Assembly (NCBI GenBank): GCA_021202335.1
Contig: JAJQDE010000041.1
Coordinates: forward strand, 1 to 64,000
Length of the DNA: 64,000 nt
Reading direction: 5' to 3'
From: Lachnospiraceae bacterium
Lineage (GTDB): Bacteria; Bacillota; Clostridia; Lachnospirales; Lachnospiraceae
Positions 1 through 64,000 of the stretch are shown piece after piece. The notes beneath the pieces are model-generated. The model ran no database searches and was not told where the DNA came from. It saw only the letters and a list, made by a program, of their open reading frames with translations. Within the stretch, counting starts at the first letter, position 1. The number at the start of each line of letters is the position of its first letter. Both the position numbers and the translations under genes were made by a program.

Positions 1-17
1 TTTGCATTTTTGCATGG

Positions 18-60
18 AAAAGGAGCTGTGCACTAATGCTTAGTGCGACAGCCCCATTTT
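18..60. terminator. Ancestral gdhA terminator, displaced by the prophage
   Basis: Stem GCTGT + GCACTA pairs with TAGTGC + ACAGC around an ATGCT loop, with one bulged G. AAAA to the left gives a U-run for leftward transcripts, and TTTTTT follows on the right. It lies just beyond attL, where the 3' end of gdhA would have been before phage insertion. Its use as the original gdhA terminator is inference. Confidence 0.6.
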
Positions 61-68
61 TTATCCGA

Positions 69-99
69 TTAGCACACGCCCTGCGCGAGCATGGCATTT
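69..99. other. attL, 31-bp core repeat
   Basis: The 31 bases from TTAGCACACGCC to ATGGCATTT are identical to 33678-33708. Read on the minus strand, the repeat encodes the last residues of glutamate dehydrogenase (NAMLAQGVC and stop). Here it is a gene-end remnant with no gdhA body attached. The matching copy at attR is joined to the intact gene. Confidence 0.95.
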
Positions 100-138
100 G
101 CTTTATGTCTATTGTATTTTATGGGATAACCGCTTTTT

Positions 139-149
139 TTGTAACCTAC
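139..149. other. Candidate left-arm integrase binding site
   Basis: TTGTAACCTAC differs at one position from TTGTAACCCAC, the unit repeated in tandem beside attR at 33539-33582. Arm-type sites on both sides of the core are usual for tyrosine recombinases. There is only one copy here, so this is a modest prediction. Confidence 0.45.
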
Positions 150-239
150 CCGTATGCCTGTGAAGTCTGACAATTTGGTTTTAACCCTGTTTTTTGCAGG
201 ATTTTCTTATTATTGAGGTGTTGCTTTTTTTCTTAAAGA

Positions 240-270
240 CAAACGGCACGCATGGAGTGCGTGCCGTTTG
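240..270. terminator. Terminator at the end of the phage late operon
   Basis: A 13-bp perfect stem, CAAACGGCACGCA with TGCGTGCCGTTTG, encloses TGGAG. It lies 50 bp downstream of the endolysin stop codon in the leftward direction. The base run after the stem (TCTTTAAG) is only moderately U-rich. It is the only strong hairpin between the lysis genes and attL. Confidence 0.75.
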
Positions 271-319
271 CTATAAGGGAAAACTATGTTATACAAGATA
301 ATCATATTATGCCACAAGC

Positions 320-1174
320 TTATTGTTTTGCAAGATACGTCATATTTGCAAATCCCGTGTACGTTGTGGCGCTGTATGTGAACTGGATATACAGCCACTT
401 AACGCCCGAAGCCGTTGAATAATATCCGTAGCACTTGACCTGCTGCCCCCTCGGGACTGTTACCATCCTCGTTTTGCCTGTACCCGCGCCGTTGCGGATA
501 TTGAGCGCGCTCGCAGTCACCTTGTATGTTCCCTCAAGCGTCTTATCAAACTTTGCCGCCTTTTCCGTCGCCACGACCGCGCCCGTGCTTGAGTTTGACA
601 TTGTGCCGGTTGTTGAGCTTGAGCTTTCCGCTGATGAACCGGATATGCTGTCATTGCTCCGTGGGTTGCCGCTCACTACAATCACCGTATGCCCCTTTGT
701 TTTTGTAACAAGCACATCACCGTTATACACGGGCGTTTTCGACTGACTCGTGTATGCCGCCTTATCCTCAAACAATCCCGTTGCCGCAAGCTTTGTTGCC
801 TCATTCGCCGTGGTGAAGTTGCCCGGGTCTGTTCCTGTCGCTTCTATTATGCACTCGCGCACCAGCGACGAACAGTCACATTCCGTATCCGTCGCGGTTG
901 CGATGCCGCAAGAGATAATTCCGAGCCTGCCGCCTTGGTCATAACCAATGTGACTGTTGTTGCACGCCGTTTTCATAAGCTCCGCGAGCTTGTCCGCGTG
1001 CGCCGCGCCCTTTGGGCGCAGTATGTACCAGCCTTTTGAATGGGTGTACATCGACTGCATACTGACTTCGCCCGCCGTGTCATTCGTTGAACTTGTCTGC
1101 TTTTGGTCGCCTGCCGCGCCTCCCGTCGTGCTGCCGTTCTCATCGATTCTTGCCGAACCAATCATAATTGCCAT
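320..1174 (-). CDS. Phage endolysin: NlpC/P60- or CHAP-like cysteine peptidase with C-terminal SH3 domain
   Basis: This protein probably cleaves peptidoglycan at the end of the lytic cycle. The catalytic domain covers roughly residues 40-170. The likely nucleophile is Cys101 in the motif DCSSLV and the likely general base is His162 in GHTVIV, preceded by GDVLV as in NlpC/P60 and CHAP enzymes. A Ser/Thr-rich linker of about 45 residues follows, then an SH3b-type wall-binding domain at about 215-284 with the motif LNIRNGAG. There is no signal peptide, which fits export through the holin encoded 3 bp upstream. Exact subfamily (NlpC/P60, CHAP or related amidohydrolase) is uncertain. Confidence 0.85.
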   Translation of the reverse strand: MAIMIGSARIDENGSTTGGAAGDQKQTSSTNDTAGEVSMQSMYTHSKGWYILRPKGAAHADKLAELMKTACNNSHIGYDQGGRLGIISCGIATATDTECDCSSLVRECIIEATGTDPGNFTTANEATKLAATGLFEDKAAYTSQSKTPVYNGDVLVTKTKGHTVIVVSGNPRSNDSISGSSAESSSSTTGTMSNSSTGAVVATEKAAKFDKTLEGTYKVTASALNIRNGAGTGKTRMVTVPRGQQVKCYGYYSTASGVKWLYIQFTYSATTYTGFANMTYLAKQ

Positions 1175-1177
1175 AAT

Positions 1178-1405
1178 TTAATCCTCCTCGCTTTCTGTGC
1201 CTGTTGCTGTGTTTGAATTAGTTGCCGCCGCGTCCACATACGCCTCACACGCCGCATATATCGCAGCCGACAGCATTGCGCATACCGTGCCTACCGCTGC
1301 CACCGTCTCATTCGACGTGCTAAGCCCCGCAATGCTCACGCCAATGCTGCCTAAAAACGCCGCTGCCGTAATCCAAAACTTCCTGCTTGTCAATTTGCTT
1401 TTCAT
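1178..1405 (-). CDS. Phage holin
   Basis: A 75-residue protein that probably forms the inner-membrane lesion releasing the endolysin. It has a basic N-terminus (MKSKLTSRKFW), a first hydrophobic segment near residues 10-30, a second near 35-52, and an acidic tail TESEED. This layout is typical of small Firmicutes phage holins. It overlaps the upstream membrane-protein gene by four bases (ATGA) and sits 3 bp before the endolysin, so the lysis genes are translationally linked. Confidence 0.8.
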   Translation of the reverse strand: MKSKLTSRKFWITAAAFLGSIGVSIAGLSTSNETVAAVGTVCAMLSAAIYAACEAYVDAAATNSNTATGTESEED

Positions 1406-1791
1406 CCTGCTGCTCCTTCCTGCCCATGTATGGGCTGCTCCTCATCGGAGCTGTAACTGTTAAAAATTTCCTCTTTCCCCTCGTCCTCGCCATCGGCGTT
1501 GACTTTCGGGAAATCCGGCTTTGCTTCCTTGCCGTCCCTGTTTGCGATGGCGTGCTGTACGGAATTTTTTACCATCCATATCGCGCCGCCCGCCGATAGC
1601 GGCACCGCCACGAGCGTCCCCACGTCGGACCACATGGACGTGTCCCCGAGGACTATCGTGGCATATGCCGCAAAGCCCGTCATTATCAATAATACTGCTA
1701 TCCACCCCGCCACCATGCAGACGATGAACAGGTCGGAAAAATAATTGATAAAGCTGTTGTCCAGTGCTTTCTCAAGTTTGCTCCTCCTCAT
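1402..1791 (-). CDS. Small phage membrane protein of the lysis region, unknown function
   Basis: I do not recognise the family. The 129-residue protein has two predicted membrane segments (about residues 20-45 and 55-75) followed by a charged, acidic cytoplasmic tail. It overlaps the holin gene by 4 bp and the upstream gene by about 20 bp. The position suggests an accessory holin, antiholin or spanin-like role, but nothing in the sequence proves it. Confidence 0.65.
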   Translation of the reverse strand: MRRSKLEKALDNSFINYFSDLFIVCMVAGWIAVLLIMTGFAAYATIVLGDTSMWSDVGTLVAVPLSAGGAIWMVKNSVQHAIANRDGKEAKPDFPKVNADGEDEGKEEIFNSYSSDEEQPIHGQEGAAG

Positions 1792-2266
1792 CCGTGCCTC
1801 CTTCCGTTTCCAAGTCCACCGTCGTTGTCACGGGAAGCACATCAAGCCGCTTTATGGCGTAAAGGTATTTCTCCTTGCGCCTGTGGTTGCCTCCCAATCG
1901 CTCATACGCCTTGAATGTCGCCGTAAAAACCGACAGCTCATTCTCGGGTATGCCGCCTATTGCTATGAAGTGGCTGAATTTGCGGTCAAACTCCGAGCCT
2001 AGAAGCTCAATCATGCCCGCGCCAAGAGCCTCTATGCGCTCATCCTCCTGCCTGTTGCTCTCCGCGAGCGCGTCAATGCTCTCCTTCACGCCCATAATCA
2101 TCTCATGGTCTTTGCTGTTCGATTTAATCCACTTGACGGGCTTCCCCAGTGCCGCCGACACCTTCTCGACGACCGTTATCACCGCCGCTATGCCGAAAAG
2201 GATAATGAACAGCGTCAGAAGCCACCCTTTGAAGTCTATCCCTGCCAGTGCGTTAATCTCATCCAT
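1772..2266 (-). CDS. Phage membrane-anchored protein, unknown function
   Basis: One N-terminal membrane segment (about residues 11-33, WLLTLFIILFGIAAVITVV) is followed by a mostly helical soluble domain of about 120 residues rich in charged residues. The start is set at MDEIN, which has AAAGGAGG seven bases upstream; the ORF track begins 11 codons earlier without a site. It lies between the tail-fibre gene and the lysis genes. The topology resembles XhlA-type lysis helpers, but this is not a firm match. Confidence 0.6.
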   Translation of the reverse strand: MDEINALAGIDFKGWLLTLFIILFGIAAVITVVEKVSAALGKPVKWIKSNSKDHEMIMGVKESIDALAESNRQEDERIEALGAGMIELLGSEFDRKFSHFIAIGGIPENELSVFTATFKAYERLGGNHRRKEKYLYAIKRLDVLPVTTTVDLETEGGTDEEEQT

Positions 2267-2300
2267 GCCCCGCCTCCTTTCTGCGATTATCCGCAACGAA

Positions 2301-3851
2301 TTATTCGTCCGTTTCCTCTACCTCTTGTATCGTGTACGTAATCTTCATGCTCTGCGACGCTGTCTTAACCACCGCTTCATCAAGGTTATTGATGGTCAAA
2401 AGCGAGTCGCTTGCAAGGAAAATCTTAAGATATATGCAGTTAGCTCCCAGCACGAACCCTGCGTATATATTTCCCGTAAGCCGCCGCAACGTTCCCGGGT
2501 GTACGCCATATGAAGTTGACAATGTCGTTCCAGCGGTTGCCGTTATAGTCCCCTGCGAGTGCTTTACGTGCATTGTATCAATATCCACTACGGGATAGGT
2601 AGCCGATGTATTACTGCCACATCCAAGATACCACCAGTTCTTGCTGACGATAGCTGCATAATGTTGCGCATTTGAATACGTCAGCGCGGTTTCGCCGCTT
2701 GAGTTTATATATGTCAGCGGCGCGTCCGATAAGGCATAACCGCCGTCCGAAAGGCTTATCCTGCATAGGTAATACTCCGAATCCTTGTACAGCCACCCGA
2801 ATACATAATCGTCCGTGAACCTTGCGCAGTATTGTATGTACAGCGGGTAATCCGTGCCGTTCGTGACGGTCAGCGTTTCCGCCGCCGTTATATCATCATG
2901 CGGCACGCGCAGCACCTTGAAGCTCCCTCCTGCCGCAACCGATGTGAGCAGCGGCACTATCCAGCAGTAGCTGTCGCTGTACGCCATATAATACTGGCAC
3001 GTAAGCCCCTGCGCATATTCAAGGAACTCATCGGGGATTGCAAGCTCCACGTCCTCCACCGAATAATTTCCGCAGTAATCATAAAACGGGCTTACCTTTG
3101 TCAGCGGTATGCGCATTTTTTTCAGCGGTATCACGCCCGTCTGCCTGAAATGCGAGTCGCCGCTGTAACCGTTCAGATACTGGTAATGATTAGTGTAGTA
3201 CATACAATTGTTCGCCAAGTCGAGCGCCACATAATAATAATAATAAGAAGAAGAAGAAGAAGAAGAAGTGAAGTCCGCCGAGTTTGCCGCGATGAGACAG
3301 CACGTGAGCCAGTTCAGCACGTATTTATAATTCCATGTCTGCATATCCTCACTCGTTATATCCTCTATCCCGTCGCCCAGCTCACCGCCGAGGTAGTGCG
3401 TAAGCCCCAACGCAGCAATCGTCCCGTTTGCCTGTGATGTCGTGAAATTCCATACGTGCTTGTAGGTCAGGTCTCCCTGATAGCCGCTCTCATCCGCCGA
3501 ATAGCTCCCCCTCGCCAAATCCGCACCGCTGTACGCGTCATATGATGCCTTCCCCGTAATCTCGCACCCGCGCGGCACCTCCGTAATGCTCGCATCCTCA
3601 TCCAGTGTGTCCGCAAAGAGCAGTATGCCGCCCATGAGATGCTCAAGTATCGTCGTGTTATAGCTCAGCCTGTTAGCGTAAGTATCATCATACGCTTTCT
3701 TGCTCGTGTTGTAGCCGTAGCACGTGGAAGCCAGCCACGGCGTGAGCGCGTTCGTGAGCTCGTTCGTGAGCATATTCCCATGCTCAATCACCTGCACATC
3801 GCCCGTTTCCTCGTTCTTAAGCTCAATCTTAGCCCGTCCCTTTAATGCCAT
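2301..3851 (-). CDS. Phage tail fibre or minor structural protein
   Basis: A 516-residue protein with no recognised catalytic motif. The N-terminal 80 residues (MALKGRAKIELKNEETGDV, then NMLTNELTNAL) resemble the conserved head of Firmicutes phage tail/receptor-binding proteins. The rest is rich in Tyr, Ser and aromatic repeats, as in fibres. Codons for SSSSSSS then YYYYY lie in a simple trinucleotide tract near residue 200. It follows the tail-hub gene and precedes the lysis genes, the usual place for the adhesin. Receptor-binding is inference from position. Confidence 0.7.
   Translation of the reverse strand: MALKGRAKIELKNEETGDVQVIEHGNMLTNELTNALTPWLASTCYGYNTSKKAYDDTYANRLSYNTTILEHLMGGILLFADTLDEDASITEVPRGCEITGKASYDAYSGADLARGSYSADESGYQGDLTYKHVWNFTTSQANGTIAALGLTHYLGGELGDGIEDITSEDMQTWNYKYVLNWLTCCLIAANSADFTSSSSSSSYYYYYVALDLANNCMYYTNHYQYLNGYSGDSHFRQTGVIPLKKMRIPLTKVSPFYDYCGNYSVEDVELAIPDEFLEYAQGLTCQYYMAYSDSYCWIVPLLTSVAAGGSFKVLRVPHDDITAAETLTVTNGTDYPLYIQYCARFTDDYVFGWLYKDSEYYLCRISLSDGGYALSDAPLTYINSSGETALTYSNAQHYAAIVSKNWWYLGCGSNTSATYPVVDIDTMHVKHSQGTITATAGTTLSTSYGVHPGTLRRLTGNIYAGFVLGANCIYLKIFLASDSLLTINNLDEAVVKTASQSMKITYTIQEVEETDE
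3231..3268. repeat. Trinucleotide tract (ATA)5(AGA)7 in the tail fibre gene
   Basis: On the plus strand five ATA units run directly into seven AGA units. Read on the coding strand they give seven TCT (Ser) then five TAT (Tyr). Unit gain or loss would change length without breaking the frame. Confidence 0.95.
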
Positions 3852-3868
3852 AAAATACCTCCATTCAT

Positions 3869-5776
3869 TTATTCGTCACTGTCCGTGCTGTCATCCGTGC
3901 TGTCATCATCCGCAAGCTCCTCAGAAACGCCCGTTTCAAACCCTGCCGCCGTGACAAGCCCTGCCAACGTAATTGCCGAAATGCCCTCGCTTGCCGTTCC
4001 GCGTGCGGGCGTGATAAGCCCCGCCTCCTCGCTGTCCGTGACACCCGCCGCCGTGATAAGCCCCGCGATGTCTGTTGCCGTGACAGTTTCCGAAATGTTT
4101 ATAGTGCCGTCCCACTCTGTTGACGTTGCAAGCCCCTGCGCGAACAGCACCGCCCTTATCGTCCCCGCTTCTATCGCAGCCGTCGGTGCAGTCGTGTCTA
4201 TCTCGCCCTCGTCGTATGACAGCGGCGTAAGCTCCGCCTCCGGATTATCTGCAAGCTCCTCAATCCAGCTGCGCAGGTTCTCCTCCTCCTGCTCCGCCTT
4301 TGCCGCGAGGAAATTCTCAAAGGTGGCTATGCTCGCCTCCTGCCGCCTTGTGTCGCTCTCAAAGTACGACACAGCTGCCCGTACCGACAGCGTAACGCGG
4401 TTGTCCTTCTCTATCGCGTAGTGGTTCTCAAAGGTCAGAAAATGCTCGCCGCGCTCAAGATATTTTGATATGTCATGCCCTGTGTCGTGCACGCCGTCGA
4501 TATAGTAACTCAACATCACCACACCATCGCAGTCCATCGTGAGCGGCACCGTCGCGATAAAGACAGGGTGCGTGTTAGCCACCGCCGCATAGCTCATGGA
4601 TATTATCTGCTTTTCGCTCGTCCCCAGGGATATGTCTGACGTATTTGTATAAGTATTGACAACCATCGTCTTTGACGACACGCTCTCCGACAATGCCGTT
4701 ATCTGCTTTGACGTGCTGTCCGTGTATTTGAGCCTCGGATTGTCGCCCACGCCCTTGAGCGTTTCCGCGCCGTGGTATTTCCACGTAAAACTTGTGATTA
4801 CCACATCCGCATCCTCGCCGCCCACCGTCAGCATATCTCCAAGCTCGATTGCCGCGTCGCTTATCAGTGTGAACGAGGCGGGCGTGTACCTTATGCCCTC
4901 AATCTTTGCAAGCACGTTCGCAAGGATTTCGTATTTAAAATCCGATTCCCCGCGCACTATCGGAATGTCGCCCATGTCAAGCGTCAGACCGCCCTCCACT
5001 TCCTCATCCTCATATGTATAGGTGTAATAATTCTCATCCGCGATGAACCGCGCCGTTACCGCCCCGTAATACGTCTCATAATCTTCAACGGACGTGGAAT
5101 CGCGCTTTGCTGCCGGTATCTCAAGCGACGCTTCCTGCGCGAAGCTGCGCATCTCAAGCTCCCCGTCCGTGTTGATCGTGGCAAACGTCCCCGTCACCAT
5201 GCCAAGGTACGCCGCAAGCGTCCTATACGTGTCAACCTCCTCCGCGTACACATAGAATATCTCCTCCGCGTTCGGCAGCGCGTTTATCTCATCCTCGTCC
5301 TGCGCAAGCACAACACCGCAAGTGTCGGCTATCACGCACATAAGCGCGTAGACCGTGCCATATGTATCTTCCTCAATATCCACATCGAGGCTGTCCATCG
5401 CGTCCAGCGCCTTTATCGCTAAAGTTTTCTTAGACCGCGTAGCCTCCGATATGTAGAAAATGCCCAGGCTTACATCCTCCGTCGTGCCGTCCGCAAGAAG
5501 CCTGTGTTCCGTGAACGTAATCTCTGCGCCTAACAGCGCGTAGCGGTCAATGTCCGTCTTGAGCGTGACCGCAAGCTCCCCTTGGTACACAGCCCCAAGC
5601 TCAAAGCTGCTGCTGCTCACGCACTTGTTGTTGACCGAAAGCATCCCCGTGATTATGTCACTGTCTGACAGCGCATAGATTGTGCCGCTCTCCGTGGTGA
5701 TAGTCCCCGATATGGTGCTGCTCACGGAAGCTGAATCGTACAGCGCGGCTATATATTCCTCTGATACATTCTTCAT
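3869..5776 (-). CDS. Phage tail-hub / tail-associated protein
   Basis: The first 350 residues have the beta-rich pattern of siphovirus baseplate hub or Gp37-like tail proteins, including the start MKNVSEEYIAAL and a segment resembling ITSFTWKYHGAETL. A less conserved C-terminal half follows. Near the C-terminus short repeats (GLITAAG, GLITPARG, GLVTAAG) occur, then an acidic Asp/Ser tail. It follows a small distal-tail-like gene and the tape measure, which fits the hub (Tal) position. No peptidase motif is obvious. Confidence 0.75.
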   Translation of the reverse strand: MKNVSEEYIAALYDSASVSSTISGTITTESGTIYALSDSDIITGMLSVNNKCVSSSSFELGAVYQGELAVTLKTDIDRYALLGAEITFTEHRLLADGTTEDVSLGIFYISEATRSKKTLAIKALDAMDSLDVDIEEDTYGTVYALMCVIADTCGVVLAQDEDEINALPNAEEIFYVYAEEVDTYRTLAAYLGMVTGTFATINTDGELEMRSFAQEASLEIPAAKRDSTSVEDYETYYGAVTARFIADENYYTYTYEDEEVEGGLTLDMGDIPIVRGESDFKYEILANVLAKIEGIRYTPASFTLISDAAIELGDMLTVGGEDADVVITSFTWKYHGAETLKGVGDNPRLKYTDSTSKQITALSESVSSKTMVVNTYTNTSDISLGTSEKQIISMSYAAVANTHPVFIATVPLTMDCDGVVMLSYYIDGVHDTGHDISKYLERGEHFLTFENHYAIEKDNRVTLSVRAAVSYFESDTRRQEASIATFENFLAAKAEQEEENLRSWIEELADNPEAELTPLSYDEGEIDTTAPTAAIEAGTIRAVLFAQGLATSTEWDGTINISETVTATDIAGLITAAGVTDSEEAGLITPARGTASEGISAITLAGLVTAAGFETGVSEELADDDSTDDSTDSDE

Positions 5777-5777
5777 A

Positions 5778-6137
5778 TCACAGCTCCTCCAGTTTGAAGC
5801 TCAAGCTCCATATAGGCGTTCCCTGACCATACAGTTTTATTGCCGTGCTTACTCCCGATACCCTCATGCTTGCCTCTGTTTCGACGCCTTTTTTGTCAAA
5901 TGTCACGTCCGCAACGGGTGAAAGCACGGCAAGCAGCGTATTTTTCAGCGTTTCCGTTATCGCACTGTAAGAAACGCTTATTGTTGCGACATCGCAGCGG
6001 ATAATTTCCACCGTCGTTTCGCCCGTTTCGCTCCCGTACTCGTTCACCACATCCTCATACTGAACCGAAATACTGCCAAGCTCGCCTTTTTTTGGAATAG
6101 GAAACGCCACGCCTCCGATAACCAGTGAATTAAGCAT
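5778..6137 (-). CDS. Small phage tail protein (DUF6711-like position)
   Basis: A 119-residue protein beginning MLNSLVIGGVAFPIPKKGEL, with alternating beta pattern. It overlaps the end of the tape-measure gene by 8 bp and lies one base before the hub gene. Proteins of this size in this slot are distal-tail or tail-tube-adaptor parts. The DUF6711 assignment is from memory and needs a profile search. Confidence 0.6.
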   Translation of the reverse strand: MLNSLVIGGVAFPIPKKGELGSISVQYEDVVNEYGSETGETTVEIIRCDVATISVSYSAITETLKNTLLAVLSPVADVTFDKKGVETEASMRVSGVSTAIKLYGQGTPIWSLSFKLEEL

Positions 6138-9100
6138 TCGCCATACCTCCCGACCGTCTGCTGATACGCTCCTTCGCGCTCACGATAATCTCGTCAATGC
6201 TTTCATTGCCTATGCTGACAGGAATAATGATTTCGCCCTCCTGTTTTTCCTCTTTCTGCATCCCTGTCAGAATATTAAGTATTTTCTCCAAAACGCCGTT
6301 ATCCCCGCCCTGCATCGTAATATTTCCGCTCCCCTGTGTACCGCTGCCATTGCTCAAATATGTGTTTTCCATGTACACATTCGTCTGCATCTGCAATGCC
6401 GAAAGCTTGCTGTCAAGCATACTGCTAAGGCGTTCGTAAAACTCCTCAAGCGGTAGTATCGCCTCCGCTCCCTCCTCGCCGCCTACCATAAGGCTTGAGC
6501 CGCTCATCCCGAACACTGTCGGGTTTGTCATGATACCGCCCGACTTATACCATTGGACGCTGAATGAAGGCACTGACGGCGGATTCAAACTGAACGATCC
6601 GCTTATAGAAAAATGCGGCATTTTCAGTTTTGGCAATGACCAACTGAAATTAAAATAGCTCTTAATCTTCTCTATGGCGTTGCTTACGGTTGTTTTTACG
6701 CTGTCAAAAATACTGCTGAATTTTTCTTTAATCTTAGTCAGTATGTTTGTGACCGTACTAAATGCACCGTTCAAGGCTGTTGAGATTACTGACTTAACGC
6801 TATTGACCGCCGTGCTAACCGTTGTCTTAACGCCGTTCCATACCGTACTGAATGTGCTTTTTATGCTGTTCAATACGGTTGATACCACAGACTTAATCGC
6901 ATCAAAAGCGGTTGATACCACAGACTTAATCGCATCAAGCGCAGTCGAAACAGCGCTTTTGATTGTTTCCCACGCGGCACTGATTGTCGTTTTGATTGTT
7001 TCCATTACCGTTGAAACGATTGAGCTTATAGCCTCCCAAACAGTCGTAAAGGTATTTTTTATTCCTTCAAGAACATGGCTTAAAAAGGCTGTAATACTGT
7101 TCCATACGGAGCTTATGGTGTCTTTGACCGCGTTAAGCGCATCAGATACCACGGATTTGATAGCTTCCCATGCAGTCATGATTTCTTCCTGGCAATTCTG
7201 CCAAATGAATTGAAAGGGCAGTGTAATCAGCGTAAATGCGGCTTTGACCAATTCAACAATGAACATTATCGCAACCTGAACCACATTTTTGATTGTTTCC
7301 CATACTGAAGAAATAGTGTCCGCCATTGAGCTGAAGATATTAGCAGCCGCGTCCCTTATCGCGCTGAATTTCTCTGACACCGCTTCTCCCGCACTGGACA
7401 ACGCCCCCGTGATTGTTTCCTTTATCGCGCCGAATTTTTCCGTGACATTTTCCCAAAGACCGGACAGCTTTTCCTTGACCGTATCCCAATTTTGATAAAG
7501 GGCAACGCCTATCGCTATAAGCCCCGCTATAAGCGCCACGGTACGGATTATCGGACACAGGTTCATTACCGTATTTAATGCCGTCTGCGCTACCGTCATT
7601 CCGCCCGTTACGGCTGTCGCTGTCGTTTCCGCTGCCGCTGCCGCCGTCGTTGCCGTGGATTTTGCTGTTATCTTTGCTATTACCGTCGATGCGCCCGAGG
7701 CAAATTTCTGTCCCGCCGTAACCGTACTCGATATGCCCTGCGCAACTTTTCCAAAGCCTATCGACAGCGGGCCGATAGCTGCAACCACAAGCCCGACCTT
7801 GATGATCGTCTGCTGCTGCCCCTCATCTAAATTTGTGAACCACTGCGTCAGCTCTTGTATTTTTGCCGTCACATCCTCAATTATCGGCGCGGCTGCTGTC
7901 TGCGCCGTATCTGCGAGAGTTGACAGTGCAAGTTTCGCATTATTCATTGCTACTGTCGCGTTGTCTAGTGGATCAAGTGTCGCATTATATGTATCTTCAA
8001 CAACTGTGCCGTATGTAGACATAGAAGCCGACATATCGTCAATATCGATCCTGCCCTCTCTAATTGCAGTCGTCATCTCCGCCGCGCCTTTTGTTCAAAA
8101 TAGCTCTGTTGCAATCTGCAAAGCTTCGGTTTCCGTGCTTGCGTCTTTAATACTGCCGATTGTTTCCTCTAATGCCTCATCCAAGCTTTTTCCATCGCTT
8201 GTTGCATTATTGAGGGCTTTTTTTAACCCTGCAAGCGCAGTCGTAGCGTCGACGCCGTTCGCGTCAAATTGCGCCATGAGGTTAATTGACCGTTCAAGTG
8301 AAAGCCCCATTTCCTTAAACGTGGAATTGTTATCAAGCACATAACTTTCAAGCGTATCAACAGAAATGCCTGTTTCCTGTGCTTTTGATGTCAAAAGCCC
8401 CAACAGATTTGCAGTTTCTGACGTGTCAATGTTCCACGCTTCCATGATTTTATCAACTTGGTCAACAGATTGCGTGACCTGCGAGCCGTTAATCTCCGCA
8501 AATTGTATAAACAATGCCGATAAATCTTCAAGCTCCGTACCCGTGGATTGAAACCTCGTGTTCACTTCACCGATAGCTTCCCCTACCGTCGCCATTTCCA
8601 CGGGCATCTGCGTAAATACGCTGTTCGCTGATTCTTCCAACGCTTCCAGCGCATCTCCTGTCGCCCCTGTTTTTGTGACTATCGTGTCATAACCCTCGTC
8701 CATCTCCTTAAAGGCTGCTATGGACGCTGCGCCTATCGCCGCTATCCCCGCCGACACAACCGAAGCCTTTTTTCCGAAACTCTCCATCTTCTGCCCTGCG
8801 GTGTCGCAAGCAGACGCAAACTCGTTGAGCTTGTGGTTTTTCAGCTCGTTATTTACGTCCTCAAGCTCCTTCTCCATGTTCGCAAGGTCAGCCTTTGCGT
8901 TGTTTGCGGCTGTTGCCTGCTTTGAGAGCGCGGTTTCCGTCTTACCGATTGCTGACTCGCTCTCTTTAAGCTCCTGCCCCAGCTTGTCCAACTCATCCTT
9001 TAATTCCTTTGTTTCATCGGAATCCTCGCCCGTCGCCTTTGCCGAAGCTTCATACGCCTTTGTCGCCGCCTCGATTTTTGATTTAAGCTCCTCCTGCTTT

Positions 9101-9360
9101 GATTTCTGCTCCGTGAGCTTTTTGGTGAGCTGCTCCTGCTTATCGGAGGTCTGCGACACAACATTTCTCTGCACTTCTATCTTCGCCGTCAGATTTTCCG
9201 CCTTTGCGCGCAAAGCGTCCGCTGCCGTTCCGAAAGCGTTCGCCTGTGCCTGCGCGAGCTTAAACTCGCTTGACAGCTCCTTCATCTGCGTTGCCGCTGA
9301 TTTCATCTGTGACTGGTAATCTGACGAATTGGCAGTTATCTGTACGCTCGTATATGCCAT
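6130..9360 (-). pseudogene. Phage tape measure protein interrupted by an in-frame TGA
   Basis: The reading frame of 1077 codons is intact except for one TGA at 8095-8097. Upstream 421 residues start MAYTSVQITANSSDYQSQ with a long coiled coil (residues 15-165), typical of tape measures. Downstream, TKGAAEMTTAIREGRIDIDDM continues the conserved region without loss or gain of bases. Homologous tape measures have Gly at the stop position (ELFGTKGA-like), so GGA to TGA is the simplest change. The C-terminal half has a hydrophobic segment and 11-residue repeats of the type IKSVVSTAFDA. The ORF track shows two ORFs (421 and 648 aa). Without readthrough or reinitiation the phage would lack a full tape measure. 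Confidence 0.85.
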
Positions 9361-9374
9361 TTTTCTCCCCTCCT

Positions 9375-9899
9375 TTACGCGTACTGCTCACTTTCTCCCA
9401 CGTTTTCAAGCTCAAACTTAAGATAATTCAAAAATCCTATCGCTTCCTCGTCCATACATTGGCTGTACGATTCGCGCATAAGACCGATGGCTGCTTTTAT
9501 CAGGCGGTCAATCACATCTCCGCACACCTCCCATGTGTTCCGCTCCTCCTGCTCCTCGTAGCCGTTCTCCCTGTCGTAATCGTCAAACGCCGATTCCTCC
9601 TGCTCGGGAGCGGCTTCCGTAAGCTTTGTAAGTTCCTGCGTGATTATATCCTGCATAATGAAATGCACGCCCTTCAGCGCGGTGAGGAACTCGGCGGCAT
9701 CAAGCCTGCCAAGCTCCCGCATTGATACGCGGTTGTCAAAAAAATCCTGCACAATTCGCTTGCTAAAATAGCGTGCGTCCCCTGCCCTGCCCGATGCGAC
9801 ACGCTCCATCAGCATGGCATATCTCCTATACTGCCCCATCGTTACCCTGTTGGCAAAAATCTCTCCGCCGCCGCAAGTGATTGAGATTTCTGGAATCAC
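9375..9899 (-). CDS. Tail assembly chaperone, second frame (gpGT-like extension)
   Basis: This 174-residue frame lies directly before the tape measure and starts with GTG overlapping the TGA of the upstream chaperone gene. In lambda-like phages the second chaperone is made as a -1 frameshift fusion to the first. A canonical A AAT TTT heptamer sits seven codons before the upstream stop in the correct frame, so this frame may be expressed mainly as a fusion. It contains the segment TMGQYRRYAMLMERV and an acidic middle. Independent initiation at the GTG cannot be excluded. Confidence 0.7.
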   Translation of the reverse strand: MIPEISITCGGGEIFANRVTMGQYRRYAMLMERVASGRAGDARYFSKRIVQDFFDNRVSMRELGRLDAAEFLTALKGVHFIMQDIITQELTKLTEAAPEQEESAFDDYDRENGYEEQEERNTWEVCGDVIDRLIKAAIGLMRESYSQCMDEEAIGFLNYLKFELENVGESEQYA

Positions 9900-10231
9900 T
9901 TGCTTTTCGGAAAATTTACTATCATTTTGTCCATGCGCTCGCTCATCTCCTCCGCGACCTGCGCCTCAATCATGTTAAACTCTATGATGATACCCGCCGC
10001 GTCCAGTCCCGTATCCACGTCCTTAAGCTCATCGGGCGTGAACTGATTTCCATAGGCTTCACACACAAACTCCGCCATTTCCGCAATCTCATTCCTTGAA
10101 TATCTCCGGCTCGGACGTGACGCCGTCGCCGCCTCGATTTTTTCCGCAAGCTCCAAATAGTCCATATATGTATCTGCGGATATTTTTCCCATTTTATACA
10201 GCCTGTTGTTGACCGCTATCTCACGCTTCAT
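9896..10231 (-). CDS. Tail assembly chaperone, first frame (gpG-like)
   Basis: A 111-residue, mainly helical protein between the major tail protein and the tape measure, the fixed position of gpG-type chaperones. It ends VNFPKSK and stop. The A AAT TTT slip site covers the codons for Asn-Phe. A -1 slip there would read SEKQV and then enter the next frame to give a protein of about 284 residues. Confidence 0.7.
   Translation of the reverse strand: MKREIAVNNRLYKMGKISADTYMDYLELAEKIEAATASRPSRRYSRNEIAEMAEFVCEAYGNQFTPDELKDVDTGLDAAGIIIEFNMIEAQVAEEMSERMDKMIVNFPKSK
9911..9917 (-). promoter_or_regulatory. Candidate -1 programmed frameshift site A_AAU_UUU
   Basis: On the minus strand the bases GTA AAT TTT CCG read as Val-Asn-Phe-Pro in the first chaperone frame. 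A AAT TTT fits the X XXY YYZ rule for tandem -1 slippage. The shifted frame is open through the GTG of the downstream gene and continues to its end. Confidence 0.6.
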
Positions 10232-10234
10232 TTA

Positions 10235-10897
10235 TTACGCCTCCTCTGACTCTGCCGTTTCCTCTGTTTCTGTCGTTTCCTCCGCTTCCGAAGCATCATC
10301 GCTTGATGCCACATATTCCTGCACTGCCGAAAACCAATTTGTTATGGCTGTGGCTGCGTCCGTGTACTCATCAAGCAGATTTGATTCATCGACCGATATT
10401 TCATAGCGGTTATCAAGGCTGCGCTCGTAAAAGCTGCCCTTGATAGTTTTTGTGACCGGCGACAGCTTATCCTCCTTGGTGCTTGCCTCCTCACTTATGC
10501 CCTCTGAGAATTTCCCTACATACAGCCACTTAAAATCGTACTTCCCATTCAGCTTCCGCTCTCTCCAACCGATAGCAACCTCCGGTGCAAGGTCGTCTGA
10601 GGTCTTGACCAAAAAGCCGTTATCGTACAGCTGTCCGAATACAAGCTCCCTGTCCTGCGGCGCAAGCGCATTAACCTCCAATTCAACACTCGTTCCCTCG
10701 TATGAGCTTATGACATCCTCTGTCCCATCGTCAGAATATATCTTCTCGCTCGACCACGTTTCATCAACCTTTGCCTTTATCGCCCTTGCAAGCTTCACGG
10801 GTGTTCCTGCCACGTATTTCTCGGAACTGTTTGTTGTCACCAATGCAGCATAAATATCCTTTAATCCGCATGTCCTGCTCCTTACTACATTGCCCAT
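10235..10897 (-). CDS. Major tail protein, phi13 family
   Basis: A 220-residue tail-tube protein. The start MGNVVRSRTCGLKDIYAAL and the central motif EVNALAPQDRELVFGQLYDNG match the phi13-type tail tube family of Firmicutes siphoviruses. The C-terminal 20 residues are a low-complexity acidic Thr/Glu tail (ETTETEETAESEEA). It is followed by the tail chaperones and preceded by head-tail completion genes, as expected. Confidence 0.88.
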   Translation of the reverse strand: MGNVVRSRTCGLKDIYAALVTTNSSEKYVAGTPVKLARAIKAKVDETWSSEKIYSDDGTEDVISSYEGTSVELEVNALAPQDRELVFGQLYDNGFLVKTSDDLAPEVAIGWRERKLNGKYDFKWLYVGKFSEGISEEASTKEDKLSPVTKTIKGSFYERSLDNRYEISVDESNLLDEYTDAATAITNWFSAVQEYVASSDDASEAEETTETEETAESEEA

Positions 10898-10899
10898 TC

Positions 10900-11265
10900 T
10901 TATTCTTCCTCACTTTCATAATATTTTGAAAATCTCTGTGCCTTCATGTAAATCCCGTCCTCAGGCTCGGCATCGTCCCCGTTCCTGCCCTCGAACTCAA
11001 AACCGCCCTCCTTCATGAGGGATTTTATTTCATGCGCCAGCTCCACCTCGTCCTCCTGTGAAAAAATAGTGACCTGCACGGAAAGCGTCACTCCCTCCGC
11101 CTCGTTATCGGAAAAATTGTTCTCGCTCTCTCCTAGATCCCAAAGGGTGACATGGCAATCCTTTATATCCTTGTCGTACCACCCCTGCATCACAGTTATT
11201 CCGCCGTCGCTGACCTGCTCCAACGCGCTTGCCGCGTCCTTAATTATGTCCGGGCTGCTGCTCAT
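10900..11265 (-). CDS. Tail terminator / minor tail protein
   Basis: A 121-residue protein between the HK97 gp10-like gene and the major tail protein, where the tail terminator is encoded. It has the alternating pattern VTLSVQVTIFSQEDEVELAHEIKSLM seen in tail-completion proteins. It lies 4 bp after the gp10-like gene and 2 bp before the major tail gene. Assignment rests mostly on synteny. Confidence 0.65.
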   Translation of the reverse strand: MSSSPDIIKDAASALEQVSDGGITVMQGWYDKDIKDCHVTLWDLGESENNFSDNEAEGVTLSVQVTIFSQEDEVELAHEIKSLMKEGGFEFEGRNGDDAEPEDGIYMKAQRFSKYYESEEE

Positions 11266-11269
11266 CTCA

Positions 11270-11719
11270 TCACCCCACTGTCCTATCCAAATAGCTCTGA
11301 TATTCCTGCTCCGCTATTTTCTGAAGCTCGCCGTCCGCTGCCCTGCCCGTGGCATAGATAAACTCTCTCGGAGGCTGATAAACCGTGCCCCAATTAATGA
11401 ATTTCACGTAAAAATGCTCACTGCTGTCCGATTTCTCCCAGCCAACCTGCGCCGAAGCGGAAAGCCCGCTGTATTTAACATTGCCGACAGGCACGCTATC
11501 CGCAGCGTGCGACGACACAGAGGATTTTGAACCAAACCCGCGCCCGCTCTTTGTAATATCTGTTGATTTCGGGATTTTGGAAGCCATTATGCTTTTTACC
11601 ACCGGTTCGCTTTTCTCGACTATGCTCTTATCCACCGCTTTAATATCATCGTCGCTTGCTGCCGCCTCGAAAGCCTTAATAAGCTCCTCCAGCCCTTGAA
11701 ATTCCATCTCAATACGCAT
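11270..11719 (-). CDS. HK97 gp10-family tail completion protein
   Basis: A 149-residue protein starting MRIEMEFQGLEELIKAFE, the typical start of the HK97 gp10 family. It also has the conserved late segment HFYVKFINWGT followed by PPREFIYATGRA. It acts at the head-tail interface during assembly. Gene order (head closure, gp10, terminator, major tail) supports the call. Confidence 0.85.
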   Translation of the reverse strand: MRIEMEFQGLEELIKAFEAAASDDDIKAVDKSIVEKSEPVVKSIMASKIPKSTDITKSGRGFGSKSSVSSHAADSVPVGNVKYSGLSASAQVGWEKSDSSEHFYVKFINWGTVYQPPREFIYATGRAADGELQKIAEQEYQSYLDRTVG

Positions 11720-11732
11720 TTTTGCTCCCCTG

Positions 11733-12050
11733 CTACGCCGAAGCCCTGCACTTCAGCAATACCCATCTGCAATCCGTGAACATCGGCGACGCGTCATAGA
11801 TTTTTAACTCCGTCCCGTCATACTCTACGTAAAATTCCTTTGTGTTCATCCGTACCTCTTTGATTTTTCCGCACTCCCGAACCTTGAACACGAGCGCATT
11901 TTCTATACCCGTCTGCAACGCCGTGTACTTCTCGTTCGTCCCAAGGCTTTGAATTTCACACCAACACTCGTAAAAATCAGACACCGTCACGCTCTTTCTT
12001 CCTTCCACAACCTCCGATGTCTTTCTGATTATGTTAACGCGCCCTTTCAT
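11733..12050 (-). CDS. Head closure / head-tail adaptor protein
   Basis: A 105-residue protein with the motif ECWCEIQSLGTNEKY and later TKEFYVEYDGTELKIYD, typical of SPP1 gp16-like stoppers in HK97-type phages. It overlaps the connector gene by 4 bp (ATGA), which suggests coupled translation. Confidence 0.8.
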   Translation of the reverse strand: MKGRVNIIRKTSEVVEGRKSVTVSDFYECWCEIQSLGTNEKYTALQTGIENALVFKVRECGKIKEVRMNTKEFYVEYDGTELKIYDASPMFTDCRWVLLKCRASA

Positions 12051-12364
12051 TCAGCCGCCCCTCCATACATCTCGCTTAAAAGCATGGTGGATGCGGCATT
12101 TGACAGCCCGCCGTCCGCCCTGCCGTATGCATTAGTGTTGTCGTACAGCTCTTTTACGAATGTCATTGCCAAAAGCTTCTGTCTGCTCGTCATTGCGTAT
12201 TCGTCAAAGTTCGGTATCAGCTCCGCAAGCTTTGCAAGCACCGTTTCAACCATGATTGTTATAATGTCCTCATCATCATCATAGTCTATCCGGCAGTACG
12301 TCTTTACCTGCTCCAAAAAAGCCGACATATATTCAGTCTTTTCATCGTCCGTCAACCGCCTCAC
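12047..12364 (-). CDS. Head-tail connector protein (gp6-like)
   Basis: A 105-residue helical protein with the pattern LEQVKTYCRIDYDDDEDIITIM, the usual start of gp6-like DNA-packaging connectors (V-K-x-Y-L/C-R-I-D-x-D-x-D-D). It follows the capsid gene and joins the portal to the tail stopper. The family is well matched in size and order. Confidence 0.83.
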   Translation of the reverse strand: MRRLTDDEKTEYMSAFLEQVKTYCRIDYDDDEDIITIMVETVLAKLAELIPNFDEYAMTSRQKLLAMTFVKELYDNTNAYGRADGGLSNAASTMLLSEMYGGAAE

Positions 12365-12380
12365 CTGCTTTCATGTATGA

Positions 12381-13646
12381 CTAGCCCTCTGCCTCTGTGG
12401 TGTCTGTGGTGTCTGTAGTGTCTGTAGTGCTTATAGTCACTGTAATCTCGCCCTTGACTACCGCGCCCTCGTCCACAGCCTGCACGTCAAAGCGGTCGCG
12501 CACCTTAAGCCCCGTCATATCCTTTTCCCACAGCCCCGCTGCCTTGTCGTTCATGTCGATAGTAAGCACGTTACGGTCAAAAAGCGTAATTGCTTCCTTT
12601 AAATCACCGCAGTATACGGGATATTTGTAGCCCGTCACTGTTTCTCCGTCAAGAACTTCCTCGGACGCCAACGTCTTATTCGACAGCCTGATAACAGGGT
12701 ACTGACCGAAAAGCAGCTTGCCCTTGGTCGGCTGAAGCGGATCTCTCTGCAGAATGTAATTCCCGTCGCTATCCTTGAGCTTGTCAAGATAGTTGAAACC
12801 GCTCTGATTCGTAATGACCATTGACGACTCAGCAATCGCAGGATCGAGTGTCACATTAAATATGTCCTTTAAATCGTCAAGGTCTGATATTTCAACCTCG
12901 CTGCCCTCTGTCATGCTGTCAAGCGTACTGATAATGACCGCGTTTCTCGTCGCCTTTGTCTTTTGGGCAATCCACTTGTTGATGTATGCCATAATATTCT
13001 GCGCCGTATCCTCCAAAAGCTCCGCCGTCATCTTTAAAATGCCGCCCTTTTTCTTGATTGTGTACGTAATCTGCTTGAATTTCGGCTCGCTCATCTCCGG
13101 GAACTCCGCCGCCTCATCCACATTGTCGAAAGGCGTTGATTCAGCGTCCACCTCAATATTCCTTGTGCCTGTCTTTGTCGCCACGCCCTCAATATTTACA
13201 TACTGTTCAAGGTTATCCTCGCTGCGGCGCAGCTCTATAATGTCTGTCCGTATATCCTCGGGAACAGTCACGCCAAGCCCCGATTCGCCGTCGTCGTCCG
13301 CCGTCGCGTCGGATGTTATCGCGTCCTTGTACACCTTCACATCGCGCTCGTCCGGCTCCCTGTGGAAAAATCCTGCCTTGATGATATTTACAAAGGCTTT
13401 TGTAAGGCTCTTTTTGTCCTTTACCGGATTATCAAGGTTCTTTGCTTCTCCTGACAAAGCCTTATTTTCCATCTCATCGCGCAGGTCGTCCTCAATGTCG
13501 CAAAGCAAGTCGAATTTCTCCTGCATTCCCTTCAGCGCTTCCTTTGCCTCCCTTGCCTCGTCAAGCTTTCCCTCCTGTGCAAGCCGCTTAACCTCATCCT
13601 TTTTGCTGTTAATCTCCTTCAACAGCTTTCTCATTTCTTCATTCAT
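12381..13646 (-). CDS. Major capsid protein, HK97 family
   Basis: A 421-residue protein with an N-terminal coiled-coil scaffold-like delta domain (about residues 1-60, MNEEMRKLLKEINSKKDEV) and the HK97-fold capsid body, with motifs such as SSMVITNQSGFNYLDKLKD and GKLLFGQYPVIRLS. The delta domain is probably removed by the ClpP-type protease encoded upstream. The C-terminus ends in a repeated Thr-Asp tract (TDTTDTTDTTEAEG) encoded by near-perfect 9-bp DNA repeats. The stop is TAG. Confidence 0.93.
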   Translation of the reverse strand: MNEEMRKLLKEINSKKDEVKRLAQEGKLDEAREAKEALKGMQEKFDLLCDIEDDLRDEMENKALSGEAKNLDNPVKDKKSLTKAFVNIIKAGFFHREPDERDVKVYKDAITSDATADDDGESGLGVTVPEDIRTDIIELRRSEDNLEQYVNIEGVATKTGTRNIEVDAESTPFDNVDEAAEFPEMSEPKFKQITYTIKKKGGILKMTAELLEDTAQNIMAYINKWIAQKTKATRNAVIISTLDSMTEGSEVEISDLDDLKDIFNVTLDPAIAESSMVITNQSGFNYLDKLKDSDGNYILQRDPLQPTKGKLLFGQYPVIRLSNKTLASEEVLDGETVTGYKYPVYCGDLKEAITLFDRNVLTIDMNDKAAGLWEKDMTGLKVRDRFDVQAVDEGAVVKGEITVTISTTDTTDTTDTTEAEG

Positions 13647-13661
13647 TTTTTTGTTCTCCTT

Positions 13662-14474
13662 TCAGATGCCATATAAATCTAAATCCTTTAAAATATCCTG
13701 CTTCTTTGCCTCGGCTTTCGCCGCTTCCCTTCTTTCAAGCTCCGCGATCACCTCGTCCACGATGCCCTTTGCGCCCATCTCGTCCCCCTGCTCCGGCACA
13801 TTCACGTATCTGCTGAAATAATCCGAAGCGCAAGCCGCGACCGCTGCCTTTGCGTCAACGATAACGTCAAAATACTGCGCAAGCTCTGTACCGTTAAACC
13901 ACGTTTCCGCCGCCATCATCGCCTTAATGCTGTCCCGCGTGATGCCTTCCTTTACGTGTTCCTCGTATACGTCAAGTATTGATTCCTCGCACAGGTCAAG
14001 CTGTTCAATAACTTTTTTAAAGTCATCCGCATTGCCCCACGCGATACAGAGCGGCTTGTGTATCATTGCCTGCGCCCCTGTCGCAAAGTGAAGCTCATCA
14101 CAGGCAAACATAATCACCAACGCGATTGACGCCGCCATGCCGTCCACGTACCCGACCTTGTGACCGCCAAACCGCTTGAGCTGATTGTAAATCGCAAGCC
14201 CCGCGAACACATCTCCGCCACCGCTGTTGAAGTAAATATCAATATCCTCGTACCCTTCCAACAGTCCTAAGAAGTCGGCAATATCCTGCGGACATTTATC
14301 CTCTATTGCACATGCGTCCCACGTAGAAGAAACTATATCGCCATAAAAATACAGCGAGCATTTCCCCTGTTCCTCGTCAGCTTCAAAATCCAAATAGCCG
14401 ACCTTCTGCTTCCTGCCCGTGCGCTTGTCCTTTTTGGTAAAATCAAAACGCTTTTTCTCACCCATATTATTCAC
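13662..14474 (-). CDS. ClpP-related prohead protease
   Basis: A 270-residue head maturation protease. It has the ClpP-type N-terminal strand (LYFYGDIVS), the oxyanion segment NSGGGDVFAGLAI, the nucleophile Ser116 in GMAASIALV and the catalytic His139 in AMIHKP. It probably trims the capsid delta domain during head assembly. It overlaps the portal gene by 8 bp. The C-terminal 50 residues are charged and helical. Confidence 0.92.
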   Translation of the reverse strand: MNNMGEKKRFDFTKKDKRTGRKQKVGYLDFEADEEQGKCSLYFYGDIVSSTWDACAIEDKCPQDIADFLGLLEGYEDIDIYFNSGGGDVFAGLAIYNQLKRFGGHKVGYVDGMAASIALVIMFACDELHFATGAQAMIHKPLCIAWGNADDFKKVIEQLDLCEESILDVYEEHVKEGITRDSIKAMMAAETWFNGTELAQYFDVIVDAKAAVAACASDYFSRYVNVPEQGDEMGAKGIVDEVIAELERREAAKAEAKKQDILKDLDLYGI

Positions 14475-15738
14475 CTCCCTTCGTATATGCTGCTCCCGCC
14501 TGTGTCAGCGGAATTATATTTCCATTTGCAAGTAGGACATCCCCGCCCTCTGCGTCAGGGAGATCCAGCTTCCTTCTTGCCTCGTTTGATGTCATGACGG
14601 AACCCGCCACGCCCTCTTTCAGATACTCCATCTGTGTCTTTGAATCCGTCCTAAAGAGTACCTTTTCATTGTACTTGTAGTAATATCCCTGTTCCTGCTC
14701 GCTTTCAGTCAATATCTTGCAGTTTATTTCTTCCTCATACTGTTTTATGACAAACAGCTCCGTATCAACGTAAAACGATAGCTGCTGAAGCTCGCTGTTT
14801 GCGTATGATGATTTCTCGTAATCGTTGATTTGGTTCGGCTTCACCCCGAACGCCGCCGCAATCTGCAAAGCCGTGTACTTTTTCAGCTCAAAGAACTGCG
14901 AATCAGACAGCTTAATATCAAGCGGCGTAAGCTTCATACCTAGAGGAACAGGAATAATCCGCCCCGTGTTTTTTACACCGCTGCCGAACGCCTCGAACGA
15001 TTTTATCAGCTTTTCCCTTGATTCTTCATTCAGCTCTCCCGTATACTCCAACGTAGCCTTTGCCGTCAATCCGCTTTTATAAAGGCTGTTCATGTACTCC
15101 TGTGAAGCCGCCGCTCCACCTATCGTGTCCCGCAATATCTGCTGCACCGGCATACCCGTAATGCCGTTGAAGCTAAATGAAGTCTTAAAGTGCATGACCT
15201 CGCTTGTGTCAAATACATACAGCTGCCCCGACATCGGATCCGCGTACACATACCACAGCCGTCCTTTCCCGGCAAAAATCCCCGCGTCGTCAATGTATAT
15301 TGATACGCAATTAGACTGCATAACCCAAAGGTCTAACACCCTGATTTCTCCGCCGTATTTTTTGCGGTCAAACCTCCTGCGTATGTAGACATACGCATTC
15401 CCGTAATGATTTCTGTTCATCTCGACCGCGTTCCAAAAGACCGTCGGTGTCATGAATGGGTTTGGACGTTTCGTCAAAAGCCTTGACGTTTCGGTCTGTT
15501 CCGCCTCAATAATCCCGTCCTTTGTCTTTTGATAATATTTGATAGGCATTTTAGCAAGCGTTTCCGACATCATCTTTAGACACGTAAAATATGTAACCTC
15601 CGATTCCGCCTTATTTTTCTTTCCAAGCCCTATGCTTTCAAGAAACGACGGCGAATTTATCGACACAACGCCGCTTGCCTCGCTCCTGCCCTTCCACCAA
15701 TCCCTCACTCTTTCCGCAAATCTCTTAAATGGGTTCAC
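14467..15738 (-). CDS. Portal protein, HK97 family
   Basis: A 423-residue portal. Supporting motifs are TYFTCLKMMSETLAKMPIKYYQ, HYGNAYVYIRR, and the late segment FGVKPNQINDYEKSSYANSE, all typical of HK97-type portals. It forms the dodecameric ring at the head vertex and docks the terminase. It is 2 bp downstream of the large terminase gene. Confidence 0.93.
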   Translation of the reverse strand: MNPFKRFAERVRDWWKGRSEASGVVSINSPSFLESIGLGKKNKAESEVTYFTCLKMMSETLAKMPIKYYQKTKDGIIEAEQTETSRLLTKRPNPFMTPTVFWNAVEMNRNHYGNAYVYIRRRFDRKKYGGEIRVLDLWVMQSNCVSIYIDDAGIFAGKGRLWYVYADPMSGQLYVFDTSEVMHFKTSFSFNGITGMPVQQILRDTIGGAAASQEYMNSLYKSGLTAKATLEYTGELNEESREKLIKSFEAFGSGVKNTGRIIPVPLGMKLTPLDIKLSDSQFFELKKYTALQIAAAFGVKPNQINDYEKSSYANSELQQLSFYVDTELFVIKQYEEEINCKILTESEQEQGYYYKYNEKVLFRTDSKTQMEYLKEGVAGSVMTSNEARRKLDLPDAEGGDVLLANGNIIPLTQAGAAYTKGGE

Positions 15739-15740
15739 TC

Positions 15741-17537
15741 TTATTCACCTGCCAATCCGTATTTTTCCATAAGTGCCAGCCATTCGCTCACAGCCTCGTT
15801 TGCGTCCGGTCTGTACTCCTCCTTCATTGCCGCTTTCCATGCGTCGATTATCGCGTCAATAGGATCTATTCTGTCCTCTCCCGCGCTCTTATCTATCTTG
15901 ATTTCGCCGAAGCTGTTTGATACAGTTTTTGCGTTCGCTATCGACCATGTCAGCAGCTCATCCGCAGGAACGACCTCTTTTTTGCCGCTGCCCGTTTCTA
16001 TCCCCTCAATCTCCACGTTGCCCGCCTTAATTTCCAACTGAAAATCCACCTTGGCATCGTTCAGCTCCCTTGCCGTCTGCGTAATCGACACCGAATCAAC
16101 TCCCAACGCCTCAATATCCGAAAGGAACGCGGACGCATTGTGCGGATCGTAACACACAAGCTGTGGCTTCAATTCGTATTGGCTTATCAGTTCGCGCAAG
16201 TAGCTGATAATATACTTGTAATCCGTCTTTACGCCGCCCAGTGTTTCCGTCACCGTGACAAGCCCCTTTTTTATCCATAAATCATACGGCACCTTATCCG
16301 TTTTGATATGCTCGTCAACTCTCCCCGCTGGTATGAAGGAGTGCGTTTTAATAAAATATTTTTTTACACCGCCCTCAATATGGGGAATGATGATTGCTAT
16401 TGACGTCAAATCTCCGCCCGATGAAAGGTCTATGCCGACATAGCACTTTGCCCCGTGGAAGTTTTCGAGCGTCTTTAACACGGCACACCGCTTCCACTCC
16501 CTTATATCCTTGATGTATTGCGAATTTGACCACTGCGTCCACATATTGAGCTGCTTAACTAAAAAATCCCTCAAATCCTCGCCTCCCATATCGCGGGCAG
16601 TGTTCGCCACAGGGACGAGATTGTCCCACGCGTCACTATCAAATTCCAATATCGGATTTGCCTTAATCCAATTATCCCTGTTATGCCAGTCGTCACCTTC
16701 GTCAAGCTGCGCGATGTACACAAACTGGCTGTCATTCTCAAACACTCCCTCCAACAAACTGCAGCAATACTCATACAACTTGTAGCACGGCGATTTTAAG
16801 TCAAACCCCGCCGTCGTGATAACGGATATGAGAGCGGATTTCAACTTTTTAATACCACCCTCCAACAGCTTATACATTTGGTTAGTCTTGTGCGCGTGGT
16901 ATTCATCCACAATCCCTAAATACGTCCTATGTCCGTCAAGTGATTTCGTATCGCCCGACAATGCCTTTATCTCCGAATGTGTAATCAGACAATCTATCGT
17001 GTGATTATGCGCGTGTACCTTGAAGCACTCCGCCAACTCATTATCGGAGCTGATGAATTTATTAATTTCCTCCCACACAATATTAGCCTGATCCTGCTTA
17101 GTTGCCGTGCAATAAATCTTCCCGTACATATACCCGTCGAAATTGCCGTAATAGCAAGCCAAAATACCGTCTATAAAGGATTTTCCATTTTGCCGCCCTA
17201 GCTGTACATACGATGTTCGGAAACGTCTATAACCCTTTTCTTTTATCCGCCATCCGTTCAGTGAGCCTAATATAAAGCATTGAAACGGAAATAGCGTGAC
17301 GTGTTCCTGCTCCTGTCCTTCGGCTATCGTCAGCTCCTCCCCAAAATTTATTATTTCCTCCGATTTCTCAATGTCGAAATAATAAATATATTCGGGATCT
17401 TGCGACTTTTCGATGTCATCAAGATGTCTTTGGCACGCCAGTCTGACATATTTCCCCGCAATTATTTCACCGCTTGCGACGCCGCAAGCATATTCCGTGC
17501 AGCGGTCGGTTACTGCCCCGCATTGCTTTGCCGCCAT
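15741..17537 (-). CDS. Terminase large subunit
   Basis: A 598-residue DNA-packaging motor. The ATPase domain has a Walker A-like LGRQNGKS near residues 113-120 and Walker B YLGIVDEYH with Asp211-Glu212. The C-terminal RNase H-like nuclease begins with YVGIDLSSGGDLTSIA and has further acidic residues in CYDPHNASAF and late DPIDAIIDAWKAA. The length and motifs fit the Terminase_1 family used by HK97-like phages. It directly follows the small subunit gene with no gap. Confidence 0.95.
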   Translation of the reverse strand: MAAKQCGAVTDRCTEYACGVASGEIIAGKYVRLACQRHLDDIEKSQDPEYIYYFDIEKSEEIINFGEELTIAEGQEQEHVTLFPFQCFILGSLNGWRIKEKGYRRFRTSYVQLGRQNGKSFIDGILACYYGNFDGYMYGKIYCTATKQDQANIVWEEINKFISSDNELAECFKVHAHNHTIDCLITHSEIKALSGDTKSLDGHRTYLGIVDEYHAHKTNQMYKLLEGGIKKLKSALISVITTAGFDLKSPCYKLYEYCCSLLEGVFENDSQFVYIAQLDEGDDWHNRDNWIKANPILEFDSDAWDNLVPVANTARDMGGEDLRDFLVKQLNMWTQWSNSQYIKDIREWKRCAVLKTLENFHGAKCYVGIDLSSGGDLTSIAIIIPHIEGGVKKYFIKTHSFIPAGRVDEHIKTDKVPYDLWIKKGLVTVTETLGGVKTDYKYIISYLRELISQYELKPQLVCYDPHNASAFLSDIEALGVDSVSITQTARELNDAKVDFQLEIKAGNVEIEGIETGSGKKEVVPADELLTWSIANAKTVSNSFGEIKIDKSAGEDRIDPIDAIIDAWKAAMKEEYRPDANEAVSEWLALMEKYGLAGE

Positions 17538-18080
17538 TTATCCGCCCGCGTATTTTTTGAATTTGTTTTCCGGCTTTGTGTCATTTTTCTTCGGCACGAC
17601 CAATCTGCACCTGCTACTGACCGTCATTCCAAAGTCTGCCGCGCCCTGCCTGCACTGTTTCAAGCACCGATCCTGAATGACCATAAGCTTCTCTCGTTCT
17701 TCATTGACTATTTTTTTCATACCGACCTGCGTCTGCTCTGTTTTTCCCGTGTTTGGATCTTTTATGTTCTTATAAGCCGGAATTTCATACATTAACGGCA
17801 TCTCCTGAATTTCCTTTGTCACCTCTATGTACTGCTCTTGCGATACTATAAGCCTCGCCAATGCGTCACAGTCCACGTTTGCCATCAGCCCGATTTCCAG
17901 CAAATCTTTTGACAATTTTCTAAAGTTTTTTTTCTGTCCGGGCGTCAAAAAAGCAGGCGGCTTGACCTTATCGCACGGTGCGGAAACCTCCGCATTTTTC
18001 CTCTCCTCAATTTCCGCTTTTGTCAGGTGTTTCCTGCCTTTCATGATTACCAAATCTGTCGGCTGCCTCTGTCCTGCCAT
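17538..18080 (-). CDS. Terminase small subunit, P27 family
   Basis: A 180-residue DNA-recognition subunit. The N-terminal segment has the P27-type pattern GRKHLTKAEIEERK, then KPPAFLTPGQKKNFRKL, and a late PKKNDTKPENKFKKYAGG. It overlaps the 3' end of the HNH gene by 74 bp in another frame and abuts the large subunit. Confidence 0.88.
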   Translation of the reverse strand: MAGQRQPTDLVIMKGRKHLTKAEIEERKNAEVSAPCDKVKPPAFLTPGQKKNFRKLSKDLLEIGLMANVDCDALARLIVSQEQYIEVTKEIQEMPLMYEIPAYKNIKDPNTGKTEQTQVGMKKIVNEEREKLMVIQDRCLKQCRQGAADFGMTVSSRCRLVVPKKNDTKPENKFKKYAGG

Positions 18081-18633
18081 GCGCTGTCAGCCTCCTTTCT
18101 TTCTCGCTCCTAACCGTGAAAATTCCCGTGGGGAGTTTTCTCCGAAATTTAGGGGGGGCGACTAAAAAACGACCGCTTAAAACTTTTTTAATCCCCCCTG
18201 CCTCCTTGAAATGGCGTTCAATCAATGCCCTAAGCTGCGCCTGCGTCCTTCTCTTTGCGGCATCACTTTGCTTATATAGAGCCGTTATAGTATTGTGCGT
18301 ATCATGGCTTAAAGGTATAAGGTTTAGTGGATTCAGGCGTTGACTCCAGTCATCCTCAAGCTCGATGATGTGATGCACTGGTGAGGAAGCGTCAAGTATA
18401 ATCAATTCGTGCGTAACATACAGCGTATATATATCCACATACTCATACACGCTCATAATGACAGCTCTTAACTCCCGCCATTCTTTTGATATGTAGAACT
18501 CCGCCGCGCGCGCATCCCTGCGGGTACTGTTATACTGCATATGCCTCGATTGTTGCTTTGCTTCGCACTCGCTGCATTTATGCAATCCTTGTGGTATAAG
18601 GCAACCGCAGCCCTTACATTCTTTTAACAGCAT
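18007..18633 (-). CDS. HNH endonuclease of the packaging module
   Basis: The 208-residue protein has an N-terminal zinc-ribbon segment (CKGCGCLIPQ...CSEC) and a central HNH motif, PVHHIIELEDDWSQRLNPLNLIPL with a later His-Asn pair (HDTHNTI). Start is set at MLLKECKGCG, with GGGAGG seven bases upstream. The ORF track extends 24 codons further, across the terminator hairpin. HNH proteins beside a P27/Terminase_1 pair usually assist cos cleavage, as HK97 gp74 does, so cos packaging is likely. Confidence 0.88.
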   Translation of the reverse strand: MLLKECKGCGCLIPQGLHKCSECEAKQQSRHMQYNSTRRDARAAEFYISKEWRELRAVIMSVYEYVDIYTLYVTHELIILDASSPVHHIIELEDDWSQRLNPLNLIPLSHDTHNTITALYKQSDAAKRRTQAQLRALIERHFKEAGGIKKVLSGRFLVAPPKFRRKLPTGIFTVRSEKERRLTAHGRTEAADRFGNHERQETPDKSGN

Positions 18634-18656
18634 TGCCTCGCCTCCCACCGCATAAC

Positions 18657-18691
18657 AAAAGCGCACTCGGCTGCTACCTGTGCGCTTTTTT
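18657..18691. terminator. Terminator between the late regulator and the packaging genes
   Basis: AAAA-GCGCAC, a 13-base loop, GTGCGC-TTTTTT. The A and T runs make it symmetric and usable in both directions. It separates the regulator gene (18732-19220) from the HNH/terminase operon, so late transcription probably starts or is antiterminated here. Confidence 0.75.
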
Positions 18692-18731
18692 GTTTCAAAT
18701 TCCATATTAATATTTTATCAGATAAAAAGTG

Positions 18732-19220
18732 TCACGGAGTACCACTTTTATATTCCTCTAATATTCTTTTAACGCTTTTCATATCCGACAGCATCCGCAG
18801 CCCTTTACGCCAGTGCCGTATCGCCGATGATTTGCTTATGTATTCCGCCATACATATCTTCTCCCAACTCCAGCAGTCTATGTATTTATACTCAAATATC
18901 ATCCTCTCCAGTGAATGTTTCGGCAGGAAGCTTATTATGTCCTCAATGCCGGCAAGCGTCAAAAAAGCATCGTCAATCCGTTCGCTTATCCGCATATCTA
19001 TCTCCTCAAGCTTTAAAGGCAGCGTTGCGCTGCCCTCATTTTTTCCTGTGCCATGCCGTCCGCTGTTATATCCTATGCCTGTCAGCGGATTATCAAAATC
19101 CTTAATTATTTCCATACGCCTGCGCACGAGACTGTCTTTCTCTTTTATGCAGTTGCTGTACTGACATAAATAGCGGTTGACCGCCCGCATCTCCTCAGTA
19201 AATTCATCCTTCCTGCCCAT
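18732..19220 (-). CDS. ArpU/RinA-like late gene transcription regulator
   Basis: A 162-residue protein with a C-terminal sigma-region-4-like helix-turn-helix (WSWEKICMAEYISKSSAIRHWRKGLRML). It lies just before the packaging genes, where ArpU/RinA regulators activate late transcription in Gram-positive phages. Start is placed at MGRKDEF, with GGAGGAGGG close upstream; the ORF track adds 80 codons of basic, low-complexity sequence with no site. The central segment IGYNSGRHGTGKNEGS is also typical of this family. Confidence 0.75.
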   Translation of the reverse strand: MGRKDEFTEEMRAVNRYLCQYSNCIKEKDSLVRRRMEIIKDFDNPLTGIGYNSGRHGTGKNEGSATLPLKLEEIDMRISERIDDAFLTLAGIEDIISFLPKHSLERMIFEYKYIDCWSWEKICMAEYISKSSAIRHWRKGLRMLSDMKSVKRILEEYKSGTP

Positions 19221-19264
19221 AAACCCTCCTCCGCTGCCGGCGCGTTTAATCAGCGCTGTGCTCT

Positions 19265-20470
19265 TTAATCGAAATGCCAGTTTGCTATTAAGTCGTAAGC
19301 CATTTGGTAGTGTCGAAATTTTGCGGTATGCTCTACGCCGCTGCGCTCCATCCTTTCCAATTCTTCCCGGAAAAAGTTCCCGGCCGCGTCCACGTCTTCT
19401 CTTGTGTATCTTCTCACCCTTAGTCTCCTTCTTAATCTCGCTTCGACCTCCTTTGCCCAAATGCTTTTTTTGTCCTCTGCATCATTATCCGCAACCTCCG
19501 CCTGCTCTGCAGCCTTTGCCGGTTCCTCCAAAGCTGCCGGCTGAACATCCGGCAGCACGCTGCACTGACCCGGAATCGGCACGTAATCCTCCGATGCGTC
19601 TGCTGCCGCCGTGTTTTCTTCCTGCGGCGTCGCAGCGCTTTCTTCTGCTGCCGGCGCGGGACTGTTTTCAATCCCCTGCGCCATCTCTAACAGTTTATCG
19701 TAGCTATAACTCTCAATCGTCGGTTTACCGCCCTCGTATACTCTGAACCTCACACCGCCCTGATATGTATACAGGAACAGCATATTGACCTTATGCCTGT
19801 ACGTCCGCGCCCCCGATGGGCAGACCGCCTCGGCGAAAAGCTCCGGCGTGAGTATTCCCGCCTTTACCCTTTGGTAAATCTCGAGATTTTCTTTCAGGAA
19901 CGCCTTAAGCGTCGCCGTGAGCGCGTCAGACTCCTCCCCGTCCTCATCGTCTGCCGCCATCAATCGAACGTTGCGTTCGATTGCGTTTCCCTGAGCTTCC
20001 GGACCGCCCTGCGCCACAAGCGGAAGTTCTGCTTCCTTCTGCGCTTTTTCCGCCTCCGCTTCCTCTCGCTCAAGCGCCTTAATCTCCCTTACCTGCCGCA
20101 CCGTGGTTTCCTCTGTCACAAGCTCCCTGTCCTCCTCGGACATGGTGAGCATTTCTTCCAAAAGGCTCTTTCCGCTCCGCGCTTCCGCTATCGCCTTATA
20201 CTGCGCCCTGATTATGAGGCTGTTCCCGCCCTCCGAATACGCCGTGTTCATTGCCATGAAGCGGCTTGTCGTACTCGCGTCAAGGCCGTACTCGCCCTTT
20301 GCGAAATCATTTATGCCCGGATAACCGTCCCGTGTGTATGCGCCCGAATCCCTCACCTGCTTGAGGTAATATCCTATCGCTATGAAATTATCCACCGTCG
20401 CATTCAGCCTGTCCTTGATCTGCTGCTTAAGGCGTATATAGCCCTCGTCAGTCAGTTCGTATTGTTCCAT
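19265..20470 (-). CDS. Phage early protein of unknown function
   Basis: A 401-residue protein. The N-terminal 150 residues are helical and conserved in style (IKDRLNATVDNFIAIGYYLKQ, then YGLDASTTSRFMAMN), recalling DUF3102/ParB-like early proteins of Firmicutes elements. A coiled-coil follows (ALEREEAEAEKAQKEAE), then a Pro/Ala/Glu-rich linker, then a basic helical C-terminus. Start is MEQYELTDEG with AAAGGAGG upstream, since the ORF-track extension runs through the repeats at 20490-20571. Function is unknown; DNA binding is possible. Confidence 0.6.
   Translation of the reverse strand: MEQYELTDEGYIRLKQQIKDRLNATVDNFIAIGYYLKQVRDSGAYTRDGYPGINDFAKGEYGLDASTTSRFMAMNTAYSEGGNSLIIRAQYKAIAEARSGKSLLEEMLTMSEEDRELVTEETTVRQVREIKALEREEAEAEKAQKEAELPLVAQGGPEAQGNAIERNVRLMAADDEDGEESDALTATLKAFLKENLEIYQRVKAGILTPELFAEAVCPSGARTYRHKVNMLFLYTYQGGVRFRVYEGGKPTIESYSYDKLLEMAQGIENSPAPAAEESAATPQEENTAAADASEDYVPIPGQCSVLPDVQPAALEEPAKAAEQAEVADNDAEDKKSIWAKEVEARLRRRLRVRRYTREDVDAAGNFFREELERMERSGVEHTAKFRHYQMAYDLIANWHFD
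19962..19982. repeat. 21-bp perfect inverted repeat inside an early gene
   Basis: AATCGAACG-TTG-CGTTCGATT, two 9-base arms around three bases. It contains CGAAC and GTTCG half sites like a SOS box but with five rather than four bases between them. It lies in the coding region of the 401-residue early protein. Confidence 0.6.
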
Positions 20471-20489
20471 TTCCGTTGCCTCCTTTTGT

Positions 20490-20571
20490 TCTAACGTTTG
20501 TTCGGTTAGTTTATGCTGACTTTCTAACATTCGTTCGGCTTTCACTCTTTTTATCTGACGTTTGTTCGGTT
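20490..20571 (-). repeat. Three 18-bp direct repeats resembling LexA/DinR boxes
   Basis: Copies at 20490-20507, 20523-20540 and 20554-20571, spaced 33 and 31 bp. On the minus strand they read CGAACAAACGTTAG, CGAACGAATGTTAG and CGAACAAACGTCAG. The Gram-positive SOS consensus CGAACRNRYGTTYC agrees at the first 12 positions for two copies and 11 for the third. They sit across the end of the PcfJ-like gene, upstream of the next gene. Confidence 0.6.
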
Positions 20572-22703
20572 TTCATTATTCTTTCCGCTGCCCTGACCGC
20601 TTCCTGCACGAAACGCACCGCTTCATCAGGCGCGGGCTTGTTGTATGCCGCCCTGTTCTGCCATATCTTGAAACCGCCCGCTTCATCAGCTCTGACTTCC
20701 ACCGTGCAAAATGACGCGTTCGGCTTTGAACGTTCCCGTACAAAGAATACGATACACTTGCCGTCCAAGACCTTCTCGTAATATGTTGCGACACAATTAT
20801 GCTGCGCCTGTCCCTCGTGCCTGAAATCTATATACTCGCCCGGTATCTTTATACAGTATTTAGCATTGCGGTATCTGAAAAGCTTCTTTATGCCGTGTGC
20901 TATCTTCCTCATCTTCGCGTCCTGCTCCGCTAATCTTTTGCGCTCCAGCGTATCCTTCGCCGCCTCGTAAAGTCTCGTGGCTTCGTCGTGCGCCCTTTGG
21001 ATGTTCTGCGGGAAAAATATCGACCTGTCGTGAAAATCCCAGCCGAGCTCCCGCGCCGCGTCAAGATAGTCATACCAAAGCGCCTCTTTCTCGCCCGGCG
21101 CCTTTTTGTCGGTGCGCTCCGCGCCTAACACTTCCGACATATACCGGATTATCCTGTGTGGTGTCTGCGCAGTAAAGTAATTCATGGGCTTTTCTTTCAC
21201 GTCCCTGCCGCCGTACTCGTCGAGCCATTTTAACTGCGCATCCTCCAGCCTCACGCCAAGCTCCTTGGCTTTTGGGAGTATGCCGAGCTGCCGTGATGTC
21301 GCGTCAATCCGCACCGCCTGTTTAAATCGCTCCCTGTCAAGGTATACGCATTCCCACGGTTTCATCCCGTCCCCCACGGTCCAATTATGTTGTCCGCCGT
21401 AGCTTCCACAGTTTTTTGCCTGCACTGTTACATAACGCTTTAGCCCCGACTTCCATAACGCCTCGTATGGGAATGCGCTGCGCGCGCCCGCGTCGCACAC
21501 AAAACTTATGACACTCACCCTGCCGACAATTCTCTTGAGTATTTCAGCCATCGGAACATACTGCAATGCCGTCCCCCTGAAAACCCGCTTAAGGTTTGCC
21601 GTGTACGGTATGCTCGCGTGGTAATATCCGGGGCCGTTGTAACATAAATTATATTGCGAGCCTTTAAGCTTGCCCGGCTCGCACCACCGCTCTATGCCAG
21701 TATATCTGTAACAGCCGAAAGCGTATTCTTCCGCTGCTCTCGTTATGTAATTTCCGCTGTGCGCCTCCCTGCTGAAGATGCATCTGTATTCTTCATCCAT
21801 ATTTATCTCGGACCTGTAATCATCATCCCGTTTTGCTGTTATCTGTGCAAAAAACTGCCTGTAAACAAACCGCCCGTCCGTGGTTCTCTGAATTATTGAT
21901 GCCCTGTTTCCAAAGTGCACGCTCTTCTGCTTTCCCCGGGACTTATACTGCGCTTTCACGCCGCATACCGCGCATTTTCCCGCGTCGTTGTGCTTTATGC
22001 CGTCCTTTATCGGCGTATGGCACCCGCAATGCGTGCAGTAGCCCTGCCTCTCTTTCCTGTTGAAGAATATATAATGCTCCAGTACCCTGTCGTTTATGAA
22101 TTTCGCCCAGTCCTTTGGGAGCGTGTCCGGCACCGCTGCCATATCCGAATCCCATCGGTCTGTCTCGCGCTTGTGCTTCTCTGCAAGCGACCGCCCCCTT
22201 ACCCTGCGCTGAAAAGCCAGTACCGACATCTCCACATCCTGAAGCTGCCGCTCTGTCGGCACGCCATATTTCCCGACATATGCCGCCACGAGCTTCCTTG
22301 TCTGCTCCGTGGCGACATTTGCGCCCCTCTGTGCGCCATACGGCAGATATTCCTCGCACGTGTCGAGATTTTCAATCATTGCCGTTGTCCACTTGCCCGT
22401 GCGCATATTGTAAGTGATAAAGTTGTCGTTATCCCTGTCAAGGAATATGCGGTAAGCCGGCTCCTTTATGCCCTGCGCCAGCTCATGGCGCGTATAAAGG
22501 TCAGCCTCCCTCACGTTCCCGTCCGCTGCCATCTGTGTCCTGTAATAATTACGCGTCTTATGCGCTGTAAAGTATCTGTTGTATTCCCGACCGTAATTAT
22601 AGCAGTTGGCTTTCACCTTCTCCCCGTGGTCTTGCTTTGCCGCACTGATCATTGCCCGCGTCGCAGGGAGCGGCTTCTTACTCAAAAGCATTTTCTTTTT
22701 CAT
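20511..22703 (-). CDS. PcfJ-like protein
   Basis: A 730-residue protein with a central zinc-ribbon (YCTHCGCHTPI...KCAVCGVKA, about residues 230-260). The conserved PcfJ-type C-terminal domain includes DFRHEGQAQHNCVATYYEKV and then FCTVEV. PcfJ proteins are best known from conjugative plasmids such as pCF10 and from Firmicutes integrative elements; their biochemical role is unknown. Here the gene is part of the early phage operon and its 3' end holds two of the three LexA-like repeats. Confidence 0.8.
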   Translation of the reverse strand: MKKKMLLSKKPLPATRAMISAAKQDHGEKVKANCYNYGREYNRYFTAHKTRNYYRTQMAADGNVREADLYTRHELAQGIKEPAYRIFLDRDNDNFITYNMRTGKWTTAMIENLDTCEEYLPYGAQRGANVATEQTRKLVAAYVGKYGVPTERQLQDVEMSVLAFQRRVRGRSLAEKHKRETDRWDSDMAAVPDTLPKDWAKFINDRVLEHYIFFNRKERQGYCTHCGCHTPIKDGIKHNDAGKCAVCGVKAQYKSRGKQKSVHFGNRASIIQRTTDGRFVYRQFFAQITAKRDDDYRSEINMDEEYRCIFSREAHSGNYITRAAEEYAFGCYRYTGIERWCEPGKLKGSQYNLCYNGPGYYHASIPYTANLKRVFRGTALQYVPMAEILKRIVGRVSVISFVCDAGARSAFPYEALWKSGLKRYVTVQAKNCGSYGGQHNWTVGDGMKPWECVYLDRERFKQAVRIDATSRQLGILPKAKELGVRLEDAQLKWLDEYGGRDVKEKPMNYFTAQTPHRIIRYMSEVLGAERTDKKAPGEKEALWYDYLDAARELGWDFHDRSIFFPQNIQRAHDEATRLYEAAKDTLERKRLAEQDAKMRKIAHGIKKLFRYRNAKYCIKIPGEYIDFRHEGQAQHNCVATYYEKVLDGKCIVFFVRERSKPNASFCTVEVRADEAGGFKIWQNRAAYNKPAPDEAVRFVQEAVRAAERIMKTEQTSDKKSESRTNVRKSA

Positions 22704-22715
22704 GCTGCTGCCCTC

Positions 22716-23198
22716 CTAGCCCTTATAGTAATCCCTGATGATCTGCTTTGCGCGTCCCATGCCCGGAATGCCGAGCTTCACCTGTGCCGCTCTTACCCCG
22801 GAAGCTTTCAGAATCTCCCTGTCAACATCCTGCGCGTTTTCAAAAGAGTATTTGAGCCACGCGCCGATGCATCCCTTCAGGCTCTTTTCCTTGCGCCGCA
22901 CTGCCACTGCAAGCTCATCGTCCGTAAGACAGGCTGTCTTTATATACTCTTTCCAGTCGTCCATAATCTCCACGCACTCAAGCTGCGCCGCCTCAATGTC
23001 AATCTTGCCGAAGGCCGCCGTTGCGATGTCGCAAAGCTCCTCGATATCGCCGTCAATGTACATCTGCGCAAAGCCCGCGTCTATGCCGTTCTCCTCCGCA
23101 AGCTTCAGGATATTCTCCGTGTCGCCCTCTGCCTTTAATCCGTCCGCCGTCCTGTTTATCTCTTCCGCCGAACCCATCTCGCCAAAAATATCAAACAT
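22716..23198 (-). CDS. Conserved hypothetical protein upstream of the PcfJ-like gene
   Basis: A 160-residue, mostly helical acidic protein. I recall similar proteins in Lachnospiraceae phages and ICEs but not a function. Late segment KSLKGCIGAWLKYSFENAQDVDREI is distinctive. It occupies the slot of PcfK in conjugative plasmids. PcfK-like proteins include a Cas9-inhibitor family (AcrIIA9), but I see no sequence reason to call this one an inhibitor. It ends in TAG and is 12 bp from the next gene. An 8-bp stem hairpin (GAGCCGGG...CCCGGCTC) lies just before its ribosome site. Confidence 0.65.
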   Translation of the reverse strand: MFDIFGEMGSAEEINRTADGLKAEGDTENILKLAEENGIDAGFAQMYIDGDIEELCDIATAAFGKIDIEAAQLECVEIMDDWKEYIKTACLTDDELAVAVRRKEKSLKGCIGAWLKYSFENAQDVDREILKASGVRAAQVKLGIPGMGRAKQIIRDYYKG

Positions 23199-23213
23199 AA
23201 TGTTCTCCTTTCC

Positions 23214-23238
23214 GAGCCGGGACTCCCCGCCCCGGCTC
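23214..23238. promoter_or_regulatory. GC-rich hairpin before the ribosome site of the 22716-23198 gene
   Basis: GAGCCGGG and CCCGGCTC form an 8-bp perfect stem with a 9-base loop. There is no T-run on the leftward side; instead GGAAAGGAGA follows at once. It could attenuate translation or act as a protein-binding site. Confidence 0.4.
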
Positions 23239-23286
23239 TGCTGCCATGGCTTATAAAGTTACTCCGTGATATATATAAACTCCTTT

Positions 23287-23757
23287 TCAGAGCAAAGGAC
23301 CTGCCGACTGCATATGGCGGACGTGTTCCTCCCACCACACACTCATATCACCTCCAAAAAGCGTTTCCGCCAGCCTTGCACGCGGCGCCAGTTCCAAATA
23401 CTGTCTTATGACCTCTATCGCAGACTGCGCATCGTGGCATACCGCCACGCACTGCCTCGCCGCATCCATGTCCTGAAGGAATTCCATCTGCTCACGCGTC
23501 GCCGTGTTCCTCCCGGACTTCATCTCAATGTACAGCCCATGGTAGCAGCCGCGCGCATACGGCAGATGCAGGTCCTACACTCCCCGCTTCACGCCCATGC
23601 GCTTAAGCTTCACCGCCTCGCGGGCATTCCTCGCGCCGCCGTTCGGGATATGGTGCAGCCATCTCAGCTCGGGATAATGCACCGACGCGTTTGCCGCCCA
23701 ATCCATGACGCGCATCTGTTCCGTGTCCTCGTTCCGTTTCATATTTTCAAGCTTCAT
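23287..23757 (-). pseudogene. VRR-NUC nuclease interrupted by an in-frame TAG
   Basis: One frame of 157 codons has a TAG at 23575-23577 and is otherwise whole. The upstream part holds HHIPNGGARN and the downstream part LHLPYARGCYHGLYIEMK, the core of the VRR-NUC fold, with the Asp and Glu-x-Lys catalytic residues downstream of the stop. The stop falls in GV*DLHLP, where family members usually have Pro or Ser; TCG to TAG needs one change. Start is MKLENMKRN, with GGAGG upstream, overlapping the RNase H-like gene. VRR-NUC proteins are common in phage replication modules. The truncated product would lack the active site. Confidence 0.85.
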
Positions 23758-24244
23758 TCCGTTTGCCTCCGTCCTCATCCGTTTCCAAAACCATCTGCTC
23801 CCACTCCTCTTCTTTGAGCTTTCCGATTTTATACCTCATATACTCCCGCCAGCCGTTCGCGGAAGGCGCACGGGCAAATTCCAGCCTGTGTCCCTTCATC
23901 GCGCGCAGCAGCTCCTCCCATTCCTGCCTGTTGGCTATCTCCTCACCGTTATGGCTTTTCCAGCCGTTCTGCCGCCATTGCCGCGCCCTGCCCTGCCGCA
24001 CTGCTGCCGATATATACGCATTGTCAAGGTATACCGTGACAATGCAGGGTCTGATAAGCTTTGACAGCGCCGCCGCCATTGCTGCCAGCGCGGCTTTATT
24101 CGCCGTTGCCTCCGCCGTTCCGTAAACTTCCCTCGTGACCGTATCGCCGCCCCTTGTTATGAACTCGACGACGGCATAGTATATTCTGTATCTCTCTTTT
24201 TTGTCGTTCCCATCCGTGTCTATGTAAATGCTTACCCTGTCCAT
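23747..24244 (-). CDS. RNase H-like protein
   Basis: A 165-residue protein with the RNase HI-type layout: first strand VSIYIDTDG, helix NKAALAAMAAALSKL, strand IVTVYLDNAYISAAV, and late NRQEWEELLRAM. Asp residues corresponding to the first and third carboxylates are present (YIDTD, YLDN). The second-position Glu in the helix is Ala here, so nuclease activity is doubtful or uses another residue. It lies between the HUH gene and the VRR-NUC gene, which suggests a role in phage replication. Confidence 0.7.
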   Translation of the reverse strand: MDRVSIYIDTDGNDKKERYRIYYAVVEFITRGGDTVTREVYGTAEATANKAALAAMAAALSKLIRPCIVTVYLDNAYISAAVRQGRARQWRQNGWKSHNGEEIANRQEWEELLRAMKGHRLEFARAPSANGWREYMRYKIGKLKEEEWEQMVLETDEDGGKRNEA

Positions 24245-24262
24245 GCCAAAACCTCCTTACGG

Positions 24263-24384
24263 ATGCCTCTCCCGTTCGACTCCGACGGGCTTTGGGGTAC
24301 TTATCCACAATTTTCTCCCGGATATTCCCCTTTTGAATGCCCCTCCCATTCGACTCCGTCGAACCTTGGGGCACTTATCCACAA
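24263..24384. repeat. Two 48-bp direct repeats each with a DnaA-box-like site: candidate replication origin
   Basis: Copies at 24263-24310 and 24337-24384 agree at about 41 of 48 positions. Each ends in ACTTATCCACAA, which contains TTATCCACA, a match to the DnaA box TTATNCACA. Copy A has an inverted repeat CCCGT-ACGGG; copy B has TTCGAC-TCC-GTCGAA. Copy B overlaps the stop codon of the HUH replication gene. Origin function is inference. Confidence 0.65.
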
Positions 24385-25307
24385 TCCCCGTGACCGCAGT
24401 CTGTCCGACTTATGTCCGGTCCTTCCTTGCGGTGCATATCAAGCCTTATGCTCCACATGCCGAGCACTTCATTGTAGGCATACCTGCACCTGTCGAGCGC
24501 ATAGCCCTTGTAACGCGCCTCAAACAACCGCCTTGTGTCCTCGCAGTCGGGCGGGCAGCTCACCACCTTTTCAACGTCCCTGCGGCTGTATGCGTTGTCG
24601 CGCGTCCGCTCATGGGGCTTGATGAGATTATGGGACGACCGCCACGCCTTTTTTCCTTTCGGCAATCCCCCGCCTATAAGGTCATCCTCGTCAATGCCGC
24701 CGCCCTCCACATCCGCAAGCGAAAGCTGTCCTGCCGTCGCGCCCGCCCGTTCCTTCTCTGACTTTAGCGTCTGCTTTGTTATGTATTTTACGAGCCCCTC
24801 AATGCCCTCATTGTCAAAACGCAGATGCTCAACCCTGACATACCCCAAAGCCTCCGCCGACCTGCCCTTGCCCTTCGTCCACATCGCTTCCAATGTGTCC
24901 CTGTCAATGCCGCCGCTGATGATGAGATGGTGGTGCGGTCTGCCGCCGTTCTCAAAGCCCTCCTCCACGCATATCCATTTCATGGGCTCAAGCCCCATCT
25001 TCTCCCTGAGCCTTGCCATGCGCTTTAGCATATTGGTGACAAGCTTCACAGCCTCCTCACGGCTTGCGGGCAGGTGCTCATCATCGTAGGTTAAATCCAT
25101 TCTGTAATCACAGTCCGTAAAGTTCGACTTGATGAGCTGGTGGAAGTACCTCCTGCTCCTCCTGTTATTCAGTTCCATCTGCGCAGGAGTGCTCTCATGC
25201 CTGCGCTTCCCCCTGCTCCGGGGCACGTGCCTGTAGCAATATATGTCCACCTCGCGGTAATGCGTCCTTGTGCCTCTCCCGCAGTGAGTTATCTTCTGCC
25301 TTCCCAT
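24375..25307 (-). CDS. HUH-type rolling-circle replication protein
   Basis: A 310-residue protein with the metal-binding HUH motif RPHHHLII (His125 and His127), preceded by strand YRMDLTYDDEHL and segment WICVEEGFENGG. The candidate nicking Tyr is Tyr175 in LVKYITKQT. These match rolling-circle replication-associated proteins related to Rep proteins of small phages and plasmids. An N-terminal basic Cys/His/Arg region and a C-terminal 100-residue tail of unknown role are present. It is flanked by a long hairpin upstream and DnaA-box repeats downstream. Confidence 0.82.
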   Translation of the reverse strand: MGRQKITHCGRGTRTHYREVDIYCYRHVPRSRGKRRHESTPAQMELNNRRSRRYFHQLIKSNFTDCDYRMDLTYDDEHLPASREEAVKLVTNMLKRMARLREKMGLEPMKWICVEEGFENGGRPHHHLIISGGIDRDTLEAMWTKGKGRSAEALGYVRVEHLRFDNEGIEGLVKYITKQTLKSEKERAGATAGQLSLADVEGGGIDEDDLIGGGLPKGKKAWRSSHNLIKPHERTRDNAYSRRDVEKVVSCPPDCEDTRRLFEARYKGYALDRCRYAYNEVLGMWSIRLDMHRKEGPDISRTDCGHGDCG

Positions 25308-25360
25308 TCCCCATGCTTTCCTTTACGGTTTGTTTTTGTCCGAAATGTTAATACTTATAT

Positions 25361-25406
25361 ACAAGCCCCGAAGTCACAATATTTGTGACTTTGATATGAG
25401 GCTTGT
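25361..25406. promoter_or_regulatory. Long hairpin upstream of the HUH replication gene
   Basis: Outer arms ACAAGCC and GGCTTGT enclose a perfect inner stem AAGTCACAA-TAT-TTGTGACTT. It lies in the 109-bp gap between a small ORF and the start of the HUH gene. There is no U-run on the leftward side, so a simple terminator is less likely. A cruciform replication origin or operator is possible. Confidence 0.5.
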
Positions 25407-25416
25407 GCGAGCAGCT

Positions 25417-25569
25417 TTAACGCTCCTCTACCACGTCCATCACGCAGCAGAAAACCTTGCCGTCATTGAGTACCACGGTTACGCCGTCCCTCTTGTAAGC
25501 TTCCATCCATTCACCGACCGTGACCGTGTTCAAGTCTCTCGGCAGCATCCAATCCCTAGGATCCGTCAT
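25417..25569 (-). CDS. Small phage protein of unknown function
   Basis: A 50-residue protein, MTDPRDWMLPRDLNTVTVGEW, with alternating strands (VTVVLNDGKVFCCVMD). The start at MTDP has AAAGGAGG six to eight bases upstream. The ORF-track start 10 codons earlier would overlap the lytic transglycosylase gene. It lies before the HUH gene. No family recognised. Confidence 0.6.
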   Translation of the reverse strand: MTDPRDWMLPRDLNTVTVGEWMEAYKRDGVTVVLNDGKVFCCVMDVVEER

Positions 25570-25595
25570 GCTTTCACCTCCTTTTAGCCAAAGTT

Positions 25596-26090
25596 TCACT
25601 TATTATGCACCCTTTCTAATTCCGCGCTACGCTCCAAAATCCCGCCCGCGTAGCCTGACATTGTGCCGCTGTCGTAATTGTCAAACGCTTTCTGCCCCCT
25701 GCCCGAGTAAATGTCAAGCACAAGCGATGCCTCCTCATACTCCCCGAACAGCTCCGCAAGGTAATCCGCCCCGATGCGGATATTGCTTTCAGCGTCCCAT
25801 ATATCCGTCACGCCCAGCCGTTCCATCCGGTCTTTATGATATGACATGCTGATCTGCATAAGCCCCTTGCAGTCGCCGTTCACCGCGTTGGCGCATCCCG
25901 AGCTTTCCCTCTCTATGATGGCGGCAATCAGTTCCGCGCAGATACCGTACTCCTCTCCGTACTTCTCGCAGTAGCCGTAAACCTCATCGCCTATCCACGT
26001 TTCTTCTCCTTCCTCCGCTTCGGCGCGTATCGCCGTGCAGCACACCGCCGCCATGAGTGCCATAACCGCCATAACCCTTATATGCTTCAT
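25596..26090 (-). CDS. Secreted lytic transglycosylase (SLT domain) in the early region
   Basis: A 164-residue protein with a signal peptide of about 24 residues (MKHIRVMAVMALMAAVCC...AEA). It has an SLT-type lysozyme-like domain with the catalytic Glu60 in AAIIERESSG, then NGDCKGLMQISMSYH and GADYLAELFGEYEEASLVLDIYSGRG. Such enzymes cut glycan strands. Finding it among replication genes rather than lysis genes is unusual, and suggests expression early in infection or a role in wall remodelling or superinfection. It starts directly after the DUF4406 stop. Confidence 0.85.
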   Translation of the reverse strand: MKHIRVMAVMALMAAVCCTAIRAEAEEGEETWIGDEVYGYCEKYGEEYGICAELIAAIIERESSGCANAVNGDCKGLMQISMSYHKDRMERLGVTDIWDAESNIRIGADYLAELFGEYEEASLVLDIYSGRGQKAFDNYDSGTMSGYAGGILERSAELERVHNK

Positions 26091-26405
26091 CTAATCTTCC
26101 TCCGCGTAAATATCCATGCACTTCTCAAGCGCGTACTGAAATTCCATCATCGCGCCCCTGCTCTCCCTCCAGCCTGGAAGCAGCTGCACCGCGCCGCACA
26201 TGTCCATCAGTACCAGGCACACCGCCATAAGCTCATCGTACGTCAGTATTTCCGTCACGGGCGCCAATACCTTCGCCGGGTTCACCACGTCCCATCCTGC
26301 CGCCTTGAGCCCCGCCTCCGCCGCCTCGAACCGCCCCATATAATCAGGCACACCCGTAATCGAACCGCTTATGTAGATGCGTCCTCTCCTGCCCTCATTC
26401 TCCAT
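26091..26405 (-). CDS. DUF4406 nucleoside 2-deoxyribosyltransferase-like protein
   Basis: A 104-residue protein with the N-terminal pattern RIYISGSITGVPDYMGRFEAAE, then VVNPAKV and LLPGWRESRGAMMEFQYAL with the conserved Glu (MEFQYA). These mark the DUF4406 relatives of nucleoside deoxyribosyltransferases found in many phages. Its ATG overlaps the stop of the upstream HTH gene by one base and its TAG stop abuts the next gene. Confidence 0.85.
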   Translation of the reverse strand: MENEGRRGRIYISGSITGVPDYMGRFEAAEAGLKAAGWDVVNPAKVLAPVTEILTYDELMAVCLVLMDMCGAVQLLPGWRESRGAMMEFQYALEKCMDIYAEED

Positions 26406-26890
26406 TATCCAAGCTCTCCCTTCCCGTAAAGCCTTATGACTTCATTGACCATCTTTGACGTGACCCGCTTAAGCTCCAACCGTTCTTCATACGATATGCA
26501 GCCCTTGCCGAGCACGCACGCCATCTCATCCACCATGAGCCGCTCCGCCGTCAGCTCCTTAAGCTTCTTGAAAGCCCTCCTGCTGCCGCCCTGCTTTTGG
26601 GGCTTGTCCGCTGCCGGCGGCTTTATCTCCTCCACCGCTGCCGGGCTGCTGTCTTGCAGTACGACATCTTGCGGCGTCGCAAGCAGCTCCATGATACTCA
26701 CGCCTAACGCATTCGCTATCGACAGGGCATTTACCATTGTCAGGTTTGAATCCGTGCCCCTGCGTTCTATCCTGTCCGTGTACTGCCTGCCAAGCCCCGC
26801 CATCCTGTCAACGTCCGCGCACGTCAGGTTCCTTGCTTTTCTTACCCTTCGGACATTCCCGCCGAAGTCAATCGTTTCAATATCAATCAT
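26405..26890 (-). CDS. XRE-family helix-turn-helix regulator, early operon
   Basis: A 161-residue protein with an N-terminal HTH (VRRVRKARNLTCADVDRMAGLGRQYTDRIERRG) at about residues 10-60, followed by a linker and a helical basic C-terminus. Start is set at MIDIETIDF; the ORF track adds 12 codons. It is the second gene of the leftward early run. It could be a Cro-like or early regulator. Confidence 0.72.
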   Translation of the reverse strand: MIDIETIDFGGNVRRVRKARNLTCADVDRMAGLGRQYTDRIERRGTDSNLTMVNALSIANALGVSIMELLATPQDVVLQDSSPAAVEEIKPPAADKPQKQGGSRRAFKKLKELTAERLMVDEMACVLGKGCISYEERLELKRVTSKMVNEVIRLYGKGELG

Positions 26891-27104
26891 TTTTCGCCCC
26901 CGCAATCTGCCGCTTATAAGTGTCAAGCAGGCCCCTGTAAATGATGTAGTGGTAATTCTTGCAGTTATCCTTCCTTACCGCGTACCCTATCGGGCTCATA
27001 TTCCTCTGCATCATGAGATGCAGCATGTCCGCGCTCATGCCAAGCTCCGCTGCCGCGTCCCTGCATTTCACCCGTTCCATTCCCCTGCTGTCAACTGCTG
27101 CCAT
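26883..27104 (-). CDS. Small HTH DNA-binding protein (excisionase-like)
   Basis: A 73-residue protein, VKCRDAAAELGMSADMLHLMMQRN, with the helix-turn-helix pattern of MerR/excisionase-like phage proteins. AAAGGAGG lies eight bases before the ATG. It overlaps the XRE gene by 8 bp. An excisionase role would fit the size but the gene is far from int, so a regulator is equally possible. Confidence 0.6.
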   Translation of the reverse strand: MAAVDSRGMERVKCRDAAAELGMSADMLHLMMQRNMSPIGYAVRKDNCKNYHYIIYRGLLDTYKRQIAGAKND

Positions 27105-27152
27105 AAGATTGACCTCCTTTTTTCTATTTCCTGCCGGTTTCTTAACTTCTCC

Positions 27153-27182
27153 TTGCCCTGGTGTCCACCCCCGCCATATAAT
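27153..27182 (+). promoter_or_regulatory. Promoter for the plus-strand gene 27222-27545
   Basis: TTGCCC, 18 bases, TATAAT. The transcript would start about 27189 and read the isolated rightward gene. Confidence 0.65.
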
Positions 27183-27221
27183 GAATGTGCTGCCAATCCC
27201 AAACGACAGGAGGTGAACACC

Positions 27222-27545
27222 GTGGACGATTTAACCAAAGACCAAAAATTTTTGATTGTTTCTTTATATAAAATATTTTTATCTCGTCAATCTTCTCTTG
27301 ACGCTCATTCTGCAAACTACTTTGCGGATTCAGATTCTTTAATTCCTTTGCTTGAACTGGATTTTTCCTCTGAATATCTCGCGGATTTGTGTCTTGCTTT
27401 GCTTGAACGAGGTTATATTGATGGTTACAAAAGTGAATGCTCTGTCGATGAATTTAAAATTTCCGACAAGACCATCATATTTATGCAGAACCGATTCAAG
27501 CGTGGGTTGAAAGATGTTCTTGTATTTTTATCTAACTTCATTTAA
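27222..27545 (+). CDS. Isolated plus-strand protein of the early region, winged-helix-like
   Basis: A 107-residue protein starting at GTG with AGGAGGTG six to nine bases upstream: (V)DDLTKDQKFLIVSLYKIFLSR. The layout DLCLALLERGYIDGYKSE, then FKISDKTIIFMQNRFKRG, recalls a winged-helix fold of the YjcQ type. The ORF track merges it with 262 codons antisense to other genes; the promoter and ribosome site show where it truly begins. It runs against the early operon and its TAA shares the bases TTAA with the stop of the converging gene. Confidence 0.72.
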   Translation: MDDLTKDQKFLIVSLYKIFLSRQSSLDAHSANYFADSDSLIPLLELDFSSEYLADLCLALLERGYIDGYKSECSVDEFKISDKTIIFMQNRFKRGLKDVLVFLSNFI

Positions 27546-27886
27546 CCCTCTGAGGGTGTTTCACTTTCTGAAGCATCCTCCTTTTCCCAATATTTACTGT
27601 GTGGAATATTAGGAAATTTCTGCTCGAAGTTTTTTGCAAATTTCACATCCCTTGTGTGCCTGCACCCACCTCCATTTATGTAACAATCAGTTTTCCTGCA
27701 CCCCTCTTTTTGTCCATTACATATGTAAAATACTATGTTTTCCTTGCTCATCTGATTGCGTGCTTTTTCAGCTTCTCTTGACTCTTCCTCGTAACTGATA
27801 TTCAGCTCCATATCGCCATCCTTAAAATTCCTCTCGACCAATCGCCGAAATGCTTCGGCGGCTGATTTATTTTTTAACCTGCTCAT
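27542..27886 (-). CDS. Phage early protein with Cys-rich segment
   Basis: A 114-residue protein starting MSRLKNKSAAEAFRRLVERN, with AAGGAGG upstream. Its C-terminal half has a Cys/His cluster (FYICNGQKEGCRKTDCYINGGGCRHTRD) that could bind zinc. The last residues are acidic. It overlaps the upstream small gene by 20 bp and converges with the 27222-27545 gene at the overlapping stop codons. Function unknown. Confidence 0.65.
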   Translation of the reverse strand: MSRLKNKSAAEAFRRLVERNFKDGDMELNISYEEESREAEKARNQMSKENIVFYICNGQKEGCRKTDCYINGGGCRHTRDVKFAKNFEQKFPNIPHSKYWEKEDASESETPSEG

Positions 27887-28031
27887 TGCTGCGCCTCCTC
27901 CTTTTCGCCGCCTCCTCGTTTTCTTCCCGTATTCTTTCAGCAAGCCCATAAAGCCTGCCTTTCTGAAAATCAGACAGCTTAGGTATTACTTCAATGATTT
28001 CCTGCAATGTTTCTTTTTCTTTTTCTGACAT
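27867..28031 (-). CDS. Small helical phage protein
   Basis: A 54-residue protein, MSEKEKETLQEIIEVIPKLSDFQKGRLYGLAER, a pattern common in small Firmicutes phage proteins encoded next to the lysogeny switch. The start follows AAAGGAAGTGAG. Function unknown. Confidence 0.65.
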   Translation of the reverse strand: MSEKEKETLQEIIEVIPKLSDFQKGRLYGLAERIREENEEAAKRRRRSNEQVKK

Positions 28032-28092
28032 AATTCTCACTTCCTTTCTGTTTAACAAGCTAATGTTTTATGGTCTTTTAATACCAGCATGG

Positions 28093-28254
28093 CTATTTTT
28101 TTTGACAACGTGGACATGGTACAGGGACAAGCCTTTTTTCTTCAAATTGATGGCCAAAGCCCACTAAAAAGTGAAAATTGCAATCAGGGCATTTAGTGAC
28201 AACGCTCGCCCCGTCCATCCAAAAATATTTTTTGCATTTCTCCCTTTTAGTCAT
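28093..28254 (-). CDS. Small zinc-ribbon protein, first gene of the early operon
   Basis: A 53-residue frame too short for the ORF track: MTKREKCKKYFWMDGASVVTKCPDCNF, ending VPCPRCQKK. Two CxxC pairs (CPDC and CPRC) form a likely zinc ribbon. The ribosome site is weak. It lies about 65 bp downstream of the consensus leftward promoter at 28327-28355. Confidence 0.55.
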   Translation of the reverse strand: MTKREKCKKYFWMDGASVVTKCPDCNFHFLVGFGHQFEEKRLVPVPCPRCQKK

Positions 28255-28326
28255 ATCTGCATCTCATATTCTTTGTATTGACCGATTGTACCGTTTCAGT
28301 CGTTGTTGTTTTGTGTCTCTACTGCC

Positions 28327-28355
28327 ATTATATGTAACTAAATAACACTTGTCAA
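28327..28355 (-). promoter_or_regulatory. Leftward early promoter, consensus sequence
   Basis: On the minus strand TTGACA, 17 bases, TATAAT: a perfect sigma-A promoter. It would drive the leftward early genes and is the probable target of the XRE repressor encoded divergently. Confidence 0.82.
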
Positions 28356-28385
28356 GCTCTTTTTTGTGTTTTTGTTGCATTTTTA

Positions 28386-28414
28386 TTGACGTGACAAAAA
28401 AAGCCGTTTATAAT
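28386..28414 (+). promoter_or_regulatory. Rightward promoter of the toxin-antitoxin-repressor operon
   Basis: TTGACG, 17 bases, TATAAT, followed by AGGAAGGGAGG before the toxin gene. Its -35 lies only about 30 bp from the -35 of the divergent leftward promoter, the usual layout of a lysis-lysogeny switch. Confidence 0.8.
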
Positions 28415-28441
28415 GGGCTTTAGGAAGGGAGGCAGGGCACT

Positions 28442-28672
28442 GTGATACAATATTCCAAGCAAGCAATTAAATTTCTAAAAAAACAGGATATGCCAACAAA
28501 AAAACGAATTGTGACAGCTATCAACAATCTTCCGTCCGGCGATGTGCGGAAATTGCCGGGAACTGACGGCTACCGCTTGAGAGTTGGTGATTTCCGTGTT
28601 ATATTCAATGCAAACGGAAACATCCTTTGGATTGAGAAAATAGATAACAGAGGACAGGTTTATAAAAGATAG
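28442..28672 (+). CDS. RelE/ParE-family toxin
   Basis: A 76-residue protein starting at GTG with GGGAGG upstream. IQYSKQAIKFLKKQD at the start and LRVGDFRVIFNANGNILWIEKIDNRGQVYKR at the end match small RelE-type mRNA interferases, including the late Arg/Lys-rich end. The toxin gene comes before the antitoxin gene, the reverse of classic relBE. It is the first gene of the lysogenic operon. Confidence 0.85.
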   Translation: MIQYSKQAIKFLKKQDMPTKKRIVTAINNLPSGDVRKLPGTDGYRLRVGDFRVIFNANGNILWIEKIDNRGQVYKR

Positions 28673-28681
28673 GAGGCAATT

Positions 28682-28912
28682 ATGACAGCTGTTAAAGAAA
28701 GGATTTATGGCGCAGTATCCGTAATGAGTGACACAGACGCGGAAACTGTTTGGGGATTAATTATGGATAACTTTCCCAAGCGTTCATGGGAGGACATTCC
28801 TGAAGCTATGCCAGATGAATGGGATGTGAAAATGCTTGACAGCATTAAAAACGATCCGGATTGCCGTACATTCATATCCGCCGAGGACGCAATGAAAGAG
28901 CTTGGACTATAA
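28682..28912 (+). CDS. Antitoxin partner of the RelE-like toxin
   Basis: A 76-residue acidic protein, nine bases after the toxin gene. N-terminal helices (VMSDTDAETVWGLIMDNF) and the C-terminal end ISAEDAMKELGL fit antitoxins that accompany RelE toxins in Clostridia. Identification is mainly by size, charge and pairing. Confidence 0.75.
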   Translation: MTAVKERIYGAVSVMSDTDAETVWGLIMDNFPKRSWEDIPEAMPDEWDVKMLDSIKNDPDCRTFISAEDAMKELGL

Positions 28913-29002
28913 GACCGTAAAAGCCATTTATAAAGGGGCGTTGATTGTGTTATGTATGAAATGCGGCGGCATGAATGGATTTTAGGAAGGGAGGCATACG
29001 AC

Positions 29003-29383
29003 ATGGGCGCAAGAATAAAGGAGCTGCGCAAGAGTCTGGGCTTGACGCAGCAGGAATTTGCCGACAGGCTAAAAATAAAACGCGGCACCGTTGCACAATG
29101 GGAAATAGAACGCAACGAACCGATAGATGCGGTTGTGAACCTCATCTGCCGCGAGTTCCACGTAAACGAGGCGTGGCTGCGTGGCGGAACAGGGGAAATG
29201 TTCATAGAGCAGACAAGGGATGAAGAAATTGCTGCGTTTATCGGAAAGGTGCAGGAAAACCCTGACGATACTTTCAAGAAGCAGCTTATTTCAGTATTAG
29301 CGCATCTGACGGAAGATCAATGGGTGTTCCTGGAACAGAAAGCCAAGGAATTAGTTGGTGAGAATGAAAAGGCAAACCAATAG
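29003..29383 (+). CDS. XRE-family phage repressor (CI-like)
   Basis: A 126-residue protein with an N-terminal HTH: MGARIKELRKSLGLTQQEFADRLKIKRGTVAQWE. The next segment (FHVNEAWLRGGTGEMF) is typical of small Clostridial phage repressors. The C-terminus is helical and has no RecA-cleavable peptidase domain. Start is at MGARIK after GGGAGG; the ORF track begins 17 codons earlier. It is cotranscribed with the toxin-antitoxin pair from 28386-28414 and is the likely keeper of lysogeny. Confidence 0.82.
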   Translation: MGARIKELRKSLGLTQQEFADRLKIKRGTVAQWEIERNEPIDAVVNLICREFHVNEAWLRGGTGEMFIEQTRDEEIAAFIGKVQENPDDTFKKQLISVLAHLTEDQWVFLEQKAKELVGENEKANQ

Positions 29384-29414
29384 CTCGGGCAAACCAATAG
29401 CTCCAATTTAACTA

Positions 29415-29530
29415 TTGATTTTTCCGTGGATGTGTGGTATAGTCATTATTGACAAGAATCGAGTATGTATTGGCATTCTACGTAGCCAAAATGAAAACCC
29501 ACGGAAGTCGCTTTCCGTGGGTTTTCTTGC
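29415..29530 (+). ncRNA. Candidate small RNA with own promoter and terminator
   Basis: TTGATT, 17 bases, TATAGT (29415-29443) is followed about 50 bases later by a perfect 14-bp terminator stem (29493-29506 with 29513-29526) and a T-run. No ORF fits between them. The transcript of about 80 nt would also hold a TTGGC...GCCAA hairpin around TTCTACG. Function unknown. Confidence 0.5.
29493..29530 (+). terminator. Strong terminator after the repressor gene
   Basis: GAAAACCCACGGAA, loop GTCGCT, TTCCGTGGGTTTTC: 14 perfect pairs, with the T-run inside the distal arm. It closes the candidate small RNA and could also end the repressor operon. Confidence 0.85.
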
Positions 29531-29763
29531 TATTTACGGCTAGCCACACCGAGGATAGTCACCGCCCTAATGCCGGTCTATCCATTTGCAAACACAGCTT
29601 GCATTTATGCCTGCCATGACCGACAGTGTAAAATCGAATGTAGCATAACATTCTGCGTACCCCCCCTTCCTGTTACCAGTATAGGGGAGGTAACGACAAT
29701 ATTTTGCACATTCAGGCATACACTGTCAAACATATTCTTTATATCAAAAAGGACTAAGCGTTT

Positions 29764-29865
29764 TCAGCTCAGTCCGAGGATTGCCTTGACATAGCAGCAG
29801 ATGAGGCGTAAGCGTCTGTCATCTGCTCTGTCAAGCATTTCAATAATAATAGTTTTATAAACCAT
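29764..29865 (-). CDS. 33-residue conserved small protein
   Basis: Too short for the ORF track: MVYKTIIIEMLDRADDRRLRL, ending YVKAILGLS, preceded by GGGAG. The pattern LDRADDRRLRLI..YVKAILG recalls very small proteins found near regulators in Clostridial phages and conjugative elements. The DNA is also strongly self-complementary (AGCAGATGA and TCATCTGCT; CTTGACA and TGTCAAG), so an RNA structure overlaps the gene. Confidence 0.55.
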   Translation of the reverse strand: MVYKTIIIEMLDRADDRRLRLICCYVKAILGLS

Positions 29866-30266
29866 CTGTCCACTCCCATTCCTACTCCCTGTATTCACAT
29901 TAGCACACGGCGCACTCCAAAATCTACCCCGCTTTTTTCATATCTTTGTTTTCAGACGGATTTCGGCAGATATTGACAAAATAATTACCGTCATTCTTTT
30001 AGAGTTTACTGCATGTTGCGGTTTACATAAACAAAAGAAGCCCGACTTTAAAGCATTTCTAAGCTGCAGATTGTTGCTAATGCTCTTGACGAACAGCTGG
30101 CGCGCCCACTGCCATAAGCGGCTCTTTTTGCCTTTTTACCACATTCAATATGATGATAATACTCTTGATAGCAAATAAAAGGTTTCACGCCAAATAAATG
30201 CATAAGGGCAGATTTCTCTGCCCTTTAATCACTGCATATTCTTTTTACTCAATAATGGCATTTTAA
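29866..30266. other. Intergenic stretch, little recognised
   Basis: No ORF with a ribosome site on either strand. The only clear signal is the hairpin at 30204-30226. The rest is AT-rich with no repeat or promoter I can defend. Confidence 0.5.
30204..30226. terminator. Terminator downstream of the Ltp-type gene
   Basis: AAGGGCAGA-TTTC-TCTGCCCTT, nine pairs. It lies 40 bp after the stop of the leftward Ltp gene. The U-run in the leftward direction is weak. Confidence 0.55.
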
Positions 30267-31043
30267 TCAATCATCGAGATGGTCTATGGCGTACTGTGCT
30301 TCATCCTCAGTGAATTGTTCCCCATATTCAGATATGAGTTGGTCATAAATTGCCGAAGGAGACATTGCCATGTCATCCTGATAGGCCTTTGCTTTCTGCA
30401 AAGCATTATAATTATAATCTGCTTCAAGGTTGTCAACGGCGTACTGTGCTTCATCCTCAGTGAATTGTTCCCCATATTCAGACACCAGTTGATTGTAAAT
30501 TCCTTGTTTTGACATATACATGCTTTCGCTATACGATTCTGCCTTTTTGAGGGCGTTCCCGTAATAATCTGCCTCAAGGTTTTCTATCGCATATTGAGCG
30601 GCTTCTTCTGTAAATTTTTCTCCGTACTCCGATGTTCATTGGGCGTAGATTGCTTGTTTTGACATATACATTGTGTCACTATAACTTTTTGCCTTTTTCA
30701 GTGCAGATTTATATTCCGTTGGAATATCTTCGTCCTCAGATGTCCCATCTTCATCATTCGCTTCAGTTTCAGTACTTTCAGTCTGCTCTTCCACATCCGT
30801 TGTGCTTGCCGGGCTTTTTGTAACTGCGCTTTCGTAAGAACTGCTGTTTGTGCTGCTACTGCTTGAATCGCTATCACCGCCACCGGCAATAGCCGCTATG
30901 ACTATTAGGACAACAATGACAATAACGATCCATTTGACTTTACCGCCCTGTTTTTTCTTGCAATTTGGACAAATCTTTGCTTTCTTAGCTATCTCCGTCT
31001 GACAGTATTTGCAAACTTTTGTTTTTTGGATTTCTTCTGACAT
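30267..31043 (-). pseudogene. Zinc-ribbon/Ltp-domain membrane protein with in-frame TGA; superinfection-exclusion type
   Basis: One frame of 259 codons with TGA at 30636-30638. Parts in order: zinc ribbon CKYCQTEIAKKAKICPNC (residues 11-28), a membrane segment (about 38-54), a Ser/Glu-rich linker, then three Ltp repeats of about 48 residues (ALKKAKSYSDTMYMSKQAIY..., EYGEQFTEDEAQYAV). The stop lies in repeat 1 at the place of Leu in repeats 2 and 3 (YNQL, YDQL), so TTA to TGA is one change. Ltp of phage TP-J34 blocks DNA injection by other phages, so this gene may once have given immunity. Start follows GAGGAGGGG. Truncation would leave 135 residues with no full Ltp unit. Confidence 0.82.
30288..30482. 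repeat. 45-bp exact direct repeat within the Ltp units
   Basis: Copies at 30288-30332 and 30438-30482 are identical over 45 bases and are 150 bp apart, one Ltp unit. This shows recent duplication or gene conversion between repeats 2 and 3. Confidence 0.85.
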
Positions 31044-31223
31044 TTCAACCCCTCCTCATATGTTTTCCTGATTATATCAGATTAACATCACTGTAATATT
31101 TTGTCAACAAAAACATATAACCAACATACTTACCATAACCGACATTATTATAAACGTAAAAAATATTTTTCTATTTCTATTTCCAAGAAAAATATTGCTT
31201 TTTTGCCCCTCTCATGGTATTAA

Positions 31224-31427
31224 TATGGGCAGGACTGCGCCGCAGTCATAGAGATATACCTTAAATTCCACGAGGACGAACGCAAGAAGCTCAACTCCCT
31301 TTTGGCGGAATACTATAAGCTTGATGAAATTGACCGCGCCGAAGTGCGCGGAAGGATTATGCAGTTCATCGAAAGTATGTTGAACAGTGATAAATATTCA
31401 GCGCAAGAAGAATTAAAACACGCATAG
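31224..31427 (+). pseudogene. C-terminal remnant of an XRE-type regulator
   Basis: An open frame with no ATG at its start reads IEIYLKFHEDERKKLNSLL, then YYKLDEIDRAEVRGRIMQF and ends SAQEELKHA with TAG. This ending is common in Lachnospiraceae XRE regulators. The N-terminal HTH is missing, so it appears to be a truncated gene. A short product from TTG at 31302 (41 residues) is possible. It lies just upstream of the DinD gene. Confidence 0.5.
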
Positions 31428-31479
31428 GAAACGTAATCTATGCGAATTTCCAATAAAAGACAACAGGAAGGAGAAGTAT

Positions 31480-32322
31480 ATGACAGAGGACGAGAAAACA
31501 AACTACACCGAAACATTGTTTGAATCAATTAAGCACATTAACGAATACGGGCAGGAATTTTGGTATGCAAGGGAATTACAGGAGACTCTTGAATACAAAC
31601 GTTGGGATAAATTTTTGAATGTTATCGAAAAAGCGAAAGCGGCTTGCAATGCCAGTAAAAACCCCGTTGACGACCATTTTTCCCACGTGGGAAAAATGGT
31701 GAACATCGGTTCTGACGCTGTGCGTGAAACAGAGGATTACGAGCTATCCCGCTATGCCTGCTACCTGATTGTGCAGAACGGTGATTCGCGCAAGGAGGTT
31801 ATTGCACTCGGACAGACTTATTTTGCAGTCAAGACGCGCCAGCAGGAGCTGATTGAAAATTTTGACGCATTGGGCGAGGACAAGAAGCGCCTTGCTATCC
31901 GCAACGAAATGAAGCTGCACAATAAATCGCTCGCAGAAGCCGCGAACATGGCAGGTGTTACCGAACGCATTGATTATGCTATTTTTCAGAACAGCGGATA
32001 TAAGGGGTTATACGGCGGACTTGACAGGCAGGGTATACATGACAAGAAAAAGCTCAAGAAAAGCCAAGACATACTTGATTACATGGGAAGCACAGAGCTT
32101 GCCGCCAACCTCTTCCGCGCCACACAGACCGACGAAAAGCTCCGAAATGAGCATATCGTCGGAAAAGAGAATGCCAACAGGACACACTATGAAGTCGGAA
32201 AAAAGGTCAGACAGACCATTGCGGAATTGGGCGGCACAATGCCTGAGAATCTGCCTACCCCTGAAAAAAGCATAAAGCAGATTGAACGCGAGCAGAAACA
32301 GATAGAAAAGCAAGAGAAATAG
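31480..32322 (+). CDS. dinD: DinD-family DNA damage-inducible protein D
   Basis: A 280-residue protein with the family pattern FWYARELQETLEYKRWDKFLNVIEKA, then YELSRYACYLIVQNGDSRKEVIALGQTYFAVKTR and later AANLFRATQTDEKL. DinD of E. coli inhibits RecA-mediated strand exchange; relatives are frequent in phages and mobile elements. AAGGAG precedes the ATG. A 26-bp perfect palindrome lies inside the coding region. It is between the Ltp gene and int, a common place for lysogenic conversion genes. Confidence 0.88.
   Translation: MTEDEKTNYTETLFESIKHINEYGQEFWYARELQETLEYKRWDKFLNVIEKAKAACNASKNPVDDHFSHVGKMVNIGSDAVRETEDYELSRYACYLIVQNGDSRKEVIALGQTYFAVKTRQQELIENFDALGEDKKRLAIRNEMKLHNKSLAEAANMAGVTERIDYAIFQNSGYKGLYGGLDRQGIHDKKKLKKSQDILDYMGSTELAANLFRATQTDEKLRNEHIVGKENANRTHYEVGKKVRQTIAELGGTMPENLPTPEKSIKQIEREQKQIEKQEK
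31674..31699. repeat. 26-bp perfect palindrome in dinD
   Basis: CCATTTTTCCCAC followed directly by its reverse complement GTGGGAAAAATGG, with no spacer. It encodes part of HFSHVGKMV. Confidence 0.9.
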
Positions 32323-32411
32323 CTCATGCGTGTATTCCATTTTATTTTTTCCAAACCGCATGAGCTGTCAAACAAGGCTGAATTACACGTTATTGAAAGG
32401 ACGGTGACTCT

Positions 32412-33524
32412 ATGAAGATGCCGAACGGATACGGGGGCATTGTGAAGCTCCCGGGGAAGCGCAGGAAGCCGTGGGCTGTGCGCGTTTCATATGTTGAGAG
32501 CGGGGCGGACGGTACGCCTAAGCGCAAACGCAAATACATTGCGTACTTTGCTAAGCAAGAAAGCGCCCTCGCCTACCTCGCCGAATACAACAACGGCGCA
32601 GTTGTCCCCGAACACCAAAAATACGCGCAGACACCCACCTTCGCCGAACTATACGAGCAATGGAAAAAATACAAGAACAGCCTGAAAAACAAGCCCGGCG
32701 ATGCCGCATGGAAAAATTACGGCATTGCCTTCAATTTCTATGCTCCCCTGCACCAAAAGAAAGTCGTTTCCATAAAGGCGCGCGACCTGCAGGAATGCAT
32801 AACGGCGCAGAGCGGCAAGTCACGCTCCACCGTCGGCAATATGCGGGCAATAATTCGCGGCATGTGGGGCTATGCCGTAGCAAATGAAATAGCCGAGAAC
32901 GACATAACGCAGCACCTCGTCTTTGAGTTCACCCAATCAGGCGTGCCGATGCACACGCGCTTTACCGATGCTGAGGTTGCGCAGCTATGGGACGCTCTGT
33001 GGACCATAAATAACGTTGACATAATCCTCATCTACATCTACACGGGACTGCGCCCCACCGAGTTGCTTGAAATAAAGTCCTCTGACGTGCATCTTCCCGA
33101 GCGTTACATGACAGGAGGCATAAAAACCGAGGCAGGCAGGAACAGAATAGTTCCAATACATGAAGCAATCGTCCCCCTCATCGAGTACCGCCTCGCGCAG
33201 AACCGCCCTTACCTCATCACTAATAAATACGGCAACCGGTACACACGGGCAGTCTACACTGCCAGCAACTGGACGACAGTAATGCAGCGCATGAAAATGA
33301 GTCCCGCGCCGCACGACTGCCGTTATACATTCGCCGCCCTCGCCGATAAAGCCGGCATGAACGAAACATGCCGCAAGATAATCATGGGGCATTCGCTGGG
33401 TAACGCTAAGGGCAGCGCCTTCAAGACCGGGCAGACCGACGACATCACGCAGGGCGTGTACACCGAAAAGACAATCCCTGAGCTTGTGGCGGAGATGAAT
33501 AAAATTCCCGTTATCACCACCTGA
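32412..33524 (+). CDS. int: Phage integrase, tyrosine recombinase
   Basis: A 370-residue recombinase that inserts and excises the phage at the gdhA end. It has an N-terminal AP2-like arm-binding domain (about 1-65), a SAM-like core-binding domain (about 75-165) and the catalytic domain with Arg214 (YTGLRPTEL), Lys238 (GGIKTEAGRNR), His301 and Arg304 (HDCRYTF), His327 (GHSLG) and Tyr350 (GVYTEK). The spacing from His327 to Tyr350 is longer than in XerC/D by about ten residues. AAAGGA precedes the ATG. It ends 154 bp before attR, with arm-type repeats in between. Confidence 0.95.
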   Translation: MKMPNGYGGIVKLPGKRRKPWAVRVSYVESGADGTPKRKRKYIAYFAKQESALAYLAEYNNGAVVPEHQKYAQTPTFAELYEQWKKYKNSLKNKPGDAAWKNYGIAFNFYAPLHQKKVVSIKARDLQECITAQSGKSRSTVGNMRAIIRGMWGYAVANEIAENDITQHLVFEFTQSGVPMHTRFTDAEVAQLWDALWTINNVDIILIYIYTGLRPTELLEIKSSDVHLPERYMTGGIKTEAGRNRIVPIHEAIVPLIEYRLAQNRPYLITNKYGNRYTRAVYTASNWTTVMQRMKMSPAPHDCRYTFAALADKAGMNETCRKIIMGHSLGNAKGSAFKTGQTDDITQGVYTEKTIPELVAEMNKIPVITT

Positions 33525-33538
33525 AAACGGGAAAATCT

Positions 33539-33582
33539 TTGTAACCCACTTGTAACCCATTTGTATACCACGTGTAACCAAC
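33539..33582. repeat. Four tandem 11-bp repeats, integrase arm-type sites
   Basis: TTGTAACCCAC, TTGTAACCCAT, TTGTATACCAC and GTGTAACCAAC follow one another with no gaps, just after int and before attR. One turn of DNA per unit would place all sites on one face. A near copy lies beside attL at 139-149. Confidence 0.75.
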
Positions 33583-33634
33583 CGCCCAAAATTTCCCCCT
33601 GTTATTTCCTTTTTTCTGAAAATTCTCGCAATAG

Positions 33635-33670
33635 AAAAGCCCCGAAACACAATGGTTTCAGGGCTTTTAT
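33635..33670. terminator. Phage-borne bidirectional terminator next to attR
   Basis: AAAAGCCC-C-GAAAC, loop ACAATG, GTTTC-A-GGGCTTTT. It can end int transcription rightward. Leftward it lies directly after the restored gdhA stop codon, replacing the host terminator left beyond attL. Confidence 0.85.
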
Positions 33671-33677
33671 TATTTTT

Positions 33678-35033
<1,356 letters not shown>

Positions 35034-35248
35034 TTAATAATCCTCCTTGTTTTCCGAAGGAAAATGCGGCTGCCATTGCAGGAGCAGCGGCTTTCCTTCT
35101 TCAATTTATAAAAAATATAATACGCCTTGTGTCATACTGCAATGCGCTAAACCAACATTTATATTATAGTAAAAAAATTTTTACAGCACAACAAAAATAT
35201 GCTTTATTGTATAATTTTGTGCAATTTACTAAATTTAATTGTCGCAAT

Positions 35249-36544
35249 TTACGAAAAAACTACCTCAATGCGGGTGCCTTTTCCGGACTCGCTCTCCACG
35301 CTGACCTGCGCGCCGTGAACCTGTACGATGTGCTTTACGATTGCAAGCCCCAGCCCTGTGCCGCCGCGCTCCTTTGCGCGCGATTTGTCAACCCGGTAAA
35401 AGCGCTCAAAAATCCGCTCCTGATGCTCCTTGGGAATACCTATTCCGGTATCCGACACATCCAAAATCACGCCGCGCCTGTCGCGGCTGACATTAATTTC
35501 CACCTCGCCGCCCTCACGGTTATAACGGATTGCGTTGTCGCATATGTTATAAATCAGCTCCTCTATCATACGGCGGTTCGCATGTATCATCTGCGCCGTT
35601 CCATGAGTGCGGACGGTAACGCTTTGGCGTTTAGCCGCAAGCTCCAAAAGCTGCACGGTCGATATGGCAAGCTGATACAGATCAATATCCTCAAACTCCG
35701 GAGCGGTCTGCATCGCGTCAAGCTCTGAAAGCCTGATAATGTCATTGATCAGCGTCAAAAGCCTGTCGGCGTTTTTGTGTATCGCGCCCGCAAACTTCAC
35801 GGTCATTTCCTCGTCCGCAAGCCCGCTTTCCATAAGCTCCGCGTAGCCTGAAATGGAGGTCAGCGGGGTCTTAAGCTCATGCGTGACGTTTGCCGTAAAG
35901 TCCTGGCGCATGGTCGCGTTTTTCAAAATATCCCGATGCTGCCTGCTGATGGTTTCCACAAACGGCTTAAGCTCCTCGTAAATTTCCACCGAGCCGATGT
36001 CGTCCATATGCTTTCCCATGTTTTCAATCGGCGCAATCAGCGCGGAGGTGATAAGCCTTGAGAGCGCCGCGCACACGGCGAGCATCAGCAGCACCGCCCC
36101 TATCACAAAGGGAATAAGCCGCTGAAAAAGCCCGAACACGCTGCTTGCCTCCTTTGATATCCTGATAACGCCGCCGTCCTGCGTGCGCATGGCATAATAA
36201 AAGAGGCTTTTCGAGAGCGTATCGGAGTTGCGGATTGCATATCCTTCTCCATCCTCAAGCGCCTTTGCAATCTCCTCTCTGTCCGCATGATTGTCCATGC
36301 TGCTCTCGTCCGCCCGGCTGTCATAAAGCACGCTGCCGTCCTGCGACACCACGGTTATCCTAAGCCGCTCCTCTACCCTCTGATAGAGCGCCGGATTATC
36401 CTCCAAAAACGCCGCATAGGTTTTCAGCTCCTCCAAAACCTGCGCCTTAATCACATCATACGACACAAAAAGTGACAGTAAAAGCGTCGCCAATATCACA
36501 AGCGCGCTTACTGTCATAAAATATGTATTGATTTTTTTCTTCAT
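35249..36544 (-). CDS. phoR: PhoR-type sensor histidine kinase
   Basis: A 431-residue membrane kinase. Start is MKKKINTYFM with GGAG upstream, four bases after the regulator gene. One membrane segment near residues 10-30, an extracellular domain of about 110 residues, a second segment near 140-165, then a linker. The H-box is FTANVTHELKTPLTSISGYAEL, the N-box YNICDNAIRYNREGG, and the G-boxes DVSDTGIGIP and RGGTGLGLAI. Neighbouring nptA suggests phosphate sensing; other signals are possible. Confidence 0.88.
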   Translation of the reverse strand: MKKKINTYFMTVSALVILATLLLSLFVSYDVIKAQVLEELKTYAAFLEDNPALYQRVEERLRITVVSQDGSVLYDSRADESSMDNHADREEIAKALEDGEGYAIRNSDTLSKSLFYYAMRTQDGGVIRISKEASSVFGLFQRLIPFVIGAVLLMLAVCAALSRLITSALIAPIENMGKHMDDIGSVEIYEELKPFVETISRQHRDILKNATMRQDFTANVTHELKTPLTSISGYAELMESGLADEEMTVKFAGAIHKNADRLLTLINDIIRLSELDAMQTAPEFEDIDLYQLAISTVQLLELAAKRQSVTVRTHGTAQMIHANRRMIEELIYNICDNAIRYNREGGEVEINVSRDRRGVILDVSDTGIGIPKEHQERIFERFYRVDKSRAKERGGTGLGLAIVKHIVQVHGAQVSVESESGKGTRIEVVFS

Positions 36545-36548
36545 ATTA

Positions 36549-37226
36549 TTACTCCAAAACATAACCGACATTGCGCACTGTCCTGATGCGGTTTCCCTCA
36601 TTCCCGAGCTTTCTGCGCAGTGTCTTGATGTGCATGTCGACAGTCCTTGACTCGCCGCTGTAATCCATGCCCCAAATCCGGTCCATTATGCGTTCGCGCG
36701 TGAGCACGATGCCGGCATTTTCCATAAACATTTTCAAAAGCTCGTATTCCTTAAACGTCAGCTCGCACAGCTTGCCCTCCGCATAAACGGCATGTTTTTT
36801 GTCATCGATTGAAAGCTCCCCATGCGTGAGGCTCACGCTTTGGCTATCCTGCGTGTCCGTGCGCCGAAGCAGCGCCTTAACCCGGGCAATCAGCTCCATT
36901 ACGCCAAAGGGCTTTGTCAGATAATCGTCCGCACCGGCGTCCAGCCCCTTCACCTTATCTATTTCCGACGTTTTTGCCGTCACCATGATAACCTGGAGCT
37001 CCGCCCAGCCCTTGTTTTCCCTGAGTCTTTGGACAATTTTAATTCCGTCCTCATCCGGAAGCATAATATCCAGCACCACAGCCTTTGGCAGCCGCTCGTC
37101 GAGCGCCGCGTAAAAATCCTTTGCGTTTGAAAATCCCTTTACCTCATGCCCGCTGTTTTTGAGCGCAAAGCTCTCCACCTCAAGTATGTCGTTGTCGTCC
37201 TCCACTATATAAATCAGCGCCATCAT
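36549..37226 (-). CDS. phoB: PhoB/PhoP-type response regulator
   Basis: A 225-residue OmpR-class regulator. Receiver domain with acidic pocket VEDDND, phospho-acceptor Asp53 (VLDIMLPDEDG) and Lys in YLTKPFG. The C-terminal winged helix has LTFKEYELLKMFM and SRTVDMHIKTLRRKL. It is 21 bp from the Na/Pi transporter gene and 4 bp from the kinase, so the three are probably one operon. Confidence 0.9.
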   Translation of the reverse strand: MMALIYIVEDDNDILEVESFALKNSGHEVKGFSNAKDFYAALDERLPKAVVLDIMLPDEDGIKIVQRLRENKGWAELQVIMVTAKTSEIDKVKGLDAGADDYLTKPFGVMELIARVKALLRRTDTQDSQSVSLTHGELSIDDKKHAVYAEGKLCELTFKEYELLKMFMENAGIVLTRERIMDRIWGMDYSGESRTVDMHIKTLRRKLGNEGNRIRTVRNVGYVLE

Positions 37227-37247
37227 ATCACCCCGTTGTATTTCCCG

Positions 37248-39014
37248 CTATATACCGTATTTCAATAAATAGCTCTGATAAAGCGCATGAAATTCACTCT
37301 CATCGGCTCTGTCAAGACTGTCCGTATACTCATGCGCGTATGTTTCACTCTCATAAAGCTGCAGCACTCCGATTGCCAGATTAGAGCAATGGTCGGCAAT
37401 TCTCTCATAATTATTCGTAATGTCGGAAAGCACCAAACCCATCTGAGCCGTGCATTTTCCCTTCCGCAGCCGCTTGGTATGACGCTTTTTCATCTCCCGC
37501 TGAAGCCGGTCAATCGCCTCCTCAAACGGCTCGATTTTCCTTGCGCCCTCCAAATCCTCTGATTCAAATATTTGCACAGATTCCCCCACAATGTCAAGCA
37601 CTGCCTGCGAAAATATTTTAAGCTCCCGCGTCGCCTTGCCTGAAAAGCGCTGCCCGGACTTATTCATGCTGCGCGCAAGCTCCGCAATATTCACCGCATG
37701 GTCCGAAATACGCTCCAGATCGCTGATACCGTGCAGCAACATATTTAATTTCCTCGTATCGTTCCCCGTCAGATTTTTTGCGGAAAGCTTCACTAGATAT
37801 CCGCCCACCTCATCCTCATAGCGGTCGATGAGCTTTTCCCTATGCTCAAGCTGCTTTATTGCCTGTTGGTCGTATTCAAACAGCGCGCCCATCGCCGCGT
37901 TTACGTTTTCCGCAGCCAAATCCGCCATCTTAAGCACGCACGAATTTGTCTGCTCCAGCGCAAAGGCAGGCGTCTGCAAAAAGCGTTCGTCAAGCTTTGC
38001 AAACACGGCGTTTTCCTTTTCCTGCGCATATTCCTCGCTGTCGGGCGCAAGCACCACAAACGACAGCCGTTCCAGCAGCCCTGCAAACGGCAGCAGCACA
38101 AGCGTCGCCGCCACGTTGAAGCCCGTGTGTATCAACGCAATGCCCGCCGCGTTCGCAGGCTGCCGCAGAAAGTCAAAATGTATCGCCGCATTTAAAATGT
38201 AAAAGACAAGCATAAAGACCGCAACGCCGATTACGTTAAACAAAAGATGCACCAGCGCGGCGCGCTTTGCGTTCCTGCCCGCCCCGATGCCTGACATCAT
38301 CGCCGTGACGCAGGTGCCGATGTTCTGTCCCAAAATAATGGGGAGCGCAGACGCGTAGGTCACTGTTCCCGATGCGCAAAGCGCCTGCAAAATGCCGACC
38401 GACGCGGACGAGGATTGGATGATTGCCGTCAGCGCCGCTCCTGCCGCCAGCCCTAAGACCGGGTTTGAAAACATGGTAAAAAGCCCCGTAAACGAGGGAT
38501 TTTGGCTTAACGGCTTCATCGCGTCCGACATCGTGTCCATTCCGAACATGAGAATCGCAAAGCCCACCAAAATGCCGCCGATATCCCGCTTTTTTGCGTT
38601 TTTAACAAACAGGATAAACACCACGCCGATGATTGCAAGCACCGGCGAAAATGAGGACGGCTTAATGAGCCTTACAAAAAAGCTGCTGCTCTCTATGCCC
38701 GTGAGGCTGAGCAGCCATGAAGTGATGGTCGTGCCGACGTTTGCGCCCATGATGACGCCGATTGCCTGAGAAAGCTTCATGATGCCTGAGTTTACAAAGC
38801 CTACCACCATCACGGTCGTCGCGGACGAGGATTGGATTACCGCCGTAACCCCCGCACCCAAAAGCACGGCCTTCCATCTGCTGTCCGTCATACTCTCCAG
38901 GACGCGCTCAAGCCTGCCGCCCGAAAGCTTTTCCAGCCCTTCGCTCAGCATGTGCATGCCGTATAAAAATAATGCCAATCCGCCTATCATCGTAAGTAAA
39001 TCAAAAAAATCCAT
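37248..39014 (-). CDS. nptA: Na/Pi cotransporter family protein with PhoU-like tail
   Basis: A 588-residue membrane protein. The N-terminal 310 residues carry the two inverted Na/Pi repeats with QSSSATTVMVVGFVNSG and QSSSASVGILQAL, the family signatures. The C-terminal 230 residues are PhoU-like helices (two repeats, e.g. LHGISDLERISDHAVNIAEL and DITNNYERIADHCSNLA). It takes up or exports phosphate. A two-component system lies in the same operon, and a Pho-box-like pair lies upstream. Confidence 0.92.
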   Translation of the reverse strand: MDFFDLLTMIGGLALFLYGMHMLSEGLEKLSGGRLERVLESMTDSRWKAVLLGAGVTAVIQSSSATTVMVVGFVNSGIMKLSQAIGVIMGANVGTTITSWLLSLTGIESSSFFVRLIKPSSFSPVLAIIGVVFILFVKNAKKRDIGGILVGFAILMFGMDTMSDAMKPLSQNPSFTGLFTMFSNPVLGLAAGAALTAIIQSSSASVGILQALCASGTVTYASALPIILGQNIGTCVTAMMSGIGAGRNAKRAALVHLLFNVIGVAVFMLVFYILNAAIHFDFLRQPANAAGIALIHTGFNVAATLVLLPFAGLLERLSFVVLAPDSEEYAQEKENAVFAKLDERFLQTPAFALEQTNSCVLKMADLAAENVNAAMGALFEYDQQAIKQLEHREKLIDRYEDEVGGYLVKLSAKNLTGNDTRKLNMLLHGISDLERISDHAVNIAELARSMNKSGQRFSGKATRELKIFSQAVLDIVGESVQIFESEDLEGARKIEPFEEAIDRLQREMKKRHTKRLRKGKCTAQMGLVLSDITNNYERIADHCSNLAIGVLQLYESETYAHEYTDSLDRADESEFHALYQSYLLKYGI

Positions 39015-39060
39015 ACATTTTCCATTCCCGATTTTTATTTAAAATACACAAAAGTATCTT

Positions 39061-39113
39061 ATAATACTCATTATTCCATGCATTTGTAAAATTTATATGC
39101 ATGGTTGTGTAAA
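39061..39113 (-). promoter_or_regulatory. Promoter of nptA with Pho-box-like repeats
   Basis: On the minus strand TTTACA occurs twice, 23 bp apart (39108-39113 and 39085-39090), followed 18 bases later by TATTAT. PhoP boxes of Bacillus are TTHACA-like repeats with 11-bp period, so 23 bp is about two periods. The proximal TTTACA could equally be a plain -35. Confidence 0.45.
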
Positions 39114-39123
39114 TTTCATGTAA

Positions 39124-39157
39124 AAAGAATGTGCCGGCAATGCCGGCACATTCTTTT
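39124..39157. terminator. Terminator of the glgCD operon
   Basis: GAATGTGCCGGCA-A-TGCCGGCACATTC flanked by A and T runs. It overlaps the stop region of glgD and separates it from nptA. Confidence 0.88.
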
Positions 39158-40304
39158 ATACGGTTTTTCTTTTTTCGACATACACGGGGAATGATTCAGT
39201 TCCTTTCAGCTCCTTATAAGCCGAAATAGTAACGTTCTTGTCCGTGATGGTATGCTCTACGGTCGCTCCGGTTTCGATAACCGTGTCCTGCATAAGCACA
39301 CAGTTCCTTACCTTCGCGCCCTTTCCAATCTTAACGCCCCTGAATAGAATACTGTTTTCTACCTCGCCCTCGATGACGCAGCCGTCCGCAGCCATCACAT
39401 TCCTGACATGGGAGCCTGCCGCATATCTTGTAGGATTGTCGTCACGTATCTTTGTGTAAATCGTGCCCGGTGAGAACAGCGCGCTGACGTTCTCCTCCTT
39501 GAGCAGCTTCATGTTTTCCTCAAAATAGCTCTTAATGTCAAGTATTCTTGCGAAATAGCCCGTGTGCTGATAAGCCCTCACGTCGAGCCTGTTAATCTGC
39601 GGAGAAACAATGTCGCGCTCAAAGTAAATCAAGCCGTTTACATATGCCTCGCGGATTTGATCCATGAGCATCTGCCGTTCCATCACATAAATATTCATGG
39701 AAACATTCTGCTCACCCTTTTCCTTCTCGTTTACCACAATCCGCTTCACCTTATCATCGTCGCCGATGTCAAGCGTATAATACAGGTCTTTCTTCGTAAC
39801 GTCAATGTCAAGCAGCGCCTTGGGAACCTCCTCCCTTGTGTCGGCGATGGTTATATCCGCCCCGCTGTCTATATGCTTCTGCAAGAATGCGCTGAAATCA
39901 AAGTTTACGGCGATATTCGTGTCCGCCATAATAACATATTTTTCCTTTTGGCGCTTGAGGTAATCCAAAATGCTTGCAATCGCCTCAACCCTGCCGTTAT
40001 AAACGTTTACGGACTTCTGAGCATAGGGGGGGATAATGTTCAGACCGCCGTTTTTGCGGGTTAAATCCCACTCGCGCCCTGCGCCGAGATGATCCATGAG
40101 TGAGTGATAATTTCTCTTCACAATCAGTGAAATATTGTCAATGCCACAATTTACCATGCTTGAAAGCATAAAGTCAACAAGCCTGTAACGGCTTGCAAAC
40201 GGTATGGACGCCATCAGACGCTCCGAAACAAGCTCAGGTACCAATGAATCATAGCTGTTGGGGAATAAAATACCCATTGCCGAATCTGCATTTGAATTTA
40301 CCAT
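39156..40304 (-). CDS. glgD: Glucose-1-phosphate adenylyltransferase, GlgD subunit
   Basis: A 382-residue paralogue of GlgC. The N-terminus ([22 protein letters not shown]) lacks the GGxGxRL nucleotide loop, as is known for GlgD, which acts as a non-catalytic partner. It keeps [23 protein letters not shown] and a left-handed beta-helix C-terminus ([23 protein letters not shown]). It overlaps glgC by 7 bp. Together they make ADP-glucose for glycogen. Confidence 0.93.
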
Positions 40305-41506
40305 ACCTTGTCACCTCCCTTAACGTCCTCTGATACCATTGCCTTTGGCCCGATAAAGGCTCCCTCGCCTACTACCACGCCTGACCCGACTGTCGCCACG
40401 CCCTTCTCATCGCCCTCGGGCATCGCGCCGACCTCCGCGTCCTTCTCAATCACGACATTTTCCGCCACAATACAGTGCTTTACCTTTGCGCCCGTTTTAA
40501 TGGTGCTTCCGCCCATGATAACAGCATCCTCAATCTCCGCGCCCTTCTCTACCTTCACGCCGGCAAAAAGAATCGAATGTTTTACGCTGCCCTCAACGCT
40601 GCACCCGTCCGTAATCATACTGTTCTCAAGCGTAGCGTCCTCGCCGATTATGTGGCCCGTCATACCGCTGTTGCGGCTGTAAATGCGCCAGTTGTCGTCA
40701 AAGATGTTAATACCGGAATTTTCGGGGTCGAGCACCTCCATATTTGCCTCCCACAGAGAGGAAATCGTTCCCACGTCCTTCCAATAACCGTCAAATCTGT
40801 ACGCATACATCTGTCTGCCATCTCTTAACAGGCTCGGAATGACGTTCTTTCCGAAATCGTTCTCCGAATCGGGGTCATTCTCGTCCTCAATCAGATACTT
40901 CTTTAAGATATCCCAATTGAATATGTAAATACCCATTGAAGCCAGGTTTGACTTCGGCTCCTTTGGCTTTTCCTGAAATTCCGTAATCTTGTCGTTATCG
41001 TCCGTCACCATAAGACCGAAGCGGCTTGCCTCGTCCCATGGAACCTCCATAACCGCCACGGAAAATTCCGCGCCCTTCTCCTTGTGGAATTTCAAAAAGT
41101 CACTGTAATCCTGCTTGCAGATCTGGTCGCCCGAAAGAATGATGACATATTTGGGATCGTATCTTTCGATGAAGTTAATGTTTTGGTAAATGGCGTTTGC
41201 CGTACCCTTGTACCAATCCGAGCCGCTTGCCTGCTGGTATGGCGGAAGCACATGCACGCCTCCGTGAAGCCTGTCCAAATCCCACGGCTGTCCGTTTCCG
41301 ATATACTCGTTGAGCACCAACGGCTGATACTGTGTAAGAATACCTACTGTATCAATACCCGAATTTACACAGTTTGACAATGGAAAATCAATAATTCTGT
41401 ATTTCCCTCCAAAGGGAACCGCAGGCTTTGCCAGCTTCTGCGTGAGTGTATACAGACGTGAGCCCTGCCCGCCGGCGAGCAGCATTGCAATCATTTCTTT
41501 TGCCAT
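40298..41506 (-). CDS. glgC: Glucose-1-phosphate adenylyltransferase, GlgC subunit
   Basis: A 402-residue catalytic subunit. The nucleotide loop [33 protein letters not shown] is intact, as are the sugar-binding segments and the C-terminal beta-helix ([22 protein letters not shown]). Product ADP-glucose feeds glycogen synthase, which is not in this window. GGAGG precedes the ATG. Confidence 0.95.
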
Positions 41507-41656
41507 ATGTTCTGCCTCCTCCTTTAATTCAATAAAATGGATTTATTGAAATTATACTATAAACCCCAAAAAAATGATAGCCTTTTGTGCATTTTTGTTA
41601 AAAATTTCCTGTCTGTGCAAAATAAAGAACATAATAAAGAATGTGCCGTGGAGCTT

Positions 41657-41725
41657 TTTATCGTATAGGACGAACTGTCCTATACGATAAATTACGGCTG
41701 CCCTAACTGTACGCTAAGGCAGCCG
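41657..41725. terminator. Two consecutive hairpins downstream of the hydratase gene
   Basis: CGGCTGCC...GGCAGCCG (41695-41725), then a perfect 15-bp stem TTTATCGTATAGGAC-GAACT-GTCCTATACGATAAA (41657-41691). They lie between the hydratase stop and glgC. The first is a normal terminator; the second, without a good U-run, is unusually perfect. Confidence 0.7.
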
Positions 41726-41755
41726 GTAATTATTATTATTCCGTTTGTCCGTTTT

Positions 41756-44047
41756 TTATGACACTCTGTTGTAGTTAATCAGGCAGCCCTTCAGAATAAT
41801 CTGTCTTTCCTCGTCCGTAAGCTCGCCCAGGGTCATTTCAAATTCCGTCTTTTTGTCCTTTCCGACAACATACGCCTTTATCACATCCTGCTTCTCCTCA
41901 ACAGCCCTTCTGATGCCCGGAATATAAATGTAATCTAGATTTTTAAACGGCAGCTCTCCCTCCCTGATAAGGAACGGCAGCATTCCCCAGTTGATAAGGT
42001 TTGAGCGATAACGCTTCGTCGCATATTCATTCGCGATGTTTGCCCAGCCGCCAAGCACCTTCTGACAGCTTGCCGCCTGCTCCCTTGCCGAGCCGTCACC
42101 CGGTTTTACCGCAAAAATCGTGCTTCCGATGCCGGTATTGCTTCTGTCCGCATCGGGCGTGATGGTTTTCATCATTTTCCACGCCTCATCAAGCTCGGGA
42201 AGCGTCTGAACAGGGCAGGCATTCTCCTCGCGCGCCTTTTCGGCAGTCTGAATTTCCTTTGCCAGCCCTACATAAGCGGGATCCTTTCTCGAGAGTGTAA
42301 ACTCCGCAAGCCCCAAAGGATTTGAACGGTACGATGATGTTTCTCCCGATGGAATCAGCTCGTCCGTCGTCGTGACCGGGTCATGTATCTCGGAAACAAC
42401 CTTCAGCATCAGATTTTCCGTGAGCGCAACCATTGCGGGCCAATCCTTGATATTCGGGCCGAATTTGATTTCCACCGACTCGTCAGCCACGCCCTTTGAA
42501 TCAAACACACGGTTCTCATAAATCCTGCTGTCAAAGAAATAGCGGTACTTTGTAAAGTTTCCGTCAAACTCCGTGGCAGGAGTAAGATAGCCCTTGTTTG
42601 CCGCAGTTGCCGCAATCGAGCGCGCATCCATAAGCGCCACCGACGCAATCTGCCCGCTTTGCAGCTTCGAGCCCTCGCGGTTCGGGAAGTTCCTTGTGGA
42701 ATGTCTGATAGAGAAGGCATTGTTTGCGGGAGTATCGCCTGCGCCAAAGCAGGGTCCGCAGAATGCGGTCTTTAATACCGCACCCGTCTGCATCAGCTTA
42801 GCCGCGCAGCCGTTCTTTATCAGCTCCATGTATATAGGCATTGACGCCGGATATATGCTCAGGGTAAACTCATCGGGGCCTATGCTTGCGTTGTCAAGAA
42901 TGTCCGCCGCCGCGCAGATGTTTTCAAAACCGCCGCCCGCACATCCGGCGATAATCCCCTGCTCCACATACAGCTTTCCGTTTCTGACCTTATCCTTGAG
43001 CTTAAAGTCAACCGCGCCGTCAAGGCTTACAAGCGCCTTTTTCTCGCAGTCGTCGAGGATATCCGAAAGATTTGCGTTTAACTCCTCTATTGTATAGGTA
43101 TTGCTCGGGTGGAAGGGCATCGCTATCATCGGCTTGATTTTGCTCAGATTTACCTTGATCACACCGTCATAGTAAGCTGTTTCCCCGGGATTTAACTCGG
43201 CAAAATCCCCGCTCCTGCCGTGGATTTCATAAAATTCCTTAATTTCATCGTCGGTTCTCCATATAGAAGAAAGGCAGGTCGTTTCCGTGGTCATGACGTC
43301 TATGCCTATTCTGAAATCCGCCGACAGGGACGAAACGCCGGGACCCACAAACTCCATTACCTTGTTTTTCACATAACCGTTCTTAAATACCGCGCCGATA
43401 ATCGCAAGCGCAACGTCCTGCGGTCCGACTCCCTTTGCGGGGGCTCCTTCCATATATACGGCAACCACGCCGGGCATATTGAGATCATAGGTCTGATTTA
43501 AAAGCTGCTTCACAAGCTCCGGACCGCCCTCGCCCATCGCCATCGTTCCGAGCGCGCCATATCGTGTATGTGAGTCCGAGCCGAGTATCATTCTTCCGCC
43601 GCCCGCAAGCATTTCGCGCGCAAACTGGTGAATGACCGCCTGATGAGGGGGAACGTAAATTCCGCCGTATTTCTTCGCGCATGTAAGTCCAAACATATGG
43701 TCGTCCTCATTAATTGTGCCGCCGACCGCACACAGTGAGTTATGGCAGTTTGTCAGCACATAAGGAACAGGGAATTTCGTAAGTCCCGACGCGCGCGCCG
43801 TCTGGATAATTCCCACAAAGGTGATATCATGGGAGGTCAGCTTGTCAAACTTAATCTTAAGCTTATCCATGTTATCGGAGGTATTGTGCTTTTCGAGAAT
43901 CCCGTAAGCTATGGTATTTTTCTTTGCCTTGGCCTTATCGGCGTCCTTTCCGGTCTTTGCCTTCACCGCCGCTGCCGCGTCCGCGTCGTCAGCGATAAGC
44001 TCCGTACCGTTTAACAGATATGCGCCTGTTTCAAATAATTGTATCAT
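41756..44047 (-). CDS. Aconitase-family hydratase
   Basis: A 763-residue Fe-S hydratase. It has [20 protein letters not shown], the cluster cysteines in [15 protein letters not shown] and in the GCAGGG region, and the swivel-domain part [17 protein letters not shown]. This longer, divergent class (YbhJ-like) is usually annotated only as hydratase in Lachnospiraceae; the true substrate (citrate/isocitrate or another) cannot be told from sequence. No neighbouring citrate genes are present. Confidence 0.85.
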
Positions 44048-44186
44048 TATATCACACCTGACCTTCCTGAATATTTTTGTGTTTTTTGAAAAAGGCGCAA
44101 GCTTTTTGCAGCGTGCGCCCTTGTACTATATTTATGTTAATTCTTTATCCGATATCTGTCAAGTTTTTTTGGATTTTTGCCAATTA

Positions 44187-45047
44187 TCAAAAGCACTTTT
44201 TCAAAAGTCTTAAGCGGACTCTGTCACGATGCTCAGGCTTTACAAGATAATACACAAAGCTCTCCAAAACCTTATAGCGGTTAAAGCCCCGCCCGTCCAA
44301 TTTAAAATTCCTCAAGCCCGCGTCATAATATCTTCCCATGATGTCATCCGCAGTAATAAAGGAGCGGTTTTCCATTATCTGATAAAATTCCCGGTTGATA
44401 TTTGCGCATTTTTCAAATTTCAGCTCGGAAAATTCAAGCTGGCATTTTCCCACTGCCTTATAATGGTCCCTGCGCCTCGGGCAATCGTCCGCGCAATAGT
44501 GGTTTGCAATCAGCTCAAGCTTTTCCCGATGAGGCATTTGAAACAGCTCCTGCGTATTGTTCATGGCGGAATCCAAAACCACATAGCGGTAATCCTTCTC
44601 AAGCTCGCCTCTTACGGCGTCCATATCATTCAGGCATTTTGTGGTGGAGGATATGAGCGCATAGCCCGGATACATTTTGCGGATAAAGTCCTCCAAAAGC
44701 GGGGAGTTCACAATCACTTCATTTTTTCCGTTATCTCCAAGCTCCATGCACTGATTGCAGTAGGTGTCCGGCAGATGCACCTTCTGCAGCAGCGGATTGG
44801 TAAATGTATAGCGGACCGCGATACCGCGCTTATTGTATTCCTCAATCGCATATTCCATTTCCTGCCTGGTCGCGCTCCCCAAAATCACTCTGCCTCCGTT
44901 CCAAATGCTTCCCGGAAAGCAGCCGTATGCGGCGCCAATCCTGATATTGTCAAAAAACAACCCCGGCTCATCCCCCATCATATCCGCCAGGGTTGTAATC
45001 AGACGAAAATTCTCATAGAAGCCCGGAAGAAAAAAGTTAATTTTCAT
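44187..45047 (-). CDS. Conserved protein, U32-peptidase-like barrel
   Basis: A 286-residue protein without signal peptide. The segments RYTFTNPLLQKVHLPDTYCNQCMEL and IVNSPLLEDFIRKMYPGYALISSTTKCL are like the barrel of U32-type proteins. A Cys cluster (NHYCADDCPRRRDHYKAVGKC) could bind a metal or cluster. Its role is unknown. It overlaps the upstream Ser/Thr-rich gene by 11 bp. Confidence 0.55.
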   Translation of the reverse strand: MKINFFLPGFYENFRLITTLADMMGDEPGLFFDNIRIGAAYGCFPGSIWNGGRVILGSATRQEMEYAIEEYNKRGIAVRYTFTNPLLQKVHLPDTYCNQCMELGDNGKNEVIVNSPLLEDFIRKMYPGYALISSTTKCLNDMDAVRGELEKDYRYVVLDSAMNNTQELFQMPHREKLELIANHYCADDCPRRRDHYKAVGKCQLEFSELKFEKCANINREFYQIMENRSFITADDIMGRYYDAGLRNFKLDGRGFNRYKVLESFVYYLVKPEHRDRVRLRLLKKCF

Positions 45048-45477
45048 CGCTGCCGGACTGCGCTCCCTGAGTGCCGATCGCCTTGCGCTCCACCGTCGTC
45101 ACGCCGTTCTCAACGGTCGTGGTCTGAAGGTATGTGACTCCGTTAATCGTGACAACCTCCGTGGTGGTTTCGTCCTCGCTTTCAGAGCTGTCGCCGCTTC
45201 CGCCCGCAGCCGACGCAGTGCCCGACTCCTCAGCGGAGGTTCCCGCTTCCGAATATGTCGCGGAACCGTCCGACTCTGACTTTGCAGCCTCAAACACCTT
45301 TGCAAAATCATTATAGTTTTCGCAGGGAAGCGCTTCATCCGCACTGCCGATGGTGGATATGTAGCTGTCCTGCGCCTTTGTGCTCTCCGAAGATGTGTCT
45401 GTGGAAGAGGTTCCCTTTACTGCCGCAGAGGAAAGCACTCCGTTATAGCTTAAATACTCATCAATTTTTAATGACAT
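45037..45477 (-). CDS. Ser/Thr/Glu-rich hypothetical protein
   Basis: A 146-residue low-complexity protein, start MSLKIDEYLSYNGVL after AAAGGTGG. The middle is Ser/Glu-rich and the end has TTEVVTINGVTYLQTTTVENGVTTVE. The ORF-track start 33 codons upstream passes through palindromic intergenic DNA and is unlikely. No family recognised; it is coupled to the U32-like gene. Confidence 0.6.
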   Translation of the reverse strand: MSLKIDEYLSYNGVLSSAAVKGTSSTDTSSESTKAQDSYISTIGSADEALPCENYNDFAKVFEAAKSESDGSATYSEAGTSAEESGTASAAGGSGDSSESEDETTTEVVTINGVTYLQTTTVENGVTTVERKAIGTQGAQSGSDEN

Positions 45478-45495
45478 AAATACCACCTTTCTTTT

Positions 45496-45644
45496 GCTTG
45501 TTTTTTCCTTGCTCAGGTCTTTCACTCGAAAGCCCGCGCTTACGCGCTCTCTGTTATGCATAACACTGTTATGCATAACGCTTTCTCGTTAATGTCGCGG
45601 AAAAAACAAATGCCGCTTCGCGTCGCTTGTTTTTTCCTTGCTCC
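45496..45644. repeat. Intergenic repeat region: 19-bp direct repeats and two 12-bp palindromes
   Basis: GCTTGTTTTTTCCTTGCTC occurs at 45496-45514 and 45625-45643. Between them GTTATGCATAAC occurs twice (45553-45564 and 45568-45579), three bases apart. GGAAAAAAC and GTTTTTTCC also form an inverted repeat at the right end. This lies upstream of the Ser/Thr-rich gene. Confidence 0.7.
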
Positions 45645-45704
45645 ATTACATTATATATCGAATTTTATCCCCAAAACATAATATCGTTCACAGAGTTTTC
45701 ACAT

Positions 45705-46565
45705 TCACTGCTGCACAAAGTCAGAGAGCGGCCGGAAGGTATACCCCATCTCCTCCCATTTCGTCAGCAGCTCATCCAAAATCTCCCCGTTTGTCTTTGA
45801 TGTGTTATGCAGCAGCACAATCGCGCCGGGGTGGATACGTCCGAGCAGCTTTTCCATCGCCTCATCCCGGCTTGGCTGGTCGTCCTGATTCCAGTCCACA
45901 TACGCCAAGCTCCAGAAAAATGTGGAATACCCCAGCTCCTTTGCCATTTCCAGATTGGCGGCGCTGTACTTTCCCTGCGGCGGACGATAGTACATCGAAA
46001 GCTCCGTACCCGTAACCTCCTTAAATTTGTCCGCCACGCTGTCCGTTTCCTCCTGAAAGCTGCTCAAATCGGCAATCTTTGACATGTCATAGTGATGATA
46101 TGTATGGTTTCCTACAGTATGCCCCTCCTCCACCATGCGCTTTACCATGTCAGGCGCGGACTCCAAAAAATGCCCTACCACAAAAAAAGTCGCCGGAGCA
46201 TTGTGCTTTTTGAGCGCGTCCAAAATCGGCTCCGTGTTGCCATTCTCATAGCCGCAGTCAAAGGTCAGGTAAATAACCTTTTCATCCCCCTCCGCCATGT
46301 AATACGCGTTGTACTGCTTCAGCTGTTCGACCGTCGCGTTGCCGGTCGGCTTTTCTCCGGACTGCCCAAAGCCAAGCCCCCAGTTTTCAGTCACGCCCCG
46401 AATCTCCACACCGGACGACTGACCCGGCGTGGCTGCGCTTTCCTCGCGGAAGCGCGCCACCTCTCTGCCCAGAAAAAACATGGAGCACAAAAAGACTGCC
46501 GTAATAATCGCCCTGGCATGCCGCCGCAGCTTACCTGCAATATCCTTCACATAAATTGTTTTCAT
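45705..46565 (-). CDS. pdaA: PdaA-like polysaccharide deacetylase
   Basis: A 286-residue protein with one N-terminal membrane segment (about residues 15-33) and an extracellular NodB domain. Motifs: LTFDCGYENGNTEPIL (metal Asp), GHTVGNHTYHHYDMS (metal His pair), YYRPPQGKYS and PGAIVLLHN. The FDCGYENG form is that of delta-lactam-forming PdaA enzymes that act on muramic acid in spore cortex, which would imply a spore-former. Wall deacetylation in vegetative cells is an alternative. Confidence 0.85.
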   Translation of the reverse strand: MKTIYVKDIAGKLRRHARAIITAVFLCSMFFLGREVARFREESAATPGQSSGVEIRGVTENWGLGFGQSGEKPTGNATVEQLKQYNAYYMAEGDEKVIYLTFDCGYENGNTEPILDALKKHNAPATFFVVGHFLESAPDMVKRMVEEGHTVGNHTYHHYDMSKIADLSSFQEETDSVADKFKEVTGTELSMYYRPPQGKYSAANLEMAKELGYSTFFWSLAYVDWNQDDQPSRDEAMEKLLGRIHPGAIVLLHNTSKTNGEILDELLTKWEEMGYTFRPLSDFVQQ

Positions 46566-46623
46566 ATCCGTTTTCCCCCACTTCTTCCTTATAGGATATG
46601 TGGGGGGAATGGAAGATATTCAA

Positions 46624-47691
46624 TTATCTGCAGGCTCTTATGGCTCTGACGGTTTTTGCCAGACCCTCTTTCATATGGATTTGCGCCGCCCAGCCAAGCT
46701 TTTCCATCGAAGCGCTGTCCAGCAGCGCCTTTGTTGCCTTAGAATATCCCGCGCTCTCAACCTTATCCGGCAGCTCAAAAATAATCCTTGTCCCCGCAAG
46801 CTCCGCCAGCATCTGCGCCAAATCTCTCAATGATATGTCTGAGGCCTTATCCGCCACATTATACGCATGGCTGCTTTCTCCCAAAAGCATCGCATAAAGC
46901 ACACCCATCGCGGCATCTGTCACATATGTATAGGAATATAGCTGTTTTCCCTCACTCTTTAACACAATATCCTCTTGATTTACCGCCTTGTGGATAAACT
47001 GCGATATCGCCTTAGTGTCTGTATCAAGCAGCGTCGGTCCATATACCCGCGAAAGGCGCGGAATGACAAAGTCAATTCCGTATGCGCTCTTATAAGCATT
47101 GCACAGGGTTTCTCCCAGCCGCTTGCTCTCGGGATATCCGGCACGCATCGTATTGCAGTCCAAAAATCCCAAATAGCCCTCATCAAACTTATCCACGTCC
47201 CCACGGTTTTCCCCGTAAATCTCCACTGAGGAGATAAACACAAACCGTTCACAGCCGCACCGCCGCGCCAAATCCAAAAGATTTTTCGTCCCCTCGACAT
47301 TGGTCGTAATCGTCCCTATCGGATCCGTTGCATATGCCTTGGGGTGAGTATTGCTGGCTGCATGAATGATGTAATCCGCATGCTCTATCTCATCACCAAA
47401 CGCTTCGCAGACGTCATGGACAATATATTCAAAATGCTTTTCATCTTCAAAACAGTCACAAAACCTTGCCTTTGCTACGGCTGCATTTCTGCCGACCGCT
47501 ATAACCCTGATATCATCTCCATAATTGACATTGCGATACATGAGTATGTCGATAATCACGGAAGCAATCATTCCTGCCGCGCCGCTGATAACAATTGTTT
47601 TTCCCTTGAGCTTATCCCACGCAGGCAGCATATCCGATGCACAGGTCTGAATATCCGCAATGTATTCCTGATGCCTTAAAATATTTCCCAT
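46624..47691 (-). CDS. SDR-family NAD-dependent epimerase/dehydratase (first copy)
   Basis: A 355-residue extended SDR. NAD motif TIVISGAAGMIASVI, active-site Ser in FVFISSVEIYG, Tyr-x-x-x-Lys in YPESKRLGE, and a sugar-binding end. It follows an IspD/TarI-like gene by 17 bp. An IspD-like cytidylyltransferase next to a reductase/SDR is the layout of CDP-polyol synthesis (for example the CDP-arabinitol genes of pneumococcus), so its substrate may be a CDP-sugar or sugar phosphate. Confidence 0.82.
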   Translation of the reverse strand: MGNILRHQEYIADIQTCASDMLPAWDKLKGKTIVISGAAGMIASVIIDILMYRNVNYGDDIRVIAVGRNAAVAKARFCDCFEDEKHFEYIVHDVCEAFGDEIEHADYIIHAASNTHPKAYATDPIGTITTNVEGTKNLLDLARRCGCERFVFISSVEIYGENRGDVDKFDEGYLGFLDCNTMRAGYPESKRLGETLCNAYKSAYGIDFVIPRLSRVYGPTLLDTDTKAISQFIHKAVNQEDIVLKSEGKQLYSYTYVTDAAMGVLYAMLLGESSHAYNVADKASDISLRDLAQMLAELAGTRIIFELPDKVESAGYSKATKALLDSASMEKLGWAAQIHMKEGLAKTVRAIRACR

Positions 47692-47708
47692 AGCAATCCC
47701 CCGTCCGG

Positions 47709-48425
47709 CTATTTAGACTTTAACCATTTATCTCTTTTCGTAGAGTATAACGCCTTAAAAATATCAATATCCTCAACCGTTGTTATCTTAATATTTTTAT
47801 TGGAGCCCAGCGAAAAATGAAGCTCCTCTCCCAAATCCAGCATAAGCGTATTTGTATATACCGCGTTCGTAATCCCTCTGCGCAGCGCCTCTTTATGCGC
47901 CCAAAGAGCCTTCCCGAAGCGGTACGCCTGCGGCGTCTGTACCCTCATAATATCATTCCTGTCGATGCCGTCATTGCCCCGCTCGCCGTCCTCAGTGCGC
48001 ATAATTGTTTCCTGACACCTGACCGCCGACAGCCCTGAGCCGTACTCTTTTGCCTTATCGATGCAGTCCGTTATGATTTCCGCCGATATCATCGGTCTGA
48101 CTGCATCATGAATGAGAACTATGTCGTCATCGCTGCAATGCCTCTCTAACTCAAGCAATGCCTTTCGAGCTGAAGCTTGCCCGTTCTCGCCGCCTTCAAT
48201 TATCCATTTAAGCTTGGTAATCCCGTATTCCCCGGCATATCCCCAAAGCACATCATGCCAGCCGTCAATGCACGAAACGATAATCGCCTCAATATCCGGG
48301 TGGCTCTGAAATGCCTCCAGCGTATAAATGATAATCGGCTTTTCGTAAACAGATATAAATTGCTTCGGTATTGACTGCTCTGTTCTGCTGCCGCTTCCTC
48401 CCGCCAAAATTAACGCTACATTCAC
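47709..48425 (-). CDS. IspD/TarI-like cytidylyltransferase (copy A)
   Basis: A 238-residue enzyme with the intact CTP loop LILAGGSGSRTEQSIPKQF, then LIHDAVRPM and TVEDIDIFKAL. It would join CTP to a polyol or sugar phosphate. Start is GTG in VNVALILAGG with GAGGA upstream; the ORF track adds 24 unsupported codons. Its clustering with SDR and LicD genes favours TarI-like over isoprenoid function. Confidence 0.82.
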   Translation of the reverse strand: MNVALILAGGSGSRTEQSIPKQFISVYEKPIIIYTLEAFQSHPDIEAIIVSCIDGWHDVLWGYAGEYGITKLKWIIEGGENGQASARKALLELERHCSDDDIVLIHDAVRPMISAEIITDCIDKAKEYGSGLSAVRCQETIMRTEDGERGNDGIDRNDIMRVQTPQAYRFGKALWAHKEALRRGITNAVYTNTLMLDLGEELHFSLGSNKNIKITTVEDIDIFKALYSTKRDKWLKSK

Positions 48426-48541
48426 CTTTTCCTCATTTCCGCGAACTTTGGTCCGCTGATGCTTCTTTGCGTATAAGGCAATGTTTGTGCAGACCAAGTG
48501 CAGTCACAAACTTGCCGAGTAAAAAACTTCTTATAAAACCG

Positions 48542-49249
48542 TCATATATTATCATCATTAATCATGTTATAAAGCGCCTTAAACATCTCCACATCTTCAA
48601 CCGTGTTAATTTTAATATTCAAATCGGAGCCCTTTGACAATGAGATTGGCTTTCCTAATTTTGAGACCATATTGTTGGTATCAACCTCGCCAAATACCGC
48701 CTGCTCCAATGCTTCCTCATGATACCTGCGCAGATTTCCCAGCAGATATGTCTGCGGCGTCTGAATCCTCTTGAACGCGTATCTTGAAATAGAACGCAGT
48801 CCCGTCACACCGTCATCCGTCAGCATCACATTTTCCATGGAGGTTACAGCGGCGATGCCCATTCCCTTTTTCCGGCAGATATGAATACTGTCAGAAATGA
48901 CCTCATTCGTAACAAGAGGACGTATGGCGTCATGGATTACCACAATATCATCATCATTGCAGCATTTATCCAGCTCATTCACTGCCAGCCTTGATGTTTC
49001 CTGACCGTTTGACCCGCCGGTAATAATCCACCTTAGCTTGTCTATATTAAACTGCTTTGCATATGCCTCCACCATTTTCTCCCAGCCGCTAAGGCACGCC
49101 ACCATGATCGCGTCAATCTCTGAGTGCCTTTGAAATGCTTCCATAGTGTATACAATAATCGGTCTGTTATATACATTCACAAACTGTTTCGGAATATTCA
49201 TTTTGAAATTCGGGTCCGTACCTCCCGCTAATAATACTGCAATGTTCAT
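48542..49249 (-). CDS. IspD/TarI-like protein with degenerate CTP loop (copy B)
   Basis: A 235-residue paralogue. The loop that should read GGxGxR reads LLAGGTDPNFKMNIPKQF, so the glycine-arginine signature is lost while PKQF remains. VIHDAIRPL and NTVEDVEMFKAL are kept. Catalysis may be impaired, or it may bind as a partner of copy A or C. Start at MNIAVLLAGG follows AAAGGAGA. Confidence 0.75.
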   Translation of the reverse strand: MNIAVLLAGGTDPNFKMNIPKQFVNVYNRPIIVYTMEAFQRHSEIDAIMVACLSGWEKMVEAYAKQFNIDKLRWIITGGSNGQETSRLAVNELDKCCNDDDIVVIHDAIRPLVTNEVISDSIHICRKKGMGIAAVTSMENVMLTDDGVTGLRSISRYAFKRIQTPQTYLLGNLRRYHEEALEQAVFGEVDTNNMVSKLGKPISLSKGSDLNIKINTVEDVEMFKALYNMINDDNI

Positions 49250-49321
49250 ATATGTGTTTCCATCTCCTTTGGCATCAGTCAATATATTTTCTTTTCAATC
49301 ATGCAATCCGGAGCATGCTTT

Positions 49322-50431
49322 CTACTGCAAAAAAGTTTTATCCGCATATACAATGTGAAGCCTTTCTCTGTTTTTATAATAAAACAGCGTCAAAAGCCTT
49401 TCCGATATAAATCCGGGATATCTGTTCAGATATGTGTCCGTTTTCACCCCTCCATGCTCCACAACGGCATCCAATATCGGAAACAGCCAGTCACACAGCT
49501 CGTCCGATATTTCCTTCTTTGCAATAAACATATTGCATGGAGAGTACAGATTGCCGGAAAAAACTGTCTTTGCAAGCTCGAAGTCCTCTGGAAGATGCCT
49601 TTCCAAATACCGCATTAAATACTCCCAATCGGAAGCATCATGCCGCTCCTTATAATTGTCGGCAATATTAGGGGCAACATATGTCGGCACCGGCAATATG
49701 ACATCCACGTCATAATCGTTCATAAGCTCTGCCCAGTCCTCCGGCAAAATAAAATGCCTCCGGTAATGCGACAGACCTACCACCTTCTCCGGTGCGTGCT
49801 TCCATATCCAATAAAGCGCCGTCAGCTCGCAATACTGCCTGTTTTTATCGGAAATGTTATCGCCCTCGCAGTCTCTTAAAGCACACCCCTCCGGGCTTTG
49901 AGAGGTCAGTCCCGCCCCTACATGTATCGGCTTTTCATAATCGGGCAGACTGTAAGGCGACTGCAGCGGTTTATCGTAAACCGACTTTGCCATGTAAATG
50001 CAGACCGTCGGTTTCTCTGCCCCCTGCTTATGTAAAGCTGTTGTCGGCAGCCTGTCTATTTTCTGAAATGTGCGGTTCTCCTTTGCAAAAGCTGCCTCGA
50101 CATAAGCGTTTCTGAACTGATTGTCCACCTCCGGCGTCACAGGTATGATGTTCTTAAACCCCAGCCTTCTCAGCTTCAGCTCAATAGCTTTATGGTAAAT
50201 TCCCTTTGTGGCAATGAAAACCGGAATTTCCGTCCGCAATGGCAGGGAAGCATCCAAACCGTAAACAGGAAGCTTATCGACAGCAGACTCATTCTCCGCC
50301 AAATCATCCACAAGATATGCTTCTATGGATATATCCGGATAAAGCAGGCGCAGATACCCTGTCAGGGTTTTTGCGCGCGACTGCGCGCCAAAAATATAGA
50401 CTTGTCCGTGTTCTTTCAGGAATGTATACAT
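49322..50431 (-). CDS. DUF4422 glycosyltransferase-like protein with N-terminal Rossmann module
   Basis: A 369-residue protein. Residues 1-105 are a Rossmann-like module (GQVYIFGAQSRAKTL, IEAYLVDDLAENES). The DUF4422 domain follows (KSVYDKPL, ALYWIWKHAPEKVVGLSHYRRHF, YSPCNMFIAKKEI), a family found in capsule clusters and thought to transfer sugars. Start is MYTFLKEH after GAGGGAG; the ORF track adds 12 codons. Confidence 0.78.
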   Translation of the reverse strand: MYTFLKEHGQVYIFGAQSRAKTLTGYLRLLYPDISIEAYLVDDLAENESAVDKLPVYGLDASLPLRTEIPVFIATKGIYHKAIELKLRRLGFKNIIPVTPEVDNQFRNAYVEAAFAKENRTFQKIDRLPTTALHKQGAEKPTVCIYMAKSVYDKPLQSPYSLPDYEKPIHVGAGLTSQSPEGCALRDCEGDNISDKNRQYCELTALYWIWKHAPEKVVGLSHYRRHFILPEDWAELMNDYDVDVILPVPTYVAPNIADNYKERHDASDWEYLMRYLERHLPEDFELAKTVFSGNLYSPCNMFIAKKEISDELCDWLFPILDAVVEHGGVKTDTYLNRYPGFISERLLTLFYYKNRERLHIVYADKTFLQ

Positions 50432-50444
50432 TATAAAATCTCCC

Positions 50445-51614
50445 TCAAAATGCTCCCAACGGTTCATTCAAAAACTGCTCCGAAAACCAACGTATTTTTT
50501 CATCTTCAACAGACAACGACTTCAAGTATCTGCGTATGCTTTTCGCCGTAGTATATGTTATATTTGCAATAATCACCGCATCATATCCTTGTATACCTGT
50601 AATATCTTGCGGTGGGCTCACCGGAAAGCCTTCCTTCCTGTAGGTTTCATAATTCTGATCCAGCCAACCGACAACCTCAACATCGGGATTATCCGAAAAA
50701 TAATTGTACAGCCTCTTCCCCAGCACGCCGGCACAGTATATCACAATCCTGCTGCCGCTTGGTATTTCCCCAAACGGATTAATTTCCTTTTTAAATAAAA
50801 ATTCCGGTTGGCGCAGCAATAAAAGATATTTCTTATATTGCTCAAGCTGCTGTGACATTATATGCAGCACATTCCTCTTGGCAAATACATTCTCCAAATA
50901 GGAAAGGAGTATTTCAATGCGCTCAATTTCATTTGCACATACAGTCTGCGTGATGGAAGCAGGGCGTTTCACATGATGATAACCGCAGGCATCACTGACG
51001 CATATTCTCCCACATTCCAAAAGAGCCGAGTACACAACCGCCGCATCCTCTCCAATAAGGATTCGCTCATCAATACACATCTGTATATTAAGAAGCATCT
51101 CTCTTTCAAACAGCTTGTTCCACATATGCGGCAAAATGCCATATTCAAAAAATTGCCCTGCATATAAAGCCTTTGGCAGAAGCTCTCCGTTATCATACAC
51201 ACCGCTTTGGAATACATTCATAACCCTTTGCGATTTTCCATCGATTTCGTAATAATACCCGGTCGCCACCATCTGCGCTCCGTTTCTTTCCTGCTCCGCT
51301 ACAAGCTGCTCCAAATATTCAGGCTCTATCCGGTCATCAGCATCCACGCAGGCGACAAATTTACCCTTGGCAGCTATAATTCCTGCCTTCCTTGCACTTG
51401 TATGACCACCGTTTTGTTTATGTATAACAACAATGCGTGAATCTTTTTCTTTATACACCTCACAAATCCCATAACTCCCGTCTGTTGAACCATCATCAAT
51501 CAAAATAATTTCAATATCCTTATAAGTCTGATTGCAGACGCTTTCTATACACTCCGCCAAATATTTTTCAACATTATATATGGGAATAATAACGCTAACC
51601 ATACGCACCCGCAC
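50445..51614 (-). CDS. GT2 glycosyltransferase with C-terminal Rossmann module
   Basis: A 389-residue protein. GT-A domain: VSVIIPIYNVEKYLAECIESV, IILIDDGSTDGSYGIC, ACVDADDRIEPEYL (DxD). The C-terminal 110 residues hold SRIVIYCAGVLGKRLYNYF and VEVVGWLDQNYETY, the shared cluster module. The start is uncertain between two GTG codons and the ATG at MVSVII; AAGGAG fits the second GTG best. Confidence 0.85.
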   Translation of the reverse strand: MRVRMVSVIIPIYNVEKYLAECIESVCNQTYKDIEIILIDDGSTDGSYGICEVYKEKDSRIVVIHKQNGGHTSARKAGIIAAKGKFVACVDADDRIEPEYLEQLVAEQERNGAQMVATGYYYEIDGKSQRVMNVFQSGVYDNGELLPKALYAGQFFEYGILPHMWNKLFEREMLLNIQMCIDERILIGEDAAVVYSALLECGRICVSDACGYHHVKRPASITQTVCANEIERIEILLSYLENVFAKRNVLHIMSQQLEQYKKYLLLLRQPEFLFKKEINPFGEIPSGSRIVIYCAGVLGKRLYNYFSDNPDVEVVGWLDQNYETYRKEGFPVSPPQDITGIQGYDAVIIANITYTTAKSIRRYLKSLSVEDEKIRWFSEQFLNEPLGAF

Positions 51615-51631
51615 ACTCCTTCAATGCTACC

Positions 51632-52837
51632 TTATAACCAATACGCTTCAATATCATGGTGTGACTGCCTTTTGCTCTCATCCGGAAGCTGCATCCAGTC
51701 TTTACCATAAAGATTATCCAAATATTCCTGATATCCCACCGGAACATTGACTTCTATATCTTCAAAGGACATTCTAATGGTGCTTTCATAAACCCTTCGG
51801 GTAGTGGCGTCGCGCTCATCATATACCGTTCCAAAAACTCCCACATACTCTGAGTTATCAAAATCATATTTTTCCAAAAATTCCTTCTGTTTTCCATACC
51901 ATTTAGAAAATACCCCCGTGCTTCCATTTGATGCATAGAAATCTTCCCATATACGCCTTTTCACTTCCTTATATTTTTTAAAAAAGACAAGCCTTTCTTC
52001 CTCATCTCCCGGCAGCCCCACTAACGGAAACACATCAATCCAAACCGGATTTATCTTCCGCACGGTTCCGATATCTTCAATAAGAATTGTTTTCTTATCT
52101 ACTACCTTAGCAAACATATCAGTATAATCATTAACTTCAGATGTCCCCATCCCCATCATGGTATATTGTTCGTTCTCCTCAAAAATCTCTATCAGCCTGC
52201 GGTAATCCTGCAATGGAAGGAATATATCAATATCATCATCCCATGGTATAAAACCCTTGTGGCGAATTGTACCAAGCAAAGTCCCACCGCACACCCAGTA
52301 TCTTAAATTATGCTTTCTGCAGACATGGTCTACATAAGAAAGTATATTTTTCTCTGTCGTCTGCATTTCCTTCATGGTCATTCTGCGTTTATTCAAAACC
52401 AGCCTGTCCAACGCCTCATCGACAAAATCATATACCTTATAAAAATGAATATTTTCACAATATCCCAGACGCTCCAGCTTTTCTTTTTCCAAAATATACG
52501 ATTTAGACGCTATAAGTATCGTTACGTTCTCATCAAAGGGAACCAGCCTTCCCTTAATTGTACTTACCTGTATCAATCCTGAATCATCATTCAGATACCT
52601 ACAGGCAAAGTTTTTTATATCACAGTTATGCTCTACAACAGCAGCTTCATCATCTGATACATACCCTTCTATATTTCTGTAGCCTTTATTTGATAAAATA
52701 GTCCTCATTGCAAAAGAATACCTGTCCAAACCATATAACAGCACTTTTTTATCAGAGCATATGATTCCCTGTTCAATCAGCCTGTCAATCCCTTTCGCAA
52801 TCTCCCCTATCACGCTTTTAATATAATATGTTTCCAT
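51632..52837 (-). CDS. LicD-family phosphotransferase with N-terminal Rossmann module
   Basis: A 401-residue protein. Residues 1-130 contain the module (DKKVLLYGLDRYSFAMRTIL, NIEGYVSDDEAA). The LicD domain follows, with WVCGGTLLGTIRHKGFIPWDDDIDIFL, the hallmark nucleotidyltransferase-like core with the DDDID carboxylates. LicD and its relatives move choline-phosphate or ribitol-phosphate from CDP donors, which fits the three cytidylyltransferase genes nearby. Confidence 0.88.
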   Translation of the reverse strand: METYYIKSVIGEIAKGIDRLIEQGIICSDKKVLLYGLDRYSFAMRTILSNKGYRNIEGYVSDDEAAVVEHNCDIKNFACRYLNDDSGLIQVSTIKGRLVPFDENVTILIASKSYILEKEKLERLGYCENIHFYKVYDFVDEALDRLVLNKRRMTMKEMQTTEKNILSYVDHVCRKHNLRYWVCGGTLLGTIRHKGFIPWDDDIDIFLPLQDYRRLIEIFEENEQYTMMGMGTSEVNDYTDMFAKVVDKKTILIEDIGTVRKINPVWIDVFPLVGLPGDEEERLVFFKKYKEVKRRIWEDFYASNGSTGVFSKWYGKQKEFLEKYDFDNSEYVGVFGTVYDERDATTRRVYESTIRMSFEDIEVNVPVGYQEYLDNLYGKDWMQLPDESKRQSHHDIEAYWL

Positions 52838-53843
52838 TTCGCTCCTCCATCCATTTCCGAATAGCTATGGAATGCAAAATCCCCTGTTCTATCGTAAACA
52901 ATGGGCTCCATCCCAATTTTTTCAAGTCATTATTATCTATAACCTGATTTTTAATCGGCGATGCCTCCGCCTGCTCTGCCGCATTTGCGGCGCGAAGCAC
53001 TATCCGCGTATGTGCCGCATCCGCACACTGTTTAGCAAACTGCCTGACAGAGCACGTTTCATCAGATGCCACACCATATACGCATCCCTTCTGCCCGCAG
53101 GCAGCAATCGTCAGCAATCCGGAAACACAGTCCGGCACATAAGCAAAGGAACGCACCTGCTCCCCCGAACTGTTCAGCACAATATCTTCATTATGTACAG
53201 CCTTCCCGATAAACTGTGCTGTCGCCCTATTATCGCTTTGCGTCACATTTGCGCCAAATGTGTGGCACGGTCTGGCTATCACCACATCAACGTTATATTC
53301 CTGCATATAAGACAGGCAAAGCGTTTCTGCTGCTTTTTTGCTGACCGGATAACAGGCTCTCACGGATAAATGGTCAACCGCCTCCTGCACCTCCCCTGAT
53401 GATACAAATAATACACGGCAGCCCGGATTTTCTTTTGCAATTTCCATCACCCTATATGTTCCCAAAAGATTTCCAAGCATAGTTTCAACGGGAGCTTCCC
53501 GAAACGCCTGCGGATGAGCCCAACTTGCCGCATGAACCACTAAGTCAATCCGGCTCCCGATCTCCAATGTCGTGACATCCCCTTCCACAAAATGCAGCCA
53601 GTCCGTTTCTTCCCCGAAGCGCGCTTTCAGATGCCCACGGCTTCTACTGACTGCATAAATATCCACGTTCATATTCAAGTGCGCATTTGCATATAAAAAG
53701 CAATCCGTCAAAAAGGAGCCTAGCAATCCCGCCGCACCCAAAACCAATATTTTTTTGTTGTCAAAAAAGCCAAATCCATTTACATTTGCAATCGCGGCTT
53801 CAATGTCCGCCGCGTATATTTCATTTTCAAGATAATTATTCAT
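52818..53843 (-). CDS. SDR-family epimerase/dehydratase (second copy)
   Basis: A 341-residue extended SDR, paralogue of the 46624 gene. NAD motif ILVLGAAGLLGSFLTD, Ser in FVSSGEV, Tyr-x-x-x-Lys in YPVSKKAAE. The stretch between Ser and Tyr is shorter than in the first copy. Start is MNNYLENEIY after GGAG; it overlaps licD by 20 bp and follows an IspD-like gene, repeating the IspD-SDR pairing. Confidence 0.82.
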   Translation of the reverse strand: MNNYLENEIYAADIEAAIANVNGFGFFDNKKILVLGAAGLLGSFLTDCFLYANAHLNMNVDIYAVSRSRGHLKARFGEETDWLHFVEGDVTTLEIGSRIDLVVHAASWAHPQAFREAPVETMLGNLLGTYRVMEIAKENPGCRVLFVSSGEVQEAVDHLSVRACYPVSKKAAETLCLSYMQEYNVDVVIARPCHTFGANVTQSDNRATAQFIGKAVHNEDIVLNSSGEQVRSFAYVPDCVSGLLTIAACGQKGCVYGVASDETCSVRQFAKQCADAAHTRIVLRAANAAEQAEASPIKNQVIDNNDLKKLGWSPLFTIEQGILHSIAIRKWMEERNGNILY

Positions 53844-53880
53844 AGCCAGTCTCCATGCCACGTCCACAGTGAATTGTTAA

Positions 53881-54594
53881 TTAATCCTTCAGCCATTCCG
53901 CGCGTTTTGCCAATAAAAGCGCCTTAAAAATATCAATGTCTTCTACCGTGGTAAGTTTAATATTCTTTTCGGAGCCTTTACAGAAATGAACCTGTTCACC
54001 CATTTCAATCATCAATGTACAGGAAGCCACCGAATTCCTTATACCCGCATCCAGCGCCCGCTCATTAATATCCAACAGCTTTCCCAAACGGAACCCCTGC
54101 GGTGTCTGCGTTCGCTTCAAATAATCACGGTTATATATCTGCTGTGAATCCATCTGATTTTCAGATACCAGCATCGCCTCCGCACATGGAATAACCGCAA
54201 TGGCAGAGCCAAACTCCACTGCCTTATTGATACAGTCTGAAATAATCTCCTCTGATACCATCGGGCGAATTGCATCATGAATAAGCACAATATCATCCGC
54301 TGTATGTGATTTTTCCAGCTCTTTCAGGCCATTGTAAATAGACTCCTGACCGCTTGCCCCTCCCGAAGCAACCGTCACCATCTTTGTAATATTAAACTGC
54401 CTGACATACGCCCACAAAATCTGTTCCCAGCCTTCAATGCACACCACTATTATCTCGTCAATCGCCGGGTGTTTTTGAAATGCCTCTAATGTATACACTA
54501 TTACCGGCTTTTCATTCACGGTTAAAAACTGCTTCGGTATGTCCTGATGCATCCGGTTGCCGGTCCCTCCGGCAATAATCATTGCTATATTCAT
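53881..54594 (-). CDS. IspD/TarI-like cytidylyltransferase (copy C)
   Basis: A 237-residue enzyme with an intact loop MIIAGGTGNRMHQDIPKQF, LIHDAIRPMV and TVEDIDIFKALL. Start MNIAMIIAGG follows GGGAG. It precedes the second SDR and the LicD gene, so it probably makes the CDP donor used by LicD. Confidence 0.83.
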   Translation of the reverse strand: MNIAMIIAGGTGNRMHQDIPKQFLTVNEKPVIVYTLEAFQKHPAIDEIIVVCIEGWEQILWAYVRQFNITKMVTVASGGASGQESIYNGLKELEKSHTADDIVLIHDAIRPMVSEEIISDCINKAVEFGSAIAVIPCAEAMLVSENQMDSQQIYNRDYLKRTQTPQGFRLGKLLDINERALDAGIRNSVASCTLMIEMGEQVHFCKGSEKNIKLTTVEDIDIFKALLLAKRAEWLKD

Positions 54595-54611
54595 ATGCTC
54601 TCCCATCTCGC

Positions 54612-55748
54612 CTATATCGGTAACTGTATTGCTTTACATTGCGATATGAAAAACAGCCGTTCTTCACTGCATTTTTCCCCAATTTCTGATGCTATTTCCT
54701 CCGCCGCCTGTGGATTAAGGACAGAAATAATAATTCCCGCTGTTGATTCGATGTTTACCTGATCAATGCTCATAGCGTCCGAGTCCGATGGCTTTGTCAC
54801 AAGGAAATGCTCAAACCTCCACCCTTTATATTCAAAATAAACCGCCAGGTTCTTACCACATACCCCGTTTCCATAAATATATATTTTTGAATACCTATGA
54901 TAAAATTCATTCAGGCTATTGCTTTCCCGCTCACCGAATTTAGGAAGGTAAAATTGGTTTTCTATAATTTCCTCCATCCATTCCGTCGGGTATAGCTTTT
55001 TTTCTTTTAAATACCGCACTGCTTTCAATGCGCTTGGAAAACCCGGGTTCCGTATAAGAAGCGCTTTCTTTTTTAAAATCGGAAAATTATGCTCCGCTAT
55101 CAGCTCATATGGATATTGATAATACGGATTTACATTCCATTCCAAAGCTATATTCCATAAATCCATTAAGGAAGCTCCTTTAAAGCCACAGCTTCGCAAG
55201 CATACATTTATCTGTATCTCAAATTTAACGACAGCCTCACGAAAGCTCACCGGATATTTAAACCGCTCCCAAAACTTCTTAAATGCTTCACTATGCAGCA
55301 CCTCTTTCCTGAATACAAGAAAATAGCTGTGAACATGCGCCTCAAACTGATACAGGGGATTAGTAAATTCCCCTGCCGCCTGCCCCGTCATACCCCAAAA
55401 GTCACACTCTACTGAAGCCATCTGCGCAAAATAGTCCTCCACGGGAAAAAAGAAGCCCCAATAAGAGTCATTTGTTAAAATCAATTCATCATATTCATAT
55501 ACTTTATCCCATCCAATAAAGTCAAACAGAACGTCTTTATATGCGCCCGAATCATAGCCTATGTTTTCATGGTAATAAATCCGCTCCACATATGGCTGAA
55601 CATACTCCAAACCGTCCGGCGTCTGCATGTAGTTGCACACAAAATAAATATCCGTACAACACTGCTTCAATGCTCTAAGGGCATAAGCAATGTATTCTTG
55701 AATTTTATGATTTTTGTTGTAGGTCATGTATATGCATAGTCGGTTCAT
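54612..55748 (-). CDS. RgpF-like rhamnan synthesis protein with C-terminal Rossmann module
   Basis: A 378-residue protein. The RgpF part has LCIYMTYNKNHKIQEYIAYAL, ENIGYDSGAYKDVLF and LTNDSYWGFFFP, typical of the rhamnan synthesis F family. The last 100 residues hold SKIYIYGNGVCGKNLAVYF and a Rossmann-like end. Start MNRLCIYM follows GGAAGGA. It probably builds or links a rhamnose-type chain. Confidence 0.83.
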   Translation of the reverse strand: MNRLCIYMTYNKNHKIQEYIAYALRALKQCCTDIYFVCNYMQTPDGLEYVQPYVERIYYHENIGYDSGAYKDVLFDFIGWDKVYEYDELILTNDSYWGFFFPVEDYFAQMASVECDFWGMTGQAAGEFTNPLYQFEAHVHSYFLVFRKEVLHSEAFKKFWERFKYPVSFREAVVKFEIQINVCLRSCGFKGASLMDLWNIALEWNVNPYYQYPYELIAEHNFPILKKKALLIRNPGFPSALKAVRYLKEKKLYPTEWMEEIIENQFYLPKFGERESNSLNEFYHRYSKIYIYGNGVCGKNLAVYFEYKGWRFEHFLVTKPSDSDAMSIDQVNIESTAGIIISVLNPQAAEEIASEIGEKCSEERLFFISQCKAIQLPI

Positions 55749-55825
55749 TGTTGGTTCCTTCCCCACAAAATGCTAAAAAATTAAATGATTTTTGTATTAT
55801 CCTGAATTTAATTATTGCAGCATTA

Positions 55826-57115
55826 TCACGCCTTTGCCTCCATTCGTTTCAACAGTCGATCCATATATTTACATATATTTATATCTACGCTCACTCCATC
55901 TCTGTCGTGATACAAAAAAGCATCTTCCGTATGCGAATTTTTCTTAAAAAACACATCTGTACGCTCCATTTTTAATTTATATTCAGCCCATGACTTTACC
56001 ACATAATGATTGATTTGTATTGGAAAATTCTTCTCCCCCTTACGTTGTATTCCCGGAGGACACATCTCATGCCAAATATCTACGGGCGGTATATCCCTAT
56101 TCTCATAAACTGTCCATATAGTGTGTGGCAATCCCTTTTCTTTATTTCTCTCTGAGAACCCAAATGCCGTATTATAAAAACATTTTCCTATATTCATATG
56201 CTTACACCAGCTACGGAAAAATGTCGCTGTCACCAATCTGCTTATATCACGTTCAACAATTCCCGCACTTCCAAAGAACTTCCAATTTATCAAAACACTT
56301 CCCACGTCTTTAAATCCGGATAAAAATTCATAAATGCTGTCATGCTGAATCGGAACAACGAACTCATCTATATCAATAAAGCCTATCCAATCACTTTCAT
56401 CACAATAATTTTCCACACAGTGAAAATATGCTGATACCTGTCCCTGTGCATAAGGCCACTCCACCAAAGTCACTTCTCCCGCACTAATATACGGCTGCAA
56501 AACCTCACTATAATTGTCATTTGAGTTGTTGTTATACAAATAAAAATGCTCCACACCTACAATCTTATGAAACTCCAACCATTCTTTCAGATATAAAGCC
56601 TCATTTTGGAATATAGCGCATATTGACACACTATATTGCTTTTTGTTATACCCCCCAACGATATTTGGTTTAGAGTACATTTCTTTTATTTCATTGAATT
56701 TTCTTGTTCCGCTACGGCATACCATACTACCATACCGGAATATCTCGTCTTCGCTAATGTACAAATCAGGCAATTCTTTCTTTAAATCATTAATCACGCG
56801 AGTGTTTTCAACTTTAAAGATTGACTCCTCAAATACCCCAACAGACTCAAGCTGTTCTGCTATTTCATCCCTATGTTCAATTACAGAAACAATATACTTT
56901 GCGGCAGGACTTTTAATCCTAACCTCACTCAATGACAATACCTCAATGTCTCTATATTGCGTCCCCTGTTTTTTTTCGTCGTTATCACAAAAAGCGACAG
57001 CTTTAATTTCCCTTTTTTTCAAATAATCAAGGATAATATCCCCATTCTCACCATTACCAAATATCACAAATTCTGTTCCGTTTTCAAAGTCATCCAACCA
57101 TTGAAAAAAATCCAT
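55826..57115 (-). CDS. GT92-like glycosyltransferase with N-terminal Rossmann module
   Basis: A 429-residue protein. Residues 1-100 form the module (TEFVIFGNGENGDIILDYL, IKAVAFCDNDEKKQG). The transferase part has VSICAIFQNEALYLKEWLEFH, FYLYNNNSNDN and GFIDIDEFVVP (DxD), as in GT92/DUF23 enzymes. Coding DNA is clearly more AT-rich than the genes from 46 to 54 kb. Confidence 0.83.
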   Translation of the reverse strand: MDFFQWLDDFENGTEFVIFGNGENGDIILDYLKKREIKAVAFCDNDEKKQGTQYRDIEVLSLSEVRIKSPAAKYIVSVIEHRDEIAEQLESVGVFEESIFKVENTRVINDLKKELPDLYISEDEIFRYGSMVCRSGTRKFNEIKEMYSKPNIVGGYNKKQYSVSICAIFQNEALYLKEWLEFHKIVGVEHFYLYNNNSNDNYSEVLQPYISAGEVTLVEWPYAQGQVSAYFHCVENYCDESDWIGFIDIDEFVVPIQHDSIYEFLSGFKDVGSVLINWKFFGSAGIVERDISRLVTATFFRSWCKHMNIGKCFYNTAFGFSERNKEKGLPHTIWTVYENRDIPPVDIWHEMCPPGIQRKGEKNFPIQINHYVVKSWAEYKLKMERTDVFFKKNSHTEDAFLYHDRDGVSVDINICKYMDRLLKRMEAKA

Positions 57116-57255
57116 CTTATTCTCAATTCCTTTCCCATCTGCTTCTCAGCTATAGCATACACATATTTCATATCACCATTCATTAAATCAATCAGCCAAT
57201 ACGACAATTCATTATATCCATTCGATACGCTGCCGTTTACCACCTGAAACCCTTC

Positions 57256-58194
57256 TTACAGCTTGTAATATTCCCTCATAAAATTCTCCAGTTTCCCCAT
57301 TCCTTCCCCCAAAGCAATCGGATTTAATTTTCCATACTCACTCTCATAACGCCCTATGTCCAAATAATTTTCCTTCACGTCAACAGTCCTGCCAGGCGTA
57401 TATTCTATTTTCAGAGCATGGTTTAACTGTCTTTCCAGTGTTTCAAGCACATAATTTATACTTGTACCTCTGCCGCTTCCCAAATTAAAAATCTTTTCCT
57501 TTGAGTTACCTTTAGTAATGGCAATAATCCCTCTTATCGCATCATCAATATATATGTAGTCCCTCACCACTGTTCCATCACCATAAACGACAATGCTTTC
57601 ATTCTTCAAAGCCTTGTAAATAAAATTCGTGATTGCTCCCAACTTTCCACTTGGACGTTGATATGGGCCATAAGGATTTGACAACCGCACAACCCTGTAA
57701 TCCAATCCGTACATATAGAAATATAAATAGAGCAGCTTTTCAATTGTCAGCTTTTGAATCCCATAAGTTGTTATCGGGTTATTTGGTGTATCTTCCTTAA
57801 TAGGGCATTTAATACCATTACCATATACCGTTCCCCCCGATGATATAAACACAACCTTTCCCACGTGTTTTTTTACACAAGCTTCCAGCAATCTAATAGA
57901 CAGTGATATATTATCCGATATTTCATTTACCACATCACGGTTTGAAGTGGACGGATTATTGGTGCTTATCAAATGATATACAATATCTTGATTATCCACC
58001 AATGTTTCAAACGGGCAGTCATTGTCAAATTTCACAACAATCCTTTTTGACTTTTCCGAAACTACAATTGGAAATCTGTCAAAATATTCATTTCTCTCAT
58101 CTGCCAATGTAAGCGTATTCTCTTCATCTTCAATCAAACCAAGCGCAAGATTTGTTCCTATAAATCCTGCAGCGCCTAAAATTAAAATATTCAT
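57256..58194 (-). CDS. UDP-sugar epimerase-like SDR (third copy)
   Basis: A 312-residue extended SDR of the UDP-glucose 4-epimerase type. ILILGAAGFIGTNLAL, VVFISSGGTVYG, Tyr-x-x-x-Lys in TYGIQKLTIE, and RVVRLSNPYGPYQRP. Differs from the other two SDRs in being a GalE-like single unit. Start is MNILIL with GGGAG upstream. It may supply an epimerised or dehydrated sugar nucleotide. Confidence 0.85.
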   Translation of the reverse strand: MNILILGAAGFIGTNLALGLIEDEENTLTLADERNEYFDRFPIVVSEKSKRIVVKFDNDCPFETLVDNQDIVYHLISTNNPSTSNRDVVNEISDNISLSIRLLEACVKKHVGKVVFISSGGTVYGNGIKCPIKEDTPNNPITTYGIQKLTIEKLLYLYFYMYGLDYRVVRLSNPYGPYQRPSGKLGAITNFIYKALKNESIVVYGDGTVVRDYIYIDDAIRGIIAITKGNSKEKIFNLGSGRGTSINYVLETLERQLNHALKIEYTPGRTVDVKENYLDIGRYESEYGKLNPIALGEGMGKLENFMREYYKL

Positions 58195-58207
58195 CAGCAC
58201 CGACTCC

Positions 58208-59599
58208 CTAATTCAACACTTTGTCGATAATCTCACGCACTTTTCGTTCCATTGCATCCTGTGAAAAATTATCACAATATATTTTGTATGCCTCATCCTG
58301 CCTTTTTTCAATTTCTTTCGAACAATCAATACAAAACTCCATTAACCGCGATAATGCCTCTACATCTTCACTTTCAAATACAAAACCGCCTACATCTCCT
58401 ATCATAAACTCCGATTGTCCTACTTGATTTGACACTATACATGGGACATAATGCTGCATTGCCTCCGTCACTACAATCGGCATGGGGTCATCTCTTGACG
58501 GACACACAAACACATCAATATTCGAAAGTATCTGCTCCAACTCTTCCTGTGTCTGTTCACCCAAAATTTCAATTTGCGGTATTCTGCAAGCCATTTCTAC
58601 CCACTTTGAGTCGTTTCCGGCTCCAGGACAGATAAAAACAAACCTCGCCTGACTCTTTTTTGTGTCGGGTATCATCTGTATCGCCTGAAGCAGTATGTCC
58701 TGCGCTTTTCTTTCGCAAAACCATCCTACCTACGCAAACGTCACAGGGTATGAGATTCTTTTTTTTACAGCCGATACACTTGGAATGCTATACATCCATT
58801 CTCCTATTACCTCATCAGGGTAATATTCATGAAACCGTTTTATTACCCTATGCCCTCCGCCGTAATAATAGATATTATTTTTCAGCGGAAGTGGATTATC
58901 TTCATAAAATTTTTGCAATGACTCATGCAGCCACCAAATCACCGGAACATCAAGCTTTGAAAAAATACTTCCTTCATCACTGACCGCTATGCTTCCAAAT
59001 ATGAAACAGTCAAAGGAAGCTAGAAATTCCTGTAAAGCTTTATCATTTGCAAATACTGCAACATTTTTTATGTAATCTATCCCGTTCAAGCTCAATTCTT
59101 CCTCAAGATTGCCTTCATCAAGCGCACCATACACCATGCTGTACCCCATTCGCTGCAATATGAAGCATAAATTCATCATTGCAATGGGCACTCCCGATCT
59201 GGCCATTTCGTTAGAAAGAATGAAAAATTTCTTTCTTTCTAAGTTCCGCTGTCTCCAATCATCGAAAGCCACCTTATCATCACCGGAAATAACACTGCTT
59301 TCTATACCAAATAGCATCGCAATATCAGCATGATCTTTTATACATTCCCGCGAAACTCCTTTACTCACCAGCTGTTTCACTATCGCTTCCGTATCTTTTA
59401 CAAGGATTAAAACATACGTGACACTGCCATAATTAATGTCATCAGGACTGCTTATTTTCATACCGTCAATCAGCATCCCCCATTTACTTGGGTTATTATC
59501 TACTATCGCAGTGACCTTTGACATATCTATAAATCTTCTAAACCTACGATAATAATTCCCTGTACCAAAAATCACGATATCCAACAGTCTGTCCTCCAT
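58208..59599 (-). pseudogene. GT4 glycosyltransferase with N-terminal Rossmann module, interrupted by in-frame TAG
   Basis: One frame of 464 codons with a TAG at 58730-58732. Upstream: module (LDIVIFGTGNYYRRF, VTAIVDNNPSKWG) and the acceptor half of a GT-B enzyme (SNEMARSGVPIAMMNL). Downstream, read on without any shift: VGWFCERKAQDILLQAI, then FVCPSRDDPMPIVVTEAM, the donor-binding half. The stop falls at the hinge between the two GT-B halves. CAG to TAG is a plausible single change. The short products would each be inactive alone. Confidence 0.82.
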
Positions 59600-59611
59600 A
59601 TTGTTTTCTTT

Positions 59612-60742
59612 CTATTCTTGCATGTCATTTTTATCCAATTCATCTACTGCATTCTGTGAAAGTTTCTCCTTGATTTCTTCCAAAGAAATCCACTCAAGCT
59701 TTTCGTTCCCTATTTCTTCCAACTGCCTGCATATATCATCCGCATAATTCCTAGCCGCTATCAAAACATTTTTTTCACCACCCTCTAATATCTTAGGGCT
59801 TTCTATTGGTATTCCCTCCAGGTTTTCTCCCCATTTTCTGTTATCATTATCAACCACACCTTTTACATAAATTTGAGAATTTTTCAACGCAATGCAACAC
59901 TTTTCTCCCCAAAATCCGGCTCCGAAAATATAAATTCCCTCACTAACATCCTAAAAAGCCTGCGTAAGATGATTTTCCAAAATCTGCGGATAATATAAAA
60001 ACATCTCCCTAAGCCTTACCTCCAAATCCTTCTGCTCCCACAATTTCAACAACGTCTCCCTGTCACAATCAAAGCATTTATCCATATATGTTTTGGCAAC
60101 TTGAAGAGTTTCTCTCGCAGCAGCTACTGTATCTGTCGTACTTATCCCACCATACCTAAAATTCGCAATCACCTTATCAATGTATTTAAATTTAACTCCT
60201 GACGAATAACACCCAAGCATAAATTCATAATCACCTGCTATTCTATACTTTGTATCAAACAGCCCTTTGCGTTGATATACCTCTCTTTTTACAAAGCAGC
60301 TGGGGTGCGACACCGACATATGCATCCACAACTCACTCAATGGCATATTTTCGGAATATGACACCGAACCATCTAAATAAATATGCCTGCTCTTCCCATA
60401 TACAATTTCGGCATCACCTGATTCAAAGCAAGGAACTATATTCGCAACAGCATCCAACTCATACCAGTCGTCACTGTTAATAATACCGATTACGTCCCCT
60501 GATGCCTGCTTTATGCCTTTATTCATCGCATCAAAAATCCCACCGTCCGGCTCGCTCACATAATACGCAAGCTTGTCCTTATATTTTTCAATCACCTCTT
60601 GCGTACCATCGGTTGACTGCCCGTCAATGATGATATACTCCACATTTCTATACGACTGATTCAATACACTTAAAATGGTCTGCTCAATAGTATCAACCGC
60701 ATTATATGAAACAGTTATTATGCTAACCTTGATGGTATTCAT
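59612..60742 (-). pseudogene. GT2 glycosyltransferase with C-terminal Rossmann module, interrupted by in-frame TAG
   Basis: One frame of 377 codons with TAG at 59951-59953. The upstream 263 residues are a complete GT2 domain (VSIITVSYNAVDTIEQTIL, IIDGQSTDGTQEVI, NSDDWYEL, GDYEFMLGC). After the stop the frame reads DVSEGIYIFGAGFWGEKCCIAL and VKGVVDNDNRKWGENLEG, the shared module. AAG to TAG would restore AFKDVSEG. The truncated enzyme may still work but would lose its module. The alternative is two separate genes, but the second has no ATG or ribosome site at its natural start. Confidence 0.75.
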
Positions 60743-60794
60743 ATCCCAGTAATCCTCCATTTTTGACTTAAACATTGACCACTCCGTAAAACAA

Positions 60795-60842
60795 AAAGAC
60801 CTAATATAAAATATGAAATTTCATACTTTACATTAGGTCTTT
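60795..60842. repeat. 48-bp near-perfect palindrome
   Basis: AAAGACCTAATATAAAATATGAAA joined to its reverse complement with two mismatches. A third copy of the 24-mer lies at 61098-61121 in the first orientation. It sits 50 bp upstream of the GT2 gene. Confidence 0.85.
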
Positions 60843-61121
60843 GATTTTTAACTCTATTCAATTAATTATGGCGACTACTGCTCATTCACTAGGGCTTGCC
60901 TTATAATCCAATATCCTATCCGAAATACCATTTTCCGCAGCTATCTTACTCGCTGCTTTCATAGCCTTTAATGCCCTGCTATTATCACTATCCTCCAGCT
61001 TCATGCTAAATGGAATGCCATTTTGTCATCATTTGCAGCCATATGATGACAAATATAAGAGATTTTATTTCTCGTAAGACAGTAATTAGCACTCGACTAA
61101 AACCTAATGTAAAATATGAAA
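60819..61121. mobile_element. Candidate MITE-like element with 24-bp terminal inverted repeats
   Basis: About 303 bp bounded by TTTCATACTTTACATTAGG and CCTAATGTAAAATATGAAA in inverted orientation. Inside are a 10-bp stem hairpin (TTTGTCATCA...TGATGACAAA, 61022-61053) and a small leftward frame (60882-61004). No transposase is present. It fills most of the 432-bp gap between two polysaccharide genes. No clear target duplication is visible, partly because the left repeat abuts another copy. Confidence 0.5.
60882..61004 (-). CDS. Possible 40-residue protein inside the MITE-like element
   Basis: MKLEDSDNSRALKAMKAASK, ending ISDRILDYKASPSE. The sequence resembles the C-terminal part of small antitoxin-like proteins rather than random translation, but the start has only a weak purine stretch. 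It may be a gene remnant carried by the element. Confidence 0.35.
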   Translation of the reverse strand: MKLEDSDNSRALKAMKAASKIAAENGISDRILDYKASPSE

Positions 61122-61174
61122 TTGTCAAGGTGCATTGTTTAAAATTCACACTAAATTAATTTACAAGCAATCCG

Positions 61175-61651
61175 TTACACCTCATACAAAACATCCTCTA
61201 TCGAGATAATAGGACACTGCATCTTATCCATAAGCTTAGCCTCTATCTCATCGAAGAAAAACACAGGTGTCACTATGATTGCATCCACATCTTCCAAGTC
61301 TTCATCCATCGCCACTATTTTTACCGCTGAATATATGGAATCCGCACTTTTATCAATGGCGTATTTTATATTGATATCACTGTCCCTAAGCTCTTCAACC
61401 AAGCGTTCCCCAACATAGCTCATTCCGTAAATTGCAATTGTTTTGTATCCGTTCTCTTCAAAATAATCCTTTAAATTCTTTCCTTCCTGCTTGACTGCCA
61501 CCCACTGATTCATCAACAAATACAAAGCCAAATGCTTGTCTGACATAATCTGCGCTTTATTGGTCGCTTTACTTGCCATCCGCCCTGCCGTCACCGCTCC
61601 TGCCACTGCACCAGCTACTGCCGATAATCTTGATACTGCTCCTTTTTTCAT
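61175..61651 (-). CDS. Stand-alone Rossmann-module protein
   Basis: A 158-residue protein. An Ala/Gly-rich helix at the N-terminus (SRLSAVAGAVAGAVTAGRMASK) could insert in or contact membrane. The rest is the same module found fused to transferases: YKTIAIYGMSYVGERLVEELRDS, INIKYAIDKSADSI, and a late VDAIIVTPVFFFDEIEAKL. It may act in trans with the fused enzymes. AGGAGG precedes the start. Confidence 0.65.
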   Translation of the reverse strand: MKKGAVSRLSAVAGAVAGAVTAGRMASKATNKAQIMSDKHLALYLLMNQWVAVKQEGKNLKDYFEENGYKTIAIYGMSYVGERLVEELRDSDINIKYAIDKSADSIYSAVKIVAMDEDLEDVDAIIVTPVFFFDEIEAKLMDKMQCPIISIEDVLYEV

Positions 61652-61668
61652 AATGATTACCTCCTGTT

Positions 61669-62598
61669 TTATTTAATCAAGTAACTTCCATTTAAAACAT
61701 TTTCAAAACCAAGCTCAATCACATTTCTCATCATCTCATCACTGTGTTTCTGCGATGCAACAATAACCAAAGCTTCATTATATGTTTCGTATAAATCTTC
61801 TATGCAATATACATCCTTTTCACAAAATCTACTGTTCATATGAACACTTTTACTTTCCGCAAATGAAAATATATTATCCTTACCAATTTCAACAGAAATA
61901 TACCAAAACAGCTTTTCAGCCAAAGTACCAACACCGTAAATAATTATCCCTTTATCATTTAACTTTGATAAAAGCCTGTCATGCAATATATTACTATAGG
62001 CAAGTCCATTTTCAAGGTATAGGCAATGACATAGTTGAATAACAGTTTCAATATCCAAATGAATCGAATCTGTGTATTTTAATACAATCCCTTCCTTGTT
62101 AGCCACCTCATTCAAATCAAAAAATTCACAATACATTTCTTCTGCAATCTGCTTTGATATTTTGTTTCTCCGTTCAATTTCCTTATTACGCTGCTTTCTT
62201 TCTAAAGAATCTGTCGTCTCATACGTTCCCCCCCATAGTACCAGTTTGCCTGTTTTCGTTGATATGTCCATTATTATATTTTCAAGCATTTCTTTATATA
62301 TTAGCTCACTAAATTTCAATCCGTGGTGATAACCATAATTTAAAATAACTGTGTCATATGTATATTCTGTATCAAAAAAGCCACTCAGATGCTTTTTTAA
62401 TAACGGATCAGTAATATATAATGATGTAGCAAACAAATCCACCGCATAAACACCTTGCGCAAACTGCTCCATCACACCTCTGAATTGGCGTGTTACAGAA
62501 TCACCGATTAATGCTATTCTTTTAGTATCTGAGTTTGCCTTTGCCCACCAGCAATTTGTCCACTCTGTTTCTTCTCTATTTTCTAAACGACTTTCCAC
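61669..62598 (-). CDS. SGNH/GDSL-type hydrolase with C-terminal Rossmann module
   Basis: A 309-residue protein. The hydrolase part has the nucleophile block RIALIGDSVTRQFRG, an Asn block (LNYGYHHGL) and a late SIHLD for the Asp-His pair. The last 105 residues are the module (KGIIIYGVGTLAEKLFWYI). SGNH enzymes in such clusters add or remove acyl groups on sugars. No signal peptide, so it acts in the cytoplasm. Confidence 0.78.
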   Translation of the reverse strand: MESRLENREETEWTNCWWAKANSDTKRIALIGDSVTRQFRGVMEQFAQGVYAVDLFATSLYITDPLLKKHLSGFFDTEYTYDTVILNYGYHHGLKFSELIYKEMLENIIMDISTKTGKLVLWGGTYETTDSLERKQRNKEIERRNKISKQIAEEMYCEFFDLNEVANKEGIVLKYTDSIHLDIETVIQLCHCLYLENGLAYSNILHDRLLSKLNDKGIIIYGVGTLAEKLFWYISVEIGKDNIFSFAESKSVHMNSRFCEKDVYCIEDLYETYNEALVIVASQKHSDEMMRNVIELGFENVLNGSYLIK

Positions 62599-62610
62599 GT
62601 TTTGCTCCCA

Positions 62611-63798
62611 CTAATGTCTACTCGTTTTATTATCATTTTTCATTACTGCACCATACAATTTCTCAAGCTTTGCGACAGTATGCTCCGGTTTTAGCAATTC
62701 TATGCGCTTTTTTGCATTCATCGCCATCATCCTTCGTTTGTCACCATCCGCCATAAGAGCTTTTTCGATTGCATTGTACAGACTTTCACCGTCATTCGGT
62801 CTTGACAAATACCCTGACTTATCATCTTCAATCAATTGATCAAGGCTGGAACCATATGTACCGATAACCACTTTCCCCCTATACATAGCCTCCTGACACG
62901 CGTTGGGCAGATTATCCATCAGTGATGGCAAAACCACCGCGTATGCATTATCCAGCACAGGCATTAATACATCATGTGTTAAATTACCCAGATAAATAAT
63001 ACGGTTACTGTATTCACCTGCCGACTTGAGCAGCATTTTCCACGTATTTGTGTCTTGATACACATACTGCGGTCCTGCAAACGCAAAATACAATTCTCTA
63101 TTATCTTCAAGCAGTTTATGTATTATCCGATTTATGGTAAGTATCCCTTTGTCAGGTGACATCCTTCCAAAAAACAGAAGATATTTTTTTCCTGCGAGCT
63201 TTTCATTTAATACCGATAAATTCAATTTTGTATCTATTTGTCCTTCTATAAAAGGAGTTTCTATCACGTAAACCTTCTTATTAATATCCTCTTCCAAAGG
63301 GATTGCAATTGCATTACTCGGCGCATAAACCACATTCATTCTTCGCGCTGCCATTCTTTCAAGCAATGATATAACTTCTATTTCCTTCTCATCGTAAGTC
63401 AATTTCAACTGTACTTTCGCATACGACGACATACGCATTACGGCAGGTATTTTTCCCGAATGGAAAAGCCCAACTCCAAACCATCCGCTATATTGAATCA
63501 AATCAATACTTTTCTCTATACAAACTTTTTTTATTTCTTTCTGCATAGCAATTTCTCTGCGCACAGCATTTAACCCATACTTAACCCATGCATTATCCCC
63601 ATCTGTCTTTGAAACGCTAACAGAACATATTTCAATCCCATCATATATCCATCTATATGTTTTTTTATCAGCAGTTAATATCACAACCTGATGTCCTCTT
63701 GCCTGCAAACATTTTGATACTTTGTGAAGGTAAGCAGGCATTCCGCTCAAGGGTTTATTCTTCTCTGCAAAACCACCGGTAACTAATAAAATATTCAC
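62611..63798 (-). CDS. GT4 glycosyltransferase
   Basis: A 395-residue GT-B enzyme. N-terminal NILLVTGGFAEKNKPLSGMPAYLHKV, donor-site end LLFFGRMSPDKGILTINRII and VVLPSLMDNLPNACQEAMYRGKVVI (conserved Glu). No Rossmann module is fused here, unlike most neighbours. Start is likely GTG in VNILLV after GAGGTG. Confidence 0.88.
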   Translation of the reverse strand: MNILLVTGGFAEKNKPLSGMPAYLHKVSKCLQARGHQVVILTADKKTYRWIYDGIEICSVSVSKTDGDNAWVKYGLNAVRREIAMQKEIKKVCIEKSIDLIQYSGWFGVGLFHSGKIPAVMRMSSYAKVQLKLTYDEKEIEVISLLERMAARRMNVVYAPSNAIAIPLEEDINKKVYVIETPFIEGQIDTKLNLSVLNEKLAGKKYLLFFGRMSPDKGILTINRIIHKLLEDNRELYFAFAGPQYVYQDTNTWKMLLKSAGEYSNRIIYLGNLTHDVLMPVLDNAYAVVLPSLMDNLPNACQEAMYRGKVVIGTYGSSLDQLIEDDKSGYLSRPNDGESLYNAIEKALMADGDKRRMMAMNAKKRIELLKPEHTVAKLEKLYGAVMKNDNKTSRH

Positions 63799-63918
63799 CC
63801 TATGCACCTCAATTTCTCTATTTTGCTGTTAATATCATCCAAAAATATATTTATACCTCTCACAATATCCTACCCTATATTCACATAAAGTTTTATAATC
63901 CGCATACTAACATCTAAA

Positions 63919-64000
63919 CTATGATTTTTCTCCAATCAACCGCAGATATTCTGTAGCTTTTCCGGCAGCCCTTTTTAATATCCTCAAGATGTTTCTTATC
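63919..64000 (-). CDS. Possible 3' end of the next cluster gene (cut by window edge)
   Basis: A frame open to the edge ends LKRAAGKATEYLRLIGEKS with TAG. Only about 27 residues are visible and a second frame is also open, so the call is tentative. Confidence 0.35.
   Translation of the reverse strand, partial: IRNILRILKRAAGKATEYLRLIGEKS

Follow-up and report, generated by a model that had tools for sequence, protein, structure and literature searches.

A conserved hairpin and CTTG...TATTAAC block in front of an HUH rep gene is a candidate rolling-circle origin of tailed temperate phages of Clostridia and Bacilli

We describe a strong candidate for the replication origin of a prophage in a Lachnospiraceae bacterium, consisting of a hairpin and a CTTG...TATTAAC block between the hairpin and rep (about 25341-25405). 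Together, the hairpin and the adjoining block very probably form the double-strand origin from which the neighbouring HUH protein would initiate rolling-circle replication. This reading draws on the sequence, namely on the Rep family and its catalytic residues, the conservation of the hairpin and motif, their position and uniqueness, and the absence of any other recognisable initiator. The window, i.e., the whole 64,000-nt stretch of DNA analyzed, belongs to a host genome of 2.74 Mb and contains the entire prophage (~33.6 kb, HK97-type), bounded by identical 31-bp att repeats. The HK97-type packaging module named in the preliminary description was recovered, with TerL, the portal, a ClpP-like head protease, and the major head protein. 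The early operon of the prophage runs leftward. Its main features are as follows:

69-99, no strand: att repeat at the distal prophage end, 31 bp, identical to 33678-33708
12381-18080, minus strand: HK97-type module (major head protein, ClpP-like protease, portal, TerL, TerS)
23747-24244, minus strand: RNase H-fold gene directly downstream of rep (PF00075, 9.4e-12; phrog_531)
24375-25307, minus strand: rep, predicted HUH single-tyrosine rolling-circle initiator of 310 aa (PF23343/phrog_3584)
24783-24785, minus strand: codon of Tyr175, the predicted nucleophile, invariant in alignments of 27 and 25 sequences
24927-24935, minus strand: HHH codons 125-127, the HUH metal-binding motif; both outer histidines (H125, H127) invariant over 25 aligned sequences
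25341-25369, minus strand: conserved block for nicking and recognition, GGGGCTTG^TATATAAGTATTAACATTTCGG, with the nick predicted at 25362/25361, 27.3 bits leave-one-out
25362-25405, minus strand: outer stem CAAGCC...GGCTTG around the core hairpin, including the nick-motif CTTG, from folding
25371-25391, minus strand: core hairpin, AAGTCACAA-3 nt-TTGTGACTT; relatives have a hairpin of other sequence in the same position
28952-29383: cI-like repressor
32412-33524, plus strand: prophage integrase (PF00589, 2.9e-10; phrog_1)
33678-33708, no strand: att repeat inside the 3' end of gdhA, 31 bp, identical to 69-99

The preliminary description had called the gene an HUH replication gene and singled out Tyr175, and both points hold. 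Rep scored 35.0 bits against the PF23343 profile (REP_ORF2-G2P; curated cut-off, 27.8) and is thus a member of that family, and it matched phrog_3584 ("replication initiation protein") at 1.1e-62. The 25-row alignment shows no variation at H125, H127, or Y175; with 27 rows, the same is true of H127 and Y175, and H125 is almost invariant. The catalytic tyrosine stands in a YxxK context (Y175-ITK) and is the only one: residue 179 is Gln, and relatives have no Tyr in that column. Rep also lacks a Glu four residues ahead of the Tyr (residue 171 is Gly), and a Pfam search gave no match to PF01446 (Rep_1). The fold predicted by AlphaFold2 (pLDDT 82.9) had siphovirus "replication associated" proteins as its top viral matches (E 6.6e-23); its top PDB matches were weak and mostly HUH Rep domains, and a phmmer search against PDB sequences returned no usable match. 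The closest relatives of Rep come from Lachnospiraceae metagenome assemblies. Protein patterns built from this single Rep retrieved no relatives from viral_contigs.

An HUH Rep had been presented as atypical for a tailed phage, which is contradicted by PHROG 3584, where such Reps are found, and by isolated siphophages: HUH Reps are carried by siphophages of Faecalibacterium, Butyrivibrio, Terrisporobacter, and Latilactobacillus, three of which were sequenced from induced lysates. Phages recovered from induced lysates carry both Rep and the origin site. HUH Reps in siphoviruses are already catalogued as such (PHROG 3584, PF23343). Elsewhere in the window, a 135-aa ORF (27542-27949, minus strand) matches residues 31-94 of phrog_3584 (6e-7); it resembles the N-terminal part of Rep, lacks the HUH and Tyr motifs, and is perhaps a piece of Rep or a regulator in competition with it.

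The long hairpin at 25361-25406, already pointed out in the preliminary description, is well supported: folded as DNA it reaches −13.1 kcal/mol (z −7.2), none of 200 shuffles was equally good, and the opposite strand folds significantly too. The outer CAAG/CTTG stem is not a family-wide feature, being found only in the window and one branch; in the window, cruciform extrusion of this stem, which includes the CTTG, could expose the nick site. We consider it highly likely that the hairpin and block constitute a double-strand origin with a predicted minus-strand nick between 25362 and 25361. This cleavage point is placed by analogy with phiX174 and pC194, and it is uncertain and possibly off by a few bases because Rep has one catalytic tyrosine, unlike the phiX174 gene A protein.

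Relatives show dissimilar hairpins upstream of rep, followed by a near-identical block (GGGCTTGTATATAAGTATTAACTTTAGA). Of 57 non-redundant relatives, 44 have in front of rep a hairpin of varying sequence and then GGGCTTG^TAATAGGTATTAAC. The family consensus reads CGGGCTTG, 7-8 nt, and TATTAAC, and a sub-branch (Arawn and others) has CTTGATAAAAGTATTAAC, which is even closer to phiX174 and pC194-type nick sequences. We scored the loci with a two-block matrix, leaving out each scored locus plus its near relatives. The best leave-one-out match fell within 600 nt upstream of rep in 48 of the 57 non-redundant loci and, upon refinement, exceeded 9 bits in 44 of these; in the window, the origin block scored 27.3 bits, against 0.9 for the next best site and 0.2 for the reverse strand. 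As the motif was first spotted by eye and the 33 starting sites were drawn from upstream of rep, this test was not blind, and the genome-wide scan and the Paraclostridium element described below are better controls. The 38 nt before the CTTG had a mean folding z of −1.8, compared with −0.2 in 357 control windows (p 6e-10), with the hairpin no better than shuffles in about a third of the sites. Relative to the predicted start of rep, nearly all blocks lie between −1 and −423, with a median of −52; two loci have an apparent small reading frame between block and rep, and one phage has the block inside the predicted rep frame (+58). Roughly one quarter of the Rep loci, mostly distant ones, have no good site, and several distant loci show nothing clear. 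The relatives with the putative origin comprise several families plus Latilactobacillus phages, and include elements of both Clostridia and Bacilli. FP_Toutatis (L031) keeps a hairpin and CTTGTATAT / GGGGCTTGTATAT about 212 nt before the rep start and has lost TATTAAC; this site is possibly a diverged origin, useful for asking which part of the origin matters.

A sequence-only block model, uninformed of hairpin or rep, was run over 144 related genomes, and 16 of its 17 best matches adjoin Rep genes found independently by protein search. Eleven of these 16 Rep-adjacent loci were in the model; G158:C21, G072:1716081, G015, G018:C7, and G018:C268 were not, and G015 and G018:C7 are close kin of a model member. 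The remaining match, the only strong site without Rep (G023), was considered as a possible satellite and rejected, as it is coding sequence without a hairpin; two weaker Rep-less sites considered likewise proved on inspection to have no such element. Across the 2.74-Mb genome of the window, the block has a single significant copy, at 25341-25369 on the minus strand (E 5.5e-5; next, E 1.15). A rolling-circle origin is expected once per replicon, linked to its Rep, and as a hairpin beside a conserved nick sequence near rep; our scans found this copy number and linkage, and the arrangement in front of rep is of this kind.

Outside the model, the same Rep family occurs in a 33.9-kb circular replicon of Paraclostridium sordellii (L116, NZ_CP124276.1) that also carries HK97-type genes and ParM. 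Although catalogued as a plasmid, it is a tailed phage-plasmid, with ParM as its partition gene. Its best block match (E 0.0036) follows a hairpin and is 45 nt upstream of rep, and the annotation of the replicon contains no recognisable initiator apart from the PF23343-type Rep.

The order of elements in the window recalls phiX174, whose initiator is also an HUH protein and whose record annotates the origin at the base right after CTTG in CAACTTGATATTAATAAC. A cleavage sequence of the CTTG^ATATTAA type is present in the window: the phiX174 origin core CTTG^ATATTAATAAC and the window CTTG^TATATAAGTATTAAC have their elements in a similar order, although the two are not identical. The phiX174 gene A protein, however, employs two tyrosines (YxxxY), whereas Rep has Gln at residue 179; according to its record, the phiX174 origin lies within gene A, whereas the origin in the window has an upstream hairpin and lies outside rep; and the window phage is a 33-kb tailed dsDNA phage with a one-tyrosine Rep. 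Because six microviruses from the same Pfam family gave no convincing site when scanned for the block, phiX174 is the only link to microviruses. P2-like myophages are tailed, temperate, and long known to replicate by an HUH nickase; P2 itself has its origin within gene A, with a sequence unlike that of the window, and the P2-like gpA belongs to a different Rep family. Myoviridae Reps are listed in PMC6668415.

Both pC194 and pUB110 contain CTTGATA, the conserved nick site of Rep_1 (PMC10378824), and these plasmids share with the window a CTTG^ATA nick site and Gram-positive hosts. The position also agrees, as the dso is frequently upstream of rep in rolling-circle plasmids according to PMC5703833. 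The difference is that the window has phage genes, not those of a plasmid, and that its Rep is of PF23343, with neither PF01446 nor the Glu four residues before the Tyr that mark the pC194-type Rep_1. The siphovirus Reps of PHROG 3584/PF23343 (FP_Toutatis, Arawn, TPDSL_ph2, and Latilactobacillus TMW phages) belong to the same family and have the same genomic role in temperate tailed phages, and most of these siphoviruses carry the same origin, unannotated in their records; the window Rep is ~28-33% identical to theirs and has an additional loop at 191-217. A further parallel is Rep-SNJ2, encoded by a temperate virus beside a conserved hairpin, the origin being experimentally shown (PMC13107129), but that virus is an archaeal pleolipovirus, its Rep is outside the HUH superfamily, and its hairpin lies downstream of rep.

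Alternatively, the hairpin and block could regulate rep as an RNA leader or an operator (an attenuator, or a repressor or promoter site) and not be an origin, which we think quite unlikely. The element does belong to the 5' leader of rep and is oriented like the gene, and plasmid dso complexes can silence rep as well (PMC5703833). Nevertheless, it stands 140-420 nt before rep in several relatives, including the two with apparent small ORFs in between, and inside the predicted rep frame in another; no T run follows the hairpin; and the block matches known nick sites and is common to Clostridia and Bacilli elements having the same Rep type. The range of block positions and the spread of the block with Rep across Clostridia and Bacilli favor a DNA site bound by Rep.

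With the hairpin and block as a double-strand origin, the phage probably copies itself as phiX174 and small plasmids do. We infer induction and excision of the prophage, after which Rep would recognise the hairpin and the TATTAAC block upstream of its own gene, and Tyr175 would nick the minus (rep-sense) strand at CTTG^TATATAAG (25362/25361). Rep would remain attached to the 5' end, the free 3' end would prime leading-strand synthesis by host polymerase and helicase, and the displaced strand would be converted to double-stranded form by host functions. If the phage cycle makes use of this origin, the resulting circles or multimers would supply the HK97-type packaging module. Family searches of the prophage genes recognised, besides Rep, no initiator, helicase, helicase loader, primase, SSB, or recombinase; several small prophage genes had no family assignment.

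The preliminary description had also assigned a part in the origin to host DnaA, on account of 48-bp repeats at the other end of rep, each with TTATCCACA and an inverted repeat:

24255-24311, minus strand: second repeat copy, with a DnaA-type box at 24301-24309, within the RNase H gene leader
24329-24385, minus strand: repeat copy nearest rep, with a DnaA-type box at 24375-24383 that forms the last rep codons, TGT GGA TAA

Two copies do exist, with TTATCCACA in each, but they measure 57 nt and are 82% identical, and one of them has a clean inverted repeat (z −3.4), that of the other being weak (z −1.1). On this account, the repeats at 24255-24385 would be all or part of the origin, where DnaA opens the DNA or loads helicase, or might alternatively be a single-strand origin. 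We regard it as quite improbable. The two boxes are perfect and 74 nt apart, and the last 13 nt of the repeat, box included, are its best-kept part, identical between copies with the remainder diverged; yet one of these boxes is simply the terminus of rep, and the pair can be the outcome of one small duplication, so that the boxes do not represent two independent events. One copy folds better than shuffles, and TTATCCACA is over-represented across the genome (53 occurrences vs 14 for a reversed control), but the repeat block has no match in 194 related genomes, rep adjoins the next gene without any such region between them in the closest relatives, and perfect boxes occur near rep in just 5 of 57 loci (6 sites vs 2 for the reversed control). 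The conserved cluster of boxes that would characterize a DnaA-dependent origin is thus lacking. Furthermore, in the passages of PMC5714925 and PMC5703833 on second-strand synthesis, host primase or RNA polymerase makes the start, and DnaA is not assigned any role. A DnaA role for the repeats is possible but unsupported; they are lineage-specific and unnecessary for the rolling-circle model. Of the origin originally proposed, the hairpin, conserved in relatives, belongs to the candidate, and the repeats do not. A combined reading, in which a phiX174-like origin is joined by a lineage-specific pair of DnaA-box hairpins recruiting host DnaA (e.g., for the second-strand start), seems very unlikely to us; if true, it would make this a rolling-circle tailed phage with a lagging strand dependent on the host initiator. 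Separately, G000:C63:48072-48213 holds three TTATCCACA in 142 bp and is a possible chromosomal oriC segment.

Two genes of the prophage are interrupted. The tape-measure gene is split by an in-frame TGA (8095-8097) into ORFs 8095-9360 and 6130-8076, which share one frame, reflecting either prophage decay or an assembly error. A VRR-NUC-like gene is split by an in-frame TAG (23575-23577), and its read-through product matches PF08774 at E 0.003, below the cut-off. Stop-codon recoding was rejected as the cause, as TAG, TGA, and TAA all terminate normal genes here. Because of these in-frame stops, the window copy of the prophage may be defective, and its cycle is perhaps not completed. Near the repressor, a small ParE-like toxin gene is followed by a 76-aa ORF (28442-28912, plus strand), and the two are likely a toxin-antitoxin pair. 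A further, very unlikely reading is that Rep is a relic or serves another role (strand transfer, integration, or mobilisation) while the phage replicates from elsewhere via host machinery: the broken tape-measure and VRR-NUC genes and a nearby PcfJ-like gene, of a family that occurs on conjugative plasmids too, would suit it, but Rep is intact with every catalytic residue present, family searches of the prophage turned up no second initiator and no helicase loader, primase, or SSB, and the Paraclostridium phage-plasmid is maintained as a circle with a PF23343-type Rep as its sole recognisable initiator.

Our search of the open-access literature, covering this origin, these phages, and HUH siphophages, found no description of the shared origin, which is not proof of absence. 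That origin, a nick block like those of phiX174 and pC194, preceded by a hairpin and used by temperate tailed phages of both Clostridia and Bacilli, appears to be undescribed, judging from the literature searched. Many gut and rumen siphophages lack helicase, primase, and polymerase genes, and what is said of their replication has largely come from similarity-based annotation. An origin of ~65 bp common to Rep phages of Clostridia and Bacilli would turn the label "replication initiation protein" into something testable with one protein, one oligonucleotide, and one predicted nick. Its sequence would also be a handle for finding such phages and phage-plasmids and for predicting their replication mode, and the origin could serve small vectors for hosts that have few.
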